Below are positions 1-64,000 of a stretch of 64,000 nt of DNA, piece by piece. Numbering within the stretch: position 1 is the first letter of the stretch; each line of letters opens with the position of its first letter. Made by a program: the position numbers and the translations under genes. The notes below the pieces were generated by a model. It saw nothing but the letters and a program-made list of their open reading frames with translations. It was not told the origin of the DNA and ran no database searches. Source of the stretch: Ureibacillus sp. (lineage in GTDB: Bacteria > Bacillota > Bacilli > Bacillales_A > Planococcaceae); contig JAPSJC010000004.1 of NCBI GenBank assembly GCA_031178355.1, positions 1 through 64,000 of the forward strand, written 5' to 3'.

Positions 1-110
1 TAGGCGAGCACATCTATTCAAACTACAAAGAAGCAAAAGAAATTGAGTTTGATATGTTCCGAATCGCAGTACACCCATGGGAACGCGACCAATATCTACA
101 AAACTATTAA
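1..110 (+). CDS. 3' end of an unidentified protein gene (partial)
   Basis: An open frame enters from outside the window and ends at TAA 108-110, giving about 35 C-terminal residues that finish in [13 protein letters not shown] do not recognise the protein. A strong terminator hairpin begins about 50 bases later, which supports a real gene ending here. Too little is visible to assign a function. Confidence 0.55.
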
Positions 111-160
111 GAAGTGTACCAGGTACACAAACAATTCTGAAAATTTAGTTTACTATAATA

Positions 161-205
161 ATAGATACTAGCGCTTTTAGCGCTAGTATCTATTTGCATT
201 TTTAA
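161..205 (+). terminator. Intrinsic terminator of the partial gene
   Basis: Perfect 15-bp arms at 161-175 and 179-193 are separated by a TTT loop and followed by a T-rich stretch (TTGCATTTTT). It ends the transcript entering from the left edge. Confidence 0.8.
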
Positions 206-302
206 ATAACAATAACAACTCCGAACAAGTAGTCTAACAAGCGAGTAGTAACATTATATGTAACAATACTATTTTTGAAGTACATATCGAATTCCACTTA
301 CA

Positions 303-345
303 AAGCATTCGAAACAATCCAGTGACGAGTGCTTTTCTATTTTTA
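303..345 (+). terminator. Possible second terminator hairpin
   Basis: AAAGCATTCG (about 303-311) pairs imperfectly with CGAGTGCTTTT (326-335) and is followed by CTATTTTTA. It lies in the 311-base gene-free stretch 111-421. The rest of that stretch (206-302 and 346-407) is AT-rich, and I see only a weak -10-like TATAAT near 352 before the next gene. Confidence 0.45.
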
Positions 346-421
346 ATTTCATTATAATAATTGTGAAACATATATTGTTAAAGATGAAAATGCTGAGTAG
401 TTTGTTAAAGGAGAGAAGTGT

Positions 422-1165
422 GTGCGGAAAAAGTGGATTAGTTATAGCTTAATAGCGGTTATCATAGGTGCATTCATTTGGACAATCTATTCTAATTTTT
501 TTCAAACTAAAAATTCTTCTAATCAATCAATCGCAATCGGAAGTCATGATATAGAAATTGCTCAAGAAGCTGACAAAGAGACATCTTTAGTAAATGAACA
601 TATTGGGAGTACTAAGGAACAGGATCACGAAATGTATGAGGACCATAATCATGATGAGCATGATCACGCTCACGATGAAAGTGCGATTGATAGTCACTCA
701 ATTCACGATGGTCATAACCATGAAATCAATACGACCGAAGTTGTGGACGTCAGTATTCCCGCTCCGCAATTCGTTACAAAAACTTTAGATGGAAAAACAG
801 TGCAATTATCGGATTTCCTTGGTAAACGAGTCATACTAAATGTTTGGACAACTTGGTGTCCACCATGCCAAGAGGAAATTCCAGAACTACAAAAGTTTTA
901 TGAGACAACTGCTATGAAACATAATGTTGTGTTGTTAGGGTTAAACATCACCGAAGAAGATCTCGGTATAGATGTCATTCGTGATTTTAGAGATTATTAT
1001 GGGATTACGTACCCAATATTACTTGATGAAACAGGGGAAATAACGGATCAATATGAAGTGATTACAATTCCAACAACATACATCATTGATGAAAAGGGAA
1101 ACCTTGAAAAACAAATTCTTGGGCCACTTACCGATGCGATGTTAAATAATCTATTAGAGGAATAA
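422..1165 (+). CDS. Membrane-anchored TlpA/ResA-like thiol-disulfide oxidoreductase with a His-rich spacer
   Basis: This 247-residue protein has an N-terminal membrane segment (about residues 7-27), an unusual histidine- and acid-rich spacer (about 60-100, with roughly eleven His), and a C-terminal thioredoxin-fold domain with the redox motif WCPPC at 145-149. The TlpA/ResA family reduces or oxidises disulfides on exported proteins, often apocytochromes c, so the domain should sit outside the membrane. No lipobox cysteine is visible, so the anchor is the uncleaved helix. The start is GTG at 422 behind AAAGGAGA (408-415). The His-rich spacer looks able to bind Zn, Cu or Ni, but the metal is inferred. 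It is a single-gene unit. Confidence 0.85.
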   Translation: MRKKWISYSLIAVIIGAFIWTIYSNFFQTKNSSNQSIAIGSHDIEIAQEADKETSLVNEHIGSTKEQDHEMYEDHNHDEHDHAHDESAIDSHSIHDGHNHEINTTEVVDVSIPAPQFVTKTLDGKTVQLSDFLGKRVILNVWTTWCPPCQEEIPELQKFYETTAMKHNVVLLGLNITEEDLGIDVIRDFRDYYGITYPILLDETGEITDQYEVITIPTTYIIDEKGNLEKQILGPLTDAMLNNLLEE

Positions 1166-1281
1166 CGCTAAAGGGCTCAATGTAACTGGAGGAAATGTTA
1201 TAGAAATTATCGTTCTACCATTTAAAAATATAAGATTGCTAGGCGCATCTATTCTTTTTAACGTAACATTACAATTTGTAA

Positions 1282-1324
1282 AGCACCTCACACAAAATTA
1301 CTTTGCGAGAGGTGCTGTTTTTTA
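1282..1324 (+). terminator. Terminator between the TlpA-like gene and fabI
   Basis: AGCACCTC (1282-1289) pairs with GAGGTGCT (1309-1316) and is followed by GTTTTTTAT. The T-run favours termination of the plus-strand gene. The hairpin also lies just beyond the end of the convergent fabI and may serve both. Confidence 0.7.
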
Positions 1325-2098
1325 TCCCATAATATTGTATCCAGAATCAACGTAAATTGTTTCTCCAGTTACACCGCTTGACAGTTGACTTAACATAACT
1401 ACTGTCATGTTAGCAACTTCTTCTGAAGTAACATTACGTTTTAATGGAGACTTTTCTTCAATTTGATGAAGGATCGTATTGAAACTAGGAACACCTTTTG
1501 CTGCTAATGTGCGGATTGCACCAGCTGAAATCGCGTTCACTCGGATTCCTTCTACTCCTAAATCGTGAGCTAAGTAACGTGTTGAAGCTTCAAGTGCTGC
1601 TTTAGCAACGCCCATCACATTATAACCATCTAGTACGCGTTCTGCACCTAAGTAAGACATTGTTACAATAGAGCCACCTTCAGTCATGAATGGACGAGCA
1701 GCATTTGCAACAGCAACTAATGAATAAGCGCTTGTATCTTGTGCAAAAGCGTAACCATCACGAGAAGTTTCTACGAAACGACTGTGTAAATCTTCGGCGT
1801 GTGCAAATGCAACGGAGTGAACAATCCCGTGAATTACACCATATTTTCCACCGATTTCGTTAAATGCTTTCGCAATGCTTTCGTCACTATTAACATCACA
1901 TTCAATAACATCCGTATTGTGATCTGTATAAGCAGCTAAAACTTTTTCAATTTTACCTTTAGAACGTTCTTTACGGTAGGTAAAGATTACGTTAGCGCCA
2001 ACTTCTAATAGTTTTTTTGCAATTCCCCATGCAATGCTTCGTTCATTTGCAACACCCATTACGACGATGTTTTTATTTTTTAATTGAAAAACGTCCAT
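1322..2098 (-). CDS. fabI: Enoyl-[acyl-carrier-protein] reductase (NADH), FabI
   Basis: FabI reduces trans-2-enoyl-ACP in the last step of each fatty acid elongation cycle in the cytosol and is the target of triclosan-type inhibitors. The 258-residue length is typical. It is an atypical short-chain dehydrogenase: the catalytic Tyr-x6-Lys pair is Tyr159 (in DGYNVMG) and Lys166, with the second conserved Tyr at 149 (MSYLGAE). The N-terminus carries the nucleotide-binding segment VVMGVANERSIAWGIA. A clear FapR operator sits upstream, so it is probably repressed by FapR and induced by malonyl-CoA. It is monocistronic and convergent with the TlpA-like gene. Confidence 0.97.
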   Translation of the reverse strand: MDVFQLKNKNIVVMGVANERSIAWGIAKKLLEVGANVIFTYRKERSKGKIEKVLAAYTDHNTDVIECDVNSDESIAKAFNEIGGKYGVIHGIVHSVAFAHAEDLHSRFVETSRDGYAFAQDTSAYSLVAVANAARPFMTEGGSIVTMSYLGAERVLDGYNVMGVAKAALEASTRYLAHDLGVEGIRVNAISAGAIRTLAAKGVPSFNTILHQIEEKSPLKRNVTSEEVANMTVVMLSQLSSGVTGETIYVDSGYNIMG

Positions 2099-2141
2099 TT
2101 CAGTTTCGGCCCCTTTATTAAAATAATAATATTATCAGTTA

Positions 2142-2158
2142 TTAGTACCAACTACTAA
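2142..2158 (-). promoter_or_regulatory. FapR operator upstream of fabI
   Basis: The 17-base palindrome TTAGTACCAACTACTAA matches the FapR box as I recall it (TTAGTA, centre, TACTAA). It lies 44 bases upstream of the fabI start. A possible -35 TTTACA with a 17-base spacer to TACTTT on the minus strand would place the operator over the transcription start. FapR would repress fabI until malonyl-CoA accumulates. Confidence 0.85.
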
Positions 2159-2227
2159 AGTAATAGTAACAGTTATTTCTGTAAATATCAATACAATTAT
2201 AGTACCTTTGATAAAAGGAGGGATATT

Positions 2228-2863
2228 ATGACATTGAACGTGAACCAATTAATCGAACAAAATAAAAAAAAACGTAAATTATTAACTCCTGAGAATAATT
2301 CCTATTATGAAAATTTGCTAATGTACATAAGAATGAATCATTTTAGTAATGAGAAGGCATTTGAAGAAGCTTTATTAAATATATTAAATCAGCTTCTTAA
2401 TGGTCAACAAGAAGGAATGAGTGCGGAAGAAGTTCTCGGAAGTGACCCAGAACAATATGCTGACCAATTCATTCAGTCTTTGCCAAAGGGCAAGACGAAA
2501 AGCACCATTGAATTCGGACTTGAACTTTCATTTACATTTTTTGGTTGGTTACTTATTCTATGGGGTATTTGGCCATTCGTTAATAAAGAAAATCAGACAC
2601 TTCATTTAGGCTCATTATTGCTTTCTCTGATACTAGTGATTACAGGGTTGATGTTAATCGTAAATGTAATTTTTATGATGAAGAATAAAAGAAAGGCTCC
2701 GAGGGTGTTTGGTATTTTAGGAGGATTACTATTTTTTACTGGTTTCTTTCTAAACTTCTTAATGGAGCCACTTGGGCCATTGTTATATATTTCATATTTT
2801 ACACCGTTTGGGTTAGGATGTTTCTTACTACTTGCGAGTTATATTATGAAAAGGGCACAATAG
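2228..2863 (+). CDS. Integral membrane protein, DUF1129/HAAS-like
   Basis: This 211-residue protein has a cytosolic helical N-terminal part (about 1-90) followed by about four membrane helices (roughly 95-205). The N-terminal pattern, with ILNQLLNGQQEG followed by EVLGSDPEQYADQF, resembles the DUF1129 and HAAS/DUF1700 families found next to membrane or signalling genes in Firmicutes. The exact role is unknown. The start ATG follows AAAAGGAGGG at good spacing. It is divergent from fabI across the FapR region and convergent with ferredoxin. Assignment to either family is from memory of the motif pattern only. Confidence 0.7.
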   Translation: MTLNVNQLIEQNKKKRKLLTPENNSYYENLLMYIRMNHFSNEKAFEEALLNILNQLLNGQQEGMSAEEVLGSDPEQYADQFIQSLPKGKTKSTIEFGLELSFTFFGWLLILWGIWPFVNKENQTLHLGSLLLSLILVITGLMLIVNVIFMMKNKRKAPRVFGILGGLLFFTGFFLNFLMEPLGPLLYISYFTPFGLGCFLLLASYIMKRAQ

Positions 2864-2871
2864 GCAAAATA

Positions 2872-2899
2872 AAAAGGACATGGAAAACCATGTCCTTTT
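2872..2899. terminator. Bidirectional terminator between convergent genes
   Basis: Perfect 12-bp arms AAAAGGACATGG (2872-2883) and its complement (2888-2899) are separated by AAAA. The A-run and T-run on the two sides let it act on both the membrane-protein gene and ferredoxin. Confidence 0.9.
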
Positions 2900-2900
2900 C

Positions 2901-4283
<1,383 letters not shown>

Positions 4284-4284
4284 A

Positions 4285-5730
4285 ATGATGCAATTAGAAG
4301 AAATTTTATATAAACACTTTGGGCATCGTTCGTTTCGTCCTGGTCAAAAGGAAGTAATCGAGCGATTAGTGGATGGGAAAGACGTCATCGCTTTACTGCC
4401 TACTGGTATGGGAAAGTCCCTTTGTTATCAACTACCTGGCTATCTTTTTAACGCGCCAGTTCTAATTGTCTCTCCACTACTATCTTTAATGCAGGACCAA
4501 GTGACCCAAATGAAATTACTAGGTGAAAAACGTGTGATTGCGTTGAATTCATTTTTAAACCAGCAGCAAAAACAGTATGCACTAAACTACTTACATCAGT
4601 ATCGTTTTATTTTTATTTCACCTGAAATGTTATTACAACAACAAGTAAAAGAACGTTTAAAACAGTTGAAGTTATCACTGATTGTCGTCGATGAAGCGCA
4701 TTGTATCTCTCAATGGGGATTTGATTTCCGACCAGATTATTTACGGATTGGGGAACTATTTGACTATGAAAACCGGTCGCCAATACTTGCTTTGTCCGCT
4801 ACGGCAACTAACAAAGTACTTGGGGATATAAAAAGTTACTTAAAAATGAATAATCCATTTCAATATATTCATTCAGTTGATCGTCCAAATTTACACCTTT
4901 CAAAACGACTATTCCAACATCATGAAGACAAAGTGGAATGGATTATCAATCATGTGTTAGAAACAGAAGGTCCTGGGATCATTTATACACAATCGAGAAC
5001 GAAAGCCGAGAGTATCAGTAACCTACTATTAAACGTTGGGATCTCGGTTGCTAGTTATCATGCAGGTAAGGAAACCTTGGATCGACAGTTTATTCAGCAG
5101 CAATTTCTTGAAGGAACCATCAAATGGATTGTTGCTACAAATGCATTCGGAATGGGAGTACATAAGGATAATGTGAGACAAATAATCCATCATACTATAC
5201 CTTCAAATATTGCAAATTATATGCAAGAAATTGGAAGAGCGGGAAGAGATGGAAACGATGCTTTAGCTATTCTACTTTATGCTGAAGGTGACGAACATTT
5301 TGCAAAAATGCTCGCAACAGATGATTTACCTTCTGAACATCATGTTCATCTCTATGAAAATTATCGTTTACGGAATGAAAATCCACATAACATGTTTCAA
5401 AATGAAGAAATTTCTGAAACTGCTTTTCGTGTGTTAGATTATTGGATGAACCAAGAAACTAGTGCGTTTGTCCTGCAAAGATTAAATAAAATGCGGATTG
5501 ATAAAATGCAGGATGTTAATGAAATGATGAAATTTGTCCAAACGGAAGATTGTATGAGGAAAGTGTTAGTTCAATACTTTGGACAACCGTTAGAAAGTCG
5601 TCCTAACAACTGTTGCGAAGTTTGCGGAATTCAGTATGATCAAATCATTAATCAACGACAGATTGAAGAAATTCCCATTGAAAATAACTCATGGAAAAAA
5701 AGAATTGAGAGCATATTAATTGGTAACTAA
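4285..5730 (+). CDS. recS: RecQ-family ATP-dependent DNA helicase (RecS)
   Basis: This 481-residue superfamily 2 helicase unwinds DNA 3' to 5' in replication-fork repair. It shows the RecQ motif 0 region (HFGHRSFRPGQKE), Walker A (LLPTGMGKSLCYQLPG), the DEAH box (VVDEAHCISQWG), motif III (LALSATAT) and motif VI (QEIGRAGRDG). A cysteine group near the end (CEVCG, with DCM upstream) fits the RecQ zinc-binding region. It lacks an HRDC domain, so it matches the shorter RecS paralogue. It is translationally close to ypbB and preceded by AGAGGAG. Confidence 0.95.
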   Translation: MMQLEEILYKHFGHRSFRPGQKEVIERLVDGKDVIALLPTGMGKSLCYQLPGYLFNAPVLIVSPLLSLMQDQVTQMKLLGEKRVIALNSFLNQQQKQYALNYLHQYRFIFISPEMLLQQQVKERLKQLKLSLIVVDEAHCISQWGFDFRPDYLRIGELFDYENRSPILALSATATNKVLGDIKSYLKMNNPFQYIHSVDRPNLHLSKRLFQHHEDKVEWIINHVLETEGPGIIYTQSRTKAESISNLLLNVGISVASYHAGKETLDRQFIQQQFLEGTIKWIVATNAFGMGVHKDNVRQIIHHTIPSNIANYMQEIGRAGRDGNDALAILLYAEGDEHFAKMLATDDLPSEHHVHLYENYRLRNENPHNMFQNEEISETAFRVLDYWMNQETSAFVLQRLNKMRIDKMQDVNEMMKFVQTEDCMRKVLVQYFGQPLESRPNNCCEVCGIQYDQIINQRQIEEIPIENNSWKKRIESILIGN

Positions 5731-5801
5731 ATAAAGTGTATTTATTTGAAACTTCTCTTCACTGAATTTCGACGTATTCTATGAAAATAGTATTTGATAC
5801 A

Positions 5802-5830
5802 TTTACAATTTCTATTTTTTTCGTCATAAT
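5802..5830 (+). promoter_or_regulatory. Sigma-A-type promoter for ypbE
   Basis: TTTACA (5802-5807), a 17-base spacer and CATAAT (5825-5830) lie just upstream of ypbE. Both boxes match five of six consensus positions. Confidence 0.5.
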
Positions 5831-5861
5831 ATGATACAGAAAGTGTCGGAGGTGGCAAATT

Positions 5862-6479
5862 ATGAGTAAAAAGGATTATAGAGAGAAAATAGAAGAACAT
5901 CGTCAATCAATTGAAATCGAGCAACAACCTAACTCCAGACAGTCACGCTCTCGTATAGTTAAACATAAAAAACCAAAACGAAGAGATCCGTTGTTGGCTA
6001 CATTAACAGTTATTTTTATTTTCATTCCACTTGTCGTTTTAGTATATATATGGGGATTCTATACACCAACCAAAATAAGTTTAGCGGAAGGTAAGGAAGA
6101 ATCAATAGAAGTTGAGAGAAATACGAATGTTAGTAAAGAAGGTTCAGAAAACGTTATAACTGATAACGAGGTTGAAGAAAATGAAGCTGAAGATGGCCAG
6201 TCTGAAAATGAAACTCCAGATTTAAAGCAAGACGATACAGAAAATAACGATGCGAGTACAGATAATGGACAAGCTGTAGAACAGCAAAATCCACAACAAA
6301 ATACGAATGATACATCCCAAGCTAATGAACAAGTATCGGGTAAAGAATACCAAGTAAATGAAGGAGAAACGTTATACAGAATTGCAACTAACCATAACAC
6401 AACCGTAGAGGCAATTATGCAAGCGAACGGACTTCAATCACCTGATATTCAAGCTGGCCAAATATTAATCATCCCTTAA
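5862..6479 (+). CDS. ypbE: YpbE, membrane-anchored LysM-domain protein
   Basis: This 205-residue protein has a basic N-terminal cytosolic part (about 1-42), one membrane helix (about 45-67), an acidic and Asn/Gln-rich extracellular linker (about 75-155), and a C-terminal LysM domain (about 160-205, YQVNEGETLYRIATNHNT) that binds peptidoglycan. It probably stays tethered to the membrane and touches the wall. The function is unknown. The order ypbB-recS-ypbE is conserved in Bacillus. The start ATG follows GGAGGTGG, and it has its own promoter. Confidence 0.85.
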   Translation: MSKKDYREKIEEHRQSIEIEQQPNSRQSRSRIVKHKKPKRRDPLLATLTVIFIFIPLVVLVYIWGFYTPTKISLAEGKEESIEVERNTNVSKEGSENVITDNEVEENEAEDGQSENETPDLKQDDTENNDASTDNGQAVEQQNPQQNTNDTSQANEQVSGKEYQVNEGETLYRIATNHNTTVEAIMQANGLQSPDIQAGQILIIP

Positions 6480-6556
6480 TTTGGTACAGATTATTTTTCT
6501 TTATGTTGTAAATGAATTACAATCATTTTCATATAGTATGTAAGTACTAAAGTTTT

Positions 6557-6596
6557 AAAGGCGACGGTTTGTTAAACTGTATCGTCTTTTTCTTTT
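6557..6596 (+). terminator. Terminator after ypbE
   Basis: An imperfect hairpin (AAAGGCGACGGTTT with AAACTGTATCGTCTTT) is followed by TTTCTTTT. Confidence 0.6.
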
Positions 6597-6620
6597 GTTG
6601 TATAGAAAGGGGATTGTTAT

Positions 6621-7379
6621 TTGATTTACTTTGCGTTAATCATACTTGTAGTTATAACTTTCGTACTATATATGGTTAAGGAAGCTTTTGAAAATAATGT
6701 TTTACAACATGACATCGAGTTAGTTGGACAACGTGAAAATATAACTTTATATTTTATTTCTGATATACATGTTCGCCAAATAAACAAAGAAATGATTCAA
6801 GGTATTAAGAAAAAGGTTGATGCGGTAATCATAGGTGGAGATTTGGCGGATAAACGTACACCAGTTGAACGAATCTATGCCAATTTACATTTACTGACCA
6901 CATTAGGACCGACCTATTTTGTCTGGGGAAATAATGATCGGGAAGTTGGGGAAACAAGACTAAAGAATATTTTTGAAGAAACGGGCGTTCAAATTATTGA
7001 AAATGACGCTGTGTTACTTAAAAGTAAAAATAAAGTGTGGCTAAGTGCGGTTGACTTTACAGTTTCTAAAAATACTTCTTTAGAGAATACGTTTAAAAAA
7101 TGTAAAAGAGAAGACTATATCATTTTTATCGCACATAATCCACAAGTATTTCCTAAAGTACAAGAGCACTTTAAAGTTGATTTTTTAATGGGTGGTCATT
7201 TACATGGCGGTCAAATTCGTTTTGGTCCATTTGGCATTCATCCGCGAGGTTCATTTTTGATGAAGAATGGTGTTCCGACTTTAATTAGCAATGGATATGG
7301 AACAACGTTAGTACCAATGCGGTTAGGAGCGAAACCTGAAAGTCATTTGATTGATATTAAATTTCAAGCGAAGTCTTAA
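6621..7379 (+). CDS. ypbG: Membrane-anchored metallophosphoesterase (YpbG-like)
   Basis: This 252-residue calcineurin-type phosphoesterase begins with a membrane helix (about 1-19). The two-metal site motifs are all visible: DIHVR, GGDLAD, GNND, HNPQ and GGHLHGGQ. Related YkuE/YpbG proteins are phosphodiesterases or lipid phosphatases, but the substrate here is unknown. The start is TTG at 6621, eight bases after AAAGGGG. It sits between ypbE and ypdA as in B. subtilis, where gudB also lies in this stretch; gudB is absent here. Confidence 0.88.
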   Translation: MIYFALIILVVITFVLYMVKEAFENNVLQHDIELVGQRENITLYFISDIHVRQINKEMIQGIKKKVDAVIIGGDLADKRTPVERIYANLHLLTTLGPTYFVWGNNDREVGETRLKNIFEETGVQIIENDAVLLKSKNKVWLSAVDFTVSKNTSLENTFKKCKREDYIIFIAHNPQVFPKVQEHFKVDFLMGGHLHGGQIRFGPFGIHPRGSFLMKNGVPTLISNGYGTTLVPMRLGAKPESHLIDIKFQAKS

Positions 7380-7404
7380 ACGATTATTAAAATCACGCTA
7401 TAAT
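7376..7404 (+). promoter_or_regulatory. Possible promoter for ypdA
   Basis: TTAAAC (7376-7381), a 17-base spacer and a perfect TATAAT (7399-7404) overlap the end of the upstream gene and precede ypdA. Confidence 0.5.
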
Positions 7405-7434
7405 AATACTAGGTTCGTTTAAGGAGATGTAAAT

Positions 7435-8397
7435 ATGTTAAAAGTAGATGCGATTATCGTTGGGGGAGGTCCTTGCGGTATTTCTGCTGCAATTGAATTG
7501 CAAAATATCGGATTAAAACCAGTTATTATTGAAAAAGGGAACGTGGTGAATGCCCTTTATAATTATCCTACACACCAAACATTTTTTAGCACGAGTGAAA
7601 AATTAGCAATTGGAGATGTCCCGTTTATCATAGAAGAACGGAAACCTCGTCGGAATCAAGCCCTCGTTTATTACCGAGAAGTCGTAAAAATGAAACAACT
7701 TCAAGTTAACAGGTTTGAAAAGGTGGAATCTGTTGAAAAACAACAAGATAGCACATTTGTAGTGAAATCAGATAAAAACGAATATGTTACATCATATGTG
7801 GTCTTAGCAACTGGTTATTATGATCAACCAAATTACATGAATATACCTGGTGAAGATTTACCAAAGGTGTACCATTATTTTAAAGAAGCACATCCATTTT
7901 TCGATACGGATGTTTTAGTAGTTGGAGGTAAAAACTCTGCAGTAGATGCAGCGCTTGAGCTACATAAAGCTGGGGCGCGTGTCACAGTCTCCTATAGAGG
8001 TAGTGAATATTCTACTAGTGTCAAACCTTGGATATTACCTGAGTTTGATGCTCTAGTACGACATGGAGAGATTGAAATGCATTTTAAAAGTCAAGTACAT
8101 GAAATTAAAGAAGATGAAGTCTTGTTAACTGTAGAGGATAAAGAGCGAGTTTTGAAAAATGATTTTGTTTTTGCCATGACTGGCTATCATCCAGATCACA
8201 CTTTTATCCAAAAGATAGGTGTAGGAATAGATGAAGAAACAGGACGTCCCACGTACAATCCGGAGACAATGGAAACAAATATAGATAATTTATTTATCGC
8301 AGGGGTTTTAGCTGCAGGAAATAATGCAAATGAAATTTTTATCGAAAATGGGAAATTCCACGGTGGACTAATAGCACAACACATTTTGAATAAATAG
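7435..8397 (+). CDS. ypdA: YpdA/Bdr, bacillithiol disulfide reductase
   Basis: This 320-residue FAD- and NADPH-dependent flavoprotein of the thioredoxin-reductase fold reduces bacillithiol disulfide in Firmicutes. The FAD-binding motif VGGGPCGISAAIEL lies near the N-terminus, a second dinucleotide motif (VVGGKNSAVDAALEL) near residue 165, and a C-terminal FAD motif (NLFIAGVLAAGNNANEIFIENG). The redox CxxC of thioredoxin reductase is absent, as expected for YpdA. bshA, the first bacillithiol synthesis gene, is in the same window at 47.6 kb. The ribosome site is AAGGAGATG. Confidence 0.93.
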   Translation: MLKVDAIIVGGGPCGISAAIELQNIGLKPVIIEKGNVVNALYNYPTHQTFFSTSEKLAIGDVPFIIEERKPRRNQALVYYREVVKMKQLQVNRFEKVESVEKQQDSTFVVKSDKNEYVTSYVVLATGYYDQPNYMNIPGEDLPKVYHYFKEAHPFFDTDVLVVGGKNSAVDAALELHKAGARVTVSYRGSEYSTSVKPWILPEFDALVRHGEIEMHFKSQVHEIKEDEVLLTVEDKERVLKNDFVFAMTGYHPDHTFIQKIGVGIDEETGRPTYNPETMETNIDNLFIAGVLAAGNNANEIFIENGKFHGGLIAQHILNK

Positions 8398-8401
8398 ATA
8401 T

Positions 8402-8436
8402 TAAGCGGCGGTGGGGATGTGAACGCCGCTTATTTC
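8402..8436 (+). terminator. Terminator after ypdA
   Basis: Arms TAAGCGGCG (8402-8410) and CGCCGCTTA (8424-8432) are followed by a short T stretch. Confidence 0.7.
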
Positions 8437-8440
8437 ATAC

Positions 8441-8548
8441 GTTTTTAGACCCAGGGAAGCGGTCTTAGTAATCAATAAAAAAGTGTCCTCGAGAAGTGGT
8501 CTCAAGGACAAAAGTGAACAACGAGACAATGGTACGCGAAGTTGTCTA
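8441..8548. repeat. Tandem array of three similar hairpins
   Basis: Three copies of the core GAAGYKGTCT occur at 8456-8465, 8493-8502 and 8538-8547. In each, the GTCT side forms the right arm of a hairpin: TAGACC with GGTCTTA, TGTCCTCGAGA with TCTCAAGGACA, and AGACAA with TTGTCT. The array fills the space between convergent ypdA and ansA. It may be a structured RNA, a terminator cluster or a decaying repeat. No open frame or good promoter was seen. Confidence 0.5.
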
Positions 8549-8587
8549 GAGGTTAAACAAAATACAGAAAACTACTTTCAACGCTAC

Positions 8588-9559
8588 CTAATTAAAAAAC
8601 TCCTTTAAATCTACAGGTGAATTTACTTGATTTAACCCGATTAGTAATTTTAGTCGAGCTTTTTGACCACTTATCCCTGTTGCAAAAATTACACCCATAT
8701 CCTCAAGCATTTTACCGCCGCCTTCATAACCGTAGACGGGTTCTGCAATCCCGTTAAAGCATCGTGATACTAAAATTATAGGAATGTTTGCATCGAGTAA
8801 TCTCTTAATGCCTTTTGCAACTGCTGGTGGAACATTTCCTTGACCTAATCCCTCTAACACTAAACCATCATATTTCAATTGTAAGAAGGATTCTAAAATA
8901 TCTCCTTCCATTCCAGCATATACTTTCAACATGGAGACTCTTTTCTGTAGATCTTCAACTTCTACATATCTTCTTTTCACGGGTGATTGATGAATGTGAA
9001 CTAATTTTTTTGTAATTAATCCAATTGGCCCATATTGTGGACTTTGGAAAGTATTTACACTTGAAGTAGATGTTTTCGTAATGTTAAAGGCTTGATGTAT
9101 TTCATCATTCATTACGACAAGTACCCCTTTACCCCTTGCGTCCTCACTACAAGCAACCCGAATGGCTTCTACTAAATTATATACACCATCTGCACCTAAT
9201 TCATTTGAAGATCTCATAGCGCCTGTTAAAACAATTGGAAATTCAAAGTTCGTTGTCAAATCTAAAAAGTATGCGGTCTCTTCTAACGTATCCGTACCAT
9301 GTGTAATCACAACCCCGTCAATGACGTATTTATTTGTTGACTCCACAATTAAATTTCTTAATTGTAACATCTCTACAGGTGTGATGTGAGGTGATGGTAA
9401 ATGAAAAGCTTCAATTTCTATAATATTCGCAAACTGATCTAACTTACTATTTAAACCGACAATTGGGTTTGAATCAGAAGGTGTAACCGAACCTGTTTCA
9501 CTATTTATTTGCATGGAGATGGTTCCACCAGTATGTATAAGCAAAATGTTATTTTTCAT
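8588..9559 (-). CDS. ansA: Type I L-asparaginase
   Basis: This 323-residue cytosolic enzyme hydrolyses L-asparagine to aspartate and ammonia. The two catalytic signatures are visible: IHTGGTI near the N-terminus (first Thr nucleophile) and VVITHGTDTLEETAYFL near residue 85 (Thr-Asp-Lys relay). There is no signal peptide, so it is the cytosolic type. The start codon follows AAAGGAGAATAA on the minus strand. It is divergent from prsW and convergent with ypdA. No aspartase gene follows, so it is not an ansAB operon. Confidence 0.95.
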   Translation of the reverse strand: MKNNILLIHTGGTISMQINSETGSVTPSDSNPIVGLNSKLDQFANIIEIEAFHLPSPHITPVEMLQLRNLIVESTNKYVIDGVVITHGTDTLEETAYFLDLTTNFEFPIVLTGAMRSSNELGADGVYNLVEAIRVACSEDARGKGVLVVMNDEIHQAFNITKTSTSSVNTFQSPQYGPIGLITKKLVHIHQSPVKRRYVEVEDLQKRVSMLKVYAGMEGDILESFLQLKYDGLVLEGLGQGNVPPAVAKGIKRLLDANIPIILVSRCFNGIAEPVYGYEGGGKMLEDMGVIFATGISGQKARLKLLIGLNQVNSPVDLKEFFN

Positions 9560-9644
9560 TATTTATTCTCCTTTTAAAATACTTCTTATACTAGTTTTAA
9601 TGTATAATATTTTAAAGTCAAGTCTGTAAAAGGAGCAAATCGAC

Positions 9645-10322
9645 ATGTTTATATTATTGTCTGCTGCGATAGCTCCAGGCCTTGCGTTGTTCAGTTATTT
9701 TTATTTACGCAATCAAATGTCAACAGAACCACGTAAGACATTGTTTCAATCTTTTATTTATGGGGCACTTATTACATTTCCAATCATGTTTATCCAATAT
9801 GTGTTGCAAGAAGAAGGTGTATTTACAAACCTTTTTTTAGCGAATGTCGTTTTTTCTAGTACAATAGAAGAATTCTTCAAATGGCTCGTTATATTTGTTA
9901 TCATTTATGGTCATGTTGAATTTGATGATCCGTATGACGGTATATTATATGGTGCATGTGTTTCACTAGGATTTGCTACAGTTGAAAATGTACTATACTT
10001 AATTTCATTTGGTATAGATACTGCTTTTTTGAGAGCAATATTACCTGTTAGTAGTCATGCATTATTTGGTGTAGTAATGGGATATTATTTCGGAAAAAGT
10101 AAATTTGCAAGAAATGATCGTGCTACAGAGTATTTACTATTAGCTTTTTTAGCACCACTATTTTTACATCTTATATATAATAGTATTATTTCGTTTGAAG
10201 GTCATTGGGTCTATTTAGTAGCTCCATTTATGCTATTTTTGTGGTGGTTAGCTTTAAAAAAAGTGAAATTAGCCCACCAACATTTAGTAGAACATTTAAT
10301 TGAACAAAAAAAATTCAATTAA
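9645..10322 (+). CDS. prsW: PrsW-type intramembrane protease
   Basis: This 225-residue polytopic membrane protein has about seven helices. It carries the glutamic intramembrane protease motifs of the family: EEFFKW after TI (the EExxxW-type site), a conserved Glu in FATVENV, and His in SSHALFGV and LHLIYN. In B. subtilis PrsW makes the first cut in anti-sigma factor RsiW, activating sigma-W in envelope stress; the same role is likely, though rsiW and sigW are not in this window. The ribosome site is AAAGGAG. In B. subtilis it also precedes sleB. Confidence 0.93.
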   Translation: MFILLSAAIAPGLALFSYFYLRNQMSTEPRKTLFQSFIYGALITFPIMFIQYVLQEEGVFTNLFLANVVFSSTIEEFFKWLVIFVIIYGHVEFDDPYDGILYGACVSLGFATVENVLYLISFGIDTAFLRAILPVSSHALFGVVMGYYFGKSKFARNDRATEYLLLAFLAPLFLHLIYNSIISFEGHWVYLVAPFMLFLWWLALKKVKLAHQHLVEHLIEQKKFN

Positions 10323-10366
10323 CGGCACTTAATTCAGATTATTGAATTATTGTGCTGTTTTTCTAT
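10321..10366 (+). terminator. Terminator after prsW
   Basis: Nested arms (GGCAC with GTGCT, and AATTCA with TGAATT) are followed by GTTTTTCTATTTTT. Confidence 0.65.
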
Positions 10367-10373
10367 TTTTAAA

Positions 10374-10403
10374 CGTATAAAACATTCACTTTTTTACATG
10401 CTA
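10374..10403 (+). promoter_or_regulatory. Possible sigma-G promoter for sleB-ypeB
   Basis: CGTATA (10374-10379), a 17-base spacer and CATGCTA (10397-10403) resemble the forespore sigma-G consensus as I recall it (TGHATR, about 18 bases, CATNHTA). The predicted start lies very close to the ribosome site, which weakens the call. Confidence 0.4.
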
Positions 10404-10422
10404 TGAAAAAGGAGTGAATTAG

Positions 10423-11238
10423 ATGATAAGAAGATTACTTATGACAATTGTTTTAGTACTTGGTATCTTTGGAATTGCTTCTTCTATTGATCAATCACAA
10501 GAAGTACACGCATTCTCTGATAGACTTCTTGAACGAGGCTCATCAGGTGATGACGTAATAGAATTACAAGCTAGATTACAATGGTTAGGGTTTTATAATG
10601 GTAAAATTGATGGGATTTTTGGCTATGGAACATATTGGGCGCTACGTAATTTCCAGCAGCAATGGGGAATTGGGGTCGATGGAATCCTTGGTCCCACTAC
10701 TAAAACCAACCTCGTTAGGGCAAGTCAGTACCATGGTGAATGGGTTCGTCAACAAATTGCACAGGGAAATCGATTTACTCATTATGGAAATACACCACTC
10801 GCACAACAGACAAAAGCAGGTGCTGGTTCAAACGGTGGTGGGGGACAAAATAATGCTACGACTGTCCAATTACCAGTTAAATATTCTGAGCGCGACTTAC
10901 AGTTAATGGCGAATGCTGTATATGGCGAAGCGCGTGGTGAACCATACGAAGGACAAGTCGCTGTTGCTGCTGTTATATTAAATCGCCTTGAATCACCAGA
11001 CTTCCCAAATACAATCTCGGAAATTATCTTCCAACCAAGAGCATTTACTGCTGTTGCAGATGGTCAGATTTGGTTAACACCCAATGAGCGCGCCAAACAA
11101 GCAGTGCTTGATGCCATGAATGGATGGGATCCAACAGAAAATGCCTTGTACTATTTTAACCCAAAAACAGCAACGAGTAGCTGGATTTGGTCAAGACCCC
11201 AAATTAAACAAATAGGTGAACATATATTCTGCTACTAA
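10423..11238 (+). CDS. sleB: Spore cortex-lytic enzyme SleB
   Basis: SleB is a lytic transglycosylase made in the forespore and stored until germination, when it cuts spore cortex peptidoglycan at muramic lactam. The 271-residue protein has a signal peptide (about 1-30), a peptidoglycan-binding domain (about 35-92, two repeats with GxxxGxxV-type pattern), a Gly/Asn-rich linker, and a C-terminal Hydrolase_2 catalytic domain (about 155-271). The likely catalytic Glu is in VYGEARGEP. It is followed by ypeB, whose product is needed for SleB assembly, 18 bases downstream. Confidence 0.96.
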   Translation: MIRRLLMTIVLVLGIFGIASSIDQSQEVHAFSDRLLERGSSGDDVIELQARLQWLGFYNGKIDGIFGYGTYWALRNFQQQWGIGVDGILGPTTKTNLVRASQYHGEWVRQQIAQGNRFTHYGNTPLAQQTKAGAGSNGGGGQNNATTVQLPVKYSERDLQLMANAVYGEARGEPYEGQVAVAAVILNRLESPDFPNTISEIIFQPRAFTAVADGQIWLTPNERAKQAVLDAMNGWDPTENALYYFNPKTATSSWIWSRPQIKQIGEHIFCY

Positions 11239-11256
11239 AGGAGGGACAAGGACATT

Positions 11257-12543
11257 ATGAAAAACGCCGTCTATCTATTGGCAATAGCTGTATTAGCACT
11301 AGGATTATACTCATTTGAAGTTAGAAATGAAAACAAACAATTAGAGCGCACAATTCACGCACAATATACCAATGCCTTAACAACTGCGTCAGAAACTTTG
11401 ACTACCCTTCATACTTCAGTTAATCAGTCTCTATTATTTCAAGACCAAAATGCTCTAAATACTGAGTTAGACAATATTTGGCGCTTAAGTGACCAACTAC
11501 GCGCATCAATTAGTAGTTTGCCTTTAAGTAGAGAAGTAGCAAATAACTGGATGCGATATATAGGGAACATCGGTGAAGAAGCTAGATTAGCTGCTGAAAA
11601 AGGAGACTATGAGGCTTGGCATGAAAAAATGACCGTAGTGGGAAGTAATTTGAGAACATTATCAAATGAATGGGAAGTTGCTACTTCAAGGTATTTCGAA
11701 CATGATGGAGATTTCTCGAAGTGGCAAAGAACAATTAATGATGAAACAGAACAAGATCAGTTTAAAAATATTGCACAAAACTTAAAAACTTATTCTGAAA
11801 CTGATTTCCCATTAACAGCGAGTGAATCTGACTGGCTGAAAAAGAGAGAGCTGCAAAATTTAGATGATAAGGAAATTACAAAGGAACAGGCAATTGCGGT
11901 TCTCGAAAAAATAGTACCAGATCTTAAAGAAGCAGCTTATACTGTTACAAAAAGTAGAGATGACGCACCTTATCCTTTTTATCATATTCAATTTGTAAAA
12001 GGAAGTAGAATTGGATATGCGGATATTACGGTTAAAGGTGGTCACATCTTATCATTTTTATCGGAACGACCTGTACAAGAAGAAAATAATGTGTCACAAC
12101 AAGATATTCGTGAATTAACTGAACGTTATATGAAAAATGCTGGATATGAAGATGTACAAATAGTAGAATTTAGAGAAAATCATGAAGCTTACCATATAGC
12201 AACAGCGCGCGTTTATGGTGAAGATAACGCATATGTGTATCCTGATGGAATACAGCTGAAAATTTCAAAAGATAGTGGCGAACTATTGGGATTAAACGCG
12301 ATGGAGTATGTTCAGAAAGAAACGATTAAAGAACAACCTGTTAAAGAAATTGATTGGAAACAATTCTTCCGTCCGGGAACTTTTGTAGAAGAAGAAAGAA
12401 TGATTTATACAGAAAATAAGTTATTCGAACTTCGTCTGTGTTATGAAGTGATAGCCCGTTATGATAACGAGTTAAATGAGACATTTAGAGTTGTTGTAGA
12501 TGCAGAAACACATGACGTCATTAAAGTAGAATACATGATGTAA
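11257..12543 (+). CDS. ypeB: Germination protein YpeB
   Basis: YpeB holds SleB in an inactive, stable form in the inner spore membrane, and each protein needs the other. This 428-residue protein has an N-terminal uncleaved or signal helix (about 1-18), an extended helical region (about 25-200), and two or three C-terminal PepSY-type repeats (about 200-428; VKGGHILSF and VDAETHDVIKVEY are typical). The ribosome site is AAAGGAGGGAC. It is in an operon with sleB. Confidence 0.95.
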   Translation: MKNAVYLLAIAVLALGLYSFEVRNENKQLERTIHAQYTNALTTASETLTTLHTSVNQSLLFQDQNALNTELDNIWRLSDQLRASISSLPLSREVANNWMRYIGNIGEEARLAAEKGDYEAWHEKMTVVGSNLRTLSNEWEVATSRYFEHDGDFSKWQRTINDETEQDQFKNIAQNLKTYSETDFPLTASESDWLKKRELQNLDDKEITKEQAIAVLEKIVPDLKEAAYTVTKSRDDAPYPFYHIQFVKGSRIGYADITVKGGHILSFLSERPVQEENNVSQQDIRELTERYMKNAGYEDVQIVEFRENHEAYHIATARVYGEDNAYVYPDGIQLKISKDSGELLGLNAMEYVQKETIKEQPVKEIDWKQFFRPGTFVEEERMIYTENKLFELRLCYEVIARYDNELNETFRVVVDAETHDVIKVEYMM

Positions 12544-12633
12544 TTCTAATTGTATTTTAAAAATATAGAAAATAAAGTTAAATCGTGTAATAATAAAAAT
12601 ATGCATTTATTATTGCACGAGGTGGCGATTCAA

Positions 12634-13290
12634 TTGAACATCAAAATTGGAACAGTACTTACTTTGGAACCAATCTCAGCAACAGAAAAACTTGAAAAAT
12701 TCCATTCTAAAGTAGTAGAAAGTACAGATTATGAACTCAGTATCAACTATCCAGTTAATACTTTAACCAATAGAACAGCCTATTTAATTGATGGTTCACA
12801 GTTTCGAGTAACTTTTATCGATGAAGAAAAAAATAGTTTTGCTTTTAATACTGAAGTAATAGGTCGTAAAGTTAATAATATACCGATGATTGTAATTTCA
12901 CTTCCTTCAGTTGATGAAATTATTAAAATTAAACGGAGAGAGTTTGTTCGAGTAAAGGCATCTGTTGATGTGGCGGTTGAATTTGAGAATCATCTTTCGC
13001 AATATGTAACACAAGATATAAGCGCTGGTGGGTTAGCATTTATATTAAACGCAAACGTACCATTTAATATAGGTAATCAGATTAAATTAACGATTGTTTT
13101 ACCATTTTCAAGTGGTGAAGTTCGTTACGTAAGAACGAGAGCACTTGTGGTTCGAATTTTCGAACTTAATAATCTAAAACAAGCGTCAATCCAATTTCTT
13201 AATACAGAGGACATGGATAAACAAACTCTTTTACGTTTTTGTTTCGAAAGACAATTACTGAATCGTAAAAAAGAATTGAAGACGATTTAA
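12634..13290 (+). CDS. ypfA: YpfA/MotI, PilZ-domain c-di-GMP receptor
   Basis: This 218-residue protein has an N-terminal YcgR-like domain (about 1-100) and a C-terminal PilZ domain (about 103-215). The c-di-GMP-binding arginines are in KRREFVR and the second motif is DISAGGLAF. In B. subtilis YpfA (MotI/DgrA) binds c-di-GMP and acts as a clutch on the flagellar stator MotA. The start is TTG at 12634, nine bases after GAGGTGG; the length then matches B. subtilis YpfA. An in-frame ATG at 12550 has no ribosome site. It follows ypeB as in B. subtilis. Confidence 0.9.
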   Translation: MNIKIGTVLTLEPISATEKLEKFHSKVVESTDYELSINYPVNTLTNRTAYLIDGSQFRVTFIDEEKNSFAFNTEVIGRKVNNIPMIVISLPSVDEIIKIKRREFVRVKASVDVAVEFENHLSQYVTQDISAGGLAFILNANVPFNIGNQIKLTIVLPFSSGEVRYVRTRALVVRIFELNNLKQASIQFLNTEDMDKQTLLRFCFERQLLNRKKELKTI

Positions 13291-13295
13291 AATGA

Positions 13296-13331
13296 AAAAA
13301 GCCCTATCTTTATAGAGGCTTTTTCTTTTTT
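13296..13331 (+). terminator. Terminator after ypfA
   Basis: AAAAAGCC (13296-13303) pairs with GGCTTTTT (13317-13324), with an inner CTAT/ATAG stem and one bulge, then CTTTTTT. Confidence 0.75.
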
Positions 13332-13426
13332 ATGGTTAAACTAAATATAATATCGACATCTCACTTTTATTGAAATGAAATACGAGTACAGCTATGGTAA
13401 AATGTTGAGTGGAAAGTAGGGATATT

Positions 13427-14101
13427 ATGTCAAAACAAATTCAAATCGCGATTGATGGGCCTGCTGGCGCAGGGAAAAGTACAATTGCAAAAATAGTAGC
13501 GGAAGAACTTGGTTTTACATACATCGATACAGGTGCAATGTATAGAGCCGTAACGTATAAAGCTATGAAAGAAAACATAAATTTAAATGATGCAATTGCC
13601 TTAGAAAAAATGCTTTTATTAACTTCGATTGATCTTAAACCATCTGAAAATGGACAACTTGTTTATCTAGATGGGGTAGATGTTTCGCAATTAATCCGCT
13701 CTAATGAGGTAACTGCGAATGTTTCAGAAGTTTCAGCACATGCAAATATTCGTGAGATACTAGTGAAAAAACAACAAGAATTAGCAGCAAGCGGTGGTAT
13801 TGTCATGGATGGTCGTGATATTGCTACCCATGTATTAAAAGATGCTGAACTAAAAATCTTTATGTCAGCAACTGCTGAAGAAAGAGCTAAACGACGTTTT
13901 ATAGATAACGAAAAAAGAGGAATACCTTCTAGCATAGAGACTTTAAAACAAGAAATTATACAAAGAGATAAATTTGATAGTGAACGAGAAGCATCTCCAT
14001 TAGTTCAGGCCGAAGATGCTATTTATTTAGATACTACAGAATTGTCAATCGAAGAAGCAGCAAAGTCTATTTTAAGATTAGCAAAAGAAAAAATGGAATA
14101 A
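13427..14101 (+). CDS. cmk: Cytidylate kinase
   Basis: Cmk phosphorylates CMP and dCMP with ATP in nucleotide salvage and mRNA-turnover recycling. The start at ATG 13427 gives 224 residues, the B. subtilis length; the GTG 18 bases earlier lies inside the weak ribosome site AGTAGGGA. The P-loop is DGPAGAGKSTIAK, the CMP-binding region includes DTGAMYRAVTYKA, and the lid-region motif is MDGRDIATHVL. The following gene ypfD is the usual partner in Firmicutes. Confidence 0.97.
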   Translation: MSKQIQIAIDGPAGAGKSTIAKIVAEELGFTYIDTGAMYRAVTYKAMKENINLNDAIALEKMLLLTSIDLKPSENGQLVYLDGVDVSQLIRSNEVTANVSEVSAHANIREILVKKQQELAASGGIVMDGRDIATHVLKDAELKIFMSATAEERAKRRFIDNEKRGIPSSIETLKQEIIQRDKFDSEREASPLVQAEDAIYLDTTELSIEEAAKSILRLAKEKME

Positions 14102-14288
14102 TTTAAAGAGTTTCACGTATTTTCAATATATAGATACTTTTTTGGCAGGTAACCAACTTGCATCTAAGTCGAATCACCTAAAGTTTTGACTATCAGCCAA
14201 GTTTTTCTAAAAAGAAGAGGAATATTTTTTGTCTTTATAGAAGTAATCTAATAAAATAGAAATTGGAAGATGCGAAGGAGGGTTACAT

Positions 14289-15428
14289 ATGTCTGAAGAA
14301 ATGAATGCAAATTTAGGCCAAGAATTTCGAGAAGGAGATATTGTGAAAGGTGTCGCTGCCAAAGTTGAAGATAAAGCAGTGACGGTTTCAATAGAAGGTG
14401 CACCTTTTGATGGTATAGTACCGATTAGCGAACTATCAAGTTTGCATATTGAAAAAGCATCTGATGTTGTAGCAGTAGGTGATGAATTAGAATTAATCAT
14501 TACAAAGGTTGAAGAAGAAAACTTTGTCTTATCAAAACGTAAAGTTGATGCTATGAAAGCCTGGGATCAACTTGAAGAAAAATTTGCTGCTGGCGAAATT
14601 TTTGAAGCAGAAGTGAAAGATGTTGTGAAAGGTGGCCTTGTTGTTGATTTGGGCGTACGTGGCTTCGTTCCTGCATCATTAGTAGAAGATTACTTTGTTG
14701 AAAACTTTGAAGATTATAAAGGTAAAACTTTAAGCTTCAAAATAACTGAGCTTGATAAAGATAAAGGAAGATTAATTTTATCTCATAGAGCAGTTGTTGA
14801 AGAACAAAAAACTTCTAAGAAGAAACAAGTATTAAGTGGAATTAAAGAAGGCGATGTACTAGAAGGTACAGTACAACGTATCGCGCCATTTGGAGCATTC
14901 ATTGATATTGGCGGTGTTGATGGACTTGTTCACATATCTCAAGTCTCTCATGACCACGTTGAAGACGTCAATACGGTTCTTACAAAAGGCCAATCTGTAA
15001 AAGTGAAAGTACTTTCAGTTGATCCAACAAACGAAAGAATTTCACTCTCTATTAAAGATACTTTACCTGGCCCATGGTCTAATATTGAAGATCGTGTATC
15101 AAAAGGTTCAGTTTTAACGGGAACAGTAAAACGTTTAGTTTCATTCGGAGCATTCGTAGAAGTATTCCCTAGTGTTGAAGGACTTGTGCATATTTCACAA
15201 ATCTCTCATAAACATATCAATACTCCTCATGAAGAGCTAAAAGAAGGGCAAGAAGTTCAAGTGAAAGTACTTGATGTTAATGAAACAGAAAAGCGTCTTT
15301 CATTAAGTATTAAAGAAACACTTGAAAACCCTGAAAAAGAAGAAGAATTTGACTATGAATTACCAGAAGAAACATCAGGTTTCTCTTTAAGTGAAGTTAT
15401 TGGCGAAAAGTTAAAAGGCTTCAAATAA
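14289..15428 (+). CDS. ypfD: YpfD, S1-domain protein (RpsA homologue)
   Basis: This 379-residue RNA-binding protein has four S1 repeats (about 15-80, 95-165, 185-250 and 270-340). The last two are the best conserved (PFGAFIDIGGVDGLVHISQVS and SFGAFVEVFPSVEGLVHISQ, shown only as patterns). Firmicute homologues of ribosomal protein S1 are shorter than the six-repeat E. coli protein and are not tightly bound to ribosomes; their exact role is unsettled. The ribosome site is AAGGAGGG. It lies downstream of cmk as in most bacteria. Confidence 0.93.
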   Translation: MSEEMNANLGQEFREGDIVKGVAAKVEDKAVTVSIEGAPFDGIVPISELSSLHIEKASDVVAVGDELELIITKVEEENFVLSKRKVDAMKAWDQLEEKFAAGEIFEAEVKDVVKGGLVVDLGVRGFVPASLVEDYFVENFEDYKGKTLSFKITELDKDKGRLILSHRAVVEEQKTSKKKQVLSGIKEGDVLEGTVQRIAPFGAFIDIGGVDGLVHISQVSHDHVEDVNTVLTKGQSVKVKVLSVDPTNERISLSIKDTLPGPWSNIEDRVSKGSVLTGTVKRLVSFGAFVEVFPSVEGLVHISQISHKHINTPHEELKEGQEVQVKVLDVNETEKRLSLSIKETLENPEKEEEFDYELPEETSGFSLSEVIGEKLKGFK

Positions 15429-15447
15429 ATAAATATAATTTAAGCTG

Positions 15448-15479
15448 ACGGGTGTGTCCTTGTACATACCTGTTTTTTT
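15448..15479 (+). terminator. Terminator after ypfD
   Basis: ACGGGTGTGT (15448-15457) pairs with ACATACCTGT (15464-15473), using three G-U pairs, followed by seven T. Confidence 0.75.
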
Positions 15480-15557
15480 ATTGTAGTAATTATTCGTTTT
15501 ATTAATTGACAACAATCATTTAGGTGGTGGAATTGGGGGATATTGACTATAATTAAG

Positions 15558-15590
15558 AGCCCAAGCGATCAAAATGCTTGGGCTTTATCT
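15558..15590 (-). terminator. Terminator for the S-layer-homology protease gene
   Basis: Perfect 9-bp arms AGCCCAAGC (15558-15566) and GCTTGGGCT (15576-15584) lie just beyond the end of the minus-strand gene. T-rich flanks on both sides may allow it to work in both directions. Confidence 0.65.
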
Positions 15591-15613
15591 ATTAATTATT
15601 GTTAGTATGTTAT

Positions 15614-17845
15614 TTAATCCATCGTTGCTTTTAATACATAGGTATTGTAAAGACCAGTTCTTGGGGATAGTTCTTCACCAACAACGATTAAATTGCCATT
15701 ATGGTTAAATAGAAAGTAACCTTCCCCAACTAATGAATAGGAATTTAATGGTGTAAAGTTCTCATAATCATAGACATAGATATAATCTTCAACCGATAGA
15801 TAGAACTTAGTTAGTTCATCATTAAACGCAACATCATAAAACCCTGTTTCAATATCTGTTACAAAGGTCATATCCGTTGCTCTTAATCTACTTGATAGAA
15901 AGATTGTTCCATAATTATTGAAAATGTATTTTCCATCAGGTGAAATTACCATATAAGGGATAAGTTCGAAGTCACCATGATACGGCGAATCCACACCACT
16001 CGATATCACACCGTTTTGTATCGGAAATACTTCCATATCTCTTGGAGAACTATCTGAATCGACTGCATAAATTCTGTTTTTACTTGGATGTAAGAAGATA
16101 TTACTTTGTTGTCGAATTGATTGAGTTGATACCTCTATACCAGAGTTTATACTATAGCTCTTAATATACGTCCACTGTCCTGAACCGGATGATACATAGA
16201 AATATTCATCATCAGCTACGATATCGTATGGATCTATTAAAATATCAAAAATGCTAATTGTTTTAAATGTCGATGCATCAACAATAGCAACTGCTCCTTC
16301 TTGTTCTTCTTCCCACCAATAAGAACTATGATCACCTTTTAACAATGTAATGAAAAGCTTTCCATTTGTAATATAAATACTTTCTGCAGGGTAATCGAAA
16401 GTTAGGCTCTTTTTTGTTTTAGTTTCATAGTTAAAAGCAATAACATCGCCATAAATATTGATTGCGTAAATAATTGGAAGCTCAGCGTCATGTACTGTAT
16501 CAACAAAAAGTTCTGAAATAGTGCTTTTCTCCCCTGGCAGTAATTTTGTAGAAGGATTAGGTAATGTGTCATCCCCGTAATTGGGTTCCTCGTCCTCTAT
16601 TTCCATTAAAGGCATATCGCTAATAGCTTCTGTTGCTATCGAGTTGAAATTAACGTTTTTGTAAGGATTTAACAGTTGGGAAATATAGTCAGTTGCAATA
16701 GCGAAATTCATTTCCTCCATACCAAATGAATTGATCCCCACTACAAATCCTTTCATATTCATAAGGGGACCTCCAGAACTACCAAACGTAATCATAGCTG
16801 AAGTTTGAATTGCCTCCACAGTACCTAACGCATCCTCGAAAGTTTGTTTACTTGAAACAATCCCTTCAGTAATTGTGTTTTGCATACCATAGGGACTTCC
16901 GAGAGCGACTACTTTTTCACCTGTTTTTACTTCTTTAAAGTTCATTAGTGGCAATGCTGGATACCCAATTTTTTTTATTGGTTTTAATAGTGCGATGTCA
17001 AGGAAGTCATCATATTCAACAACCCCCTCAAGCTCAATCTCTTCACCATTGTGTGTTGTAGCAATAGCTTTAACACCTCCGCTAATGACATGGAAATTTG
17101 TTGCAATGAGTTGATTTGCCACGATAAAACCTGACCCTTGTGAAACGAGTTCATTGTTTTCGTTATACAACTCAATTAACACGACACTTTGCTCGAAGTT
17201 AGCCATGGTTTCTGTGTTGTATATGGAATCCGGATAAGGAAGAAACTGATCATTTAAAATTCGGGCTAAAAAGGCAGCAAAGTGTGCTCTTTTTAAAGGT
17301 TCTTTCGGTTTAAATGACCCATCAGGAGTACCAACTGTGATATAATGACTAGCTAAAGTTTGGATAGAAGGATAAAACATGTGGTCCATGCTTACATCGG
17401 TAAATTCATAAGGATATTGCCCTTTTAATTTGTAAGCATTTACAAGAATTTTAGCCATTTGTCCTCTTGTTAAGATTCCATTCGGGTCAAACTTACCATT
17501 CCCTGTTCCAGAGATGATTCCAAGTTCCGTTGCTTTTGCAATTTCATTATATCCATAGCTTCCTTTGGGTACATCTATATAATGAGGGTTTGGAGCATTA
17601 GTGGTATTAATTCCTAATTCACGTACAATCATTTGTACGGCATGGACACGTTTTATTGTATCATTAGTACCAAAATTTCCATTACTGTATCCTTTAATAA
17701 TCCCTTTTTCATGAAGATAAATAATTTCTTCTCGGTGTTGTTTAACATCAGGGAAAAGTGTACTTGCATGCTTGTTACTATTAATTGGAATTATATATAC
17801 CGCTATCAGGACAAGTATAAAAATGATAGTTCTATGTTTTTTCAA
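15614..17845 (-). CDS. S-layer-homology (SLH) anchored trypsin-like serine protease with a C-terminal propeller-like region
   Basis: This 743-residue exported protein has a signal peptide (about 1-28), three SLH repeats (about 30-200; GYSNGNFGTND, GTGNGKFDPNG and GTPDGSFKPKE are hallmark loops), an HtrA/trypsin-like protease domain (about 215-395), and a C-terminal region (about 440-743) rich in short beta repeats like YVTN/WD propellers. The catalytic triad is His252 (ATNFHVI), Asp283 (DFLDIALLK) and Ser357 (GSSGGP). SLH repeats bind pyruvylated wall polymer, so it should work on the cell surface. The start TTG at 17845 follows AAAGGGGG; a start six codons earlier would lie inside that site. 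It sits between ypfD and der, an insertion relative to B. subtilis. The substrate is unknown. Confidence 0.88.
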   Translation of the reverse strand: MKKHRTIIFILVLIAVYIIPINSNKHASTLFPDVKQHREEIIYLHEKGIIKGYSNGNFGTNDTIKRVHAVQMIVRELGINTTNAPNPHYIDVPKGSYGYNEIAKATELGIISGTGNGKFDPNGILTRGQMAKILVNAYKLKGQYPYEFTDVSMDHMFYPSIQTLASHYITVGTPDGSFKPKEPLKRAHFAAFLARILNDQFLPYPDSIYNTETMANFEQSVVLIELYNENNELVSQGSGFIVANQLIATNFHVISGGVKAIATTHNGEEIELEGVVEYDDFLDIALLKPIKKIGYPALPLMNFKEVKTGEKVVALGSPYGMQNTITEGIVSSKQTFEDALGTVEAIQTSAMITFGSSGGPLMNMKGFVVGINSFGMEEMNFAIATDYISQLLNPYKNVNFNSIATEAISDMPLMEIEDEEPNYGDDTLPNPSTKLLPGEKSTISELFVDTVHDAELPIIYAINIYGDVIAFNYETKTKKSLTFDYPAESIYITNGKLFITLLKGDHSSYWWEEEQEGAVAIVDASTFKTISIFDILIDPYDIVADDEYFYVSSGSGQWTYIKSYSINSGIEVSTQSIRQQSNIFLHPSKNRIYAVDSDSSPRDMEVFPIQNGVISSGVDSPYHGDFELIPYMVISPDGKYIFNNYGTIFLSSRLRATDMTFVTDIETGFYDVAFNDELTKFYLSVEDYIYVYDYENFTPLNSYSLVGEGYFLFNHNGNLIVVGEELSPRTGLYNTYVLKATMD

Positions 17846-18051
17846 TATAATACCCCCTTTCAATATTTCTATTAAATAATAATAGAACTAAATGGAATAA
17901 GCTTTATGTAAGAAATGGAAATTATGGTTTGAAAATTGTATATTAATCGAACAATAAATGTATGACTTATTGAGAATTGGTACAAAAAATGATATATCTT
18001 TACTTTTCGTGTATAATACAAAAGATAAGAAATTGGAAGGATGAAGTACAG

Positions 18052-19362
18052 ATGACAAAACCAGTAATCGCCATCGTAGGTCGTCCGAACGTTGGAAAAT
18101 CAACAATTTTTAACCGTATTGTTGGTGAACGTGTATCAATCGTGGAAGATATTCCAGGTGTAACACGTGACCGTATTTATAGTTCGGCAGATTGGCTAAC
18201 ACATGAATTTAATATTATTGATACGGGCGGAATTGAAATAGGGGACGAGCCATTCCTAGAGCAAATTCGTGCTCAAGCTGAAATAGCTATACAAGAAGCA
18301 GATGTGATTATCTTTATGACAAATGGACGTGAAGGTGTAACTTCAGCTGATGAACAAGTAGCGAAAATATTATATAAGACGAAAAAACCAGTCGTATTAG
18401 CTGTTAATAAAATTGACAACCCTGATATGAGAGAGATGATTTATGATTTCTATACGTTAGGATTTGGCGAACCATTCCCGATTTCAGGATCGCATGGATT
18501 AGGACTTGGTGATTTATTAGATGAATGTGCAAAACATTTCCCGAAAGAAGATGAAGTCCAATATGGGGATGATGTTATTAAGTTCAGCTTAATAGGACGT
18601 CCAAATGTTGGGAAATCTTCTTTAGTTAATGCATTTTTAGGCCAAGACCGAGTAATTGTTAGCGACATTGCAGGCACAACTAGAGACGCCATTGATACTC
18701 CTTATTCTTATGAAGGACAAGAATATGTCATTATTGATACAGCTGGTATGCGTAAAAGAGGGAAAGTGTACGAATCTACTGAAAAGTATTCTGTTCTTCG
18801 TGCAATGCGAGCTATCGAACGCTCAGACGTTGTTTTAGTTGTATTTAATGCAGAAGAAGGAATTCAAGAACAAGATAAAAAAATTGCTGGTTACGCTCAT
18901 GAGGCTGGTAAAGCTGTGATTATCGTTGTAAATAAGTGGGATGCAATAGAAAAAGATGAAAAGACTATGAATTTATTTACGCAACAAATCCGTGAACACT
19001 TTTTATTCTTAGATTATGCACCAATTATCTTTGTTTCTGCGAAAACAAAACAACGAGTCCATCAAATTCTTGCATTAGTACAAAGAGTAAGTGAAAATCA
19101 TGCAATGCGAATTCAATCTTCTATTCTAAATGAAGTAATTGAAGACGCTGTTGCAAGAAATCCAGCTCCACGTGATAAAGGTCGACGTTTACGTATTTAC
19201 TACGCAACACAAGTTGCAGTTAAGCCTCCTACATTTGTTACGTTTGTAAATGAACCAGAGCTTATGCACTTCTCATATGAACGTTTCCTTGAAAATCGAA
19301 TAAGAGAAACATTTGACTTTGAGGGAACGCCAATACGTTTAATTGCAAGAGCGAGAGACTAA
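18052..19362 (+). CDS. der: Ribosome biogenesis GTPase Der (EngA)
   Basis: Der is an essential GTPase with two tandem G domains that helps 50S subunit maturation. With ATG 18052 it has 436 residues, the usual length. G1 motifs are [13 protein letters not shown] (G domain 1) and [13 protein letters not shown] (G domain 2), with DTGG and DTAGM switch motifs, NKID and NKWD specificity motifs, and a C-terminal KH-like domain (about 350-436). The ribosome site is GGAAGGATG. An upstream in-frame codon at 17977 lacks a ribosome site. Confidence 0.97.
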
Positions 19363-19383
19363 TTGTTTGATGGGGGAATCATT

Positions 19384-20397
19384 ATGGAAAAAGTAACTGT
19401 ATTTGGAGCTGGTTCTTGGGGAACTGCTCTAGCTATCGTTTTAGCCGAAAATGGCCATCAAACATTGTTATGGACTCATAGAGAAGACCAAGCTAACGAA
19501 ATAAATAACAACCATACGAATAAAAAATATTTGCCAGAAACCATTTTACCGAGTCAATTATCTGCAACTAGTGATTTAGAAAATGCAATTGAACATGCGA
19601 CTATTTTCGTTATCGCTGTACCTACCAAAGCAATCCGAGAAGTATGCGAAAATATGATGAAAACTTTAAATAAAGAAGTGTTAATCGTCCATGTATCAAA
19701 GGGTATAGAGCCGGATACTCATCTGCGAATTTCAGAAATTCTAGAAGCTAGTTTAACTAGTGAAGTTGTTGAAGATATTGTCGTATTATCTGGACCGAGT
19801 CATGCAGAAGAAGTTGTTTTACGTCACCCAACAACGATTACGGCAGCATGTAATAATATCAAGTCCGCGGAAAAAGTTCAGGATCTATTTATGAATGGAT
19901 ATTTTAGAGTTTATACAAATTCTGACGTAATTGGGGTAGAACTAGGTGGTGCTTTAAAAAACGTAATTGCCTTAGGAGCTGGTATCTCTGATGGTTTAGA
20001 TTACGGTGATAATGCGAAGGCTGCCCTCATTACAAGAGGGTTAGCAGAGATTTCCCGTTTAGGTGTCAGAATGGGGGGGAATCCTTTTACATTCTCAGGT
20101 TTATCCGGAATGGGAGATTTAATCGCCACTTGTACAAGCGTACATTCACGTAATTGGCGTGCAGGAAACATGCTCGGAAAAGGTCTAAGTTTAGATGAAG
20201 TATTAAATAGTATAGGAATGGTAGTGGAAGGGGTTCGTACGACAAAAGCAGCACATCAGCTCGCTCTTAAATACGAGGTACCGATGCCGCTTACTTCCGC
20301 ACTATATGATGTCTTATTTAATGATAAGAATCCAAAAGATGCGGTCGATGAGTTAATGATCCGTATGAAAAAACGTGAAATAGAAGATTTATTTTAA
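19384..20397 (+). CDS. gpsA: Glycerol-3-phosphate dehydrogenase [NAD(P)+]
   Basis: GpsA reduces dihydroxyacetone phosphate to sn-glycerol 3-phosphate, the backbone for phospholipids and teichoic acids. The 337-residue protein has the nucleotide-binding motif [12 protein letters not shown] at its start and the catalytic Lys in [14 protein letters not shown]. The start is ATG 19384, after GATGGGGGAA, 21 bases beyond der, so the two are probably co-transcribed. Confidence 0.97.
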
Positions 20398-20426
20398 TAA
20401 ATCTTAATTGGATATAAATCAAGGGT

Positions 20427-20456
20427 GGAGGTATTAAATTTGTACCTCCTATTCTT
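20427..20456 (+). terminator. Weak terminator after gpsA
   Basis: GGAGGTA (20427-20433) pairs with TACCTCC (20443-20449) and is followed by TATTCTTCT. Confidence 0.5.
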
Positions 20457-20536
20457 CTGATTCAATAATTGGTGTAAATAAGGGCTAAGGGATTCTGTAA
20501 GACTAAGCTACTTTGAAGTTTTAAAATAAAGAAATA

Positions 20537-20568
20537 AATTCAACATTTTTGTTGAATTGTCCTTTTTT
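20537..20568 (+). terminator. Second terminator before the yphE-like gene
   Basis: AATTCAAC (20537-20544) pairs with GTTGAATT (20551-20558), followed by GTCCTTTTTT. Confidence 0.65.
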
Positions 20569-20604
20569 CATACATAGTAATAAGATTCGAAAGGTGGTAA
20601 AATC

Positions 20605-20862
20605 ATGCTAAATTTTTCACCATTAAATTTAATAATTTTAAATTATGCACGTGGTCCGCTTGCAAGTATGCACGCATTAGACGTTATGTGGGTTTCGTTT
20701 TATTCAATTGGTGCGATGCTAGTCTCTGTATTAATATTATCTGCCACAAGAAAATGGATTAAAAATGCCTTTTTATCCTTTATTATCAAATTGTTTGCCT
20801 TTTTACTATTCTTAATAGGATCATTTTTAATGGTATTAGTAGTCTTTACATGGCCTTCTTAA
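20605..20862 (+). CDS. yphE: Small two-helix membrane protein, DUF2768/YphE-like
   Basis: This 85-residue protein has two membrane helices (about 28-47 and 58-82) joined by a short basic loop (ATRKWIKN). The location between gpsA and yphF and the motif pattern fit YphE (DUF2768), which is found only in spore formers. The function is unknown. The ribosome site is AAAGGTGG before ATG 20605. A shorter start at the Met of ASMHALDVMW (residue 22) would give the length typical of Bacillus YphE. Confidence 0.75.
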   Translation: MLNFSPLNLIILNYARGPLASMHALDVMWVSFYSIGAMLVSVLILSATRKWIKNAFLSFIIKLFAFLLFLIGSFLMVLVVFTWPS

Positions 20863-20883
20863 ATGAAAAATGAGGTGAATAAG

Positions 20884-21609
20884 TTGAAAAATAAATGGAA
20901 ACTACTCTTTATGTTTATGGTTGTCGCACTTATATTAACGGGTTGTATGTATCCAGCAGAAGAAAGAACTGAAAATCAAATCCCAGACCAAGTGCAACTT
21001 GATGGTGTCCAAAGAGCAATAGAAGAATTCCAAGCTGACACGGGTGTATTACCAATTAAAACACGTGATATGGATACTGATATTTTTATAAAATATTTAA
21101 TTGATTTTGAAAAACTCGTTCCAAAATATTTGGCTAATTCGCCAGGGAATTCTTATGAAAAAGGTGGGATCTTTCAATATATTATTTGGGATCCAGAAAA
21201 TAACCCGACAGTAAAACTTGTTGATTTACGAGCTGCTGAAGCGATTAGAAATTTGAATATTCGTTTCTTAACAACAAAATATCCAACTTTTAAAGATCCG
21301 ATAACGACATATGTTTACTCTATAGACTACGAAAAACTCGGAATGGACACTGAAATTACAGTTCCAAGTCCTTATTCGAACAACAATCTACCACTTGTTG
21401 TGTCAACGGATGGCGATGTTTATGTTGATTATTCAATTGACTTAAATCTATTTATTAAAGAAAATAATCTAACACCTACACCTGGTGAGGACATTCGTAC
21501 ATTACTGATTGAAGAGTACCCAGTTGTTCCTGCGTATTCATTACCATATACAGTCGACGAGAATAATGATCCCGTATTTATGTTCGACCCAACAAAAAAA
21601 GATAAATAA
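20884..21609 (+). CDS. yphF: Lipoprotein YphF
   Basis: This 241-residue predicted lipoprotein has a basic start, a hydrophobic stretch and the lipobox LTGC (Cys21), so it should be diacylated and held on the outer face of the membrane. The start TTG 20884 follows GAGGTG with six bases of spacing; the ATG directly after the yphE stop has no ribosome site. The order yphE-yphF-spoIVA is as in B. subtilis. No enzymatic motif is recognised. Confidence 0.85.
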   Translation: MKNKWKLLFMFMVVALILTGCMYPAEERTENQIPDQVQLDGVQRAIEEFQADTGVLPIKTRDMDTDIFIKYLIDFEKLVPKYLANSPGNSYEKGGIFQYIIWDPENNPTVKLVDLRAAEAIRNLNIRFLTTKYPTFKDPITTYVYSIDYEKLGMDTEITVPSPYSNNNLPLVVSTDGDVYVDYSIDLNLFIKENNLTPTPGEDIRTLLIEEYPVVPAYSLPYTVDENNDPVFMFDPTKKDK

Positions 21610-21643
21610 ACGAATGGCTACCTACTATTTAAAAAATTTTTTC

Positions 21644-21676
21644 ACACCTTGTGCATTTTTCGTACAAGGTGTTTTC
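21644..21676 (+). terminator. Terminator after yphF
   Basis: ACACCTTGT (21644-21652) pairs with ACAAGGTGT (21664-21672), followed by TTTTC. Confidence 0.7.
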
Positions 21677-21703
21677 ATATTCCAGGAATACGCTTCATAG
21701 ACT
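21675..21703 (+). promoter_or_regulatory. Probable sigma-E promoter for spoIVA
   Basis: TCATATT (21675-21681), a 14-base spacer and CATAGACT (21696-21703) fit the mother-cell sigma-E consensus as I recall it (ATA-containing -35, CATACAAT-like -10). The predicted start is about 21710, leaving just enough leader for the ribosome site at 21713-21720. Confidence 0.6.
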
Positions 21704-21727
21704 ATATTACGTAAAGGAGGAGCTACA

Positions 21728-23206
21728 ATAGGCCAAGAAATCTTTCATCAAATAGCAGAGAGAACTAATGGGGATGTATATATCGGTGTTGTAGGACCTG
21801 TACGAGTTGGTAAGTCTACTTTTGTGAAGAAAATGATGGAGTCAGTTGTGCTCCCAAATATTGTTAATGAAGAAGATCGCAAAAGAGCACTGGACGAGCT
21901 GCCTCAAAGTTCACCAGGTCCTGTCATTATGACTGCAGAACCAAAATTTGTTCCTGCACAAGGAACACAGATTACTATCGGGGAAAGTGAAATTCCTTTC
22001 CGCATTCGTTTTGCTGACTGTGTTGGTTACATCATTGATGGTGTAAAAGGTTACGAGGATGAGAATGGACCAAAGTATGTTCACACACCATGGCATACTG
22101 AACCTATTCCATTCCAAGAAGCTGCAAAAATTGGAACTGATAAAGTTATCCGTGATCACGCAAATATTGGTGTAGTGGTTACTACGGATGGTACTGTGAA
22201 TGGTATCTCAAGGGAAGCGGCAGAAGTAGCTGAGTCACAAATTATTGAGCAACTAAAAGAAATTGGAAAGCCATTTGTTGTGATTTTAAACAGCAATATC
22301 CCAACTCATAGTAATACTGTTGCTCTACGTAATGAATTATTCGAACAATACGGAGTTCCTGTCATTGCAATATCTATTGATCAGATGTCACTTCGTGATA
22401 TGGAGTATATTTTACAAGAAGCATTATATGAGTTTCCTGTAGAAGACATCGAAGTAGAAAAACCAGATTGGTTAGATGTTTTAGATCAGACTCATCCATT
22501 AAATCAAACATTATCTGATTCAGTTGGTAGTGTTCTAGATTCCATTACAAAAATTCGCGATGTTTCTCAAGCTGCAGAGGAATTAAAACAAATCGATTTC
22601 ATCGAGGAAAGTGCAATTGAAAGAGTAGATGCTGGATTAGGTGTTGCTACTGTAAGAATCACATTAAAGCCAGAAATCTACAGAGCCGTATGCAATGAGT
22701 GGTTAGATCAACCAATTGATACTAAGAAAGATTGGTTACTGTTTATTAAAGAAGCAGCCGAAGCGAAAAAAGCTCAAGCTAGATTCCGAGATGCGATACA
22801 GGAAGCAACAGAAAACGGCTATGGTGTTACACTTCCTACGCTAGAAGAATTTGAACCAAACGAGCCAGAAATGATTAAACAAAACAACTTCTATGGCGTT
22901 CGCATGAGAGCTACTGCACCATCATTCCATGTTATCAGAGTAGATATGGAAACGGAATTTGCACCATTAATTGGTACTGAATTCTACAGTCAACAGTTAT
23001 TAAAAGATCTTCAATATGCTTATAATCATGACCGTCAAGCATTATGGGAAACACAATTGTTTGGAACACCTTTACACGAAGTGTTAAAAGAAGGTATTCG
23101 TTACAAAATGAATTCTGTTCCGAAAAATGCGAAAACGAGAATGCGCCAAACAATTGAAAGAATGGTCAATGAAGGCGACCGCGGTTTAGTTACATTTATT
23201 ATCTAG
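21728..23206 (+). CDS. spoIVA: Stage IV sporulation protein A (coat morphogenetic ATPase), apparent ATA start
   Basis: SpoIVA is a self-assembling ATPase that forms the basement layer of the spore coat on the forespore surface and is needed for cortex formation. The Walker A motif is GPVRVGKST (about residues 23-31). The reading frame stays open back to TAG at 21698, but no ATG, GTG or TTG occurs in frame before GTG 21824, which lies after Walker A. The codon ATA at 21728 sits seven bases behind a perfect AAAGGAGG (21713-21720). It gives 492 residues, the length I recall for B. subtilis SpoIVA, with N-terminal IGQEIFHQIAERTNGD aligning to the known start. The C-terminus ends in GLVTFII. Confidence 0.93.
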   Translation: MGQEIFHQIAERTNGDVYIGVVGPVRVGKSTFVKKMMESVVLPNIVNEEDRKRALDELPQSSPGPVIMTAEPKFVPAQGTQITIGESEIPFRIRFADCVGYIIDGVKGYEDENGPKYVHTPWHTEPIPFQEAAKIGTDKVIRDHANIGVVVTTDGTVNGISREAAEVAESQIIEQLKEIGKPFVVILNSNIPTHSNTVALRNELFEQYGVPVIAISIDQMSLRDMEYILQEALYEFPVEDIEVEKPDWLDVLDQTHPLNQTLSDSVGSVLDSITKIRDVSQAAEELKQIDFIEESAIERVDAGLGVATVRITLKPEIYRAVCNEWLDQPIDTKKDWLLFIKEAAEAKKAQARFRDAIQEATENGYGVTLPTLEEFEPNEPEMIKQNNFYGVRMRATAPSFHVIRVDMETEFAPLIGTEFYSQQLLKDLQYAYNHDRQALWETQLFGTPLHEVLKEGIRYKMNSVPKNAKTRMRQTIERMVNEGDRGLVTFII

Positions 23207-23244
23207 AAATAAAATAAAGCGTAGGAACTGCGCAAAATATTAAC

Positions 23245-23281
23245 AGGACTTTTCATTCTATAGGTGAAAAGTCCTTTTCTT
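23245..23281 (+). terminator. Terminator after spoIVA
   Basis: Perfect 11-bp arms AGGACTTTTCA (23245-23255) and TGAAAAGTCCT (23265-23275) are followed by TTTCTTTG. Confidence 0.85.
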
Positions 23282-23410
23282 TGTGTAGATTTGAAAAAAA
23301 CCTCTCTAAATAGCGGTAAACATGCATAAATACAGTTGCACCAAGGTTTTCTATATGTTACTCTTTTTACATGATTTAGGTTCTTGACCCCTTGAGAGGA
23401 GGTGACTGGT

Positions 23411-23683
23411 GTGAATAAAACAGAATTAGTTAACTCTGTTGCTGAAGCTGCTGAACTTTCTAAAAAGGATGCTTCTAAAGCAGTAGAAGCTGTATTTGAT
23501 GCAATTCAAGATGCTCTTGCAAAGGGTGATAAAGTACAATTAATCGGTTTTGGTAACTTTGAAGTACGTGAACGTGCGGCTCGTAAAGGTCGTAACCCAC
23601 AAACTGGTATGGAAATCGAAATCGCTGCAAGTAAAGTACCTGCCTTCAAACCAGGTAAAGCGCTTAAAGACGCTGTTAAATAA
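23411..23683 (+). CDS. hup: DNA-binding protein HU (HBsu)
   Basis: This 90-residue nucleoid protein bends and compacts DNA as a dimer. It shows the HU signature [21 protein letters not shown] and the C-terminal ending [11 protein letters not shown]. The start is GTG 23411, eight bases after AGGAGG; an in-frame GTG at 23402 is part of the ribosome site itself. It is located between spoIVA and folE/mtrB as in B. subtilis. It is probably strongly expressed, given the ribosome site and terminator. Confidence 0.97.
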
Positions 23684-23702
23684 TAGCATCTTACAGTTAC
23701 AT

Positions 23703-23740
23703 AGAGTAGCCATCAATTCCTTGATGGCTACTCTTTTTTA
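23703..23740 (+). terminator. Strong terminator after hup
   Basis: Perfect 14-bp arms at 23703-23716 and 23721-23734 with a 4-base loop are followed by TTTTTTA. Confidence 0.9.
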
Positions 23741-24034
23741 CATGGTATACACAAAAATTAATTTATAATATGAAAATAATTTTTACTCATACATGAAACA
23801 GATTGAAAAGTCTCACAATTTTAATAGTGGTGAGATAATTACCTTGGTGTTACAATGCTATATGGTGTAAATAGTTGAAATAAATTATTTATATTAACAC
23901 AATGCTCAAAAAAATTTATACATAGAATAACCATTCATTGTAACCATTATCGTACATCCACGAAGTATGTGGTAATAATTTTATGATACGATTCGTTTAG
24001 ACAATGTGGGGATATAGTGCTTAGGAGGATATAT
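23741..24034. other. Gene-free stretch between hup and folE
   Basis: Together with the hup terminator, this gene-free interval is about 350 bases. It is very AT-rich and I see no open frame, repeat or clear sigma-A promoter. It ends with the folE ribosome site TTAGGAGGA. Presumably it holds the folE-mtrB promoter, which I could not pin down. Confidence 0.4.
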
Positions 24035-24604
24035 ATGACGAATGTTGATTTGAAAAAAATAGAAGATGCAGTAAAAATGATTCTTGAAGCTGTAGGGGAA
24101 GATATCCAACGTGAGGGATTACAAGATACACCAAAACGTGTATCAAAAATGTACGAAGAAATGTTTAGTGGAATTGGGGAAGATCCACGCGAATTTTTTA
24201 GTACTGTATTTCATGAAGATCATGAAGAGCTTGTGCTTGTTAAAGATATTCCATTTTATTCGATGTGCGAGCATCATCTAGTGCCTTTCTATGGAAAAGC
24301 TCATATTGCTTATATTCCCCGCGATGGACGAGTTGCTGGATTAAGTAAATTGGGTCGTTGTTTAGAATCGGTTGCTCGTAGACCACAACTACAAGAAAGA
24401 ATTACAGCGACAGTAGCTGATAGCATAATGGAAATGCTAACGCCTTACGGTGTATATGTTGTAGTCGAAGCTGAACATATGTGTATGACTATGCGTGGAC
24501 TTAAAAAACCTGGGTCTAAAACAATTACTTCTGCTTCAAGAGGATTATTTGAAACAGATGATGTGAAACGCCAGGAAGTAATTTCATTTATTCAAATGTC
24601 TTAA
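24035..24604 (+). CDS. folE: GTP cyclohydrolase I
   Basis: FolE (MtrA) converts GTP to 7,8-dihydroneopterin triphosphate, the first step of folate synthesis. The 189-residue protein carries the zinc and active-site motifs [16 protein letters not shown] and GLSKLGR. The start ATG 24035 follows AGGAGG with six bases of spacing. It is paired with mtrB 59 bases downstream, the mtrAB arrangement of Bacillus. Confidence 0.97.
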
Positions 24605-24663
24605 ATAAAAGACATGATTATGATATGATGTACAAAGAAAATGGAACCTTAGGAGAAAGTGAC

Positions 24664-24885
24664 ATGACAAATCCTGATTATATTATTATTCGTGCTGAAG
24701 AAGATGGAGTACATGTGATTGGTTTAACACGTGGTACGGATACAAAATTCCACCACTCCGAAAAGTTAGATACTGGAGAAGTAATGATTGCTCAATTTAC
24801 TGAGCACACTTCTGCAATGAAAATACGCGGAAAAGCAAAAATTTATTCTACACACGGTGTTGTAGAAAGTGACTTTAAAAAGTAA
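24664..24885 (+). CDS. mtrB: Tryptophan RNA-binding attenuation protein TRAP (MtrB)
   Basis: TRAP forms an 11-subunit ring that, when loaded with tryptophan, binds (G/U)AG repeats in trp leader RNA and blocks expression. This 73-residue protein keeps the highly conserved core [16 protein letters not shown] and [10 protein letters not shown], including the RNA-contacting Lys and Arg region (MKIRGKAK). The start ATG 24664 follows TTAGGAGAAAG. The trp operon that TRAP controls in B. subtilis is missing from its usual place in this window, so its targets lie elsewhere. Confidence 0.95.
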
Positions 24886-24903
24886 AATGGTTTGGTATTA
24901 ATC

Positions 24904-24978
24904 AAACGTCTATGTAACTATGTTTAGTCATTTTTACACCACTTCAAAAGTGGGTGATTACTGTAGCTAAACGTTTTT
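24904..24978 (+). terminator. Extended hairpin and probable terminator after mtrB
   Basis: Nested pairings are AAACGT (24904-24909) with ACGTTT (24971-24976), GTTTAG with CTAAAC, and CACCACTT with AAGTGGGTG. They end in GTTTTTAG. A further hairpin (AGTAAGTACA with TGTACTGCTTACT, 24979-25010) follows directly. Confidence 0.5.
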
Positions 24979-25026
24979 AGTAAGTACAGTTAAATGTGTA
25001 CTGCTTACTGTTACAACCTCCCGCGG

Positions 25027-25140
25027 ATGCACAGATTTCATCAAAAAGTATCAGAAGCTATTAGTGTTCGAATTTTGGACACATTTTGTGATAGTAGAGG
25101 GAATTTATTAGACATTCGCATTTTAAGTGGAATGGAGTAA
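25027..25140 (+). other. Possible 37-codon small ORF in the hepS leader
   Basis: ATG 25027 to TAA 25138-25140 encodes 37 residues beginning MHRFHQKVSEAI and ending RILSGME. An in-frame ATG at 24994 would add 11 residues. No convincing ribosome site precedes either start, and I do not recognise the sequence. It ends four bases before the hepS start. It could be a leader peptide, a small protein or a chance frame. Confidence 0.25.
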
Positions 25141-25144
25141 TAAA

Positions 25145-25897
25145 ATGGATGCAATTTTCATTCAGAAATCGATTGAACAACTGAAAACAAGTACTTTCAA
25201 TCAATTACATCATAGTACTTTATTAAAATATACAGATGATCCCCCTTTAAATGACTACCAACTATTTTATTTAATATTACCTTTATTGAATAATGAAAAC
25301 TGGGATGATCATATAAATACAAGTGCCATTACAGTAGCAATGGTGCATGCAAGTTTGAGTGAGCATGAAAAAATTAACGAAACGAATGCAACCAGTAAGG
25401 AACAACAGTTAACTGTTCTATCAGGGGATTATTACAGTGGTCGATATTATCAACTGTTAGCTAAAACTGGGAATATTTCCTTAATTCGTGAAATCTCAAG
25501 AAGTATTGTTAATCGTTGTGAACAGCAAATTAAATTCTATGAATCAAATAAATTATCCGTTCAACAATGGTTAGAAAGTATATTAAAGATTGAAACCGTG
25601 CTTATTAGCAAATTTTATACGTTCTATAAATTTGATAAATATACAGCTATTATGACCAAATGTTTATTAATTTTAAAATTATATGATGAATTATCGAATT
25701 ACGAAAATGGTCATATGACAACCTTTATAAACAAGATCAATACTAATTTGGAATCATCCGTAACATTTGACCAGGTGATTGGCCAAGAAGTGGACAAATT
25801 ATACACTGAATTGACTGAATATCTTCAATCGTCAAAATTACTTAAGGACGAAGTAAAGTTATACATAATGAATCAGTTAGCACTTGGTCGAAAATAG
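25145..25897 (+). CDS. hepS: Heptaprenyl diphosphate synthase component I
   Basis: HepS is the small, non-catalytic-looking subunit that with HepT makes the C35 side chain of menaquinone-7. The 250-residue protein carries the family hallmark QLTVLSGDYYSGRYYQLL. The start chosen is ATG 25145, about eight bases after GGAG; GTG 25127 in the same frame lacks a ribosome site. The order hepS-menG-hepT is conserved in Bacillus. Overall similarity is low, as is normal for this subunit. Confidence 0.9.
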   Translation: MDAIFIQKSIEQLKTSTFNQLHHSTLLKYTDDPPLNDYQLFYLILPLLNNENWDDHINTSAITVAMVHASLSEHEKINETNATSKEQQLTVLSGDYYSGRYYQLLAKTGNISLIREISRSIVNRCEQQIKFYESNKLSVQQWLESILKIETVLISKFYTFYKFDKYTAIMTKCLLILKLYDELSNYENGHMTTFINKINTNLESSVTFDQVIGQEVDKLYTELTEYLQSSKLLKDEVKLYIMNQLALGRK

Positions 25898-25912
25898 AAA
25901 GGTTTTGAAAAA

Positions 25913-26617
25913 ATGGCAAAATCAAAAGAACAGCGTGTACATGAAGTTTTTGAAAATATATCTGAAAACTATGACAAGATGAATTCAGTTATTAGTTTTC
26001 AATTACATGTCAAATGGCGTCGTGACACAATGAAACATATGAAGGTAAAACAGGGTTCTAAATGTTTAGACGTTTGTTGTGGTACAGCTGATTGGACAGT
26101 GGCACTTGCTGACGCAACAGGTGAAACGGGTATGGTTAAAGGGCTTGATTTTAGTAAGAATATGTTGAAAGTTGGAGAAGGTAAGATAAAATCTTATCCC
26201 CAAATCGAATTAATTCATGGCAATGCAATGGAATTACCATTTGAAGACAATACATTTGATTATGTAACAATTGGTTTCGGGTTAAGAAATGTTCCTGATT
26301 ATTTGCAAGTTTTAAAAGAGATGAATAGAGTGTTGAAACCTGGTGGGATGGCTGTTTGCTTAGAAACATCTCAGCCTGAATTACCTGTATACCGACAACT
26401 TTTCCGTTTTTACTTTAAAAACATTATGCCTTTATTTGGGAAAATCTTTGCGAAAAGCTATAAAGAATATTCTTGGTTACAAGAGTCAGCAAATGAATTT
26501 CCGGGCATGAAAAAATTAGCTGCTATGTTTGAAGAGGCAGGCTTTACGAACGTGAATTATAAGGGATATAGCGGTGGTGCAGCTGCTATGCATCTTGGAT
26601 ATAAAAAAGAAATCTAG
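25913..26617 (+). CDS. menG: Demethylmenaquinone methyltransferase (MenG/UbiE family)
   Basis: MenG methylates demethylmenaquinone with S-adenosylmethionine, the last step to menaquinone. The 234-residue protein has the SAM-binding motif [10 protein letters not shown] and the UbiE family signatures GFGLRNVPD and RVLKPGG. It lies between the two heptaprenyl synthase subunits, 15 bases after hepS, forming a compact quinone operon. The product supplies the qcrABC complex encoded later in the window. Confidence 0.96.
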
Positions 26618-26633
26618 TGGGAAGTGTGTACGC

Positions 26634-27608
26634 GTGGAAAAGATGAAGCTAAAAATGCTCTATACCGACTTAAAACAGGATATAGACATCATCGAAAAAG
26701 AATTAGAAAAAGCGTTGAACTCGTCTTCACACTTGATTAATGAAGCGTCACTCCATTTATTACAAGCGGGCGGAAAGCGAATTCGCCCAGTTTTTGTTTT
26801 AATTAGTGCTAAGTTTGGAAACTATAATATTGAAGAAATAAAAAATATAGCTGTTCCACTTGAGTTGATTCATTCTGCATCACTTGTTCATGATGATGTG
26901 ATTGATAATTCAGATATGCGTAGAGGAAGACACACCGTAAAAGCACAGTGGAACAATCGTGTTGCCATGTATACAGGTGACTATATTTTTGCTCGTGCAT
27001 TGGAATATGTTACAGCAATCGAAAATGAAAAAGTTCACCAAATCCTTGCGCGTACAATGGTTGAAATTGTGAATGGTGAAGTAATTCAAATAGAAGATAA
27101 GTATCGTTTAAACCAAAACTTAAAAGATTACTTTAGACGCATCAAGCGAAAAACAGCATTATTAATAGAATCTAGTTGTGAACTGGGTGCAATTGTTGGT
27201 GGTTGTGATCCTCAAGTCGTTCGTCATTTAAAAAGGTTTGGGTATTATGTTGGTATGAGCTATCAAATTATTGATGATATATTGGATTTTACATCAACAG
27301 ATAAACAACTAGGTAAACCTGCAGGCAGTGATTTGTTGCAAGGAAATATTACTATACCAATATTATTATTAAATGAACAACCACAAATTCAACAGTTTAT
27401 TGAGCGTGCATCCAATGGAACAGTTACAGAAGAAGAACGATTGTCGATGCTTGAAATCGTTCGTAAATCTGAAGCAATAAAACAATCAACCCAAATTAGT
27501 AATCAATTTTTACTAAAAGCACTAAAAGAAGTTGAAGCTTTACCTGATCATCCAATGAAGAAAAAATTACGCGATGTGGCTTTATTTATAGGTAAAAGAA
27601 AATTTTAA
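26634..27608 (+). CDS. hepT: Heptaprenyl diphosphate synthase component II
   Basis: HepT is the catalytic subunit that adds isopentenyl units to make the C35 isoprenoid tail of menaquinone. Both aspartate-rich motifs are present (LVHDDVIDNSDMRRG and QIIDDILDF), along with GGKRIRP near the N-terminus. The start chosen is GTG 26634 (VEKMKLKM), nine bases after GTGGGAAG, giving 324 residues; ATG 26643 is an alternative. It directly follows menG. Confidence 0.95.
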   Translation: MEKMKLKMLYTDLKQDIDIIEKELEKALNSSSHLINEASLHLLQAGGKRIRPVFVLISAKFGNYNIEEIKNIAVPLELIHSASLVHDDVIDNSDMRRGRHTVKAQWNNRVAMYTGDYIFARALEYVTAIENEKVHQILARTMVEIVNGEVIQIEDKYRLNQNLKDYFRRIKRKTALLIESSCELGAIVGGCDPQVVRHLKRFGYYVGMSYQIIDDILDFTSTDKQLGKPAGSDLLQGNITIPILLLNEQPQIQQFIERASNGTVTEEERLSMLEIVRKSEAIKQSTQISNQFLLKALKEVEALPDHPMKKKLRDVALFIGKRKF

Positions 27609-27674
27609 TTAGAAAAATCAAGGTACAGTAAAAGTAGCAACACGTAACTTTTGTTATTATATAAACATTCTTAG

Positions 27675-27704
27675 TTGACCTGATTATTGTTATTTTGGTA
27701 ATAT
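27675..27704 (+). promoter_or_regulatory. Sigma-A-type promoter for ndk
   Basis: TTGACC (27675-27680), an 18-base spacer and TAATAT (27699-27704) precede ndk. Confidence 0.45.
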
Positions 27705-27760
27705 TTATCGGTAGGTGCTTATACTAATACCTGTACTTGAATTGAAGGAGTGTTAATTGA

Positions 27761-28177
27761 ATGGCTATCGAAAAAACTTATATCATGGTTAAACCTGATG
27801 GTGTAAAACGTCAAGTAATCGGAGATGTTATCAACCGCTTTGAGCGTCGTGGATTTGAATTAAAAGGTGCTAAATTAATCAATGTACCTCGTGAACTAGC
27901 TGAAGAACATTATGCAGAGCATAAAGAACGTCCATTCTTTGGTGAATTAGTTGACTTCATTACTTCTGGACCAGTATTTGCAATGGTTTGGGAAGGTGAA
28001 AACGTAATTAAACTTGCACGTACAATGATGGGTGCTACAAATCCTGAAGAATCTCAACCAGGTACAATTCGTGGAGACTACGCAGTTACTATTGCTGAAA
28101 ACATTATTCACGGTTCTGATTCTCCAGTTTCTGCTGAACGTGAAATCCAATTATGGTTCGGTAACGAATTAGCATAA
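27761..28177 (+). CDS. ndk: Nucleoside diphosphate kinase
   Basis: Ndk transfers the gamma-phosphate from ATP to other nucleoside diphosphates. It is 138 residues long. The active-site His lies in NIIHGSDS, and other family motifs are MVKPDGVKR and [10 protein letters not shown]. The ribosome site is GAAGGAGTG. It sits between hepT and cheR, as in B. subtilis, as a single-gene unit with its own terminator. Confidence 0.98.
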
Positions 28178-28188
28178 TTAGTTTGATC

Positions 28189-28231
28189 AAGAGAGCGACA
28201 CAAAATTATTTGTGATCGTTCTCTTTTTTTG
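28189..28231 (+). terminator. Terminator after ndk
   Basis: AAGAGAGCG plus ACACAAA pair imperfectly with TTTGTGAT plus CGTTCTCTT, followed by TTTTTTG. Confidence 0.8.
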
Positions 28232-28298
28232 TTTTAAAGTGACTCTTTTTATATGATAATAGGTATATGGAAAAAAATGATAATTAGGAGGTTATTGT

Positions 28299-28556
28299 GT
28301 GTCACCATTTACTTTTGTATGGGGAATTATACTGATCTGCGCTTCAATTCCGATTACTGCCATTATAACGTATCATTTTAGTAGACAGTCTAAGTTAAAA
28401 CTAGAAGCATTGAAATATGAAATTGAGCTAGAAAAACAAAGAAAAGAAAGTTATGTCATTGAATCAGAAAAGCTTCGGCTAGAGATTGAACATACTAGAC
28501 AACAACTAGCATTAGATCAACCCTATACTAGAACACAAAATATTGGAAACGAGTAG
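28299..28556 (+). CDS. Small membrane protein with a coiled-coil tail, unknown function
   Basis: This 85-residue protein has one N-terminal membrane helix (about 5-26) followed by a charged coiled coil (about 32-70, heptad-like KLKLEALKYEIELEKQRKE). The layout resembles PspB-like or other small scaffold proteins, but I do not recognise a family. GTG 28299 follows AGGAGGT at good spacing. It lies between ndk and cheR, where B. subtilis has no such gene. Confidence 0.7.
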   Translation: MSPFTFVWGIILICASIPITAIITYHFSRQSKLKLEALKYEIELEKQRKESYVIESEKLRLEIEHTRQQLALDQPYTRTQNIGNE

Positions 28557-28633
28557 GGAACTATGTGATTAGTCCTTCCCCCACATATGGCAAAAGGATG
28601 TCAATGTTTTCAAAAATATTTTGAAAATGGTAA

Positions 28634-29449
<816 letters not shown>

Positions 29450-29503
29450 GAAACTTTATTCACATTTAGATTGTTCGGATTAAAAAAGTGTTGATAGTAT
29501 GAC

Positions 29504-29537
29504 TGGGGGCTCTAACTGAGAGTCTCCATTTTATTTT
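29504..29537 (+). terminator. Terminator after cheR
   Basis: TGGGGGCTCT (29504-29513) pairs with AGAGTCTCCA (29519-29528), with two G-U pairs, followed by TTTTATTTT. The remaining gap to aroC (about 200 bases) holds a perfect TATAAT at 29682-29687 but no good -35. Confidence 0.7.
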
Positions 29538-29740
29538 ATGCAAAGAAATTATACAGTGGTCAGTTAGTGTATTTTTAGAAAGAAAGAACGATAAGCTAGT
29601 TTCATTTTGATATTTCTAAACTTTCAAAAACTAATTATTGTGAAATATGAAATAGTTTAAAAATCACACTGTACTTTAGGTTATAATATGTTAAGATAAA
29701 AAATAATATACTTTAGCGAGTTGAAGGGAGAAAGTGTTTT

Positions 29741-30922
29741 ATGCGTTATTTAACAGCCGGGGAATCTCATGGACCCCAATTAACTACAATTATCGAGGGG
29801 TTACCATCCCTTTTACCAATAACTGCAGAACAAATTAATTATGATCTTAAAAGAAGACAAGGCGGGCATGGTCGTGGTCGCCGTATGCAAATTGAAAAGG
29901 ATTTAGTGGAAATTGTAGGTGGCGTACGTCATGGTAAAACATTAGGATCTCCTATATCGTTAATAGTTAAAAATGATGACTGGAAACATTGGACGAAAAT
30001 TATGGGCGCTGATCCACTTCCTGAAGATATTGATCCAAACGACATTAAACGACAAGTGTCACGTCCCCGTCCAGGACATGCGGATTTAGTAGGTGGAATG
30101 AAATATGGACACCGCGATTTAAGAAACGTATTAGAGCGTTCTAGTGCTCGTGAAACGACTGTACGTGTTGCAGTTGGTTCAGTTGCAAAAGCGTTATTAA
30201 AAGAATTAGGCATCTCAATTGTTTCCCATGTAACTGAAATTGGTGGAGTAAAGGCAGACACTACAAAAGCAAACGGAAAAACTACTGAAGAAATTCGTGC
30301 AATTGTAGAAGAGGACCCAGTATATTGTGTTGACCCTGAGGCATCTGCAAAAATGGTTGAACTAATAGATGAAACGAAAAAAGAAGGTAACTCGATCGGT
30401 GGCGTAGTGGAAGTAATTGTAGAGGGACTACCAGCTGGTATCGGCTCCTATGTACATTACGACCGTAAGTTAGATGGTAAATTAGCTCAAGCTATGCTAT
30501 CTATTAATGCATTTAAAGGTGTTGAATTTGGTTTAGGTTTTGAAATGGCACGTAAAAAAGGTTCAGAAGTTCACGATGAAATTCTATGGAGTGAAGACGA
30601 GGGTTATACTCGTAAGACGAATCGGCTAGGTGGGTTAGAGGGAGGTATGACAACAGGTATGCCAATTGTTGTTCGTGGTGTTATGAAGCCAATCCCTACA
30701 CTCTATAAACCTCTTCAAAGTGTAGATATTGAAACGAAGGAAGAATTTAAAGCAAGTGTAGAACGTTCAGATGCTTGTGCCGTACCAGCTGCTTCAATCG
30801 TTGCAGAAAACGTTATTGCTTGGGAAGTTGCAAAAGCAGTTGTTGAACAGTTCCATAGTGATCAATTACCACAATTAAAAGCACAAATTGATGAAATGCG
30901 TAAATATACAAAGGAGTTTTAA
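29741..30922 (+). CDS. aroC: Chorismate synthase
   Basis: This enzyme makes chorismate from 5-enolpyruvylshikimate 3-phosphate using reduced FMN, the last common step of aromatic synthesis. The 393-residue protein (called AroF in B. subtilis) has GESHGPQLT at the start, RRQGGHGRG, and RSSARETT. It is the first gene of the aroC-aroB-aroH cluster, with two bases between aroC and aroB. The ribosome site is GAAGGGAG, somewhat distant from ATG 29741. Confidence 0.97.
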
Positions 30923-30924
30923 TC

Positions 30925-32013
30925 ATGAGAATCCCTGTTAATACAGCTTCTCATTCATATGATGTTGTACTCGGAAATGGCATATTAAGTGAAGCTTTAC
31001 AATCCTATAATGAAATGATTGACAATGCAGACCGTCTCATCGTTTTAACGGACGAACATGTATGGAACGCACATTATCTATATTTTCAAAAGAACTTCAG
31101 AAAACCTTTTGATGTATTTATCATGCCTGCTGGTGAATCATGTAAAAGTTTTGAAAACTATATAAATGTTCAAACCTTCCTACTTGAAAAACAATGTACT
31201 AGAAAGTCTTTCATATTTGCATTCGGTGGTGGAGCAGTAGGGGATTTAGCAGGGTTTGTTGCTGCTACATTTATGCGCGGAATCCCATTTATACAAATAC
31301 CAACAACAATTCTAGCCCATGATTCAGCTGTAGGTGGGAAAACTGCTATAAATCACCCGCAAGGAAAGAATATGATTGGTGCTTTTTATCAACCTCAAGC
31401 AGTTATTTATGATACGTATTTACTAGCAACGTTAAATAAAAAAGAAATACGGTCTGGAATGGCAGAAGTAATTAAACATGCTCTTATTTCCAACAAAGAT
31501 TGGTTTAATGATTTGATGCAATTATCCATCACAGATTTAAATTCTCAAAGTTTAGTAGAACACTTGAAAATGGGAATAGAAGTGAAGGCAACAATCGTTG
31601 CAGAAGACGAAACCGAACAATCTGTTCGGAAATATCTGAATTTTGGCCATACATATGGACATGCAATTGAAGCAGCTGCAGGATATGGGGGAATTAGTCA
31701 CGGTGAAGCGGTCATGATCGGTACAGTTTATGCATTGCTATTAAGTAATCGATATGGATCGATTAGTCGTGATTTTATAAAACAATTTTTGAAGTTTGCC
31801 TCTGACAATGGATATCCATTTGACCAAGTTTCTAAGTTTACATTTGAACAGCTAACACCATATTTAGTGAAAGATAAAAAGGTAGAATATGGAATTTTAA
31901 ATTTTGTTCTTCTAAAAGATATTGGCGAACCGTTTGTACAAGCAATTGAGCTATCTGAATGTAAAGTAATTGATCAACAATTTAGAGATTTGATAGAGGA
32001 GGTATGCAAGTGA
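30925..32013 (+). CDS. aroB: 3-dehydroquinate synthase
   Basis: AroB converts DAHP to 3-dehydroquinate with NAD and a divalent metal. The 362-residue protein carries the NAD-binding FGGGAVGDLAGF and metal-ligand regions including HGEAVMIG and NFGHTYGHAIE. It starts two bases after the aroC stop and overlaps aroH by four bases, showing tight translational coupling. Confidence 0.96.
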   Translation: MRIPVNTASHSYDVVLGNGILSEALQSYNEMIDNADRLIVLTDEHVWNAHYLYFQKNFRKPFDVFIMPAGESCKSFENYINVQTFLLEKQCTRKSFIFAFGGGAVGDLAGFVAATFMRGIPFIQIPTTILAHDSAVGGKTAINHPQGKNMIGAFYQPQAVIYDTYLLATLNKKEIRSGMAEVIKHALISNKDWFNDLMQLSITDLNSQSLVEHLKMGIEVKATIVAEDETEQSVRKYLNFGHTYGHAIEAAAGYGGISHGEAVMIGTVYALLLSNRYGSISRDFIKQFLKFASDNGYPFDQVSKFTFEQLTPYLVKDKKVEYGILNFVLLKDIGEPFVQAIELSECKVIDQQFRDLIEEVCK

Positions 32014-32372
32014 TTCGAGGAATAAGAGGAGCTACAACAATTGAAGCAAATCTCCCTGAAATGATTTATAACGAAACATCAAATTTAGTACAAGAAATTG
32101 CAAAATCCAATAATATTCAACCAGAAGATATTGCTTCGGTTGTTATTTCAACAACTCCGGATATTAACACAGCATTCCCTGCAAAAGCAGTCCGTACATT
32201 AGAGGGTTGGCAGTTTGTCCCGACAATGTGTATGCATGAGATGAATGTCCCGGGAGCATTACCTCTTTGTATACGTGTATTAATGCATGTAAATAGTGAT
32301 GTTCATCAAAAGGATATTAAACATGTTTATTTGAATGGTGCGACCGTATTAAGACCAGATTTGATTATATAA
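32010..32372 (+). CDS. aroH: Chorismate mutase (AroH type)
   Basis: AroH rearranges chorismate to prephenate. It is the small trimeric Bacillus-type mutase of 120 residues, with active-site motifs IRGIRGATT and FPAKAVR. The start chosen is GTG 32010, seven bases after AGGAGG and overlapping the aroB stop as GTGA. The ATG at 32004 is too close to the ribosome site. In B. subtilis trpEDCFBA follows at this point, whereas here hisC comes next after 94 bases. Confidence 0.95.
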   Translation: MIRGIRGATTIEANLPEMIYNETSNLVQEIAKSNNIQPEDIASVVISTTPDINTAFPAKAVRTLEGWQFVPTMCMHEMNVPGALPLCIRVLMHVNSDVHQKDIKHVYLNGATVLRPDLII

Positions 32373-32380
32373 AACTGGTC

Positions 32381-32411
32381 AATTGTTGTACTATATAGTA
32401 ACAATTTTCTT
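32381..32411 (+). terminator. Weak terminator at the aroH-hisC junction
   Basis: AATTGTT (32381-32387) pairs with AACAATT (32400-32406) around the palindrome ACTATATAGT, followed by TTCTTAG. It occupies the site where B. subtilis carries the trp genes. Confidence 0.4.
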
Positions 32412-32466
32412 AGTCGTTATACTATGGAATTAATTCATGATTCGTCATTAAAGGAGCGTCTTTTAT

Positions 32467-33558
32467 ATGAAATGGAAACAACAAATTTATGGGATGAAAG
32501 CTTATCAACCTGGAAAACCAATGGAGGAAGTACAAAGGGAGTTTGGCTTAGAAAAAATCGTAAAACTAGCCTCAAATGAAAATCCGTATGGTTTTTCTCC
32601 AAAAGTAAAAGCATTTTTAGAAAGTGATCGTACAAATCATGCAATCTATCCAGATGGGTATGCACAAAATTTGCGTACAACGATGGCAAATCACCTTGGT
32701 GTTAAAGAAACACAATTAATTTTCGGAAATGGGTCGGATGATATTATTGCCATCTTAACTCGTGCTTTATTATATCCAGGTGTAAATACAGTTATGGCTA
32801 CTCCGTCATTTTCGCAGTATAGTCATAATGCTGAAATTGAAGGAGCAGAAGTTAGACAAGTTCCAACAAAGGAAGGCATACACGATTTGGACGGAATGCT
32901 AAATGCAATTGATGAAAATACATCGATTGTTTGGGTATGTAATCCAAACAATCCAACAGGTACAATTGTGTCAGACGAAGAATTGAATGACTTCATTAAA
33001 AAAGTTCCATCTGAAGTGCTAATTGTGTTAGACGAAGCATACATCGAATATGTTAATGCACCAGAATTTAAAGATACTTTACATTATATCGAAGATTATC
33101 CGAATGTTATCATTCTGCGTACGTTCTCAAAGGCTTATGGATTAGCTTCATTCCGAGTTGGCTATGGTGTTGCAAATGAAGAGATTATTGCAAAATTAGA
33201 CCCAGTTCGTGCACCTTTCAACAATACTACTTTGAGTCAAAAAATTGCTGTAATTGCATTAGAAGATCAAGAATTTATTGAGCAATGTATTGAAAGAAAT
33301 GAAGCAGGTAAAAAACAATTTGTAGAATTCTGTGAACAACATAATTTACATTATTATCCTTCTCAAACGAACTTCATATTATTTGAGGTAAAAGCTGATA
33401 GTGATGTTGTATTCCAAGAGATGATGAAACGTGGTTTTATTATCCGTAGTGGAAATGCTTTAAGTTCACCTGGCTATATTCGTGTAACAATCGGCACAGA
33501 AGAACAAAACGCTACATTTTTAAAATACTTAAAAGAAGTGTTAACTACATTAAGTTAA
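32467..33558 (+). CDS. hisC: Histidinol-phosphate / aromatic aminotransferase
   Basis: HisC is a PLP-dependent class I/II aminotransferase acting on histidinol phosphate and, in Bacillus, on phenylpyruvate and 4-hydroxyphenylpyruvate. This explains its place between aroH and tyrA. The 363-residue protein has LASNENPYG near the N-terminus, NPNNPTGT, and the PLP-lysine motif TFSKAYGLASFRVGYG. The ribosome site is AAAGGAGCG. Confidence 0.96.
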   Translation: MKWKQQIYGMKAYQPGKPMEEVQREFGLEKIVKLASNENPYGFSPKVKAFLESDRTNHAIYPDGYAQNLRTTMANHLGVKETQLIFGNGSDDIIAILTRALLYPGVNTVMATPSFSQYSHNAEIEGAEVRQVPTKEGIHDLDGMLNAIDENTSIVWVCNPNNPTGTIVSDEELNDFIKKVPSEVLIVLDEAYIEYVNAPEFKDTLHYIEDYPNVIILRTFSKAYGLASFRVGYGVANEEIIAKLDPVRAPFNNTTLSQKIAVIALEDQEFIEQCIERNEAGKKQFVEFCEQHNLHYYPSQTNFILFEVKADSDVVFQEMMKRGFIIRSGNALSSPGYIRVTIGTEEQNATFLKYLKEVLTTLS

Positions 33559-33594
33559 GTTTCGTCATCTATTATTGAAACAAGGAGTTTTAGC

Positions 33595-34692
33595 ATGACA
33601 CGAAATGTTCTTGTCATAGGATTAGGTTTAATAGGGGGGTCAATCGCTTTATCTTGCCAAAAAGCCCCACAAACTAAAGTCTTTGGCTACGATATTCAAG
33701 AAAAAACAAGAGAATCTGCTGCAACCTTAAATATTGTTCATGAAGTGGTAGAGGATGTAAAGCATGCAGCCAGTATAGCAGATATCATTATTTTTGGTAC
33801 ACCTGTTAATGCGACAATCCATTGGATGGAAGAATTAAAACAATGGTCCTTAAAACCAGGTGTCGTAATTACAGACACTGGAAGTACAAAATCGTTAATA
33901 ATGGAAAAAGCATTAGAACTAAAGGCAAGAGGGATTACTTTTATCGGTGGTCATCCAATGGCCGGTTCTCATAAAAGTGGTGTAACTGCTGCGAGACAAT
34001 ATTTGTTTGAAAATGCGTATTACATGCTAACGCCTTTTGATGATGAGGATGGAAATCAAATTATTAAGCTAGAGCAAATTCTAAAATTTACTCTAGCGAA
34101 AATTGTTAAAGTTGATGCACATGATCACGACCATATGACAGCGGTAGTTAGTCATTTTCCTCATATAATTGCAGCTTCTCTTGTCCATCAACTGAATGGT
34201 GAAAAAGCAAAAAATCCAATGACTTCATTACTTGCTGCAGGTGGATTTAGAGATATTACTCGAATTGCATCTTCGAATCCATCTATTTGGAGAGACATAA
34301 CGCTTCAAAATCGGAACGAATTACTCGACCAACTAAATATATGGCAAGAAGAAATGGACCGTGTACGATCTATATTAATGAAGAATGACGATAAATTGAT
34401 TGAAACTTATTTTGCTGAAGCAAAGAATGTAAGGGACGATTTGCCAACAACAACAGGAGCATTTTATACAACATATGATTTATATGTTGATATACCAGAC
34501 TATCCTGGGGTTATTTCTGAAGTTACAGGGTATTTAGCTGAAGATCATATCAGTATTACCAATATTAGAATACTAGAGGCTAGAGAAGATATTTTCGGTA
34601 TTTTAGTGATCAGTTTCCAAACGAGCGAAATCCGAGAAAAAGCTGTGTTATGCTTACAACAACGCACTAAATTTGAAATGTATATTGCATAA
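33595..34692 (+). CDS. tyrA: Prephenate dehydrogenase
   Basis: TyrA oxidatively decarboxylates prephenate to 4-hydroxyphenylpyruvate for tyrosine. The 365-residue protein has the NAD-binding GLGLIGGSIAL, the substrate region GGHPMAGSHKSG, and a C-terminal ACT domain (about 293-365, YVDIPDYPGVISEVTGYLAE) that in Bacillus senses tyrosine. It lies in the hisC-tyrA-aroA run, with short spacers. Confidence 0.96.
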   Translation: MTRNVLVIGLGLIGGSIALSCQKAPQTKVFGYDIQEKTRESAATLNIVHEVVEDVKHAASIADIIIFGTPVNATIHWMEELKQWSLKPGVVITDTGSTKSLIMEKALELKARGITFIGGHPMAGSHKSGVTAARQYLFENAYYMLTPFDDEDGNQIIKLEQILKFTLAKIVKVDAHDHDHMTAVVSHFPHIIAASLVHQLNGEKAKNPMTSLLAAGGFRDITRIASSNPSIWRDITLQNRNELLDQLNIWQEEMDRVRSILMKNDDKLIETYFAEAKNVRDDLPTTTGAFYTTYDLYVDIPDYPGVISEVTGYLAEDHISITNIRILEAREDIFGILVISFQTSEIREKAVLCLQQRTKFEMYIA

Positions 34693-34731
34693 TTAGAAGT
34701 CGTACTTAAAAGTTGAAAGGAGTTTTCTCCA

Positions 34732-36021
34732 ATGGCTCAATCTAAACTATTAGATTATCAAAATGTTTCATTAAAGGGTACCATACAAGTACCTGGCGAT
34801 AAGTCAATCTCACATCGTTCCATTATGTTTGGAGCAATTGCAAAGGGTAAAACGACAGTAAGTGGTTTTTTACTTGGGGAAGATTGTTTAAGTACAATTG
34901 AATGTTTTCGTAAATTAGGTGTGGAAATAGATGTCGACGGTACGAATGTGACAATTAATAGTACCGGGATAGACGCTTGGGAAGAACCAAAAGAAGTTCT
35001 CTATACTGGTAATTCTGGAACGACAACTCGATTGATGCTTGGCATACTCGCAGGTACAAATTTACATACAGTCATGACAGGTGATGCTTCAATTGGTAAA
35101 CGTCCAATGCGCCGTGTTGCTGATCCGTTACGTCTAATGGGAGCCAATATCTCGGGTCGAGCAAATGGTCAATTCACACCGCTAGCTATCCAAGGTACAC
35201 AATTGAAGGCAATAGATTATTCAATGCCTGTTGCAAGTGCACAAGTGAAATCTGCCATTTTATTTGCAGGCATAAGAGCTGAAGGCACTACGACTGTTAG
35301 AGAAAACGAGGTTTCACGTGACCATACTGAAAGAATGTTAAAACAGTTCGGTGGAAAACTCACTGTCGAGAATGGTGTTATTACAATTGATGGTGGACAA
35401 CAATTAAATGGTACACATGTGGATGTTCCTGGCGATATTTCATCTGCTGCATTTTTCCTAGTTGCTGGAGCTATTGTTCCAAATAGCGAAATAACATTGA
35501 AGAACGTTGGTGTTAACCCAACACGTTCTGGCATTTTGGAAGTGTTCGAGAAAATGGGTGCTAAAATGACTGTGGAAGTTGAAGATCAGCATGCTGCGGA
35601 ACCAACTGCAACTATAAAGATTCGTACCTCTCAATTAGAGGCAACGACAATTGAAGGGGACATCATTCCTCGTTTAATTGATGAAATTCCAATTTTAGCT
35701 TTACTGGCTACACAAGCAAACGGTAAAACTGTTATCCGAAATGCAGAAGAACTGAAAGTTAAAGAGACTGACCGAATTGAAGCAGTCGTAACGGAATTGA
35801 AAAAGCTTGGTGCGAATATTGAAGCAACAGATGATGGGATGATCATTGAAGGGCCAACAAAGTTACATGGTGCACATTTGAACTCTTATGGCGATCATCG
35901 TATTGGAATGATGGCAGCAGTTGCAGCACTTATAACGGATTCTTCAATTGAATTAGACGATGCAGAATGTATTGCTGTTTCATATCCTACTTTCTTTAAT
36001 GATGTGAGTGAACTCATTTGA
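34732..36021 (+). CDS. aroA: 5-enolpyruvylshikimate-3-phosphate synthase
   Basis: This enzyme (AroE in B. subtilis naming) joins shikimate 3-phosphate and PEP. The 429-residue protein has the signatures [16 protein letters not shown] and [12 protein letters not shown], plus the C-terminal [14 protein letters not shown] and [17 protein letters not shown], with a Thr in place of the more usual Ala, is of the type seen in Bacillus and class II enzymes, where glyphosate sensitivity can differ. It closes the cluster and a strong terminator follows. Confidence 0.96.
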
Positions 36022-36031
36022 AAAGGTTTAG

Positions 36032-36065
36032 AAAAAACTCTCCGATGAATTAGGAGAGTTTTTTC
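36032..36065 (+). terminator. Strong terminator after aroA
   Basis: Perfect 12-bp arms AAAAAACTCTCC (36032-36043) and GGAGAGTTTTTT (36053-36064). Confidence 0.9.
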
Positions 36066-36128
36066 TTGTATTGTTTAGTTAATCTCATGTAGCATTATGT
36101 TGATAATATATGAGATTAGGTGAATACA

Positions 36129-37385
36129 TTGACAAACCATATGAACGAAATGATTGAAGCCATTCAAAATGGTGATTTAAAAAAGATGGATACTTTTATT
36201 GATAATTTTTTGTTGAACGAATCCCCAGAACAGCAATATGAAATTGCGGAATTATTTATGCAATACGGATATTTGAACGAAGCAAATAGAGTACTAGAAC
36301 ATTTACAATTCTTGTTCCCTGAAGAAGCTCAAATCTTAATAGATAAGGCAGCAGTATTAATTGAGTTAGGTGAAGAAGATGAAGCATTAGAATTATTAAT
36401 GTCCATCCAACCAGAAGCTCCAGAATATGCGCAAAGTTTATTGATTTTAGCAGATTATTATCAAATGCAAGGTCTATATGAGGTAGCGGAAAAAAGGATA
36501 AATGAAGCAATTGAACTATTGCCGAATGAAGCGCTGTTACAATTTGCTAAAGCCGAATTATTATTTGAAACGGGTCGATTTACTGAAGCAGCTCGAATTT
36601 ATGAAGAACTTCATGAAATTGACAAATCAATTGCAGGTGTATTATTGGCTGAAAGACTTGCAGAGGTTTATCGTTCAGGTGGAGCGTATGAAACTGCATT
36701 AGACTTTTATATGGAAGCGTTAGAAGAAAAGGTCACACCTGATTTACTGTTTGGGTCAGGATATGCAGCTTTTCAATCTGAAAAATATGAATTAGCAACT
36801 AAACAGCTTGAAGACTTGAAGGAATTAGACCCTGATTATTTTAGTGCTTATTTATTATTAGCTGAAAGTTATGCGATGATAGATGATAACAAAAGAGCAT
36901 ACGCTGTTATTAAAGAAGGTATTAAACGAGACGAATATGAAAAAACATTTTACCTTTTTGCTGGGAAAATTGCTGTTAAAAATGGTTTAGCGAATGAAGC
37001 GGTCCAATATTTAATGCAAGCAATTGCACTTGATCCAGAATACATTGAAGCGATTATTGTCATAATGTCGATCTATGCTCAAGAGGATAGAATGTCAGAA
37101 ATAATTGATTTATATGAAGAAATGGAGCGTAACCATTTTAGTTTTAGTTCAATTTTACCATTTGTAGCAGATGCTTACGTTAAAGATGAACAGTATGAAC
37201 GTGCATACGAAATTTACAAAGTAGCATATAATGAATTTAAAGAAGACGCGTCGTTTTTAGAAAAATACTGTTATTTCTTGATAGAAGAAGGGAAAAGACA
37301 AGAAGCGCGTGAAGTAGTAAACCAATTGATTGCCCTTGAGCCGTTTGCAGAACAGTGGGTTGATTTGCTCGATAGTCTTGATTAA
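36129..37385 (+). CDS. ypiA: YpiA, tetratricopeptide-repeat protein
   Basis: This protein of about 418 residues is built almost wholly of TPR helices (repeats from about 30 to 415, for example [23 protein letters not shown]), so it acts by protein binding. In Firmicutes YpiA and YpiB lie together. YpiB/ReoY and YpiA have been linked to control of the UDP-GlcNAc enolpyruvyl transferase MurA by ClpCP, which I recall from Listeria work. The start chosen is TTG 36129 behind AGGTGA; GTG 36120 in the same frame lies inside that site. Confidence 0.87.
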
Positions 37386-37399
37386 AGGAGGGAAAGCTA

Positions 37400-37957
37400 A
37401 TGACTTCTTCCGTTCCGCTCGTTGATAAAAAAGCTTTTGTTCGGTGGTTTTTAAAAAACTTTCAGTTAAAGCGAAGAGAATGCGTTTGGATTTTGAATTA
37501 TTTATTAAGTAATGATAATTTACTAGAAAATATTCATTTTGTTGAGGAGGCTCATTATTGCCCCCGAGCTATCGTAATGTCTAGTGTTGATTCAAATGGA
37601 GTTCCATTTCGTTTTTATAAAGGAAATATTATGACAAGTGATGCGGAAAAATCTTTTCATGACCTTCGCTTACATCCAAATGAAAGTATGTATATTCAAT
37701 TGAATTTTCCTAATATACCTCCAAGTGGGCAATATTTAGCAGTTTTGGAAGAAAATCCTTATATGCCTAAATATCTTCATATTAGTGAAAAAGACAGAGT
37801 GATAGCTGAAGAGTTATTAAATAGTAGCATGTTGGCATTCCAAGAAGAAAAATTATTGAAAGAAATTGATGATGCACTAGATGAGGGCGATAAAGAAAAG
37901 TTTTATGAACTATCTAATCTACTGCAAGCATTAAAACAAACATCAAACAATAGTTAA
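37400..37957 (+). CDS. ypiB: YpiB/ReoY, UPF0302 family
   Basis: This 185-residue protein of the UPF0302 family is recognisable by [17 protein letters not shown] and the acidic helical C-terminus. The Listeria homologue ReoY helps ClpCP degrade MurA and so limits peptidoglycan precursor synthesis. The ribosome site is AAAGGAGGG, 14 bases after ypiA, so the two are co-transcribed. A perfect terminator ends the pair. Confidence 0.92.
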
Positions 37958-37964
37958 GAATTAT

Positions 37965-37992
37965 AAAACAGTAGAGGTCACTCTACTGTTTT
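37965..37992 (+). terminator. Terminator after ypiB
   Basis: Perfect 12-bp arms AAAACAGTAGAG (37965-37976) and CTCTACTGTTTT (37981-37992) with loop GTCA. Confidence 0.85.
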
Positions 37993-38121
37993 ATGTTAGG
38001 GAGTCCATGCTCAATATTTCACAAAAAGTTCGTGTTATTTTAAAATATTTCAATTAAAATAGGTTTGATAATATCAGTAGTGTCCGATACTACTCATGAT
38101 TGTCCAAATGGAGGTAAGTCT

Positions 38122-38571
38122 ATGTTTTTTAATGTAAAGGATGTATCACAGTTTCAATCTCAAAAAGACTTTATAGATACGGTAATTATTCCATTAGTTT
38201 CAGTAAATCTTAATGATACGATGATTAAACAATCAAGTTCTGCTACAGAATATTTAATGTCGTTAACAGCTTTTATTGAGCAACAGTTTAAGGGGCGTTT
38301 AATGTTAATGCCACCTTTTACGTATCTTGAACAGTTAAAAGAGACTATTTCTCTTATTTCAATAAAGGAAGAATTTCAAGTTGCAGGATTTAAGCATGTT
38401 ATGTTTATTACTTGTGATCATAGTTGGACAAGCTTTAATCATGATGTTGATGTCATATGGTTACCTTCTATTCCATTAGAATCAATGGATAAATCAGTGA
38501 AGATGACGATTCTAGAAGATCAACTAAAACAGGTTATCCCTGTGCTATCTTCCAAATGGTCTCAAAGTTAG
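38122..38571 (+). CDS. ypiF: YpiF, DUF2487 protein
   Basis: This 149-residue protein of unknown function is found next to qcrA in Bacillus. Family patterns include VKDVSQF, FIDTVIIPL, QFKGRLMLMPPFTYL and the C-terminal WLPSIPLE. The start ATG 38122 follows GGAGGTAAG. An in-frame ATG 57 bases earlier has no ribosome site. It may be involved in assembling the bc complex, but only position suggests that. Confidence 0.85.
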   Translation: MFFNVKDVSQFQSQKDFIDTVIIPLVSVNLNDTMIKQSSSATEYLMSLTAFIEQQFKGRLMLMPPFTYLEQLKETISLISIKEEFQVAGFKHVMFITCDHSWTSFNHDVDVIWLPSIPLESMDKSVKMTILEDQLKQVIPVLSSKWSQS

Positions 38572-38624
38572 TAATTTGTTTCATTAAATGTTCACAAGTT
38601 TTCCATTTCAAAGAGAAAGCAATA

Positions 38625-38653
38625 TTGACCAACCTATTTTATTGATATATCAT
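38625..38653 (+). promoter_or_regulatory. Promoter for qcrABC
   Basis: TTGACC (38625-38630), a 17-base spacer and TATCAT (38648-38653) match sigma-A boxes at five of six positions each. Confidence 0.6.
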
Positions 38654-38726
38654 AGATATGTCCTAGTTTTATTATTTGTAAAAGTATGTCCGTTGGACTG
38701 ACCTTTTAGTTAGAGGGGGGAAAAGG

Positions 38727-39230
38727 ATGAGTAACAATCGAGTTTCAAGACGTCAGTTTCTAAATTACACTTTAACAGGTGTTGGAGGATTTATGGCGGC
38801 TGGTATGTTAATGCCAATGGTGCGTTTTGCAATTGATCCGGCTTTACAAGTTAAAGCAGAGGGTGATTTTATACAAACTAGCCAAAAAGTTGCAGATATT
38901 ACTGAAGAGCCAATTAAAGTAGACTTTACTTTCGAACAAGTTGACGCTTGGTACAAATCTGATGTTACAGAAGCAGCATGGGTTTATAAAAGTGGAGACA
39001 CTATTGTTGCCCTTTCACCAGTATGTAAACACTTAGGTTGTACAGTTAACTGGGCAGGTAGCCCTGATCACCCAGATCAATTCTTCTGTGCTTGCCATGC
39101 TGGACGTTATGAAAAAACAGGGAAAAACATTCCTGGTACACCACCATTAGGTGCTTTGGATGAGTACGAAGTGTCAGAAAAAGATGGTTTTTTAATGCTT
39201 GGGAAAAAGGTACCAAATACTACAGTTTAA
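38727..39230 (+). CDS. qcrA: Menaquinol:cytochrome c reductase, Rieske iron-sulfur subunit
   Basis: QcrA carries the [2Fe-2S] centre that takes electrons from menaquinol. The 167-residue protein has an N-terminal twin-arginine signal-anchor (SRRQFLNYT), one membrane helix, and the Rieske motifs CKHLGCTVNW and CACHAGRYE with two Cys and two His ligands. It is the first gene of qcrABC. The twin-arginine motif means it is exported folded, with its cluster. Confidence 0.97.
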   Translation: MSNNRVSRRQFLNYTLTGVGGFMAAGMLMPMVRFAIDPALQVKAEGDFIQTSQKVADITEEPIKVDFTFEQVDAWYKSDVTEAAWVYKSGDTIVALSPVCKHLGCTVNWAGSPDHPDQFFCACHAGRYEKTGKNIPGTPPLGALDEYEVSEKDGFLMLGKKVPNTTV

Positions 39231-39250
39231 TAGTTAGGGGGTAGACAATT

Positions 39251-39925
39251 GTGCTAAACAAAATTTATGATTGGGTCGATGAGCGCTTAGATATTACACC
39301 AATTTGGCGTGATATTGCCGACCATGAAGTGCCAGAGCACGTTAACCCTGCACATCACTTTTCTGCATTCGTTTACTGTTTCGGCGGATTAACATTCTTT
39401 GTTACAGTTATTCAGATTTTATCCGGTATGTTTTTAACTATGTATTACGTGCCAGACGTAGAGAATGCATGGAAATCAGTTTATTATTTACAAAACGAAG
39501 TTGCTTTCGGTGAAATCGTTCGTGGTATGCACCACTGGGGAGCTTCATTAGTTATCGTAATGATGTTCTTACATACGCTTCGTGTATTCTTCACAGGTTC
39601 ATATAAGAAACCTCGTGAGTTAAACTGGATTGTGGGCGTTTTAATTTTCTGTGTAATGTTAGGCTTAGGGTTCACAGGATATTTACTTCCTTGGGACATG
39701 AAAGCGTTGTTTGCAACGAAAGTAGGTATTGAGATTGCTGCATCTGTACCGTTTATAGGGGAATTAATTAAAATCCTATTAGCAGGTGATGCTGAAATTA
39801 TCGGTGCACAAACGTTAACTCGTTTCTTTGCAATTCACGTATTCTTCTTACCTGCTGCCTTATTTGCATTACTAGCAGCACACTTTATCATGATTCGTAG
39901 ACAAGGTATTTCTGGACCTCTATGA
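39251..39925 (+). CDS. qcrB: Menaquinol:cytochrome c reductase, cytochrome b subunit
   Basis: This 224-residue membrane subunit of cytochrome b6 type has four helices and two haem b groups. The His pairs sit in GMHHWGASLVIVMMFLHTLR and in the segment near FFAIHVFFLPAALFALLAAH. The start is GTG 39251 after TTAGGGGG. The split b6/subunit IV arrangement, with the rest fused to cytochrome c in QcrC, is typical of Bacillus. Confidence 0.97.
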   Translation: MLNKIYDWVDERLDITPIWRDIADHEVPEHVNPAHHFSAFVYCFGGLTFFVTVIQILSGMFLTMYYVPDVENAWKSVYYLQNEVAFGEIVRGMHHWGASLVIVMMFLHTLRVFFTGSYKKPRELNWIVGVLIFCVMLGLGFTGYLLPWDMKALFATKVGIEIAASVPFIGELIKILLAGDAEIIGAQTLTRFFAIHVFFLPAALFALLAAHFIMIRRQGISGPL

Positions 39926-39967
39926 TTCAAACAATGTCTTTTATGATTTTCTAAAGGAGGGGACACT

Positions 39968-40762
39968 ATGCAACGCGGAAAAGGGATGAAGTTCGTTGGG
40001 GATTCACGTGTTACGTTAAATAACCGTATGGTGAATCAACCAAAAGATTATTCCGAGTATCCTGGTAAAACAGAAGCATTCTGGCCAGATTTCTTATTAA
40101 AAGAATGGATGGTAGGAGCTGTTTTCTTAATCGGGTATCTGTTGTTAACTGTTGCGCATCCATCACCACTTGAGGCTCCGGCGGATCCAACAAATGCTTC
40201 ATATATACCATTACCTGACTGGTACTTCTTATTCTTGTACCAATTATTAAAATACACTTATGCTTCAGGTCCTTATAATGTTATCGGTGCAATTGTTGTA
40301 CCAGGTCTAGCGGTCGGTGCATTAATGCTAATGCCGTTCTTAGATCAAGGACCAGAGCGTCGTCCATCAAAACGACCAATTCCAACTTTACTTATGATTT
40401 TAGCAATAGCTGGAATGTTCTATTTAACTTGGGAATCTGTAGTAAATCATGACTGGGAAGCTGCAAAAGCACAAGGTGCTATTACAGATAAGCACTTAGG
40501 TTTACTTCCTAATGTTGAAGTTGATGAAACTGCACCAGGTTATGAAATTTATCAAGCCCAAGCTTCATGTATTGGTTGTCACGCGGCTGACTTCACTGGA
40601 GCTGGAGGACCAATGTTACTAGGAAACGAACTAACTGCTGAAGAAGCTGCAGAAGTTATTAAAAACGGACGTGGCGGAATGCCAGCAGGTGCTTTCCAAG
40701 GTACTGATGAAGAACTTCAACAATTAGCTGAGTTCATCGCAAGTTTAAAAGAAGCTGAATAA
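39968..40762 (+). CDS. qcrC: Menaquinol:cytochrome c reductase, cytochrome b/c subunit
   Basis: This 264-residue fusion has an N-terminal subunit-IV-like part with about three membrane helices (about 40-165) and a C-terminal cytochrome c domain (about 185-264). The haem c site is CIGCH, with a probable Met ligand in GGMPAGAF. It passes electrons from the bc core toward cytochrome c oxidase. The ribosome site is AAAGGAGGGG. It completes the qcrABC operon. Confidence 0.97.
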   Translation: MQRGKGMKFVGDSRVTLNNRMVNQPKDYSEYPGKTEAFWPDFLLKEWMVGAVFLIGYLLLTVAHPSPLEAPADPTNASYIPLPDWYFLFLYQLLKYTYASGPYNVIGAIVVPGLAVGALMLMPFLDQGPERRPSKRPIPTLLMILAIAGMFYLTWESVVNHDWEAAKAQGAITDKHLGLLPNVEVDETAPGYEIYQAQASCIGCHAADFTGAGGPMLLGNELTAEEAAEVIKNGRGGMPAGAFQGTDEELQQLAEFIASLKEAE

Positions 40763-40777
40763 TAAATTTCTTTTAAT

Positions 40778-40812
40778 AAAGAGAGTCGGGAAACTGACTC
40801 TCTTTCATTTTA
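40778..40812 (+). terminator. Terminator after qcrC
   Basis: Arms AAAGAGAGTC (40778-40787) and GACTCTCTTT (40796-40805), then CATTTT. Confidence 0.8.
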
Positions 40813-40939
40813 ATTAATTTGTGGGCAATTCATTACTAAATTGATTTATTCTTTTGTAGAATATTGAATACATAAAAATCTTTACTATACATATATTCAT
40901 GATTTTATTATTTATGACATAAAATAAAGGAGAAAATTT

Positions 40940-41536
40940 ATGAATTTGCTAACACAAATATGGTACCTGTTAACCCATCGTTCTTTTTTATTATTGCTTT
41001 TAATCGTCAATGTTTTTGGTACAATTTATGGTTATATTTGGTATCAGTCGCAGTTTGCAATTACTGAACCTCAGTTTTTACTTTTTGTTCCTGATAGCCC
41101 CACTGCAAGTTTATTTTTCTCAATTGCAATTATTGGATGGTTGTTTGGAAAAAACTTTAAATTAATAGAAGCCTTGGCTCTTATCACTTTAGTGAAATAT
41201 GGACTATGGGCTGTTGTAATGAATTTATTAACATTAAATGAGATTGGTGATATTGGGCCACTGGGGTGGATGTTAGTAATTTCACATTTTATGATGGCCG
41301 TTGAAGCGATTATTTATATTGGAAAATATCGCTACACGTATGTGCATATAATAATCGCAGCAATATGGACCTTGCACAATGATGTGATTGACTATGTGTA
41401 TGGTCAGATGCCTATCTACCAAGTTATAACTAATTATCCTCATCATATTGGTTATTTCACTTTTTGGCTATCGATTGCTTGTATCGGAATTGCGTTTTTT
41501 GCACATAACAGGAAAGAATATTTGCGAAAACTATAA
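40940..41536 (+). CDS. ypjA: YpjA, DUF1405 membrane protein
   Basis: This 198-residue integral membrane protein has about six helices, with the family patterns NVFGTIYGYIWYQSQ and PDSPTASLFF. The function is unknown. It follows qcrABC as in B. subtilis, which hints at an electron-transport or membrane link but proves nothing. The ribosome site is AAAGGAG. Confidence 0.88.
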   Translation: MNLLTQIWYLLTHRSFLLLLLIVNVFGTIYGYIWYQSQFAITEPQFLLFVPDSPTASLFFSIAIIGWLFGKNFKLIEALALITLVKYGLWAVVMNLLTLNEIGDIGPLGWMLVISHFMMAVEAIIYIGKYRYTYVHIIIAAIWTLHNDVIDYVYGQMPIYQVITNYPHHIGYFTFWLSIACIGIAFFAHNRKEYLRKL

Positions 41537-41590
41537 ATTATTATTAAAATTAAATTATATTAATTCTTTAAATAGAAAGGGAGAGAATAA

Positions 41591-42268
41591 TTGACCACAC
41601 TTATTTACTTCTTAATTATTCTACTATTACCGATTTACGCTCAATTAAAAGTAAAGAGTACGTATCGTAAGTTTTCTCAAGTTCCAGCTACAAAAGGGAT
41701 GACAGGAGCGCAAGTTGCAAGAATGATTCTAGATCATCATGGATTATATGATGTACGTGTTGTACCAACACAAGGTGTCTTATCGGACCATTATAATCCT
41801 GCTACAAAAACAGTCGCATTATCAGAAGATAATTATTATAATTCTTCACTTGCTGGTACTGCTGTTGCTGCTCACGAAGTTGGACATGCGATTCAACATA
41901 AAGAAGCATATTCATTTCTAACTTTACGTTCTAAATTAGTGCCAGTTGCAAGTATTTCATCTAACATGTCTTGGGTATTTGTTTTAATTGGTATATTTGC
42001 TCAGGCTTCTGGTTTCTTATTATTAGGAATTGTTTTACTTGCTGCAGGTGTTTTATTCCAAATTGTTACTTTACCAGTTGAATTTGACGCTTCAAAACGA
42101 GCTATGAATGAAGTAGTCTCGCTTGGTATTATTAATAACAACGAAGAACGTAGTGCTAAAAAAGTATTAAATGCAGCAGCAATGACTTATGTTGCAGCAG
42201 CAGCTGTAGCTGTTCTTGAATTGGTTCGTTTAATACTTATTTATACTGGAATGAGATCTGAAGATTAA
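41591..42268 (+). CDS. Membrane zinc metallopeptidase (YugP-like)
   Basis: This 225-residue membrane protein has the zinc-binding motif AAHEVGHAIQH (HExxH), typical of the Zn_peptidase_2 / YugP family. It has an N-terminal helix and three further helices around the metal site. The substrate is unknown. TTG 41591 follows AAAGGGAGAG. In B. subtilis ypjB is in this position and yugP lies elsewhere, so this marks the start of a lineage-specific block. Confidence 0.88.
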   Translation: MTTLIYFLIILLLPIYAQLKVKSTYRKFSQVPATKGMTGAQVARMILDHHGLYDVRVVPTQGVLSDHYNPATKTVALSEDNYYNSSLAGTAVAAHEVGHAIQHKEAYSFLTLRSKLVPVASISSNMSWVFVLIGIFAQASGFLLLGIVLLAAGVLFQIVTLPVEFDASKRAMNEVVSLGIINNNEERSAKKVLNAAAMTYVAAAAVAVLELVRLILIYTGMRSED

Positions 42269-42315
42269 ATTAATATTTTACAAAACCAAATCAAAAGATT
42301 CGGTTTCAGTGTGTC

Positions 42316-42366
42316 GACAAAATACCTCGAGAGTTACACCTCTCGAGGTATTTTGTCTTTTTTTTA
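42316..42366 (+). terminator. Very strong hairpin terminator after the metallopeptidase
   Basis: Perfect 18-bp arms (42316-42333 and 42340-42357) with a 6-base loop are followed by nine T. Confidence 0.9.
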
Positions 42367-42432
42367 ATGTTATTAATTTATTAACTACAACTGAATTCTA
42401 TGTTATACGTCTCTGCAAGATGAATAAATCTC

Positions 42433-42579
42433 ATTTTATGCAGTTGATATGAGTCGATAGGAGTGGAAGGTGTGGAGACTCCTACGGGAACAGCACGAGC
42501 CGAAGCACCCGGACTTAGAGTAGCGAGGGAAGGCTGAGCCGTGCCCGTGAAAAGCGAAGCGCCTGTAACGGAAATCAAC
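42433..42579. repeat. GC-rich intergenic repeat of Bacillaceae type
   Basis: This 147-base island is clearly richer in GC than its AT-rich surroundings. It begins GTTGAT and ends ATCAAC, and contains GGAGACTCCTACGGGAACAG and GCGCCTGTAACGGAAATCAAC-like segments. The pattern matches, from memory, a short repeat scattered in many Bacillaceae genomes (GAGACTCCTGCGGGA, then GCCTGGAGCGGAAATC). It has complementary segments suggesting a folded RNA or DNA. The copy number here cannot be judged from one window. Confidence 0.6.
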
Positions 42580-42632
42580 AATTTCTATAAGTATTGTTTA
42601 AAGTGAAAACTGCAAACAATCTTATATATAAT

Positions 42633-42679
42633 TCTTTGAGTTTGTCTACAGTCTGAAACCGACTCAAAGAGTCTTTTTT
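42633..42679 (+). terminator. Hairpin terminator at the right end of the element
   Basis: TCTTTGAGT (about 42633-42641) pairs with ACTCAAAGA (42662-42670), followed by GTCTTTTTTT. Confidence 0.65.
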
Positions 42680-42763
42680 TATTGAACTAGCTTGGAAATG
42701 AGGGGTACATCAAATTTCATTATTCCTATTAATTTATTAATTGTTTAAGTTATTTTCACAATT

Positions 42764-42791
42764 TTGACACAAAACTTAAATCTAATTTAAT
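42764..42791 (+). promoter_or_regulatory. Promoter for the PQQ dehydrogenase gene
   Basis: A perfect TTGACA (42764-42769), a 16-base spacer and TTTAAT (42786-42791). Downstream, short direct repeats (CTAATTTAA, CTAACTTAA) could be a regulator site. Confidence 0.5.
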
Positions 42792-42875
42792 AAATTTAGA
42801 CCTAACTTAATAGAATAAGGTAAGTAGATACGGGTAATAACGTACTACATGAAATGATTTTAAAGGGGGGAAATT

Positions 42876-45089
42876 ATGAAATTTAGCGCTGGAAAAGTCA
42901 TTCTTTTTGCGTTTATAACAATTGTCGTAATTGTTGGTCTAGCGTTTTACGCAGGTGTACTAACCATGTCATCATTTAAAGATTATGTAGTGGAAAATGA
43001 ATCGAAAACATTAGTTATTTCACCATCGAGTGAACAAGAAGAAAATAGTGAGGCTAAACCAGTAAAAAGCCCAAGTCAACCAGATATTAAAGTTGAGCTA
43101 GCAAACAAAGAATGGGGATTTCATGGTGGGGATTTTTATAACAGACGTTTCTCAACATTGGAACAGGTTAATCTTAACACGATACAAGATCTAAAACCCC
43201 AATGGGTAACAAGTTTAGGTGCAAGTTTAGAGATGAAGTTTTCGGGTGAGGCAACGCCTATTGTTGTAGATGGTGTTATGTATATTGCTACAGCTGAAAA
43301 TGATGTCTTAGCACTTGATGCAAAAACAGGAGAAAAAATTTGGGAGTACCGTCCGGAGATTGAGGAAAAACTTGATACAGTTTGTTGTGGTTGGACGACG
43401 CGTGGAGTAACTGTAGGAGAAGGACTGGTATTCGCCGGGTTGTTAGATGCTAGACTCGTAGCGTTAGATCAAGAAACTGGAGAAGTCGTTTGGGAAACAG
43501 AAGTAGCGGATTGGGAAGAGGGCTATACAATCACAAGTGCTCCACTTTATTATAACGGAAAAGTTTATACAGGTGTATCCGGTGGTGAATATGGTATCCG
43601 TGGTCGAATTATGGCTTACGATGCAGAATACGGTCATGAAGTGTGGAGATGGTATACAATCCCTACACCTTATGAGGAAAACGGGGATAGTTGGCCGGAT
43701 GATGAACATAAAAATTGGTTACATGGTGGAGCTCCGGTTTGGAATACACCTGCTGTTGATCCTGAATTAGGAACAATTTATTTTGTAACCGGTAACACTG
43801 CACCGGATTTAGACGGTAGTAAGCGTGAAGGTGACAATTTGTATTCAAATTCTATTGTTGCACTTAATGCAGAAAGTGGAGAATATATTTGGCATTTCCA
43901 ACAAGTACATCATGATATTTGGGATTTAGACCCAACAAATCCAGTCATATTATTTGATGTTGAAATTGATGGAGAAATGAGAAAGGCATTAGGAGAAGCA
44001 GGAAAAACTGGATGGATCTATTTCTTAGATCGAGTTACGGGTGAGCCTTTAATTGGAATTGAGGAAAAACCTGTTCCTCAACTTGAAGAACAAAAAACCT
44101 CGCCAACTCAACCATTCCCAATTGGGGATTCATTCGTCCCTCAAGAAGTTACAGAAGAAGATATCAAACGTGATTTAGATGAAGATTTTGAAGGCGAAAT
44201 AGGTTCGATTTTTACTCCTTTCTGGGATGAACCACTAACGTTAAAACCAAGTGCTTTTGGAGGTGCAAACTGGCCACCATCGGCATATTCACCTGAAACG
44301 GAATACTTTTATGTGCTAGGTACGGATGCATATATTGCTTTAACAAGACAAGATGAGGATGCTTATGAAGAAGGAGGTATGTGGATAGGTAGTATTTTTG
44401 TACCTGTTAGTGATGCACCGGTCCGTGGTACGATTACAGCGATGGATGTAAAAACAAATACCATTGCATGGCAAGTAGTATGGGATGCGAATGCCTATTC
44501 AGGTGTATTAGCAACTGCAGGTGATTTAGTATTTGTAGGACATAATGACGGTAGGTTAATCGCGTTTAACGCAATGACTGGCAAAGAGGTATGGAGCTAT
44601 AAAATGGATGCAGGTGCTAATGCACCTTCTGTAACCTATGAAATTGATGGAGAACAGTATATTTCAATATTTGCTGCAGGTAATTCACTTGCGGGTTCTG
44701 TACATGGAGATAAAGTATACACATTCAAGTTAGATGGTACTTGGGATGGAAAAGTGACGGATGCTTCAGAGTCCAACCCAGGTAAAAGTACTGAACCAGA
44801 TACAGATTCGGATGAAGATTCAAACGAAACAGTAAGCGCTGATCCTTATGCAGAAGGAATATCGATTTACGCAGCAAATTGTCTATCATGTCATGGTGAT
44901 ATGGGGGCTAATGGTCATAATGGGCCAAACTTACAGCTAAGTGAATTTGCGGAAAATTATGATAACGTTGTAGAACGAATAAAAAATGGTGGAACAACCA
45001 TGCCCGCATTTAATAATTTACTAACAGATGAAGAAATTGATGCTGTTACAAAATATATTAATGAAATAATAACAAAAGCAGATGAATAA
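42876..45089 (+). CDS. Membrane-anchored PQQ-dependent alcohol-type dehydrogenase fused to cytochrome c
   Basis: This 737-residue quinohaemoprotein has an N-terminal membrane anchor (about 8-30), an eight-bladed PQQ propeller (about 75-620) and a C-terminal cytochrome c (about 650-737). Visible PQQ-enzyme features are the vicinal cysteines Cys170-Cys171, GGEYGIRG (Glu238), GNTAP (Asn307), and HHDIWDLD with Asp350 and Asp352. Haem c attaches at CLSCH (669-673), and the Met of TTMPAF (about 709) is a likely ligand. It would oxidise an alcohol or aldehyde outside the cell and hand electrons to the respiratory chain. No PQQ synthesis genes are present here. It has its own promoter and terminator. 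Confidence 0.88.
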   Translation: MKFSAGKVILFAFITIVVIVGLAFYAGVLTMSSFKDYVVENESKTLVISPSSEQEENSEAKPVKSPSQPDIKVELANKEWGFHGGDFYNRRFSTLEQVNLNTIQDLKPQWVTSLGASLEMKFSGEATPIVVDGVMYIATAENDVLALDAKTGEKIWEYRPEIEEKLDTVCCGWTTRGVTVGEGLVFAGLLDARLVALDQETGEVVWETEVADWEEGYTITSAPLYYNGKVYTGVSGGEYGIRGRIMAYDAEYGHEVWRWYTIPTPYEENGDSWPDDEHKNWLHGGAPVWNTPAVDPELGTIYFVTGNTAPDLDGSKREGDNLYSNSIVALNAESGEYIWHFQQVHHDIWDLDPTNPVILFDVEIDGEMRKALGEAGKTGWIYFLDRVTGEPLIGIEEKPVPQLEEQKTSPTQPFPIGDSFVPQEVTEEDIKRDLDEDFEGEIGSIFTPFWDEPLTLKPSAFGGANWPPSAYSPETEYFYVLGTDAYIALTRQDEDAYEEGGMWIGSIFVPVSDAPVRGTITAMDVKTNTIAWQVVWDANAYSGVLATAGDLVFVGHNDGRLIAFNAMTGKEVWSYKMDAGANAPSVTYEIDGEQYISIFAAGNSLAGSVHGDKVYTFKLDGTWDGKVTDASESNPGKSTEPDTDSDEDSNETVSADPYAEGISIYAANCLSCHGDMGANGHNGPNLQLSEFAENYDNVVERIKNGGTTMPAFNNLLTDEEIDAVTKYINEIITKADE

Positions 45090-45096
45090 TTAAAAA

Positions 45097-45130
45097 AAGT
45101 GGTTTGGCAGTTCTGCCAAACCACTTATTT
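45097..45130. terminator. Bidirectional terminator between the PQQ enzyme and ypjC
   Basis: Perfect 14-bp arms (45097-45110 and 45113-45126) are flanked by A-run and T-run, suiting both convergent genes. Confidence 0.9.
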
Positions 45131-45131
45131 T

Positions 45132-45974
45132 TTATTCATCAATTCTAAATCCTTCTCCGGTTACATCTCTAACATCTGAAATCGTTACAAACGCATACGG
45201 ATCAACTTTTCGAATCATAGTTTTTAATCGAACGATTTCATTTCGACTGACGATACAGTATAATACGTCTTTAGATTGTTTCGTATAATGACCGTATCCA
45301 TGGAAAACGGTAACTCCTCTTTCCATTTCGTTTGTAATATATTCTGCAATCTCATCTGGATTATTTGAAATAATTAAAGCTGCTTTTGCTGAGTACGCCC
45401 CTTCTTGAACCATGTCAATTACTCTTGCCCCCAAATACACAGCAACTAAAGTATACATCATAGATCTTTCATCTAAGAAAGTTATTAATGAGACAATTAA
45501 AACAAATGCGTCAAAGATGAACATTGTTTTACCCATACTCCAACCAAAATACTTCTGAACAAGTCGTGCAATAATGTCCACGCCGCCAGTTGTTCCACCG
45601 ACACGGAAAATGATACCTAAACCGACACCAACGAAAACACCTGCAAATAACGCAGCCAAGAACAGATCATTCTGTAAATGCATTTGATATTCGTATATTT
45701 GAAAAATTTTCAAGAATATTGAAACTGCAAAAGTACCTATTAACGTATAAACAAATTGTTTACGGCCAAGTAGTTTCCATCCTAAGATAAACATTGGAAT
45801 ATTTAAGATAATATTTAATAGTGCAGGGTCCCAATTTAGTGTAAAATAAAGTATCAACGTAATACCACTAAATCCGCCTTCCCCGAGACCGTTTTGCATA
45901 TTAAAGTGTACAAAACCGAAACTATAAATTGCAGCGCCAATAAGTATTCCGATTATTTCTTTTGTATATTTCAT
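45132..45974 (-). CDS. ypjC: YitT-family membrane protein (YpjC-like)
   Basis: This 280-residue protein has five or six membrane helices in the N-terminal 200 residues (FGFVHFNMQNGLGEGGFSG and RVGGTTGGVDIIARL are family patterns) and a soluble C-terminal DUF2179 domain (about 215-275, TVFHGYGHYTKQSKDVLYC). The transported substance, if any, is not known. The start at 45974 follows GGGGGCA. It lies upstream of dapB as in B. subtilis, but on the opposite strand from dapB. Confidence 0.9.
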   Translation of the reverse strand: MKYTKEIIGILIGAAIYSFGFVHFNMQNGLGEGGFSGITLILYFTLNWDPALLNIILNIPMFILGWKLLGRKQFVYTLIGTFAVSIFLKIFQIYEYQMHLQNDLFLAALFAGVFVGVGLGIIFRVGGTTGGVDIIARLVQKYFGWSMGKTMFIFDAFVLIVSLITFLDERSMMYTLVAVYLGARVIDMVQEGAYSAKAALIISNNPDEIAEYITNEMERGVTVFHGYGHYTKQSKDVLYCIVSRNEIVRLKTMIRKVDPYAFVTISDVRDVTGEGFRIDE

Positions 45975-46165
45975 TTTTTGCCCCCATTCTGGACTATAAA
46001 AAATCATAGAATCAATTATTATTATTATGTTTTACTTTTCATCTTTTGACAACAGTATGTCAAATTATATAGGATGTTATAAGGAAGTGTAGTAATGTCC
46101 CGAAAAATAGTACATAAATATTAAACAAGAGTAAACACCGTTTTACAAGAAAGGGAGAAAATATA

Positions 46166-46963
46166 ATGACAATTAGAGTAGCAATAGCAGGTGCAAGAGG
46201 AAGAATGGGTTCAGAAGCTGTAAAAGCTGTTAGCAAACGAGATGGAATGGAATTAGTAGCAGCATTAGATTATAAACACGTTGGTGACAGTTTATCTGAA
46301 CTAGAAATGTTCCCCCACGATTTAAACATACCTATTTTTACAAACTTAACCCACTTAATTGAAGATACTAGACCGGATGTGTTAATTGACCTAACAAATC
46401 CTCAATCTGTTTATGAACATACAAAAGAAGCTCTATTACATAACGTAAGGCCAGTTGTAGGTACTACAGGATTTACAGATGAACAGTTAAATGAACTCAA
46501 AAATCTTGCCAAAACGCACAAAGTAGGGTGTATTATCGCACCAAATTTCGCCATTGGAGCTATTTTAATGATGAAATTTGCCAGAGAAGCAGCAAAATAT
46601 TTACCAGACGTTGAAATTATTGAATTGCATCATGATCGAAAATTAGATGCACCTTCAGGTACAGGACTGAAAACTGCTCAATTAATTGCTGAAGTTCGAA
46701 ACGAGAAGAAACAAGGACATCCGAATGAAAAAGAAACATTACAGGGAGCACGTGGGGCTGATTATGAAGGCTTGCGAATTCACTCAGTTCGTTTACCTGG
46801 ATTAGTTGCACATCAAGAAGTATTATTTGGTGGAGATGGACAACTTCTTACAATACGACATGATTCGTATAATCGTGAGTCATTTATGAGTGGCGTTTTA
46901 TTTTGTGTTGAAGCAGTAATGACTATCGAAGATTTAGTATATGGTCTTGAGAACCTAATATAA
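46166..46963 (+). CDS. dapB: 4-hydroxy-tetrahydrodipicolinate reductase
   Basis: DapB makes tetrahydrodipicolinate with NAD(P)H in the lysine and diaminopimelate pathway, which also feeds dipicolinate for spores. The 265-residue protein has the nucleotide-binding GARGRMGSEAV and the catalytic ELHHDRKLDAPSGTGLKTA. The ribosome site is AAAGGGAG. ypjD, which precedes dapB in B. subtilis, is absent. Confidence 0.97.
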   Translation: MTIRVAIAGARGRMGSEAVKAVSKRDGMELVAALDYKHVGDSLSELEMFPHDLNIPIFTNLTHLIEDTRPDVLIDLTNPQSVYEHTKEALLHNVRPVVGTTGFTDEQLNELKNLAKTHKVGCIIAPNFAIGAILMMKFAREAAKYLPDVEIIELHHDRKLDAPSGTGLKTAQLIAEVRNEKKQGHPNEKETLQGARGADYEGLRIHSVRLPGLVAHQEVLFGGDGQLLTIRHDSYNRESFMSGVLFCVEAVMTIEDLVYGLENLI

Positions 46964-47039
46964 TTGCGAGCAATCATGAATTTTACAATTGACGATAATA
47001 TGAATCACTTCATAATTGACATAGAATGGAATGAAGAAG

Positions 47040-47444
47040 ATGAAAATTGCATTAATTGCCCACGATAAGAAAAAAGATAGTCTTGTTGAATTTGCTATTG
47101 CATATAAAGAAATATTACTACAACACGAGCTTTATGCTACAGGAACAACTGGGCAAAGAATCCAAGATGAGGTTGGCTTAAAACTTATTAGATTTCGTTC
47201 TGGACCATTAGGTGGCGATCAACAGATTGGCGCAATGATCGCAAATAACGACATGGATATGGTGTTTTTTTTCCGAGATCCATTAACTGCGCAGCCGCAT
47301 GAACCTGATGTTACAGCGCTTATTCGCCTTTGCGATGTTTATCATATCCCACTTGCTACTAATATGGGAACTGCAGAAATTCTTCTAAAAGGGTTAGAAG
47401 AAGGTTTAGTCGATTGGCGTTTAATCGCAGAGCGAAGAAAATAA
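47040..47444 (+). CDS. mgsA: Methylglyoxal synthase
   Basis: MgsA converts dihydroxyacetone phosphate to methylglyoxal, a bypass that relieves phosphate limitation in glycolysis. Motifs are [18 protein letters not shown] and the catalytic Asp region [14 protein letters not shown]. The start is taken as ATG 47040 because homologues begin [12 protein letters not shown] 47031 would add three residues, and neither has a strong ribosome site. It follows dapB by 76 bases. Confidence 0.95.
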
Positions 47445-47637
47445 CAAAATTGAAAGTACTGAAGTTTGTAAGCTTCTTACGGATGTATCCCATTGATTGA
47501 TTGTATATTCGTACGAATCCTAACAACTAATCAGTAAAGGTAATTTACTAAATGTATTTGATTAACATAGTTTTCCTTTTCGAAATATGGGGACTCATGG
47601 AAATTAAATAAATTAGTTAGAAAGGATGAAGCTTCGG

Positions 47638-48774
47638 ATGAGAAAATTAAAAATTGGTATAACATGTTATCCAACTGTTGGGGGATCAGGCGTCATTGCA
47701 ACAGAACTGGGAAAAATGCTTGCAGAGCGAGGACATGAAATCCATTTTATAACATCAAGTGTGCCATTTCGACTCAAGAAAATATATCCGAATGTATTTT
47801 TCCATGAAGTTGAAGTAAGTAATTATTCAGTATTCCAATATCCTCCGTATGACATTGCGTTAGCAAGTAAAATGGCAGATGTCATAAAAGAAGAGAAATT
47901 GGATGTCATTCATGTTCACTATGCAATTCCGCATGCAATATGTGCGGTACTTGCTAGAGAAATGTCCGGTGAAAACATTGGAATTGTAACTACATTACAT
48001 GGCACAGATATCTCAGTACTAGGGCAGGATTCTACACTAGCTCCAGCGATTCAATATGGGATTGATAAGTCTGATATTGTGACAGCTGTTTCAAATTCAT
48101 TAAAAGAACAAACATATGAATTAATTCAAACTACTAAAGAAATTGAAACCATATACAATTTTGTTGATGTTTCAGTTTTTAAACCAATAGATGTAGGAAA
48201 CTTAAAAGAACAATTTGGTATTCAAGAAGATGAGAAGGTAATCATTCACGTCTCAAACTTCCGGAAAATTAAGAACTTACCTGATATCGTCAATTCTTTT
48301 TTAAAAATACGTGACCAAATACCCGCTAAGCTATTGCTTGTTGGTGATGGCCCAGAGAAAAACCGGATCTTAGAAATCGCGAAAGAGTCGCCTTATAAAA
48401 AAGATATTCTATTTTTAGGTAAACAAGAAAATGTTGAACAATTGTTTGCTATAAGTGATTTAATGTTGTTACTTTCAGAAAAGGAATCATTTGGTTTAGT
48501 TTTATTAGAAGCTATGGCTTGCGGTGTTCCTGGAATTGGAACTCGTGTAGGTGGAATTCCTGAAGTAATTGATCATGGAGTAAATGGGTATTTAGTAGAG
48601 TTAGGTGATATAGATGCAACTGCTAAACATGCCCTAGAGTTACTATTGAATGAAGAAAAGCTAATCCGTTTCAGACAGGCTGCAATGTCAGCAACACAAG
48701 TGAAATTTGATTCTAAAAAAATTATCGACCATTATGAACAGTTATATGAACGACTGGCGGTACTAAGAGTATGA
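47638..48774 (+). CDS. bshA: N-acetyl-alpha-D-glucosaminyl L-malate synthase BshA
   Basis: BshA is a GT4 glycosyltransferase that joins UDP-GlcNAc and L-malate, the first step of bacillithiol synthesis. The 378-residue protein starts MRKLKIGITCYPTVGGSG and has the C-terminal E-x7-E donor motif ESFGLVLLE. The start ATG 47638 follows AAAGGATG. Bacillithiol function is supported by ypdA at 7.4 kb. In B. subtilis bshB1 sits just upstream of bshA; here that space (47445-47637) is empty. Confidence 0.95.
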   Translation: MRKLKIGITCYPTVGGSGVIATELGKMLAERGHEIHFITSSVPFRLKKIYPNVFFHEVEVSNYSVFQYPPYDIALASKMADVIKEEKLDVIHVHYAIPHAICAVLAREMSGENIGIVTTLHGTDISVLGQDSTLAPAIQYGIDKSDIVTAVSNSLKEQTYELIQTTKEIETIYNFVDVSVFKPIDVGNLKEQFGIQEDEKVIIHVSNFRKIKNLPDIVNSFLKIRDQIPAKLLLVGDGPEKNRILEIAKESPYKKDILFLGKQENVEQLFAISDLMLLLSEKESFGLVLLEAMACGVPGIGTRVGGIPEVIDHGVNGYLVELGDIDATAKHALELLLNEEKLIRFRQAAMSATQVKFDSKKIIDHYEQLYERLAVLRV

Positions 48775-49955
48775 GATTAACAAATGACTGGCAAGCTGCA
48801 ATACGTGTAATAGAAAAGATTGAAAAGTCAGGTTATGAGGCAGTAATTGTTGGTGGCGCGGTTAGGGATACCTTGCTTCAAAAGCAAGTAAATGATGTTG
48901 ATGTAGCAACAAGTGCTATGCCAGAGGAAATTAAGAAAATATTTCATTCTACTGTAGATATTGGAATTGCACACGGTACAGTACTGGTGCTCGATGAAGG
49001 CCAACCAATAGAAGTCACGACATACCGAACAGAAGGAATCTATGTAGATTTTCGTCGTCCAGAACAAGTAACTTTTGTTAAAAGTTTAGAGAAAGATTTA
49101 GAACGCCGTGATTTTACAATAAATGCTATGGCAATGACAAAATCAGGTGAACTGATCGACCTATATGGTGGCAGGAAGGATATAGAAAGCGGACTTATTC
49201 GGGCTGTTGGTGACCCTAATACTAGGTTTCGAGAAGATGCCCTTCGTATGTTGAGAGCAGTTCGTTTTAGTGCCCAATTAGGTTTTACAATAGAATCTAA
49301 AACTCTTTCGGCGATACAACAAGACAGCGATCTTATTGAGTTTATCGCAAAAGAAAGACTTCATATGGAATTAACCAAAATGTGGACTACTAACAAAGTT
49401 TATGATGGTATAAACGTTCTAGTCGAAAGTAAGTTAGCAGATTATCTAATGGGAGATTTTCATAAGTACTTAGAGGATTGGCGATACTTTTCTGCAACTA
49501 GTGCATTGGTTGGATGGGCGTATTTGTGTTTATTAAATCGAGAGCATCTAGGGGAAATTATTAATTACTACAAACTATCAAATAAAGAAAAGAATTTTAT
49601 ACGGAACGTCCTTAATGCTTATCAATCCTTGCTAAATCGTTGGAACGAGCTGGATTATTTCCAGTACGATTTAGAAACGTTAGAAGTTGCATATGATTTT
49701 GCTATTTGGCAAAAAGAAAAAGTGCCATTTCGTAAAGAACACATTGCACTTGTAAAATCTAATCTACCTATCCAATCAATTGGGCAATTAGCTATTAATG
49801 GGAATCACTTAAAGGATTGGGCTTCTCAAAAAGGTGGACCTTGGCTCAAAGTTGCTCTTGATGCAGCATTACTTGCTGTGCTAAAAGGACAAATAAAAAA
49901 TGATGAAAAGCATTTGAAGGACTGGTTTTTAAATGAATTTAACGATGAAGGATGA
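48771..49955 (+). CDS. cca: CCA-adding tRNA nucleotidyltransferase
   Basis: Cca adds or repairs the 3' CCA end of tRNA. The 394-residue class II nucleotidyltransferase has VGGAVRDTLL and the metal-binding DVDVAT, then RRDFTINAMA and the NTP-selecting region EDALRMLRAVRF. It overlaps the bshA stop as ATGA, and birA begins within its last codons, making a tight bshA-cca-birA transcript as in Bacillus. Confidence 0.96.
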   Translation: MRLTNDWQAAIRVIEKIEKSGYEAVIVGGAVRDTLLQKQVNDVDVATSAMPEEIKKIFHSTVDIGIAHGTVLVLDEGQPIEVTTYRTEGIYVDFRRPEQVTFVKSLEKDLERRDFTINAMAMTKSGELIDLYGGRKDIESGLIRAVGDPNTRFREDALRMLRAVRFSAQLGFTIESKTLSAIQQDSDLIEFIAKERLHMELTKMWTTNKVYDGINVLVESKLADYLMGDFHKYLEDWRYFSATSALVGWAYLCLLNREHLGEIINYYKLSNKEKNFIRNVLNAYQSLLNRWNELDYFQYDLETLEVAYDFAIWQKEKVPFRKEHIALVKSNLPIQSIGQLAINGNHLKDWASQKGGPWLKVALDAALLAVLKGQIKNDEKHLKDWFLNEFNDEG

Positions 49956-50919
49956 AATATTATGTAAGTTCTTGGAATCAGAAAACCTCCCAATTTCTGG
50001 GCAACAACTTGCAGAGGAATTGGGAATTTCTCGAACTGCAATTTGGAAGCATCTTCAAACCCTTCAGGATGAAGGCTATGTTTTTGAAACGATAAAGAAA
50101 AAAGGCTATGTATTAGTTTCAAAACCAGATCGAGTTGATCCGGCTCGTATATCCTCTTTTCTTGAAACACAGAACTTAGGCCACACTATCAAATATTTTG
50201 AGGAGTGTGGATCCACCCAAGTAATTGCACATGAAATGGCCAGAGATGGTGCAGAAGATGGTACAATTGTTGTTGCTGAAAGTCAGACAGCAGGTAAAGG
50301 GAGAATGGCAAGACCATGGGAATCGACAAAAGGTAAAGGTATTTGGATGACTTTAACTATTCGTCCAAATATATTGCCACACCAAGCTCCACAATATACA
50401 TTAATTGCGGCAGTTGCGGTAGTAGTAGCAATGAAAACCTTAATTAAAAATTCTAATCCAGTGATAAAATGGCCAAATGATATTTTATTTAATGGTAAAA
50501 AATGTACTGGTATTTTAACAGAGATGATCGCAGAAATAGATCGTGTTCAAGCATTATTAATAGGAATAGGTATAAATGTTAATCAGCAACTAACCGATTT
50601 TCCAGAAGAACTAAGAGAGATAGCAACTTCATTATCAATTGAAGAAAATAGAGAATTAGACCGAGCGAAACTTATCGCAACAATTCTATATTATATTGAA
50701 AAGTATTCTGATATTTACTTACAACAAGGCTTTCAACCTATTAAAACTTTATGGGAAGAAAACTCAGGAACGATTGGTAAGAAAATTAAAGCTACCACAC
50801 TACGTGAAGTAATTGAAGGAACTGCCATTGGAATAACAGAAGATGGAGTTCTTGAAATAAAAGATTTAAGTGGTGAAATAAGACGTATTTACTCGGCCGA
50901 TATAGAGATTGAAAAATAA
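49933..50919 (+). CDS. birA: Bifunctional biotin ligase / biotin operon repressor
   Basis: BirA attaches biotin to carrier proteins such as acetyl-CoA carboxylase and represses bio genes when charged with biotinyl-AMP. The 328-residue protein has an N-terminal winged helix (LAEELGISRTAIWKHLQTL), the catalytic GKGRMARPWES and KWPNDILFN, and a C-terminal SH3-like domain ending IYSADIEI. The start at ATG 49933 lies 23 bases inside cca. ATG 49945 is possible, as no clear ribosome site is seen for either. Confidence 0.95.
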   Translation: MNLTMKDEILCKFLESENLPISGQQLAEELGISRTAIWKHLQTLQDEGYVFETIKKKGYVLVSKPDRVDPARISSFLETQNLGHTIKYFEECGSTQVIAHEMARDGAEDGTIVVAESQTAGKGRMARPWESTKGKGIWMTLTIRPNILPHQAPQYTLIAAVAVVVAMKTLIKNSNPVIKWPNDILFNGKKCTGILTEMIAEIDRVQALLIGIGINVNQQLTDFPEELREIATSLSIEENRELDRAKLIATILYYIEKYSDIYLQQGFQPIKTLWEENSGTIGKKIKATTLREVIEGTAIGITEDGVLEIKDLSGEIRRIYSADIEIEK

Positions 50920-50933
50920 TCTAAACCTAATTC

Positions 50934-51127
50934 ATACTGTACGTTTTCTTTAGAAGCTGTTATAGTAGCCATATGGACAGTATCAAATTGAACTGTACCT
51001 TTGAACGAACTACTATAAAAAAATCTGCCTTGATCTTTTTAGACAAGGACGGAAGAAAACGACGCGTTAACAATTCATTTTTTTAAACGACGCAACCCTT
51101 CTGTCCATTAAACAGAAGGGTTTTTTT
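50934..51127 (+). promoter_or_regulatory. Structured panB leader with competing terminator and antiterminator
   Basis: A terminator is formed by AACCCTTCTGT (51094-51104) and ACAGAAGGGTT (51112-51122) plus T-run. Its left arm can instead pair with GGACGGAAG (51047-51055) through CTTCTGTCC (51098-51106), making an antiterminator. A 9-base direct repeat AAACGACGC occurs at 51057-51065 and 51085-51093. Upstream, ATACTGT (50934-50940) can pair with ACAGTAT (50977-50983). This suggests transcription attenuation of panBCD. No known riboswitch or T-box signature was found. Confidence 0.45.
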
Positions 51128-51206
51128 AGTGGGATGCATGAATAGCTTTCTAGTCTCAAATCATGTTTTCCTAGTTTTCTTCTTGCAAATAAGAGGAGGA
51201 ATGAAA

Positions 51207-52043
51207 ATGAAAACGACAAGTGACTTTTTAAAAATGAAACAAAATGATGAAAAAATTGTCATGATTACAGCTTACGACTATCCGGCAGCTAAGTTTTCTG
51301 AAGAAGCTCAAGTTGACATGATTTTAGTGGGTGATTCTTTAGGGATGGTTGTACTAGGATATGATTCAACCATTCCGGTTACGGTTGAAGATATGATTCA
51401 CCACGCAAAAGCGGTTCGTAGAGGGGCAAAAGATACATTTGTAGTTGTTGATATGCCTTTTGGTTCATATCATGGAGATCCAAATGAGGCATTACGTATT
51501 GCAGTCCGTATGATTCAAGAAACGGGTGCGGATGCATTAAAACTTGAAGGTGCAGATGAAGTAACCGATGTCATTAGAAAACTAACAAATGCTGGAATAC
51601 CAGTCGTATCGCACTTAGGTTTAACACCTCAATCAGTAGGCGTTCTCGGTGGGTATAAAGTTCAAGGAAAAACAGCAGAACAAGCTGAGAAACTAATTGA
51701 AGATGCAAAACGATGTGAAGAAGCTGGCGTATTGGCAGTCGTATTAGAATGTATTCCACATCAATTAACAGAAGTAGTTACAAAAGAATTAGTTATACCA
51801 ACTATTGGCATTGGGGCTGGACCAGAGGCGGATGGTCAAGTACTCGTATATCATGATTTGTTAAAATATGGAAATCATCATATTCCTAAATTCGCTGAAA
51901 GTTTTGCGCTTGTAGGTAATGAAATTTTACGAGGTATAAAAGGCTATACTGACGCAGTAAGAGACCGTGCGTTCCCAACACTTGCACATAGTTTTACGAT
52001 GAAGACAGAACAGCTTACTCAAATTTATGGGGGAACCAAATAA
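51207..52043 (+). CDS. panB: 3-methyl-2-oxobutanoate hydroxymethyltransferase
   Basis: PanB makes ketopantoate from 2-oxoisovalerate and methylene-tetrahydrofolate, the first step to pantothenate and coenzyme A. The 278-residue protein has [21 protein letters not shown] and [14 protein letters not shown]. The start ATG 51207 lies seven bases after AGGAGG; ATG 51201 is too close to it. The TAA stop overlaps the panC ATG by one base, so panBCD is a tight operon. Confidence 0.97.
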
Positions 52044-52906
52044 TGGAAGTTATAAAAACCATTGCGTTACTCAAAAAGCGAGTAAAAAAAGCGAAATTAG
52101 ATGGTAAAACGATTGGGTTAGTGCCAACAATGGGATACTTGCATGAAGGTCATTTGACATTAGCAAACGAAGCAAGGCAAGAGAATGACATTGTAATCAT
52201 GAGCATTTTTGTTAACCCTACACAATTTGGGCCAAACGAAGATTTCGAATCCTATCCACGGGATTTAGAACGTGACTGTAAACTTGCAGAACCTGTAGGA
52301 GTAGATATTATTTTTGCGCCATCAGTAGAAGAAATGTATCCAACAGATGGTGGTATCGCTATTCGTGCAGGGAGACAATCTGAAATTTTATGTGGTGCAT
52401 CCAGACCAGGGCACTTTGATGGGGTTCTCCAAGTGGTTGCCAAACTATTTCATTTAAGTGAAGCTGATCGTGCATATTTTGGACAGAAGGATGCTCAACA
52501 GGTAGCAATTATACAAACAATGGTAAGAGATTATAATTTCCCACTGCAAATACGTACCATACCAATCGTGCGAGAAAAAGATGGTTTAGCAAAATCTTCT
52601 CGTAATGTATATTTAACAGAACAGGATAGAAAAGAAGCTCCAGCGATTTATGAATCTCTAAATATTGCAAAAGAGGAATATTTATTAAGCAGAAATGTTG
52701 ATAAGGCAATTGAACTAGCTGCTAAACATATAAATGAAAAAACAAATGGTAGAATTGACTACCTTCAATTATTATCATATCCGGATCTTAAATCGGTAAC
52801 AGATGAAACTACACATTTCCTACTAGCAACAGCAGTGTATATCGGAAAAACAAGATTAATAGATAATATGATATTTTTAAACAAAGGAGTAATACAACAT
52901 GTTTAG
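52043..52906 (+). CDS. panC: Pantothenate synthetase (pantoate-beta-alanine ligase)
   Basis: PanC joins pantoate and beta-alanine using ATP. The 287-residue protein has the nucleotide-binding [21 protein letters not shown], the KSSRNVYL loop and a QKDAQQ pattern. It is coupled to panB by a one-base overlap, and its last codons contain the panD ribosome site. Confidence 0.97.
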
Positions 52907-53282
52907 AATGATGATGAATAGTAAAATCCACCGTGCACAAGTGACTCAGGCAGATTTAAATTACGTTGGATCAATCACAATTGATCATGATATTTTAGAT
53001 GCAGTTGGAATGTTACCAAATGAAAAAGTACATGTTGTAAATAACAATAATGGTGCTCGATTTGAGACATACATTATTGCCGGGGAACGTGGTAGCGGTG
53101 TCATTTGTGTCAATGGTGCTGCAGCTAGACTGGTGCAAAAAGGTGATATCGTCATTGTAATTTCTTATGTATATGTGGATAGTAAAGAAGCAGTAGAGCA
53201 CAAACCAACAGTGGCAATTATGGGTGAAAACAATACTATTAAAGAAATGATAAACTACGAACCAGAATCGACAGTTTTATAA
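52899..53282 (+). CDS. panD: Aspartate 1-decarboxylase precursor
   Basis: PanD makes beta-alanine from L-aspartate for pantothenate. It is made as an inactive precursor that cuts itself between Gly24 and Ser25 (in NYVGSITID), leaving a pyruvoyl group. The 127-residue length is standard. Other motifs are [11 protein letters not shown] and [11 protein letters not shown]. It overlaps panC by eight bases and uses AAAGGAG inside panC. Confidence 0.97.
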
Positions 53283-53297
53283 ATATAATGATTTAAC

Positions 53298-53320
53298 GGG
53301 ATAACTATTCCTTCTTTTTT
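53298..53320 (+). terminator. Short terminator after panD
   Basis: GGGAT (53298-53302) pairs with ATTCC (53307-53311) and is followed by TTCTTTTTT. Confidence 0.5.
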
Positions 53321-53334
53321 CGATAAAAAACATC

Positions 53335-53363
53335 TTGATTTCTTATATAAAACAGGTTATAAT
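53335..53363 (+). promoter_or_regulatory. Consensus promoter of the putative small RNA
   Basis: TTGATT (53335-53340), an exact 17-base spacer and a perfect TATAAT (53358-53363). Transcription would begin near 53370. Confidence 0.7.
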
Positions 53364-53369
53364 TATTTT

Positions 53370-53478
53370 AGGTGCCAAACCTAGTAAAGTATTTACTTTA
53401 CAACAATTGAATTCATAACGACTCGGATTTGTCGGAGTTCGATTGCACAGCAGGGTGATGAGCCCCTGCTTTTTTTAT
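53370..53478 (+). ncRNA. Putative small non-coding RNA upstream of dinG
   Basis: The unit runs from the predicted start near 53370 to a strong terminator (AGCAGGG at 53449-53455 with CCCTGCT at 53464-53470, then seven T), giving about 109 nt. It contains a 5' hairpin (GTAAAGTA with TACTTTAC, 53384-53401) and an ACTCGGA...GGAGT stem. No open frame with a ribosome site exists in it. It could also be an attenuated dinG leader. I do not match it to a known RNA family. Confidence 0.55.
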
Positions 53479-53491
53479 TATATGAAATAGT

Positions 53492-53529
53492 ACCTATTTA
53501 CTTTAGCACTAAAGTAAATAGGTTTTTTT
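53492..53529 (+). terminator. Second strong hairpin terminator before dinG
   Basis: Perfect 15-bp arms (53492-53506 and 53509-53523) are followed by seven T. The segment TATTTACTTTA is shared with the small RNA's 5' hairpin (53390-53400). A weak promoter ATGACC, 17 bases, TAAAAT downstream may drive dinG. Confidence 0.75.
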
Positions 53530-53626
53530 GTGAGAAATATACATATTGAAATAGGTAAAGCATGACCTAATGTGCTGTATATGATAAAATTCCATTATAT
53601 TTATCGGATTGAGAGTTGAAGATAAA

Positions 53627-56404
53627 ATGGAAAGTCAAAAATTTGCAATTGTAGATTTGGAAACGACCGGTCATTCGCCTGTGAATGGTGATCGAATGAT
53701 TCAAATTGCAATTGTCATCATGATTGATTGGAAAGTTGAAAAGACTTTTACAACCTTCATTCATCCAGGAAAATCAATTCCACTTTTTATACAAGATTTA
53801 ACAAATATTACAGATAATGATATAAAAGATGCCGAACCCTTTGAATCGCATGCTGATATGATTTATGACTTAATGCAAGATGCTATATTTGTTGCTCATA
53901 ATGCAGATTTTGATTTATCTTTTTTACAGTCGGAGTTTGTACGTGCTGGTCTTCCAAAATGGAGAGGGAAAAAAATTGATACAGTTGAGTTAGCGAAAAT
54001 TGTTTTTCCAATGTCACTAAGCTATAAACTAGGAGATTTGGCATTAGACTTAAATATACCACTGGATAATGCACATAGGGCGGATGATGATGCCTTTGCT
54101 TGTGCTATGTTGTTGAAGAAATGTTGGGAAGAACTGCTGACATTGCCACAATCCACATTAGAACAGCTGCATAAATACTCATTTCGATTAAAATCTGATT
54201 TGTCGCAACTTTTTTTCAATGCATTACAACTAAAAAGAAAAACAATTGATCAAGATGATCACGTTTTTTATTTTGAGCAATTGGCAATTAAAAGGAAAAT
54301 AAAACCTAAACGGACTCAAATGGAGCTAAATGTAAATTATCCACTAACTAATTTAAATAAAGTAAATCTATTTAAAAATGCGCTTGAAAACTTTGAAGAA
54401 AGACCAAAGCAATTTAAAATGATGGATTTAATTTGGGAAAATTTAAATGACCAAGCTGAAGTAGTAATTGAAGCTTCAACAGGTATTGGGAAAACGCTAG
54501 GTTATTTACTACCAGCGGTTCTTTACGCCAAAGAAACTAAAGGAAAGGTATGTATCAGCACATATACCTCTCATTTACTAGATCAGCTTTTAAGTAGTGA
54601 AATTCCAAAAATGGAAAAAATACTAGGGGCAAGTATAAATGTTGTCCTACTTAAGGGAATGCATAATTATATTGATATAGAGCGCTTTGCACAAATGATA
54701 CAAATGAAAGATCTTTCCTACGATGAAACACTTACGATGTTGCAAGTCCTTATATGGTTAACTAAAACAGAGTCAGGAGACATGGGGGAGTTAACAGTTT
54801 CTGGAGGAGGACAATTGTTTTTAGAGAAAATCCGGAAAAGTCCCGATTCAACCAAAAACAAAAAAACTAATTTTGATTATTATAATCAAGCAATCGAAGA
54901 TATAGAAATGGCGGATCTTATTATTACGAATCATGCCATGTTAATTGCGGATTTAAATAGAAAAACACCAATTTTTAAAGACATAAATGCTTTTATTATC
55001 GATGAGGCACACCAATTTATTCAGGCAGCAGAAAATCGTGATGAATCTATTTTAACATATACAAATTGGAAATATTCTTTTGGACAAATCGGGCTGTCTA
55101 CCGACGAACAGTTATTTTCATCGATGAAAAAGCTTGTCCAAAATAATAAACACAATTCATTAAAATTATTTAATCAATTAGAAAAAATATTTATAAATAT
55201 TGTAGAATTATTTGATTTATCGATGAACAGCCTTGCTAAAAACTTTAAAACGTCAAGTTTTAAAAGTAAACATGAGACAAAATATACAGCATTTTTACAA
55301 GATATTTTAAATCAAGTAAGTGTTAATGAAGTGTCCAAAAGGATTCAAGAATGGATAGATATTGCAGAGAACATAGCAATTTCGATAGATAACGATGTAG
55401 AACAAATATCACATGAGCACGTTTCAACTCTAGAACAATGGAAGTATTGGATTCGAGAATTTAAAATAAAAGCTCATGAATGGGATGAAATTTTTCAAAA
55501 TCAAAGTACTGACTTTTCAAGCTGGGTTGAAATGGATTTAAGAAATATTCCTGGTAGTATTAAAATTTATAAAAAGCCGATTGATGTGAAAAACACTGTT
55601 TACCAGCTATTTCATGAGGTTAGGAAGAAAGGATCAATCATTTGGACTTCAGGAACAATGACTGTTCCGAACAATAAAAGATATATTACGGAGCAATTGG
55701 GTATTAGTCCTACTACACCGATTCATTCTTTTATAGCAGAGCAAGGTTACTACAGCGGTGCAAGAGCTTATATTGTAAGTGATATGCCAGACATTCAAGG
55801 CGTTTCGCAAAATGAGTATGTTGAATCAGTTGCTCTGGCAGTTACTAGAACAGTGCGAGCAACAGATGGTCGTTGTTTTGTTTTATTTACATCTCAAGAA
55901 ATGTTGAAAAAAACGGTTGAGCTAATACAAGAAAGTGAACTGTTACATGACTATATGTTATTTGCACAAGGGATTACACCTGGCAGTCGTATGAGACTAT
56001 TAAAAGGATTCCAAAAATTCAACCATTCCGTTTTATTTGGTACAAATAGTTTTTGGGAGGGTGTAGACGTACCTGGGGAAAGTCTTTCTTCAGTTATTAT
56101 TGTACGATTACCATTTACAGCGCCTGAAGAACCAACGTTTAAAGCTAAATCTAATATGTTACAACAACAGGGTAGAAATGCATTTAAAGAGTTATCGCTA
56201 CCAGATGCTATTATTCGCTTTAAACAAGGCTTTGGAAGATTGATTAGAACTTCCAAAGATAAAGGCGCATTTATTGTGTTAGACAGAAGGATTGAAACAA
56301 AATCATACGGTAAGGAATTTATTGAATCATTACCACCAATAACAATTCAAAAACTACCTCTACAAGATATGGTTTTAGAACTTGAACATTGGTATAATAG
56401 CTAA
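53627..56404 (+). CDS. dinG: DinG-family exonuclease with a helicase-like domain
   Basis: This 925-residue protein has an N-terminal DEDDh 3'-5' exonuclease domain (about 1-165: DLETTG, HNADFDLSFL, HRADDDA) and a C-terminal XPD-like ATPase (Walker A ASTGIGKTLGYL, IDEAHQF, SGTMT, and GRLIRTSKDKG). The four cysteines that hold the iron-sulfur cluster in XPD-type helicases are not visible between Walker A and DEAH (KGMHNYIDIERF is where one is expected). The protein may therefore act mainly as a nuclease, as reported for Staphylococcus DinG. The start is taken as ATG 53627; TTG 53609 is an alternative, and both ribosome sites are weak. Confidence 0.93.
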   Translation: MESQKFAIVDLETTGHSPVNGDRMIQIAIVIMIDWKVEKTFTTFIHPGKSIPLFIQDLTNITDNDIKDAEPFESHADMIYDLMQDAIFVAHNADFDLSFLQSEFVRAGLPKWRGKKIDTVELAKIVFPMSLSYKLGDLALDLNIPLDNAHRADDDAFACAMLLKKCWEELLTLPQSTLEQLHKYSFRLKSDLSQLFFNALQLKRKTIDQDDHVFYFEQLAIKRKIKPKRTQMELNVNYPLTNLNKVNLFKNALENFEERPKQFKMMDLIWENLNDQAEVVIEASTGIGKTLGYLLPAVLYAKETKGKVCISTYTSHLLDQLLSSEIPKMEKILGASINVVLLKGMHNYIDIERFAQMIQMKDLSYDETLTMLQVLIWLTKTESGDMGELTVSGGGQLFLEKIRKSPDSTKNKKTNFDYYNQAIEDIEMADLIITNHAMLIADLNRKTPIFKDINAFIIDEAHQFIQAAENRDESILTYTNWKYSFGQIGLSTDEQLFSSMKKLVQNNKHNSLKLFNQLEKIFINIVELFDLSMNSLAKNFKTSSFKSKHETKYTAFLQDILNQVSVNEVSKRIQEWIDIAENIAISIDNDVEQISHEHVSTLEQWKYWIREFKIKAHEWDEIFQNQSTDFSSWVEMDLRNIPGSIKIYKKPIDVKNTVYQLFHEVRKKGSIIWTSGTMTVPNNKRYITEQLGISPTTPIHSFIAEQGYYSGARAYIVSDMPDIQGVSQNEYVESVALAVTRTVRATDGRCFVLFTSQEMLKKTVELIQESELLHDYMLFAQGITPGSRMRLLKGFQKFNHSVLFGTNSFWEGVDVPGESLSSVIIVRLPFTAPEEPTFKAKSNMLQQQGRNAFKELSLPDAIIRFKQGFGRLIRTSKDKGAFIVLDRRIETKSYGKEFIESLPPITIQKLPLQDMVLELEHWYNS

Positions 56405-56432
56405 GATAAGGAAAGAAAGCAGGTTGACATTA

Positions 56433-56939
56433 ATGGAGAAAAACAAAAAAGATCAAATAAAGAATTGGGTAATTTTTATCGTTCTCTTTATTTTATCTAT
56501 GTCACTTGTCATTTCAATCCTAGTTCTTTCTCAAGCCATGAAGCCAATAAAGGACATCGAAATACAAGCAGAAGAGTTAGCAGTTTCCTCTAATTCGCTG
56601 TCAGTTATAACAGATTCCTATATTTACAATGGAAATAAACCGTATATTACCGTTTTCGGGGAAGATGAGGATGGTAATGAGAAGGCAATTTTTGTTCCGA
56701 TCAGTTTAGAAGAAAATTCGATTCAGGAAGTATATTTGCAGGACGGGATTTCGAGAGAAGAAGCTCTATCATTCATTGAGAATGAAAGAGAAGTAAAAAA
56801 AATACTGCATACAAAGTTAGGTTATGAAGATGCAGGTGTTGTTTGGGAAATTACATATACAAACAATGCGGATAAACTCAATTATGTCTATATTATGTTT
56901 GAAGACGGACAATGGTGGAAACGAATTTTGAACTTATAG
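56433..56939 (+). CDS. ypmB: YpmB, membrane-anchored PepSY-like protein
   Basis: This 168-residue protein has a short charged N-terminus, one membrane helix (about 12-33), and an external domain with PepSY/DUF5590 character (EDAGVVWEITYTNNADKLNYVYI). The function is unknown. The start ATG 56433 follows AGCAGGTTGA; TTG 56424 is possible. It lies between dinG and aspB as in B. subtilis, though ypmA is missing. It ends 16 bases before aspB. Confidence 0.85.
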   Translation: MEKNKKDQIKNWVIFIVLFILSMSLVISILVLSQAMKPIKDIEIQAEELAVSSNSLSVITDSYIYNGNKPYITVFGEDEDGNEKAIFVPISLEENSIQEVYLQDGISREEALSFIENEREVKKILHTKLGYEDAGVVWEITYTNNADKLNYVYIMFEDGQWWKRILNL

Positions 56940-56955
56940 AGGAGTAGATTTTTAA

Positions 56956-58149
56956 ATGAAAGCAATACTAGCAAACCGTGTAATATCTTTAACACCATCT
57001 TCAACTCTTGCAATTACAGCAAAGGCGAATGAATTAAAAGCACAGGGTATTAATGTAATCGGCCTTGGTGCTGGTGAACCGGATTTTAATACACCTCAAA
57101 ACATCATTAACGCTGCTGTAGATTCAATGAATAAAGGTTTTACTAAATATACACCATCAGGCGGACTACCAGCATTAAAAGATGCAATTATCAGCAAGTT
57201 AGAACGTGATAATCACCTTTCATATAAACGTAATGAAGTCATTGTAGGCATTGGTGCAAAACATATTCTTTATACGCTATTCCAAGTTATCTTAAATGAT
57301 GGTGATGAAGTAATCATTCCAATTCCATATTGGGTGTCGTATCCAGAACAAGTTAAATTAGCTGGTGGTGTGCCAGTGTATGTAGAAAGTACTCGCGAAC
57401 AAAACTATAAAATTACAGCAGAACAACTACGTAGTGCTATAACGGATAAAACAAAAGCGGTAATTATTAATTCACCAAGTAACCCTTCTGGTATGGTCTA
57501 TACAAAAGAAGAACTGGCCGAATTAGCTGCTGTTGCGGTTGAAAAGGATCTAATCATTGTATCAGATGAAATTTACGAAAAACTCTTATACAATGGGTTA
57601 AGTCACTTCTCAATTGCAGAACTTTCTGAAGAAGTTAAAGAACGTACAATTGTAATCAATGGTGTTGCAAAATCTCACTCTATGACTGGGTGGCGTATAG
57701 GATATGCTGCTGGTGATGAAGCAATTATTAATTCCATGACTGACCTTGCATCTCATTCTACTTCAAATCCAACTACGACATCACAATATGCTACAATTGA
57801 AGCATATAATGGTCCACAAGATTCAGTGGAAGAAATGAGAAAAGCTTTTGAATCTCGTTTGGAAATTATTTATCCTAAACTTTGTTCTATCCCTGGCTTT
57901 AAAGTAGTTAAACCTCAGGGAGCATTCTATTTACTACCTGATGTGAGAGAAGCGGCAGAAAAGACAGGTTTCGCATCTGTTGACGAATTTGCAACTGCAT
58001 TATTAACAGAAGCAAATGTAGCAGTGATTCCTGGTTCTGGATTTGGTGTTCCAGACACAATGCGTCTAAGTTACGCTACGTCTTTAGAATTATTAGAAGA
58101 AGCAGTATCTCGTATTGAAAACTTTGTAAAATCAAAGTGGCAAAATTAA
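56956..58149 (+). CDS. aspB: Aspartate aminotransferase
   Basis: AspB swaps the amino group between aspartate and 2-oxoglutarate. The 397-residue class I PLP enzyme has GLGAGEPDFNTP near the start, NSPSNPSG, SDEIYEKL, and the PLP-lysine motif VAKSHSMTGWRIGYA. The ribosome site is GAGGAG. It precedes asnS by 21 bases, so aspartate and asparaginyl-tRNA genes are co-transcribed, as in Bacillus. Confidence 0.96.
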   Translation: MKAILANRVISLTPSSTLAITAKANELKAQGINVIGLGAGEPDFNTPQNIINAAVDSMNKGFTKYTPSGGLPALKDAIISKLERDNHLSYKRNEVIVGIGAKHILYTLFQVILNDGDEVIIPIPYWVSYPEQVKLAGGVPVYVESTREQNYKITAEQLRSAITDKTKAVIINSPSNPSGMVYTKEELAELAAVAVEKDLIIVSDEIYEKLLYNGLSHFSIAELSEEVKERTIVINGVAKSHSMTGWRIGYAAGDEAIINSMTDLASHSTSNPTTTSQYATIEAYNGPQDSVEEMRKAFESRLEIIYPKLCSIPGFKVVKPQGAFYLLPDVREAAEKTGFASVDEFATALLTEANVAVIPGSGFGVPDTMRLSYATSLELLEEAVSRIENFVKSKWQN

Positions 58150-58170
58150 ATATTAGTTCTTGGAGGCACT

Positions 58171-59466
58171 ATGAATAAGATTACGATATCTGAAATGCCA
58201 AATCATATTGGCGAAACAGTAAAACTAGGAGTATGGTTAGCAAACAAACGCTCTAGTGGTAAAATAGCATTTTTACAACTTCGTGATGGCTCTGGATTTG
58301 TACAGGGTGTTCTTGTGAAGGAGGAAGTTGGAGAGGAATTATTTTCAACTGCTAAAGGCTTAACACAAGAGTCATCTATGTATGTTACTGGTGTTGTAAA
58401 AGAAGATACTCGTTCTAGTTTTGGTTGTGAATTAGCGATCACTGGAGTAGAAGTAATTCATATTGCACAAGATTATCCAATCACACCAAAAGAACATGGG
58501 ATTGAGTTTTTAATGGACAACCGTCATCTTTGGTTACGTTCTAGAAAACAACATGCTATTATGAAAATTCGTAACGAAGTGATTCGTGCAACATATGAGT
58601 TCTTTAATAATAATGGCTTTGTTAAAATTGACCCACCAATTTTAACAGGCTCTGCACCAGAAGGAACGTCAGAACTTTTCCATACAAAGTATTTTGACGA
58701 GGATGCTTACCTTTCACAATCTGGCCAACTATATATGGAAGCAGCTGCAATGGCATTAGGAAAAGTATTTTCTTTCGGTCCGACATTCCGTGCAGAGAAA
58801 TCGAAAACTCGCCGTCATTTAATTGAGTTCTGGATGATTGAGCCTGAAATGGCATTTACAGAACATGAAGAGAGCTTAGAAGTACAAGAGCAATATGTTT
58901 CTTATATCGTTCAATCTGTATTAAAAAATTGCAAGATTGAATTAGAAAGATTAGGTAGAGATACTTCTAAATTAGAGAATATTCAAGCACCATTCCCACG
59001 TATTACGTATGATGATGCGATTAAGTTCCTTCACGAAAAAGGCTTTACAGATATTGAGTGGGGTGACGATTTTGGTTCACCACATGAAACTGCAATCGCT
59101 GAAAGTTATGATAAACCAGTATTTATTACACATTATCCAACTGGTATTAAACCGTTTTATATGCAACCACACCCAGAACGTGATGATGTTGTATTATGCG
59201 CGGATTTAATCGCTCCAGAAGGATATGGAGAAATTATTGGTGGATCTGAACGTATTTATGACGCTGAATTACTAAAACAAAGAATGGCTGAGCATAATCT
59301 AGACGAAAAAGCATACGCTTGGTATTTAGATTTAACGAAACAGGGTGCTGTTCCGCATTCTGGTTTTGGACTAGGTTTAGAAAGAACAGTTGCTTGGATC
59401 AGTGGTGCAGAACATGTTCGTGAAAGTATCCCATTCCCAAGATTACTAAACAGACTATATCCTTAA
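58171..59466 (+). CDS. asnS: Asparaginyl-tRNA synthetase
   Basis: AsnS charges tRNA-Asn. The 431-residue class IIb enzyme has an N-terminal anticodon-binding OB fold (about 15-100) and the class II motifs [21 protein letters not shown]-type motif 2 (given as pattern) and [15 protein letters not shown] (motif 3). No T-box leader is seen; the gene depends on the aspB promoter. Two hairpin terminators follow. Confidence 0.97.
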
Positions 59467-59495
59467 TATTAAAATTGATTATAAATCAACAAACG

Positions 59496-59527
59496 AAGCG
59501 TCCGTCATACAACGGACGCTTTCATTT
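59496..59527 (+). terminator. Terminator after asnS
   Basis: Arms AAGCGTCCGT (59496-59505) and ACGGACGCTT (59512-59521), then TCATTT. Confidence 0.75.
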
Positions 59528-59560
59528 AGTAAGTTGAACTAGTATTATATGAAAAACAAC

Positions 59561-59588
59561 AACTCGACAATTGTCGAGTTCTGTTTTT
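59561..59588 (+). terminator. Second palindromic terminator before dnaD
   Basis: A perfect 20-base palindrome at 59561-59580 (half-site AACTCGACAA) is followed by CTGTTTTT. Confidence 0.65.
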
Positions 59589-59616
59589 CTATATTAGAGG
59601 AAAGGAGAAAATCATT

Positions 59617-60333
59617 ATGCATGAAAAAAATTATAGATTTCGTTTATGGACAGAACAAAAAACAGTTTTAATTCCACATCTATTTTTCAAGCACTATAAG
59701 GAATTAAATATAACAGATGATGAAGCGATTATTCTTCTGCATTTAATTGCTTTTCATGCGGAAAATAATGACTTTCCAACTCCAAATGATATAGAACAAC
59801 GTTTGCATAAAACAAATAACGAAATCACAATACAGTTACAAAGGTTATTACAAAAAGGACTTATCGAAATTACTCAAGGAGTAGATCATAATGAAAAAAT
59901 TTATGAAAAGTACTCCATTTATCCAGTTTGGGAAAGAATCTTAGATTTCATTGAAACAACTGAACGAAAAGAGGAGAAAGTTGCTAAGAAGAATGAAGAG
60001 GGTCAATTATTTACGATATTTGAACAAGAATTTGGTAGACTTCTCTCGCCAATGGAAATTGAAACGATTTCTATGTGGCTTGATGTAGATCGCCACAGTC
60101 CAGATATTATTAAGGCTGCATTGAAGGAATCTGTGATTGCAGGTAAAATTAGTTTGCGATATATTGACCGTATTCTGTTTGAATGGAAAAAGAAAAATAT
60201 TACCTCACTAAAACAAGTTGAACAACATTCAAAACAATTCCATACAAACACAACAACATCAACAACGAATTCCAACCAAGAGTTACAAACACCTAAAGTA
60301 TCATTTTATAATTGGTTAGATGAGAGAGAATAG
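59617..60333 (+). CDS. dnaD: DNA replication initiation protein DnaD
   Basis: DnaD is an essential primosome protein of low-GC Gram-positives that helps load helicase at oriC and restart sites. The 238-residue protein has an N-terminal winged-helix oligomerisation domain (about 1-115) and a C-terminal DnaB_2-type DNA-binding domain (about 128-200, GRLLSPMEIETISMWLD). The tail is Thr/Asn-rich and ends with VSFYNWLDERE. The ribosome site is GGAAAGGAG. It is in an operon with nth and ypoC. Confidence 0.95.
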   Translation: MHEKNYRFRLWTEQKTVLIPHLFFKHYKELNITDDEAIILLHLIAFHAENNDFPTPNDIEQRLHKTNNEITIQLQRLLQKGLIEITQGVDHNEKIYEKYSIYPVWERILDFIETTERKEEKVAKKNEEGQLFTIFEQEFGRLLSPMEIETISMWLDVDRHSPDIIKAALKESVIAGKISLRYIDRILFEWKKKNITSLKQVEQHSKQFHTNTTTSTTNSNQELQTPKVSFYNWLDERE

Positions 60334-60344
60334 GGGGGAGCGTA

Positions 60345-61004
60345 GTGCTTACGAAAAAACAATGGCAATATTGCTTGGAAGAAATGGATCGGATGTTTCC
60401 AGATGCACATTGTGAGCTCGTACACGAAAACCCGTTTGAGTTGACAATTGCAACATTATTATCAGCACAATGTACTGACGTATTAGTAAATAAAGTAACA
60501 AAGGATTTATTCAAGAAATATAAAACGCCTGAAGACTATTTAGCAGTATCGCTAGAGGAACTACAACAGGATATTAAGTCGATTGGTTTATATCGCAATA
60601 AAGCTAAAAACATCCAACTTTTGTGTGAAAAGTTATTGAATGAATTCAATGGTGAAATACCACAAACACGTGAGGAATTAGTTACATTACCTGGTGTAGG
60701 AAGAAAAACGGCCAATGTAGTACTTTCTGTCGCTTTTGATATTCCTGCATTAGCTGTTGATACACATGTTGAACGGGTTTCAAAGAGATTAGGTTTATGT
60801 AGATTAAAAGACACTGTTTTAGAAGTAGAAGAAACAATTATGAAGAAGACACCAAAAGAAAATTGGTCAAAAACTCATCATCAATTAATCTTCTTTGGTA
60901 GATATCATTGTAAAGCTCAAAATCCTCAGTGTGGTTCATGTCCACTTTTAGACGATTGTCGTGAAGGACAAAAGCGTTTGAAAAAAGGATTGGTGAAATC
61001 TTGA
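60345..61004 (+). CDS. nth: Endonuclease III
   Basis: Nth removes oxidised pyrimidines and cuts the abasic site in base excision repair. The 219-residue protein has the helix-hairpin-helix with catalytic Lys (LPGVGRKTANVV), the catalytic Asp in LAVDTHVER, and a C-terminal [4Fe-4S] site spaced Cys-x6-Cys-x2-Cys-x5-Cys (CKAQNPQCGSCPLLDDC). The start is GTG 60345 after GGGGGAG. Its TGA stop overlaps the ypoC start. Confidence 0.97.
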   Translation: MLTKKQWQYCLEEMDRMFPDAHCELVHENPFELTIATLLSAQCTDVLVNKVTKDLFKKYKTPEDYLAVSLEELQQDIKSIGLYRNKAKNIQLLCEKLLNEFNGEIPQTREELVTLPGVGRKTANVVLSVAFDIPALAVDTHVERVSKRLGLCRLKDTVLEVEETIMKKTPKENWSKTHHQLIFFGRYHCKAQNPQCGSCPLLDDCREGQKRLKKGLVKS

Positions 61005-61354
61005 TTACATCTAATCCTGACACAATTAAAAAAGAAATTGTTGAACCTTTTTTTGAAGGCTGGGAAACGTTAAGTCAACAAATTCATGAAGCACACGATC
61101 AACGAAATGGACAAGCAGATGCGTTAATGAATAAAGGAATAGCATTATATGAAAAACTAGTTGTAACAACTTCTATTAATAATTCCGCTAATATCGTTCC
61201 TAATGAGGACTATGAGGTTTTACCTATAAACGGTATTGAACGTCTACAGTTTATTAAAGCTAGGCCAGGTCAATATGCATGTTATAGGCAGTTGGATGAA
61301 CTATTCAGAGAAACAAAAAAGAAACTTGCAAGATTGCGTGTTAAAAAGAGTTAA
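61001..61354 (+). CDS. ypoC: YpoC-like protein
   Basis: This 117-residue helical protein of unknown function is next to nth and ponA in Bacillus. Patterns include FFEGWETLSQQI and KARPGQYACYRQLDELF. TTG 61001 overlaps the nth stop as TTGA and follows AAAGGATTGGTG. It is the last gene of dnaD-nth-ypoC and is convergent with ponA. Confidence 0.85.
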   Translation: MITSNPDTIKKEIVEPFFEGWETLSQQIHEAHDQRNGQADALMNKGIALYEKLVVTTSINNSANIVPNEDYEVLPINGIERLQFIKARPGQYACYRQLDELFRETKKKLARLRVKKS

Positions 61355-61484
61355 TGCCACCATTTACTTTAAAAGGAACAATAGGATTTAGCGGTTAAAT
61401 TTAGGTAGATGTAAAGTGTGATTTACACCTTTTCTACTTTATAATTTAGTATCGTAGATATTTTTATAAATGATAGAATTTAAA

Positions 61485-61535
61485 ACAAAGAAAAAGCTGT
61501 CCAGAATTGTGTATTCCACATTTCTGAACAGCTTC
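61485..61535 (-). terminator. Terminator of ponA
   Basis: ACAGCTT (61528-61534) pairs with AAGCTGT (61494-61500), extended by imperfect inner pairs. On the minus strand it is followed by a T-run (TTTTTCTTTG). It may also stop ypoC transcripts. Confidence 0.75.
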
Positions 61536-61544
61536 TTATATTAA

Positions 61545-64000
61545 TTAATTATTATTATTCTGATTTCCTCTTCCAGGAATAGAAGGTGGCGAAACTATAG
61601 GTATAGATAGATCTTCCGATTCCCCTTCACCTTCACCAGTAGGTCCTTCCTCATTACCGTTATTACCGTTATTACCGTTATTATTTTCATCCCCATTATT
61701 ACCTTCGTTAATGTCAGAGTCTTGATCATCATTGTCAGGGTTTTCCAAATCTATAATTGGATCTTCAACGATTGGCTCTTCGTAAGGATCTTCTACAACA
61801 ATTGAAACAGATGCAGGTTCACTTCTTACATCCTCTGAAATGGCAACAACAGTGAAAGTATAGTTTCTTCCATATTCCAAATTTGGTATCGTGACATGCA
61901 TTGAATCAGTTGTACCAATTACTGAGGTACCACCATTATCAACTGCCATACTAACTTCAAATGAAATTGGTATACTTTCAGATTCATTTTCGCTTGTAGG
62001 TGGAGTAAACTCCCAAATTAATTCAACATTTCCAACTTCATCTGGAACAGCTTGTAAATTTGAAACAGGGTCTAATTCAAGCTTCTTGTACTCTTCTGAA
62101 ACTTCCGTTGGTTCTGTCCCTTTTATAAATAATTCTGTAACTTTTAGTTCATCAGGAGTGAATTCACTTGCAAGTTTTAGTGGATTTGAGCCAACCTCTA
62201 TAGTTGCTTCTACCACTGAACTTGGTCTTTGGAAATTAGATGTCTCAATGTTAGCAGAAATTTGAGACATAATTGATTTAAACAAAGTTTGTGGTAAAAA
62301 ACGTTCATCCCATGTTGTAATTGGGTCTTTATGATCAGGATAACCACTCCAAATGGCAATTGAGTAGTTGGTTGAATAACCTGCAAACCACGAGTCAGGT
62401 ACTGCTGAATCCGGTAGGTTATATTTAGCGAAATCTTCTGCAGAATAGTTCGTTGTTCCAGATTTACCAGCTAAATCTAATCCAGGTACACTTGCTCTCG
62501 AACCTGAAGCGCCAGGCTTATTACTTAAAACATCTCTTAGAATATCTGTCACCATATATGCAGTGTAATCCTGCATAGCAACAGTCGATTCATTATCATA
62601 AGACTTCTTTGAACCATCACGGTAAACAATTTCAATTATTGAATGTGGGTCATTATATATTCCGTTGTTTCCAAAAGATGCATAAGAAGCGGCCATTTGA
62701 ATAGGGGATAATTTAATAGCTCCACCACCTATCGCATCCGATTCATATACATCTTTCGATTTTATCCCTAATTTAGATACGAATTGTTTTGCTTGATCTG
62801 TGCTAACTGCTTGTAATGTTTTAACAGCCGGTACATTACGAGAAGTATAAAGAGCCTCACGTACTGTCATTGTACCTAAATATTTGTTATCCCAGTTTGT
62901 AATCGGTTGTTCTGAACCAGTATAAGTGATTTTTTCATCTACAATCGTTTGGCCCGTTGACCATTTTAAATATTCAAATGCAGGACCATAATCAAGTAAC
63001 GGTTTCATCGTAGAACCAGGGTGACGTGATTTTAAGTCATCAGCAAAGTTAAATCCACGCTCAGCACCATAGTCACGGCCACCACCAATTGCTCGAATAG
63101 CACCAGTTTTTGTATCAACTACCGCAACACCTGATTGTATCGTTTCAGTTGGGAAGTTTGCAGGGTTATTCATTACATTTTCAACTACTGATTGAGCATT
63201 AGGATCAAGTGTTGTATATACTTTGATACCTTCACTTAATAAGTCACCATCACCATTAGCTTCAAGTTCGCTTAAGACTACATCAAGAAATGCTTCGTAT
63301 TGAGAGCCAGCAACAGTTTCTCTTTGATCTTCTGGTAACAAACGAGATGTTACATCAATTTCCTTCGCAGCCGTAGCTTCTTCTTCAGAAATCTTTTCGT
63401 GTTGTACCATTAAGTCTAATACTAAATCACGACGTTGCTGTGCACGTTCAGGGTTTTTAAACGGGTTATATCTATTCGGACTTTGTGGCATACCAGCAAG
63501 TAATGCCATCTCATCTAGTTCAAGTTCATTTAATTCTTTTCCAAAGAAGTAATCGGCAGCAGTAGCAAAACCATAAATTCTACCTGACATTAAAATTTTA
63601 TTGAAATACATTTCAAAGATTTCTTCTTTTTCGTATTGTTGTTCTAATTGAATTGCTAACCAAGCTTCTTGAGCTTTACGTTTTAAGGCTTTATCATTAC
63701 TTAAAAATGAATTTTTAACGACTTGTTGTGTTATTGTACTACCACCCTGTGCACCAAATCCGTCACGTACGTTTGCTAGAACTGCACCCATTGTTCGCCA
63801 AACATCAACACCAAAGTGATTAAAGAAGCGGACATCTTCCGTCGCTAATATTGCATCAACCATTTCTTTTGGTATATCTTCGTACTCAACATATTTACGA
63901 CTTTCAACGCCTATTGTCGTGAAAAGTTCACCATTTTTATCATAAAATTCAGCTGAAATTGGATCTTTTAATAGTTCTTCGTTTAATTCTGGTGCAGAGC
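61545..64000 (-). CDS. ponA: Penicillin-binding protein 1A/1B, class A (partial; 5' end outside the window)
   Basis: PonA polymerises and cross-links peptidoglycan. The frame continues through the window edge, so the N-terminus and membrane anchor are missing; the Met at 63863 is internal. Visible parts are the glycosyltransferase (EDVRFFNHFGVD with catalytic Glu, then QGGSTITQQ), the transpeptidase (STMK, SRN and KSGT motifs), a fibronectin-III-like domain (about 61.8-62.1 kb), and a low-complexity tail of Asn, Gly and Glu (61.6-61.75 kb). It lies beside ypoC as in B. subtilis. Confidence 0.95.
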   Translation of the reverse strand, partial: SAPELNEELLKDPISAEFYDKNGELFTTIGVESRKYVEYEDIPKEMVDAILATEDVRFFNHFGVDVWRTMGAVLANVRDGFGAQGGSTITQQVVKNSFLSNDKALKRKAQEAWLAIQLEQQYEKEEIFEMYFNKILMSGRIYGFATAADYFFGKELNELELDEMALLAGMPQSPNRYNPFKNPERAQQRRDLVLDLMVQHEKISEEEATAAKEIDVTSRLLPEDQRETVAGSQYEAFLDVVLSELEANGDGDLLSEGIKVYTTLDPNAQSVVENVMNNPANFPTETIQSGVAVVDTKTGAIRAIGGGRDYGAERGFNFADDLKSRHPGSTMKPLLDYGPAFEYLKWSTGQTIVDEKITYTGSEQPITNWDNKYLGTMTVREALYTSRNVPAVKTLQAVSTDQAKQFVSKLGIKSKDVYESDAIGGGAIKLSPIQMAASYASFGNNGIYNDPHSIIEIVYRDGSKKSYDNESTVAMQDYTAYMVTDILRDVLSNKPGASGSRASVPGLDLAGKSGTTNYSAEDFAKYNLPDSAVPDSWFAGYSTNYSIAIWSGYPDHKDPITTWDERFLPQTLFKSIMSQISANIETSNFQRPSSVVEATIEVGSNPLKLASEFTPDELKVTELFIKGTEPTEVSEEYKKLELDPVSNLQAVPDEVGNVELIWEFTPPTSENESESIPISFEVSMAVDNGGTSVIGTTDSMHVTIPNLEYGRNYTFTVVAISEDVRSEPASVSIVVEDPYEEPIVEDPIIDLENPDNDDQDSDINEGNNGDENNNGNNGNNGNEEGPTGEGEGESEDLSIPIVSPPSIPGRGNQNNNN

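Follow-up and report, generated by a model that had tools for sequence, protein, structure and literature searches.

An AUA codon behind a strong Shine-Dalgarno sequence as the conserved, probable start of spoIVA in Ureibacillus

In the window analyzed here, i.e. the whole stretch of 64,000 nucleotides from a Ureibacillus genome, it is likely that fMet-tRNA initiates spoIVA translation at AUA 21728, a weak start that would be offset by a strong Shine-Dalgarno (SD) sequence and kept to limit SpoIVA synthesis. AUA is a start codon that bacteria use very rarely. SpoIVA forms the layer on which the spore coat is founded, and discussions of its synthesis usually center on sigma-E transcription and on quality control. 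The weak start found throughout the genus, together with recurrent weak starts in nearly all sampled families of Bacilli, points to a limit on coat nucleation at the level of translation that has been overlooked.

Behind the in-frame TAG at 21698 the spoIVA frame continues with ACT ATA TTA CGT AAA GGA GGA GCT ACA ATA GGC and contains no ATG, GTG or TTG before GTG 21824, as the preliminary description had stated and direct reading of the sequence confirms. Its assignment of the start to an ATA seven bases behind the SD, giving 492 residues, also holds, both in the sequence and in the match to TIGR02836 (spore_IV_A), which covers profile positions 5-492 of 492 with 566.9 bits (cutoff 459.9). The protein read from ATA contains PF09547, PF20438 and PF20439 in that order, and the full-length score above the curated cutoff of this equivalog family, the Walker A motif and the three domains identify it as SpoIVA. 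Read from ATA, the predicted N-terminus is Met-Gly-Gln-Glu. The nearest relatives of the genome by SpoIVA are Ureibacillus species (91-92% identity). The longest call of the ORF lister begins at GTG 21824 (460 residues) and excludes Walker A, i.e. a start at this codon does remove the motif, as described before, and gene callers limited to ATG, GTG and TTG would cut SpoIVA short by 32 residues, among them those of Walker A.

Table 1. Features of the spoIVA locus, in window coordinates.
Feature	Position	Strand	Details and basis
Sigma-E-type promoter, predicted	21676..21703	+	-35 CATATT 21676-21681, 14-nt spacer, -10 CATAGACT 21696-21703
Shine-Dalgarno AAAGGAGG	21713..21720	+	Unvarying across 24 aligned genus rows
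SD-to-start spacer AGCTACA, 7 nt	21721..21727	+	Window sequence and genus alignment
Putative AUA start codon, spoIVA	21728..21730	+	25/25 genus genomes; sister genera near-cognate or weak at the same place
spoIVA coding sequence, 492 residues and stop	21728..23206	+	TIGR02836, PF09547, PF20438, PF20439
Walker A GPVRVGKST, residues 23-31	21794..21820	+	Absent from the product if the start is GTG 21824
GTG, codon 33, first canonical in-frame codon	21824..21826	+	Rejected start; codons 2-32 constrained
spoIVA stop codon	23204-23206	+	Window sequence

The comparison of this codon in close relatives, which the preliminary description had called for, gives a uniform picture. ATA stands at the spoIVA start site in all 25 whole genomes of Ureibacillus and relatives, a set that includes named species from independent assemblies, and is accompanied by the same SD core; ATG, a single transition away, is found in none of the 25. 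Named records with ATA comprise those of U. manganicus, U. acetophenoni, U. sinduriensis, U. galli, U. aquaedulcis, U. chungkukjangi, U. terrenus, U. xyleni, U. thermosphaericus and U. massiliensis, plus several still filed as Lysinibacillus. The third position is variable in 92.4% of the spoIVA codons across the 24 aligned genus sequences, 11 of the 186 window codons ending in A are invariant, and so are 2 of the 29 all-Ile columns, the start codon being one of these two. The block TAAAGGAGGAGCTACAATAGG is nearly invariant as a whole in the same 24 rows, not the start codon alone. Judged from these alignments, the ATA is a weak start that has long been kept in the genus and reflects no sequencing error or harmful mutation. 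It lacks an upstream canonical start in frame, is conserved across species and follows the extended SD AAAGGAGG at a spacing of 7, i.e. it has the sequence features of the near-cognate start class.

Two options had been considered in the preliminary description, and the conservation of ATA bears out the use of AUA and, together with a coding constraint that is still intact, refutes a damaging point mutation from ATG. An error or recent mutation of this kind could be suspected given that the source assembly is a draft of 158 contigs and 76% completeness (the window lies on contig C116), but this reading is hardly conceivable when all 25 independent genus genomes share the codon. It is also very improbable that translation starts elsewhere, i.e. 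at GTG 21824, the choice of the canonical ORF lister that yields 460 residues without Walker A, or upstream via another frame or a longer transcript. Across codons 2-32 the third position varies in 24 of 31 columns and the amino acid in 5 of 31, so that this stretch is under coding constraint and GTG 21824 is ruled out as start. In the 20 codons upstream of ATA the three positions are variable to a similar extent (13, 15 and 16 columns), which argues against an upstream start, and the in-frame TAG (21698-21700) is located inside the predicted -10 box, so that the transcript should exclude it.

A sigma-E-like -10 element (CATAnAnT/CATAnATT) is present at -32 (or -30) in all rows of the window genus, and the -35 element is CATATT or CATAAT in nearly all of them. 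The promoter would be of the sigma-E type, an assignment that rests on the known consensus, with a transcription start predicted by the usual spacing. The predicted spoIVA mRNA would begin ~18 nt before ATA, leaving a leader too short for another start. A hairpin masking the start was rejected, as no structure in the leader was clearly beyond that of shuffled sequences. An upstream open reading frame ending at a TAG that overlaps the AUA (ATAG) was dismissed as well, having no visible start codon near the SD.

Within the family the codon at the aligned site differs between genera. The window genus and genus g39 have ATA; g42, nearly all sampled members of g13 and Viridibacillus have ATT; Lysinibacillus proper and g4 have TTG; and Sporosarcina, Rummeliibacillus, g5, g11 and L. 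odysseyi have ATG. On a protein tree of 64 rows this amounts to at least 8 changes among ATA, ATT, TTG and ATG, with ATA and ATT spread over Ureibacillus, g13, g39 and g42 and, separately, Viridibacillus. Of 40 genomes from 29 other families of Bacilli, 27 have GTG at the aligned start, 7 TTG, 5 ATG and 1 CTT, the CTT genome probably starting at a nearby TTG, i.e. about 35 of the 40 use GTG or TTG. Two of the starts compared are ambiguous: G125 (locus L200) carries a GTG one codon upstream of ATA and may start there, and L179 has an ATG one codon upstream of GTG. Around 24 of the 29 families are non-ATG, for which a binomial estimate by family gives about 1e-10 against an assumed baseline of 25% non-ATG starts, a rough guide that ignores phylogeny. 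On these counts weak starts are a habit of spoIVA, and the rarest kind is that of the Ureibacillus lineage. Compensation of weaker start codons by a stronger SD was rejected, since the mean SD duplex energies show no such trend (ATA -12.0, ATT -12.8, TTG -12.4, ATG -13.2).

The ordinary initiator tRNA, with anticodon CAU, would form Watson-Crick pairs with the first two bases of AUA and be mismatched at the third, and the perfect AAAGGAGG at 7 nt as well as an unstructured leader of ~18 nt from a sigma-E-type promoter may assist initiation, which is nevertheless expected to reach only part of the rate at AUG. In S. aureus, which belongs to the same class, AUA and AUU codons preceded by an extended SD reach about 10-30% of AUG in reporters, with ccpN and cvfC1 at about 10% and ccpN at up to 30% in rich medium (PMC13009471). 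A weak AUA would cap the amount of SpoIVA. This protein forms polymers, driven by ATP, on which the coat is built and which are under the surveillance of CmpA and SpoVID (PMC13317604). We infer that AUA initiates in vivo at a low rate and that selection has favored low output. It is plausible that the weak start limits the amount of SpoIVA, a reading supported by the recurrent weak spoIVA starts across Bacilli and by the S. aureus reporters; the ATG in some sporulating relatives (Sporosarcina, Rummeliibacillus, L. odysseyi) counts against it, as does the absence of a trend between SD strength and start codon.

AUA may also be the start without being kept for low output, i.e. it may be an inherited weak start that is good enough because of the strong SD, or its A may be otherwise constrained at the nucleotide level. 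The near invariance of the block around the codon would fit this, as would hbs, which has a conserved GTG though it is not thought to be weakly expressed, so that a conserved weak start alone is no proof of low output; its product HU is an abundant protein. However, neutral third positions are saturated and yet none of the 25 species has made the single A-to-G transition to ATG, independent moves to GTG, TTG, ATT and ATA in other lineages suggest that weakness itself is kept, and selection favors AUG genome-wide (PMC5622118), all of which makes this explanation unlikely. Still less probable is a regulatory role in which IF3 rejects third-position near-cognates, and falling IF3 or changed mother-cell ribosomes open spoIVA translation on time. 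A similarly doubtful version would have the AUA or AUU of spoIVA and the AUU of infC tie mother-cell coat nucleation to IF3 level or ribosome modification, SpoIVA being made only when fidelity drops. Such regulation would be in keeping with the ATT start of infC in the same genomes, with the rise of AUU initiation in E. coli on loss of 16S C1402 methylation (MraW), with the effect that MraW exerts via cmpA on the B. subtilis checkpoint for SpoIVA (PMC13317604), and with the response of the S. aureus ccpN AUA to medium (PMC13009471), but most Bacilli use GTG or TTG for spoIVA, i.e. first-position mismatches. Initiation at AUA with limited SpoIVA output is the reading we prefer.

A recoded initiation by an initiator tRNA with a UAU anticodon was rejected, as all 29 matches to the initiator anticodon arm in nine genomes carry CAT, in a search pattern that allowed any base at the first anticodon position only; the incomplete genome of the window itself gave no match. 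On both strands of that genome 31 distinct AAGGAGG-N5-9-ATA sites were examined, and spoIVA was the sole long frame without a competing canonical start, which speaks against a chance arrangement; this census was a pattern search, and among 41 listed matches with a weaker SD 11 had no locus of their own, most of which were left out. The corresponding pattern of a strong SD and ATT yielded one convincing gene, encoding an ArAE_1 aromatic-acid exporter. Based on these patterns, near-cognate starts appear rare but real in this genome, with no general relaxation. The exporter gene (PF06081/PF11728; L281:1517-2479, on contig C119 of the same assembly, G000, from about 1551) has its ATT behind AAAGGAGG, and its orthologs in seven genus genomes, including that of the window, carry ATT in six cases and ATA in one.

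By its sequence features spoIVA joins a known group of conserved near-cognate starts that includes infC, ccpN and cvfC1. Like spoIVA, infC, which encodes IF3, combines a conserved third-base near-cognate start (AUU or AUA) with a strong SD; by homology it starts with ATT (ATT-AGC-AAA-GAC-ATG) in the family genomes read (loci L220-L228), and with AUA in S. aureus (PMC13009471). The product of infC regulates its own gene, whereas the coat ATPase encoded by spoIVA has no known role in initiation. The S. aureus genes ccpN (AUA) and cvfC1 (AUU) share the conserved near-cognate start and the extended SD (PMC13009471), but S. aureus does not form spores, the two products are a vegetative regulator and a small protein, and the rate of these starts has been measured, whereas spoIVA is a sporulation structural gene whose start is read from sequence. 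The spoIVA genes of other Bacilli likewise combine a weak start with a strong SD, although GTG and TTG are canonical alternatives recognized by gene finders and the AUA and AUU of Ureibacillus lie outside the usual set. In E. coli, the near-cognate AUU start of pcnB limits a protein needed in small amounts, but this gene belongs to a different phylum and has a different function. In the open-access literature we found no earlier report on spoIVA start codons.

The next gene downstream is hbs (HU; window 23411-23683), with GTG 23411 behind GAGAGGAGGTGA. Nearly all family members shown have retained this GTG, ATG occurring only in U. terrenus (L013), and the start chosen by the ORF lister, GTG 23402, falls inside the SD. 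No spoIVA match was obtained in the listed genomes of genera g7-g10, g12 and g40, which is consistent with loss of sporulation. In three genomes of genus g2 (G025, G084 and G099) spoIVA is present as fragments with in-frame stops, i.e. as a decaying sporulation gene, and a fourth genome of this genus (G067) retains a full copy. One genome has a full spoIVA and, in addition, a shorter SpoIVA-like match (G275:C1:1256002-1256913; 165 bits, open frame of 335 residues), possibly a paralog of the ATPase part of SpoIVA.
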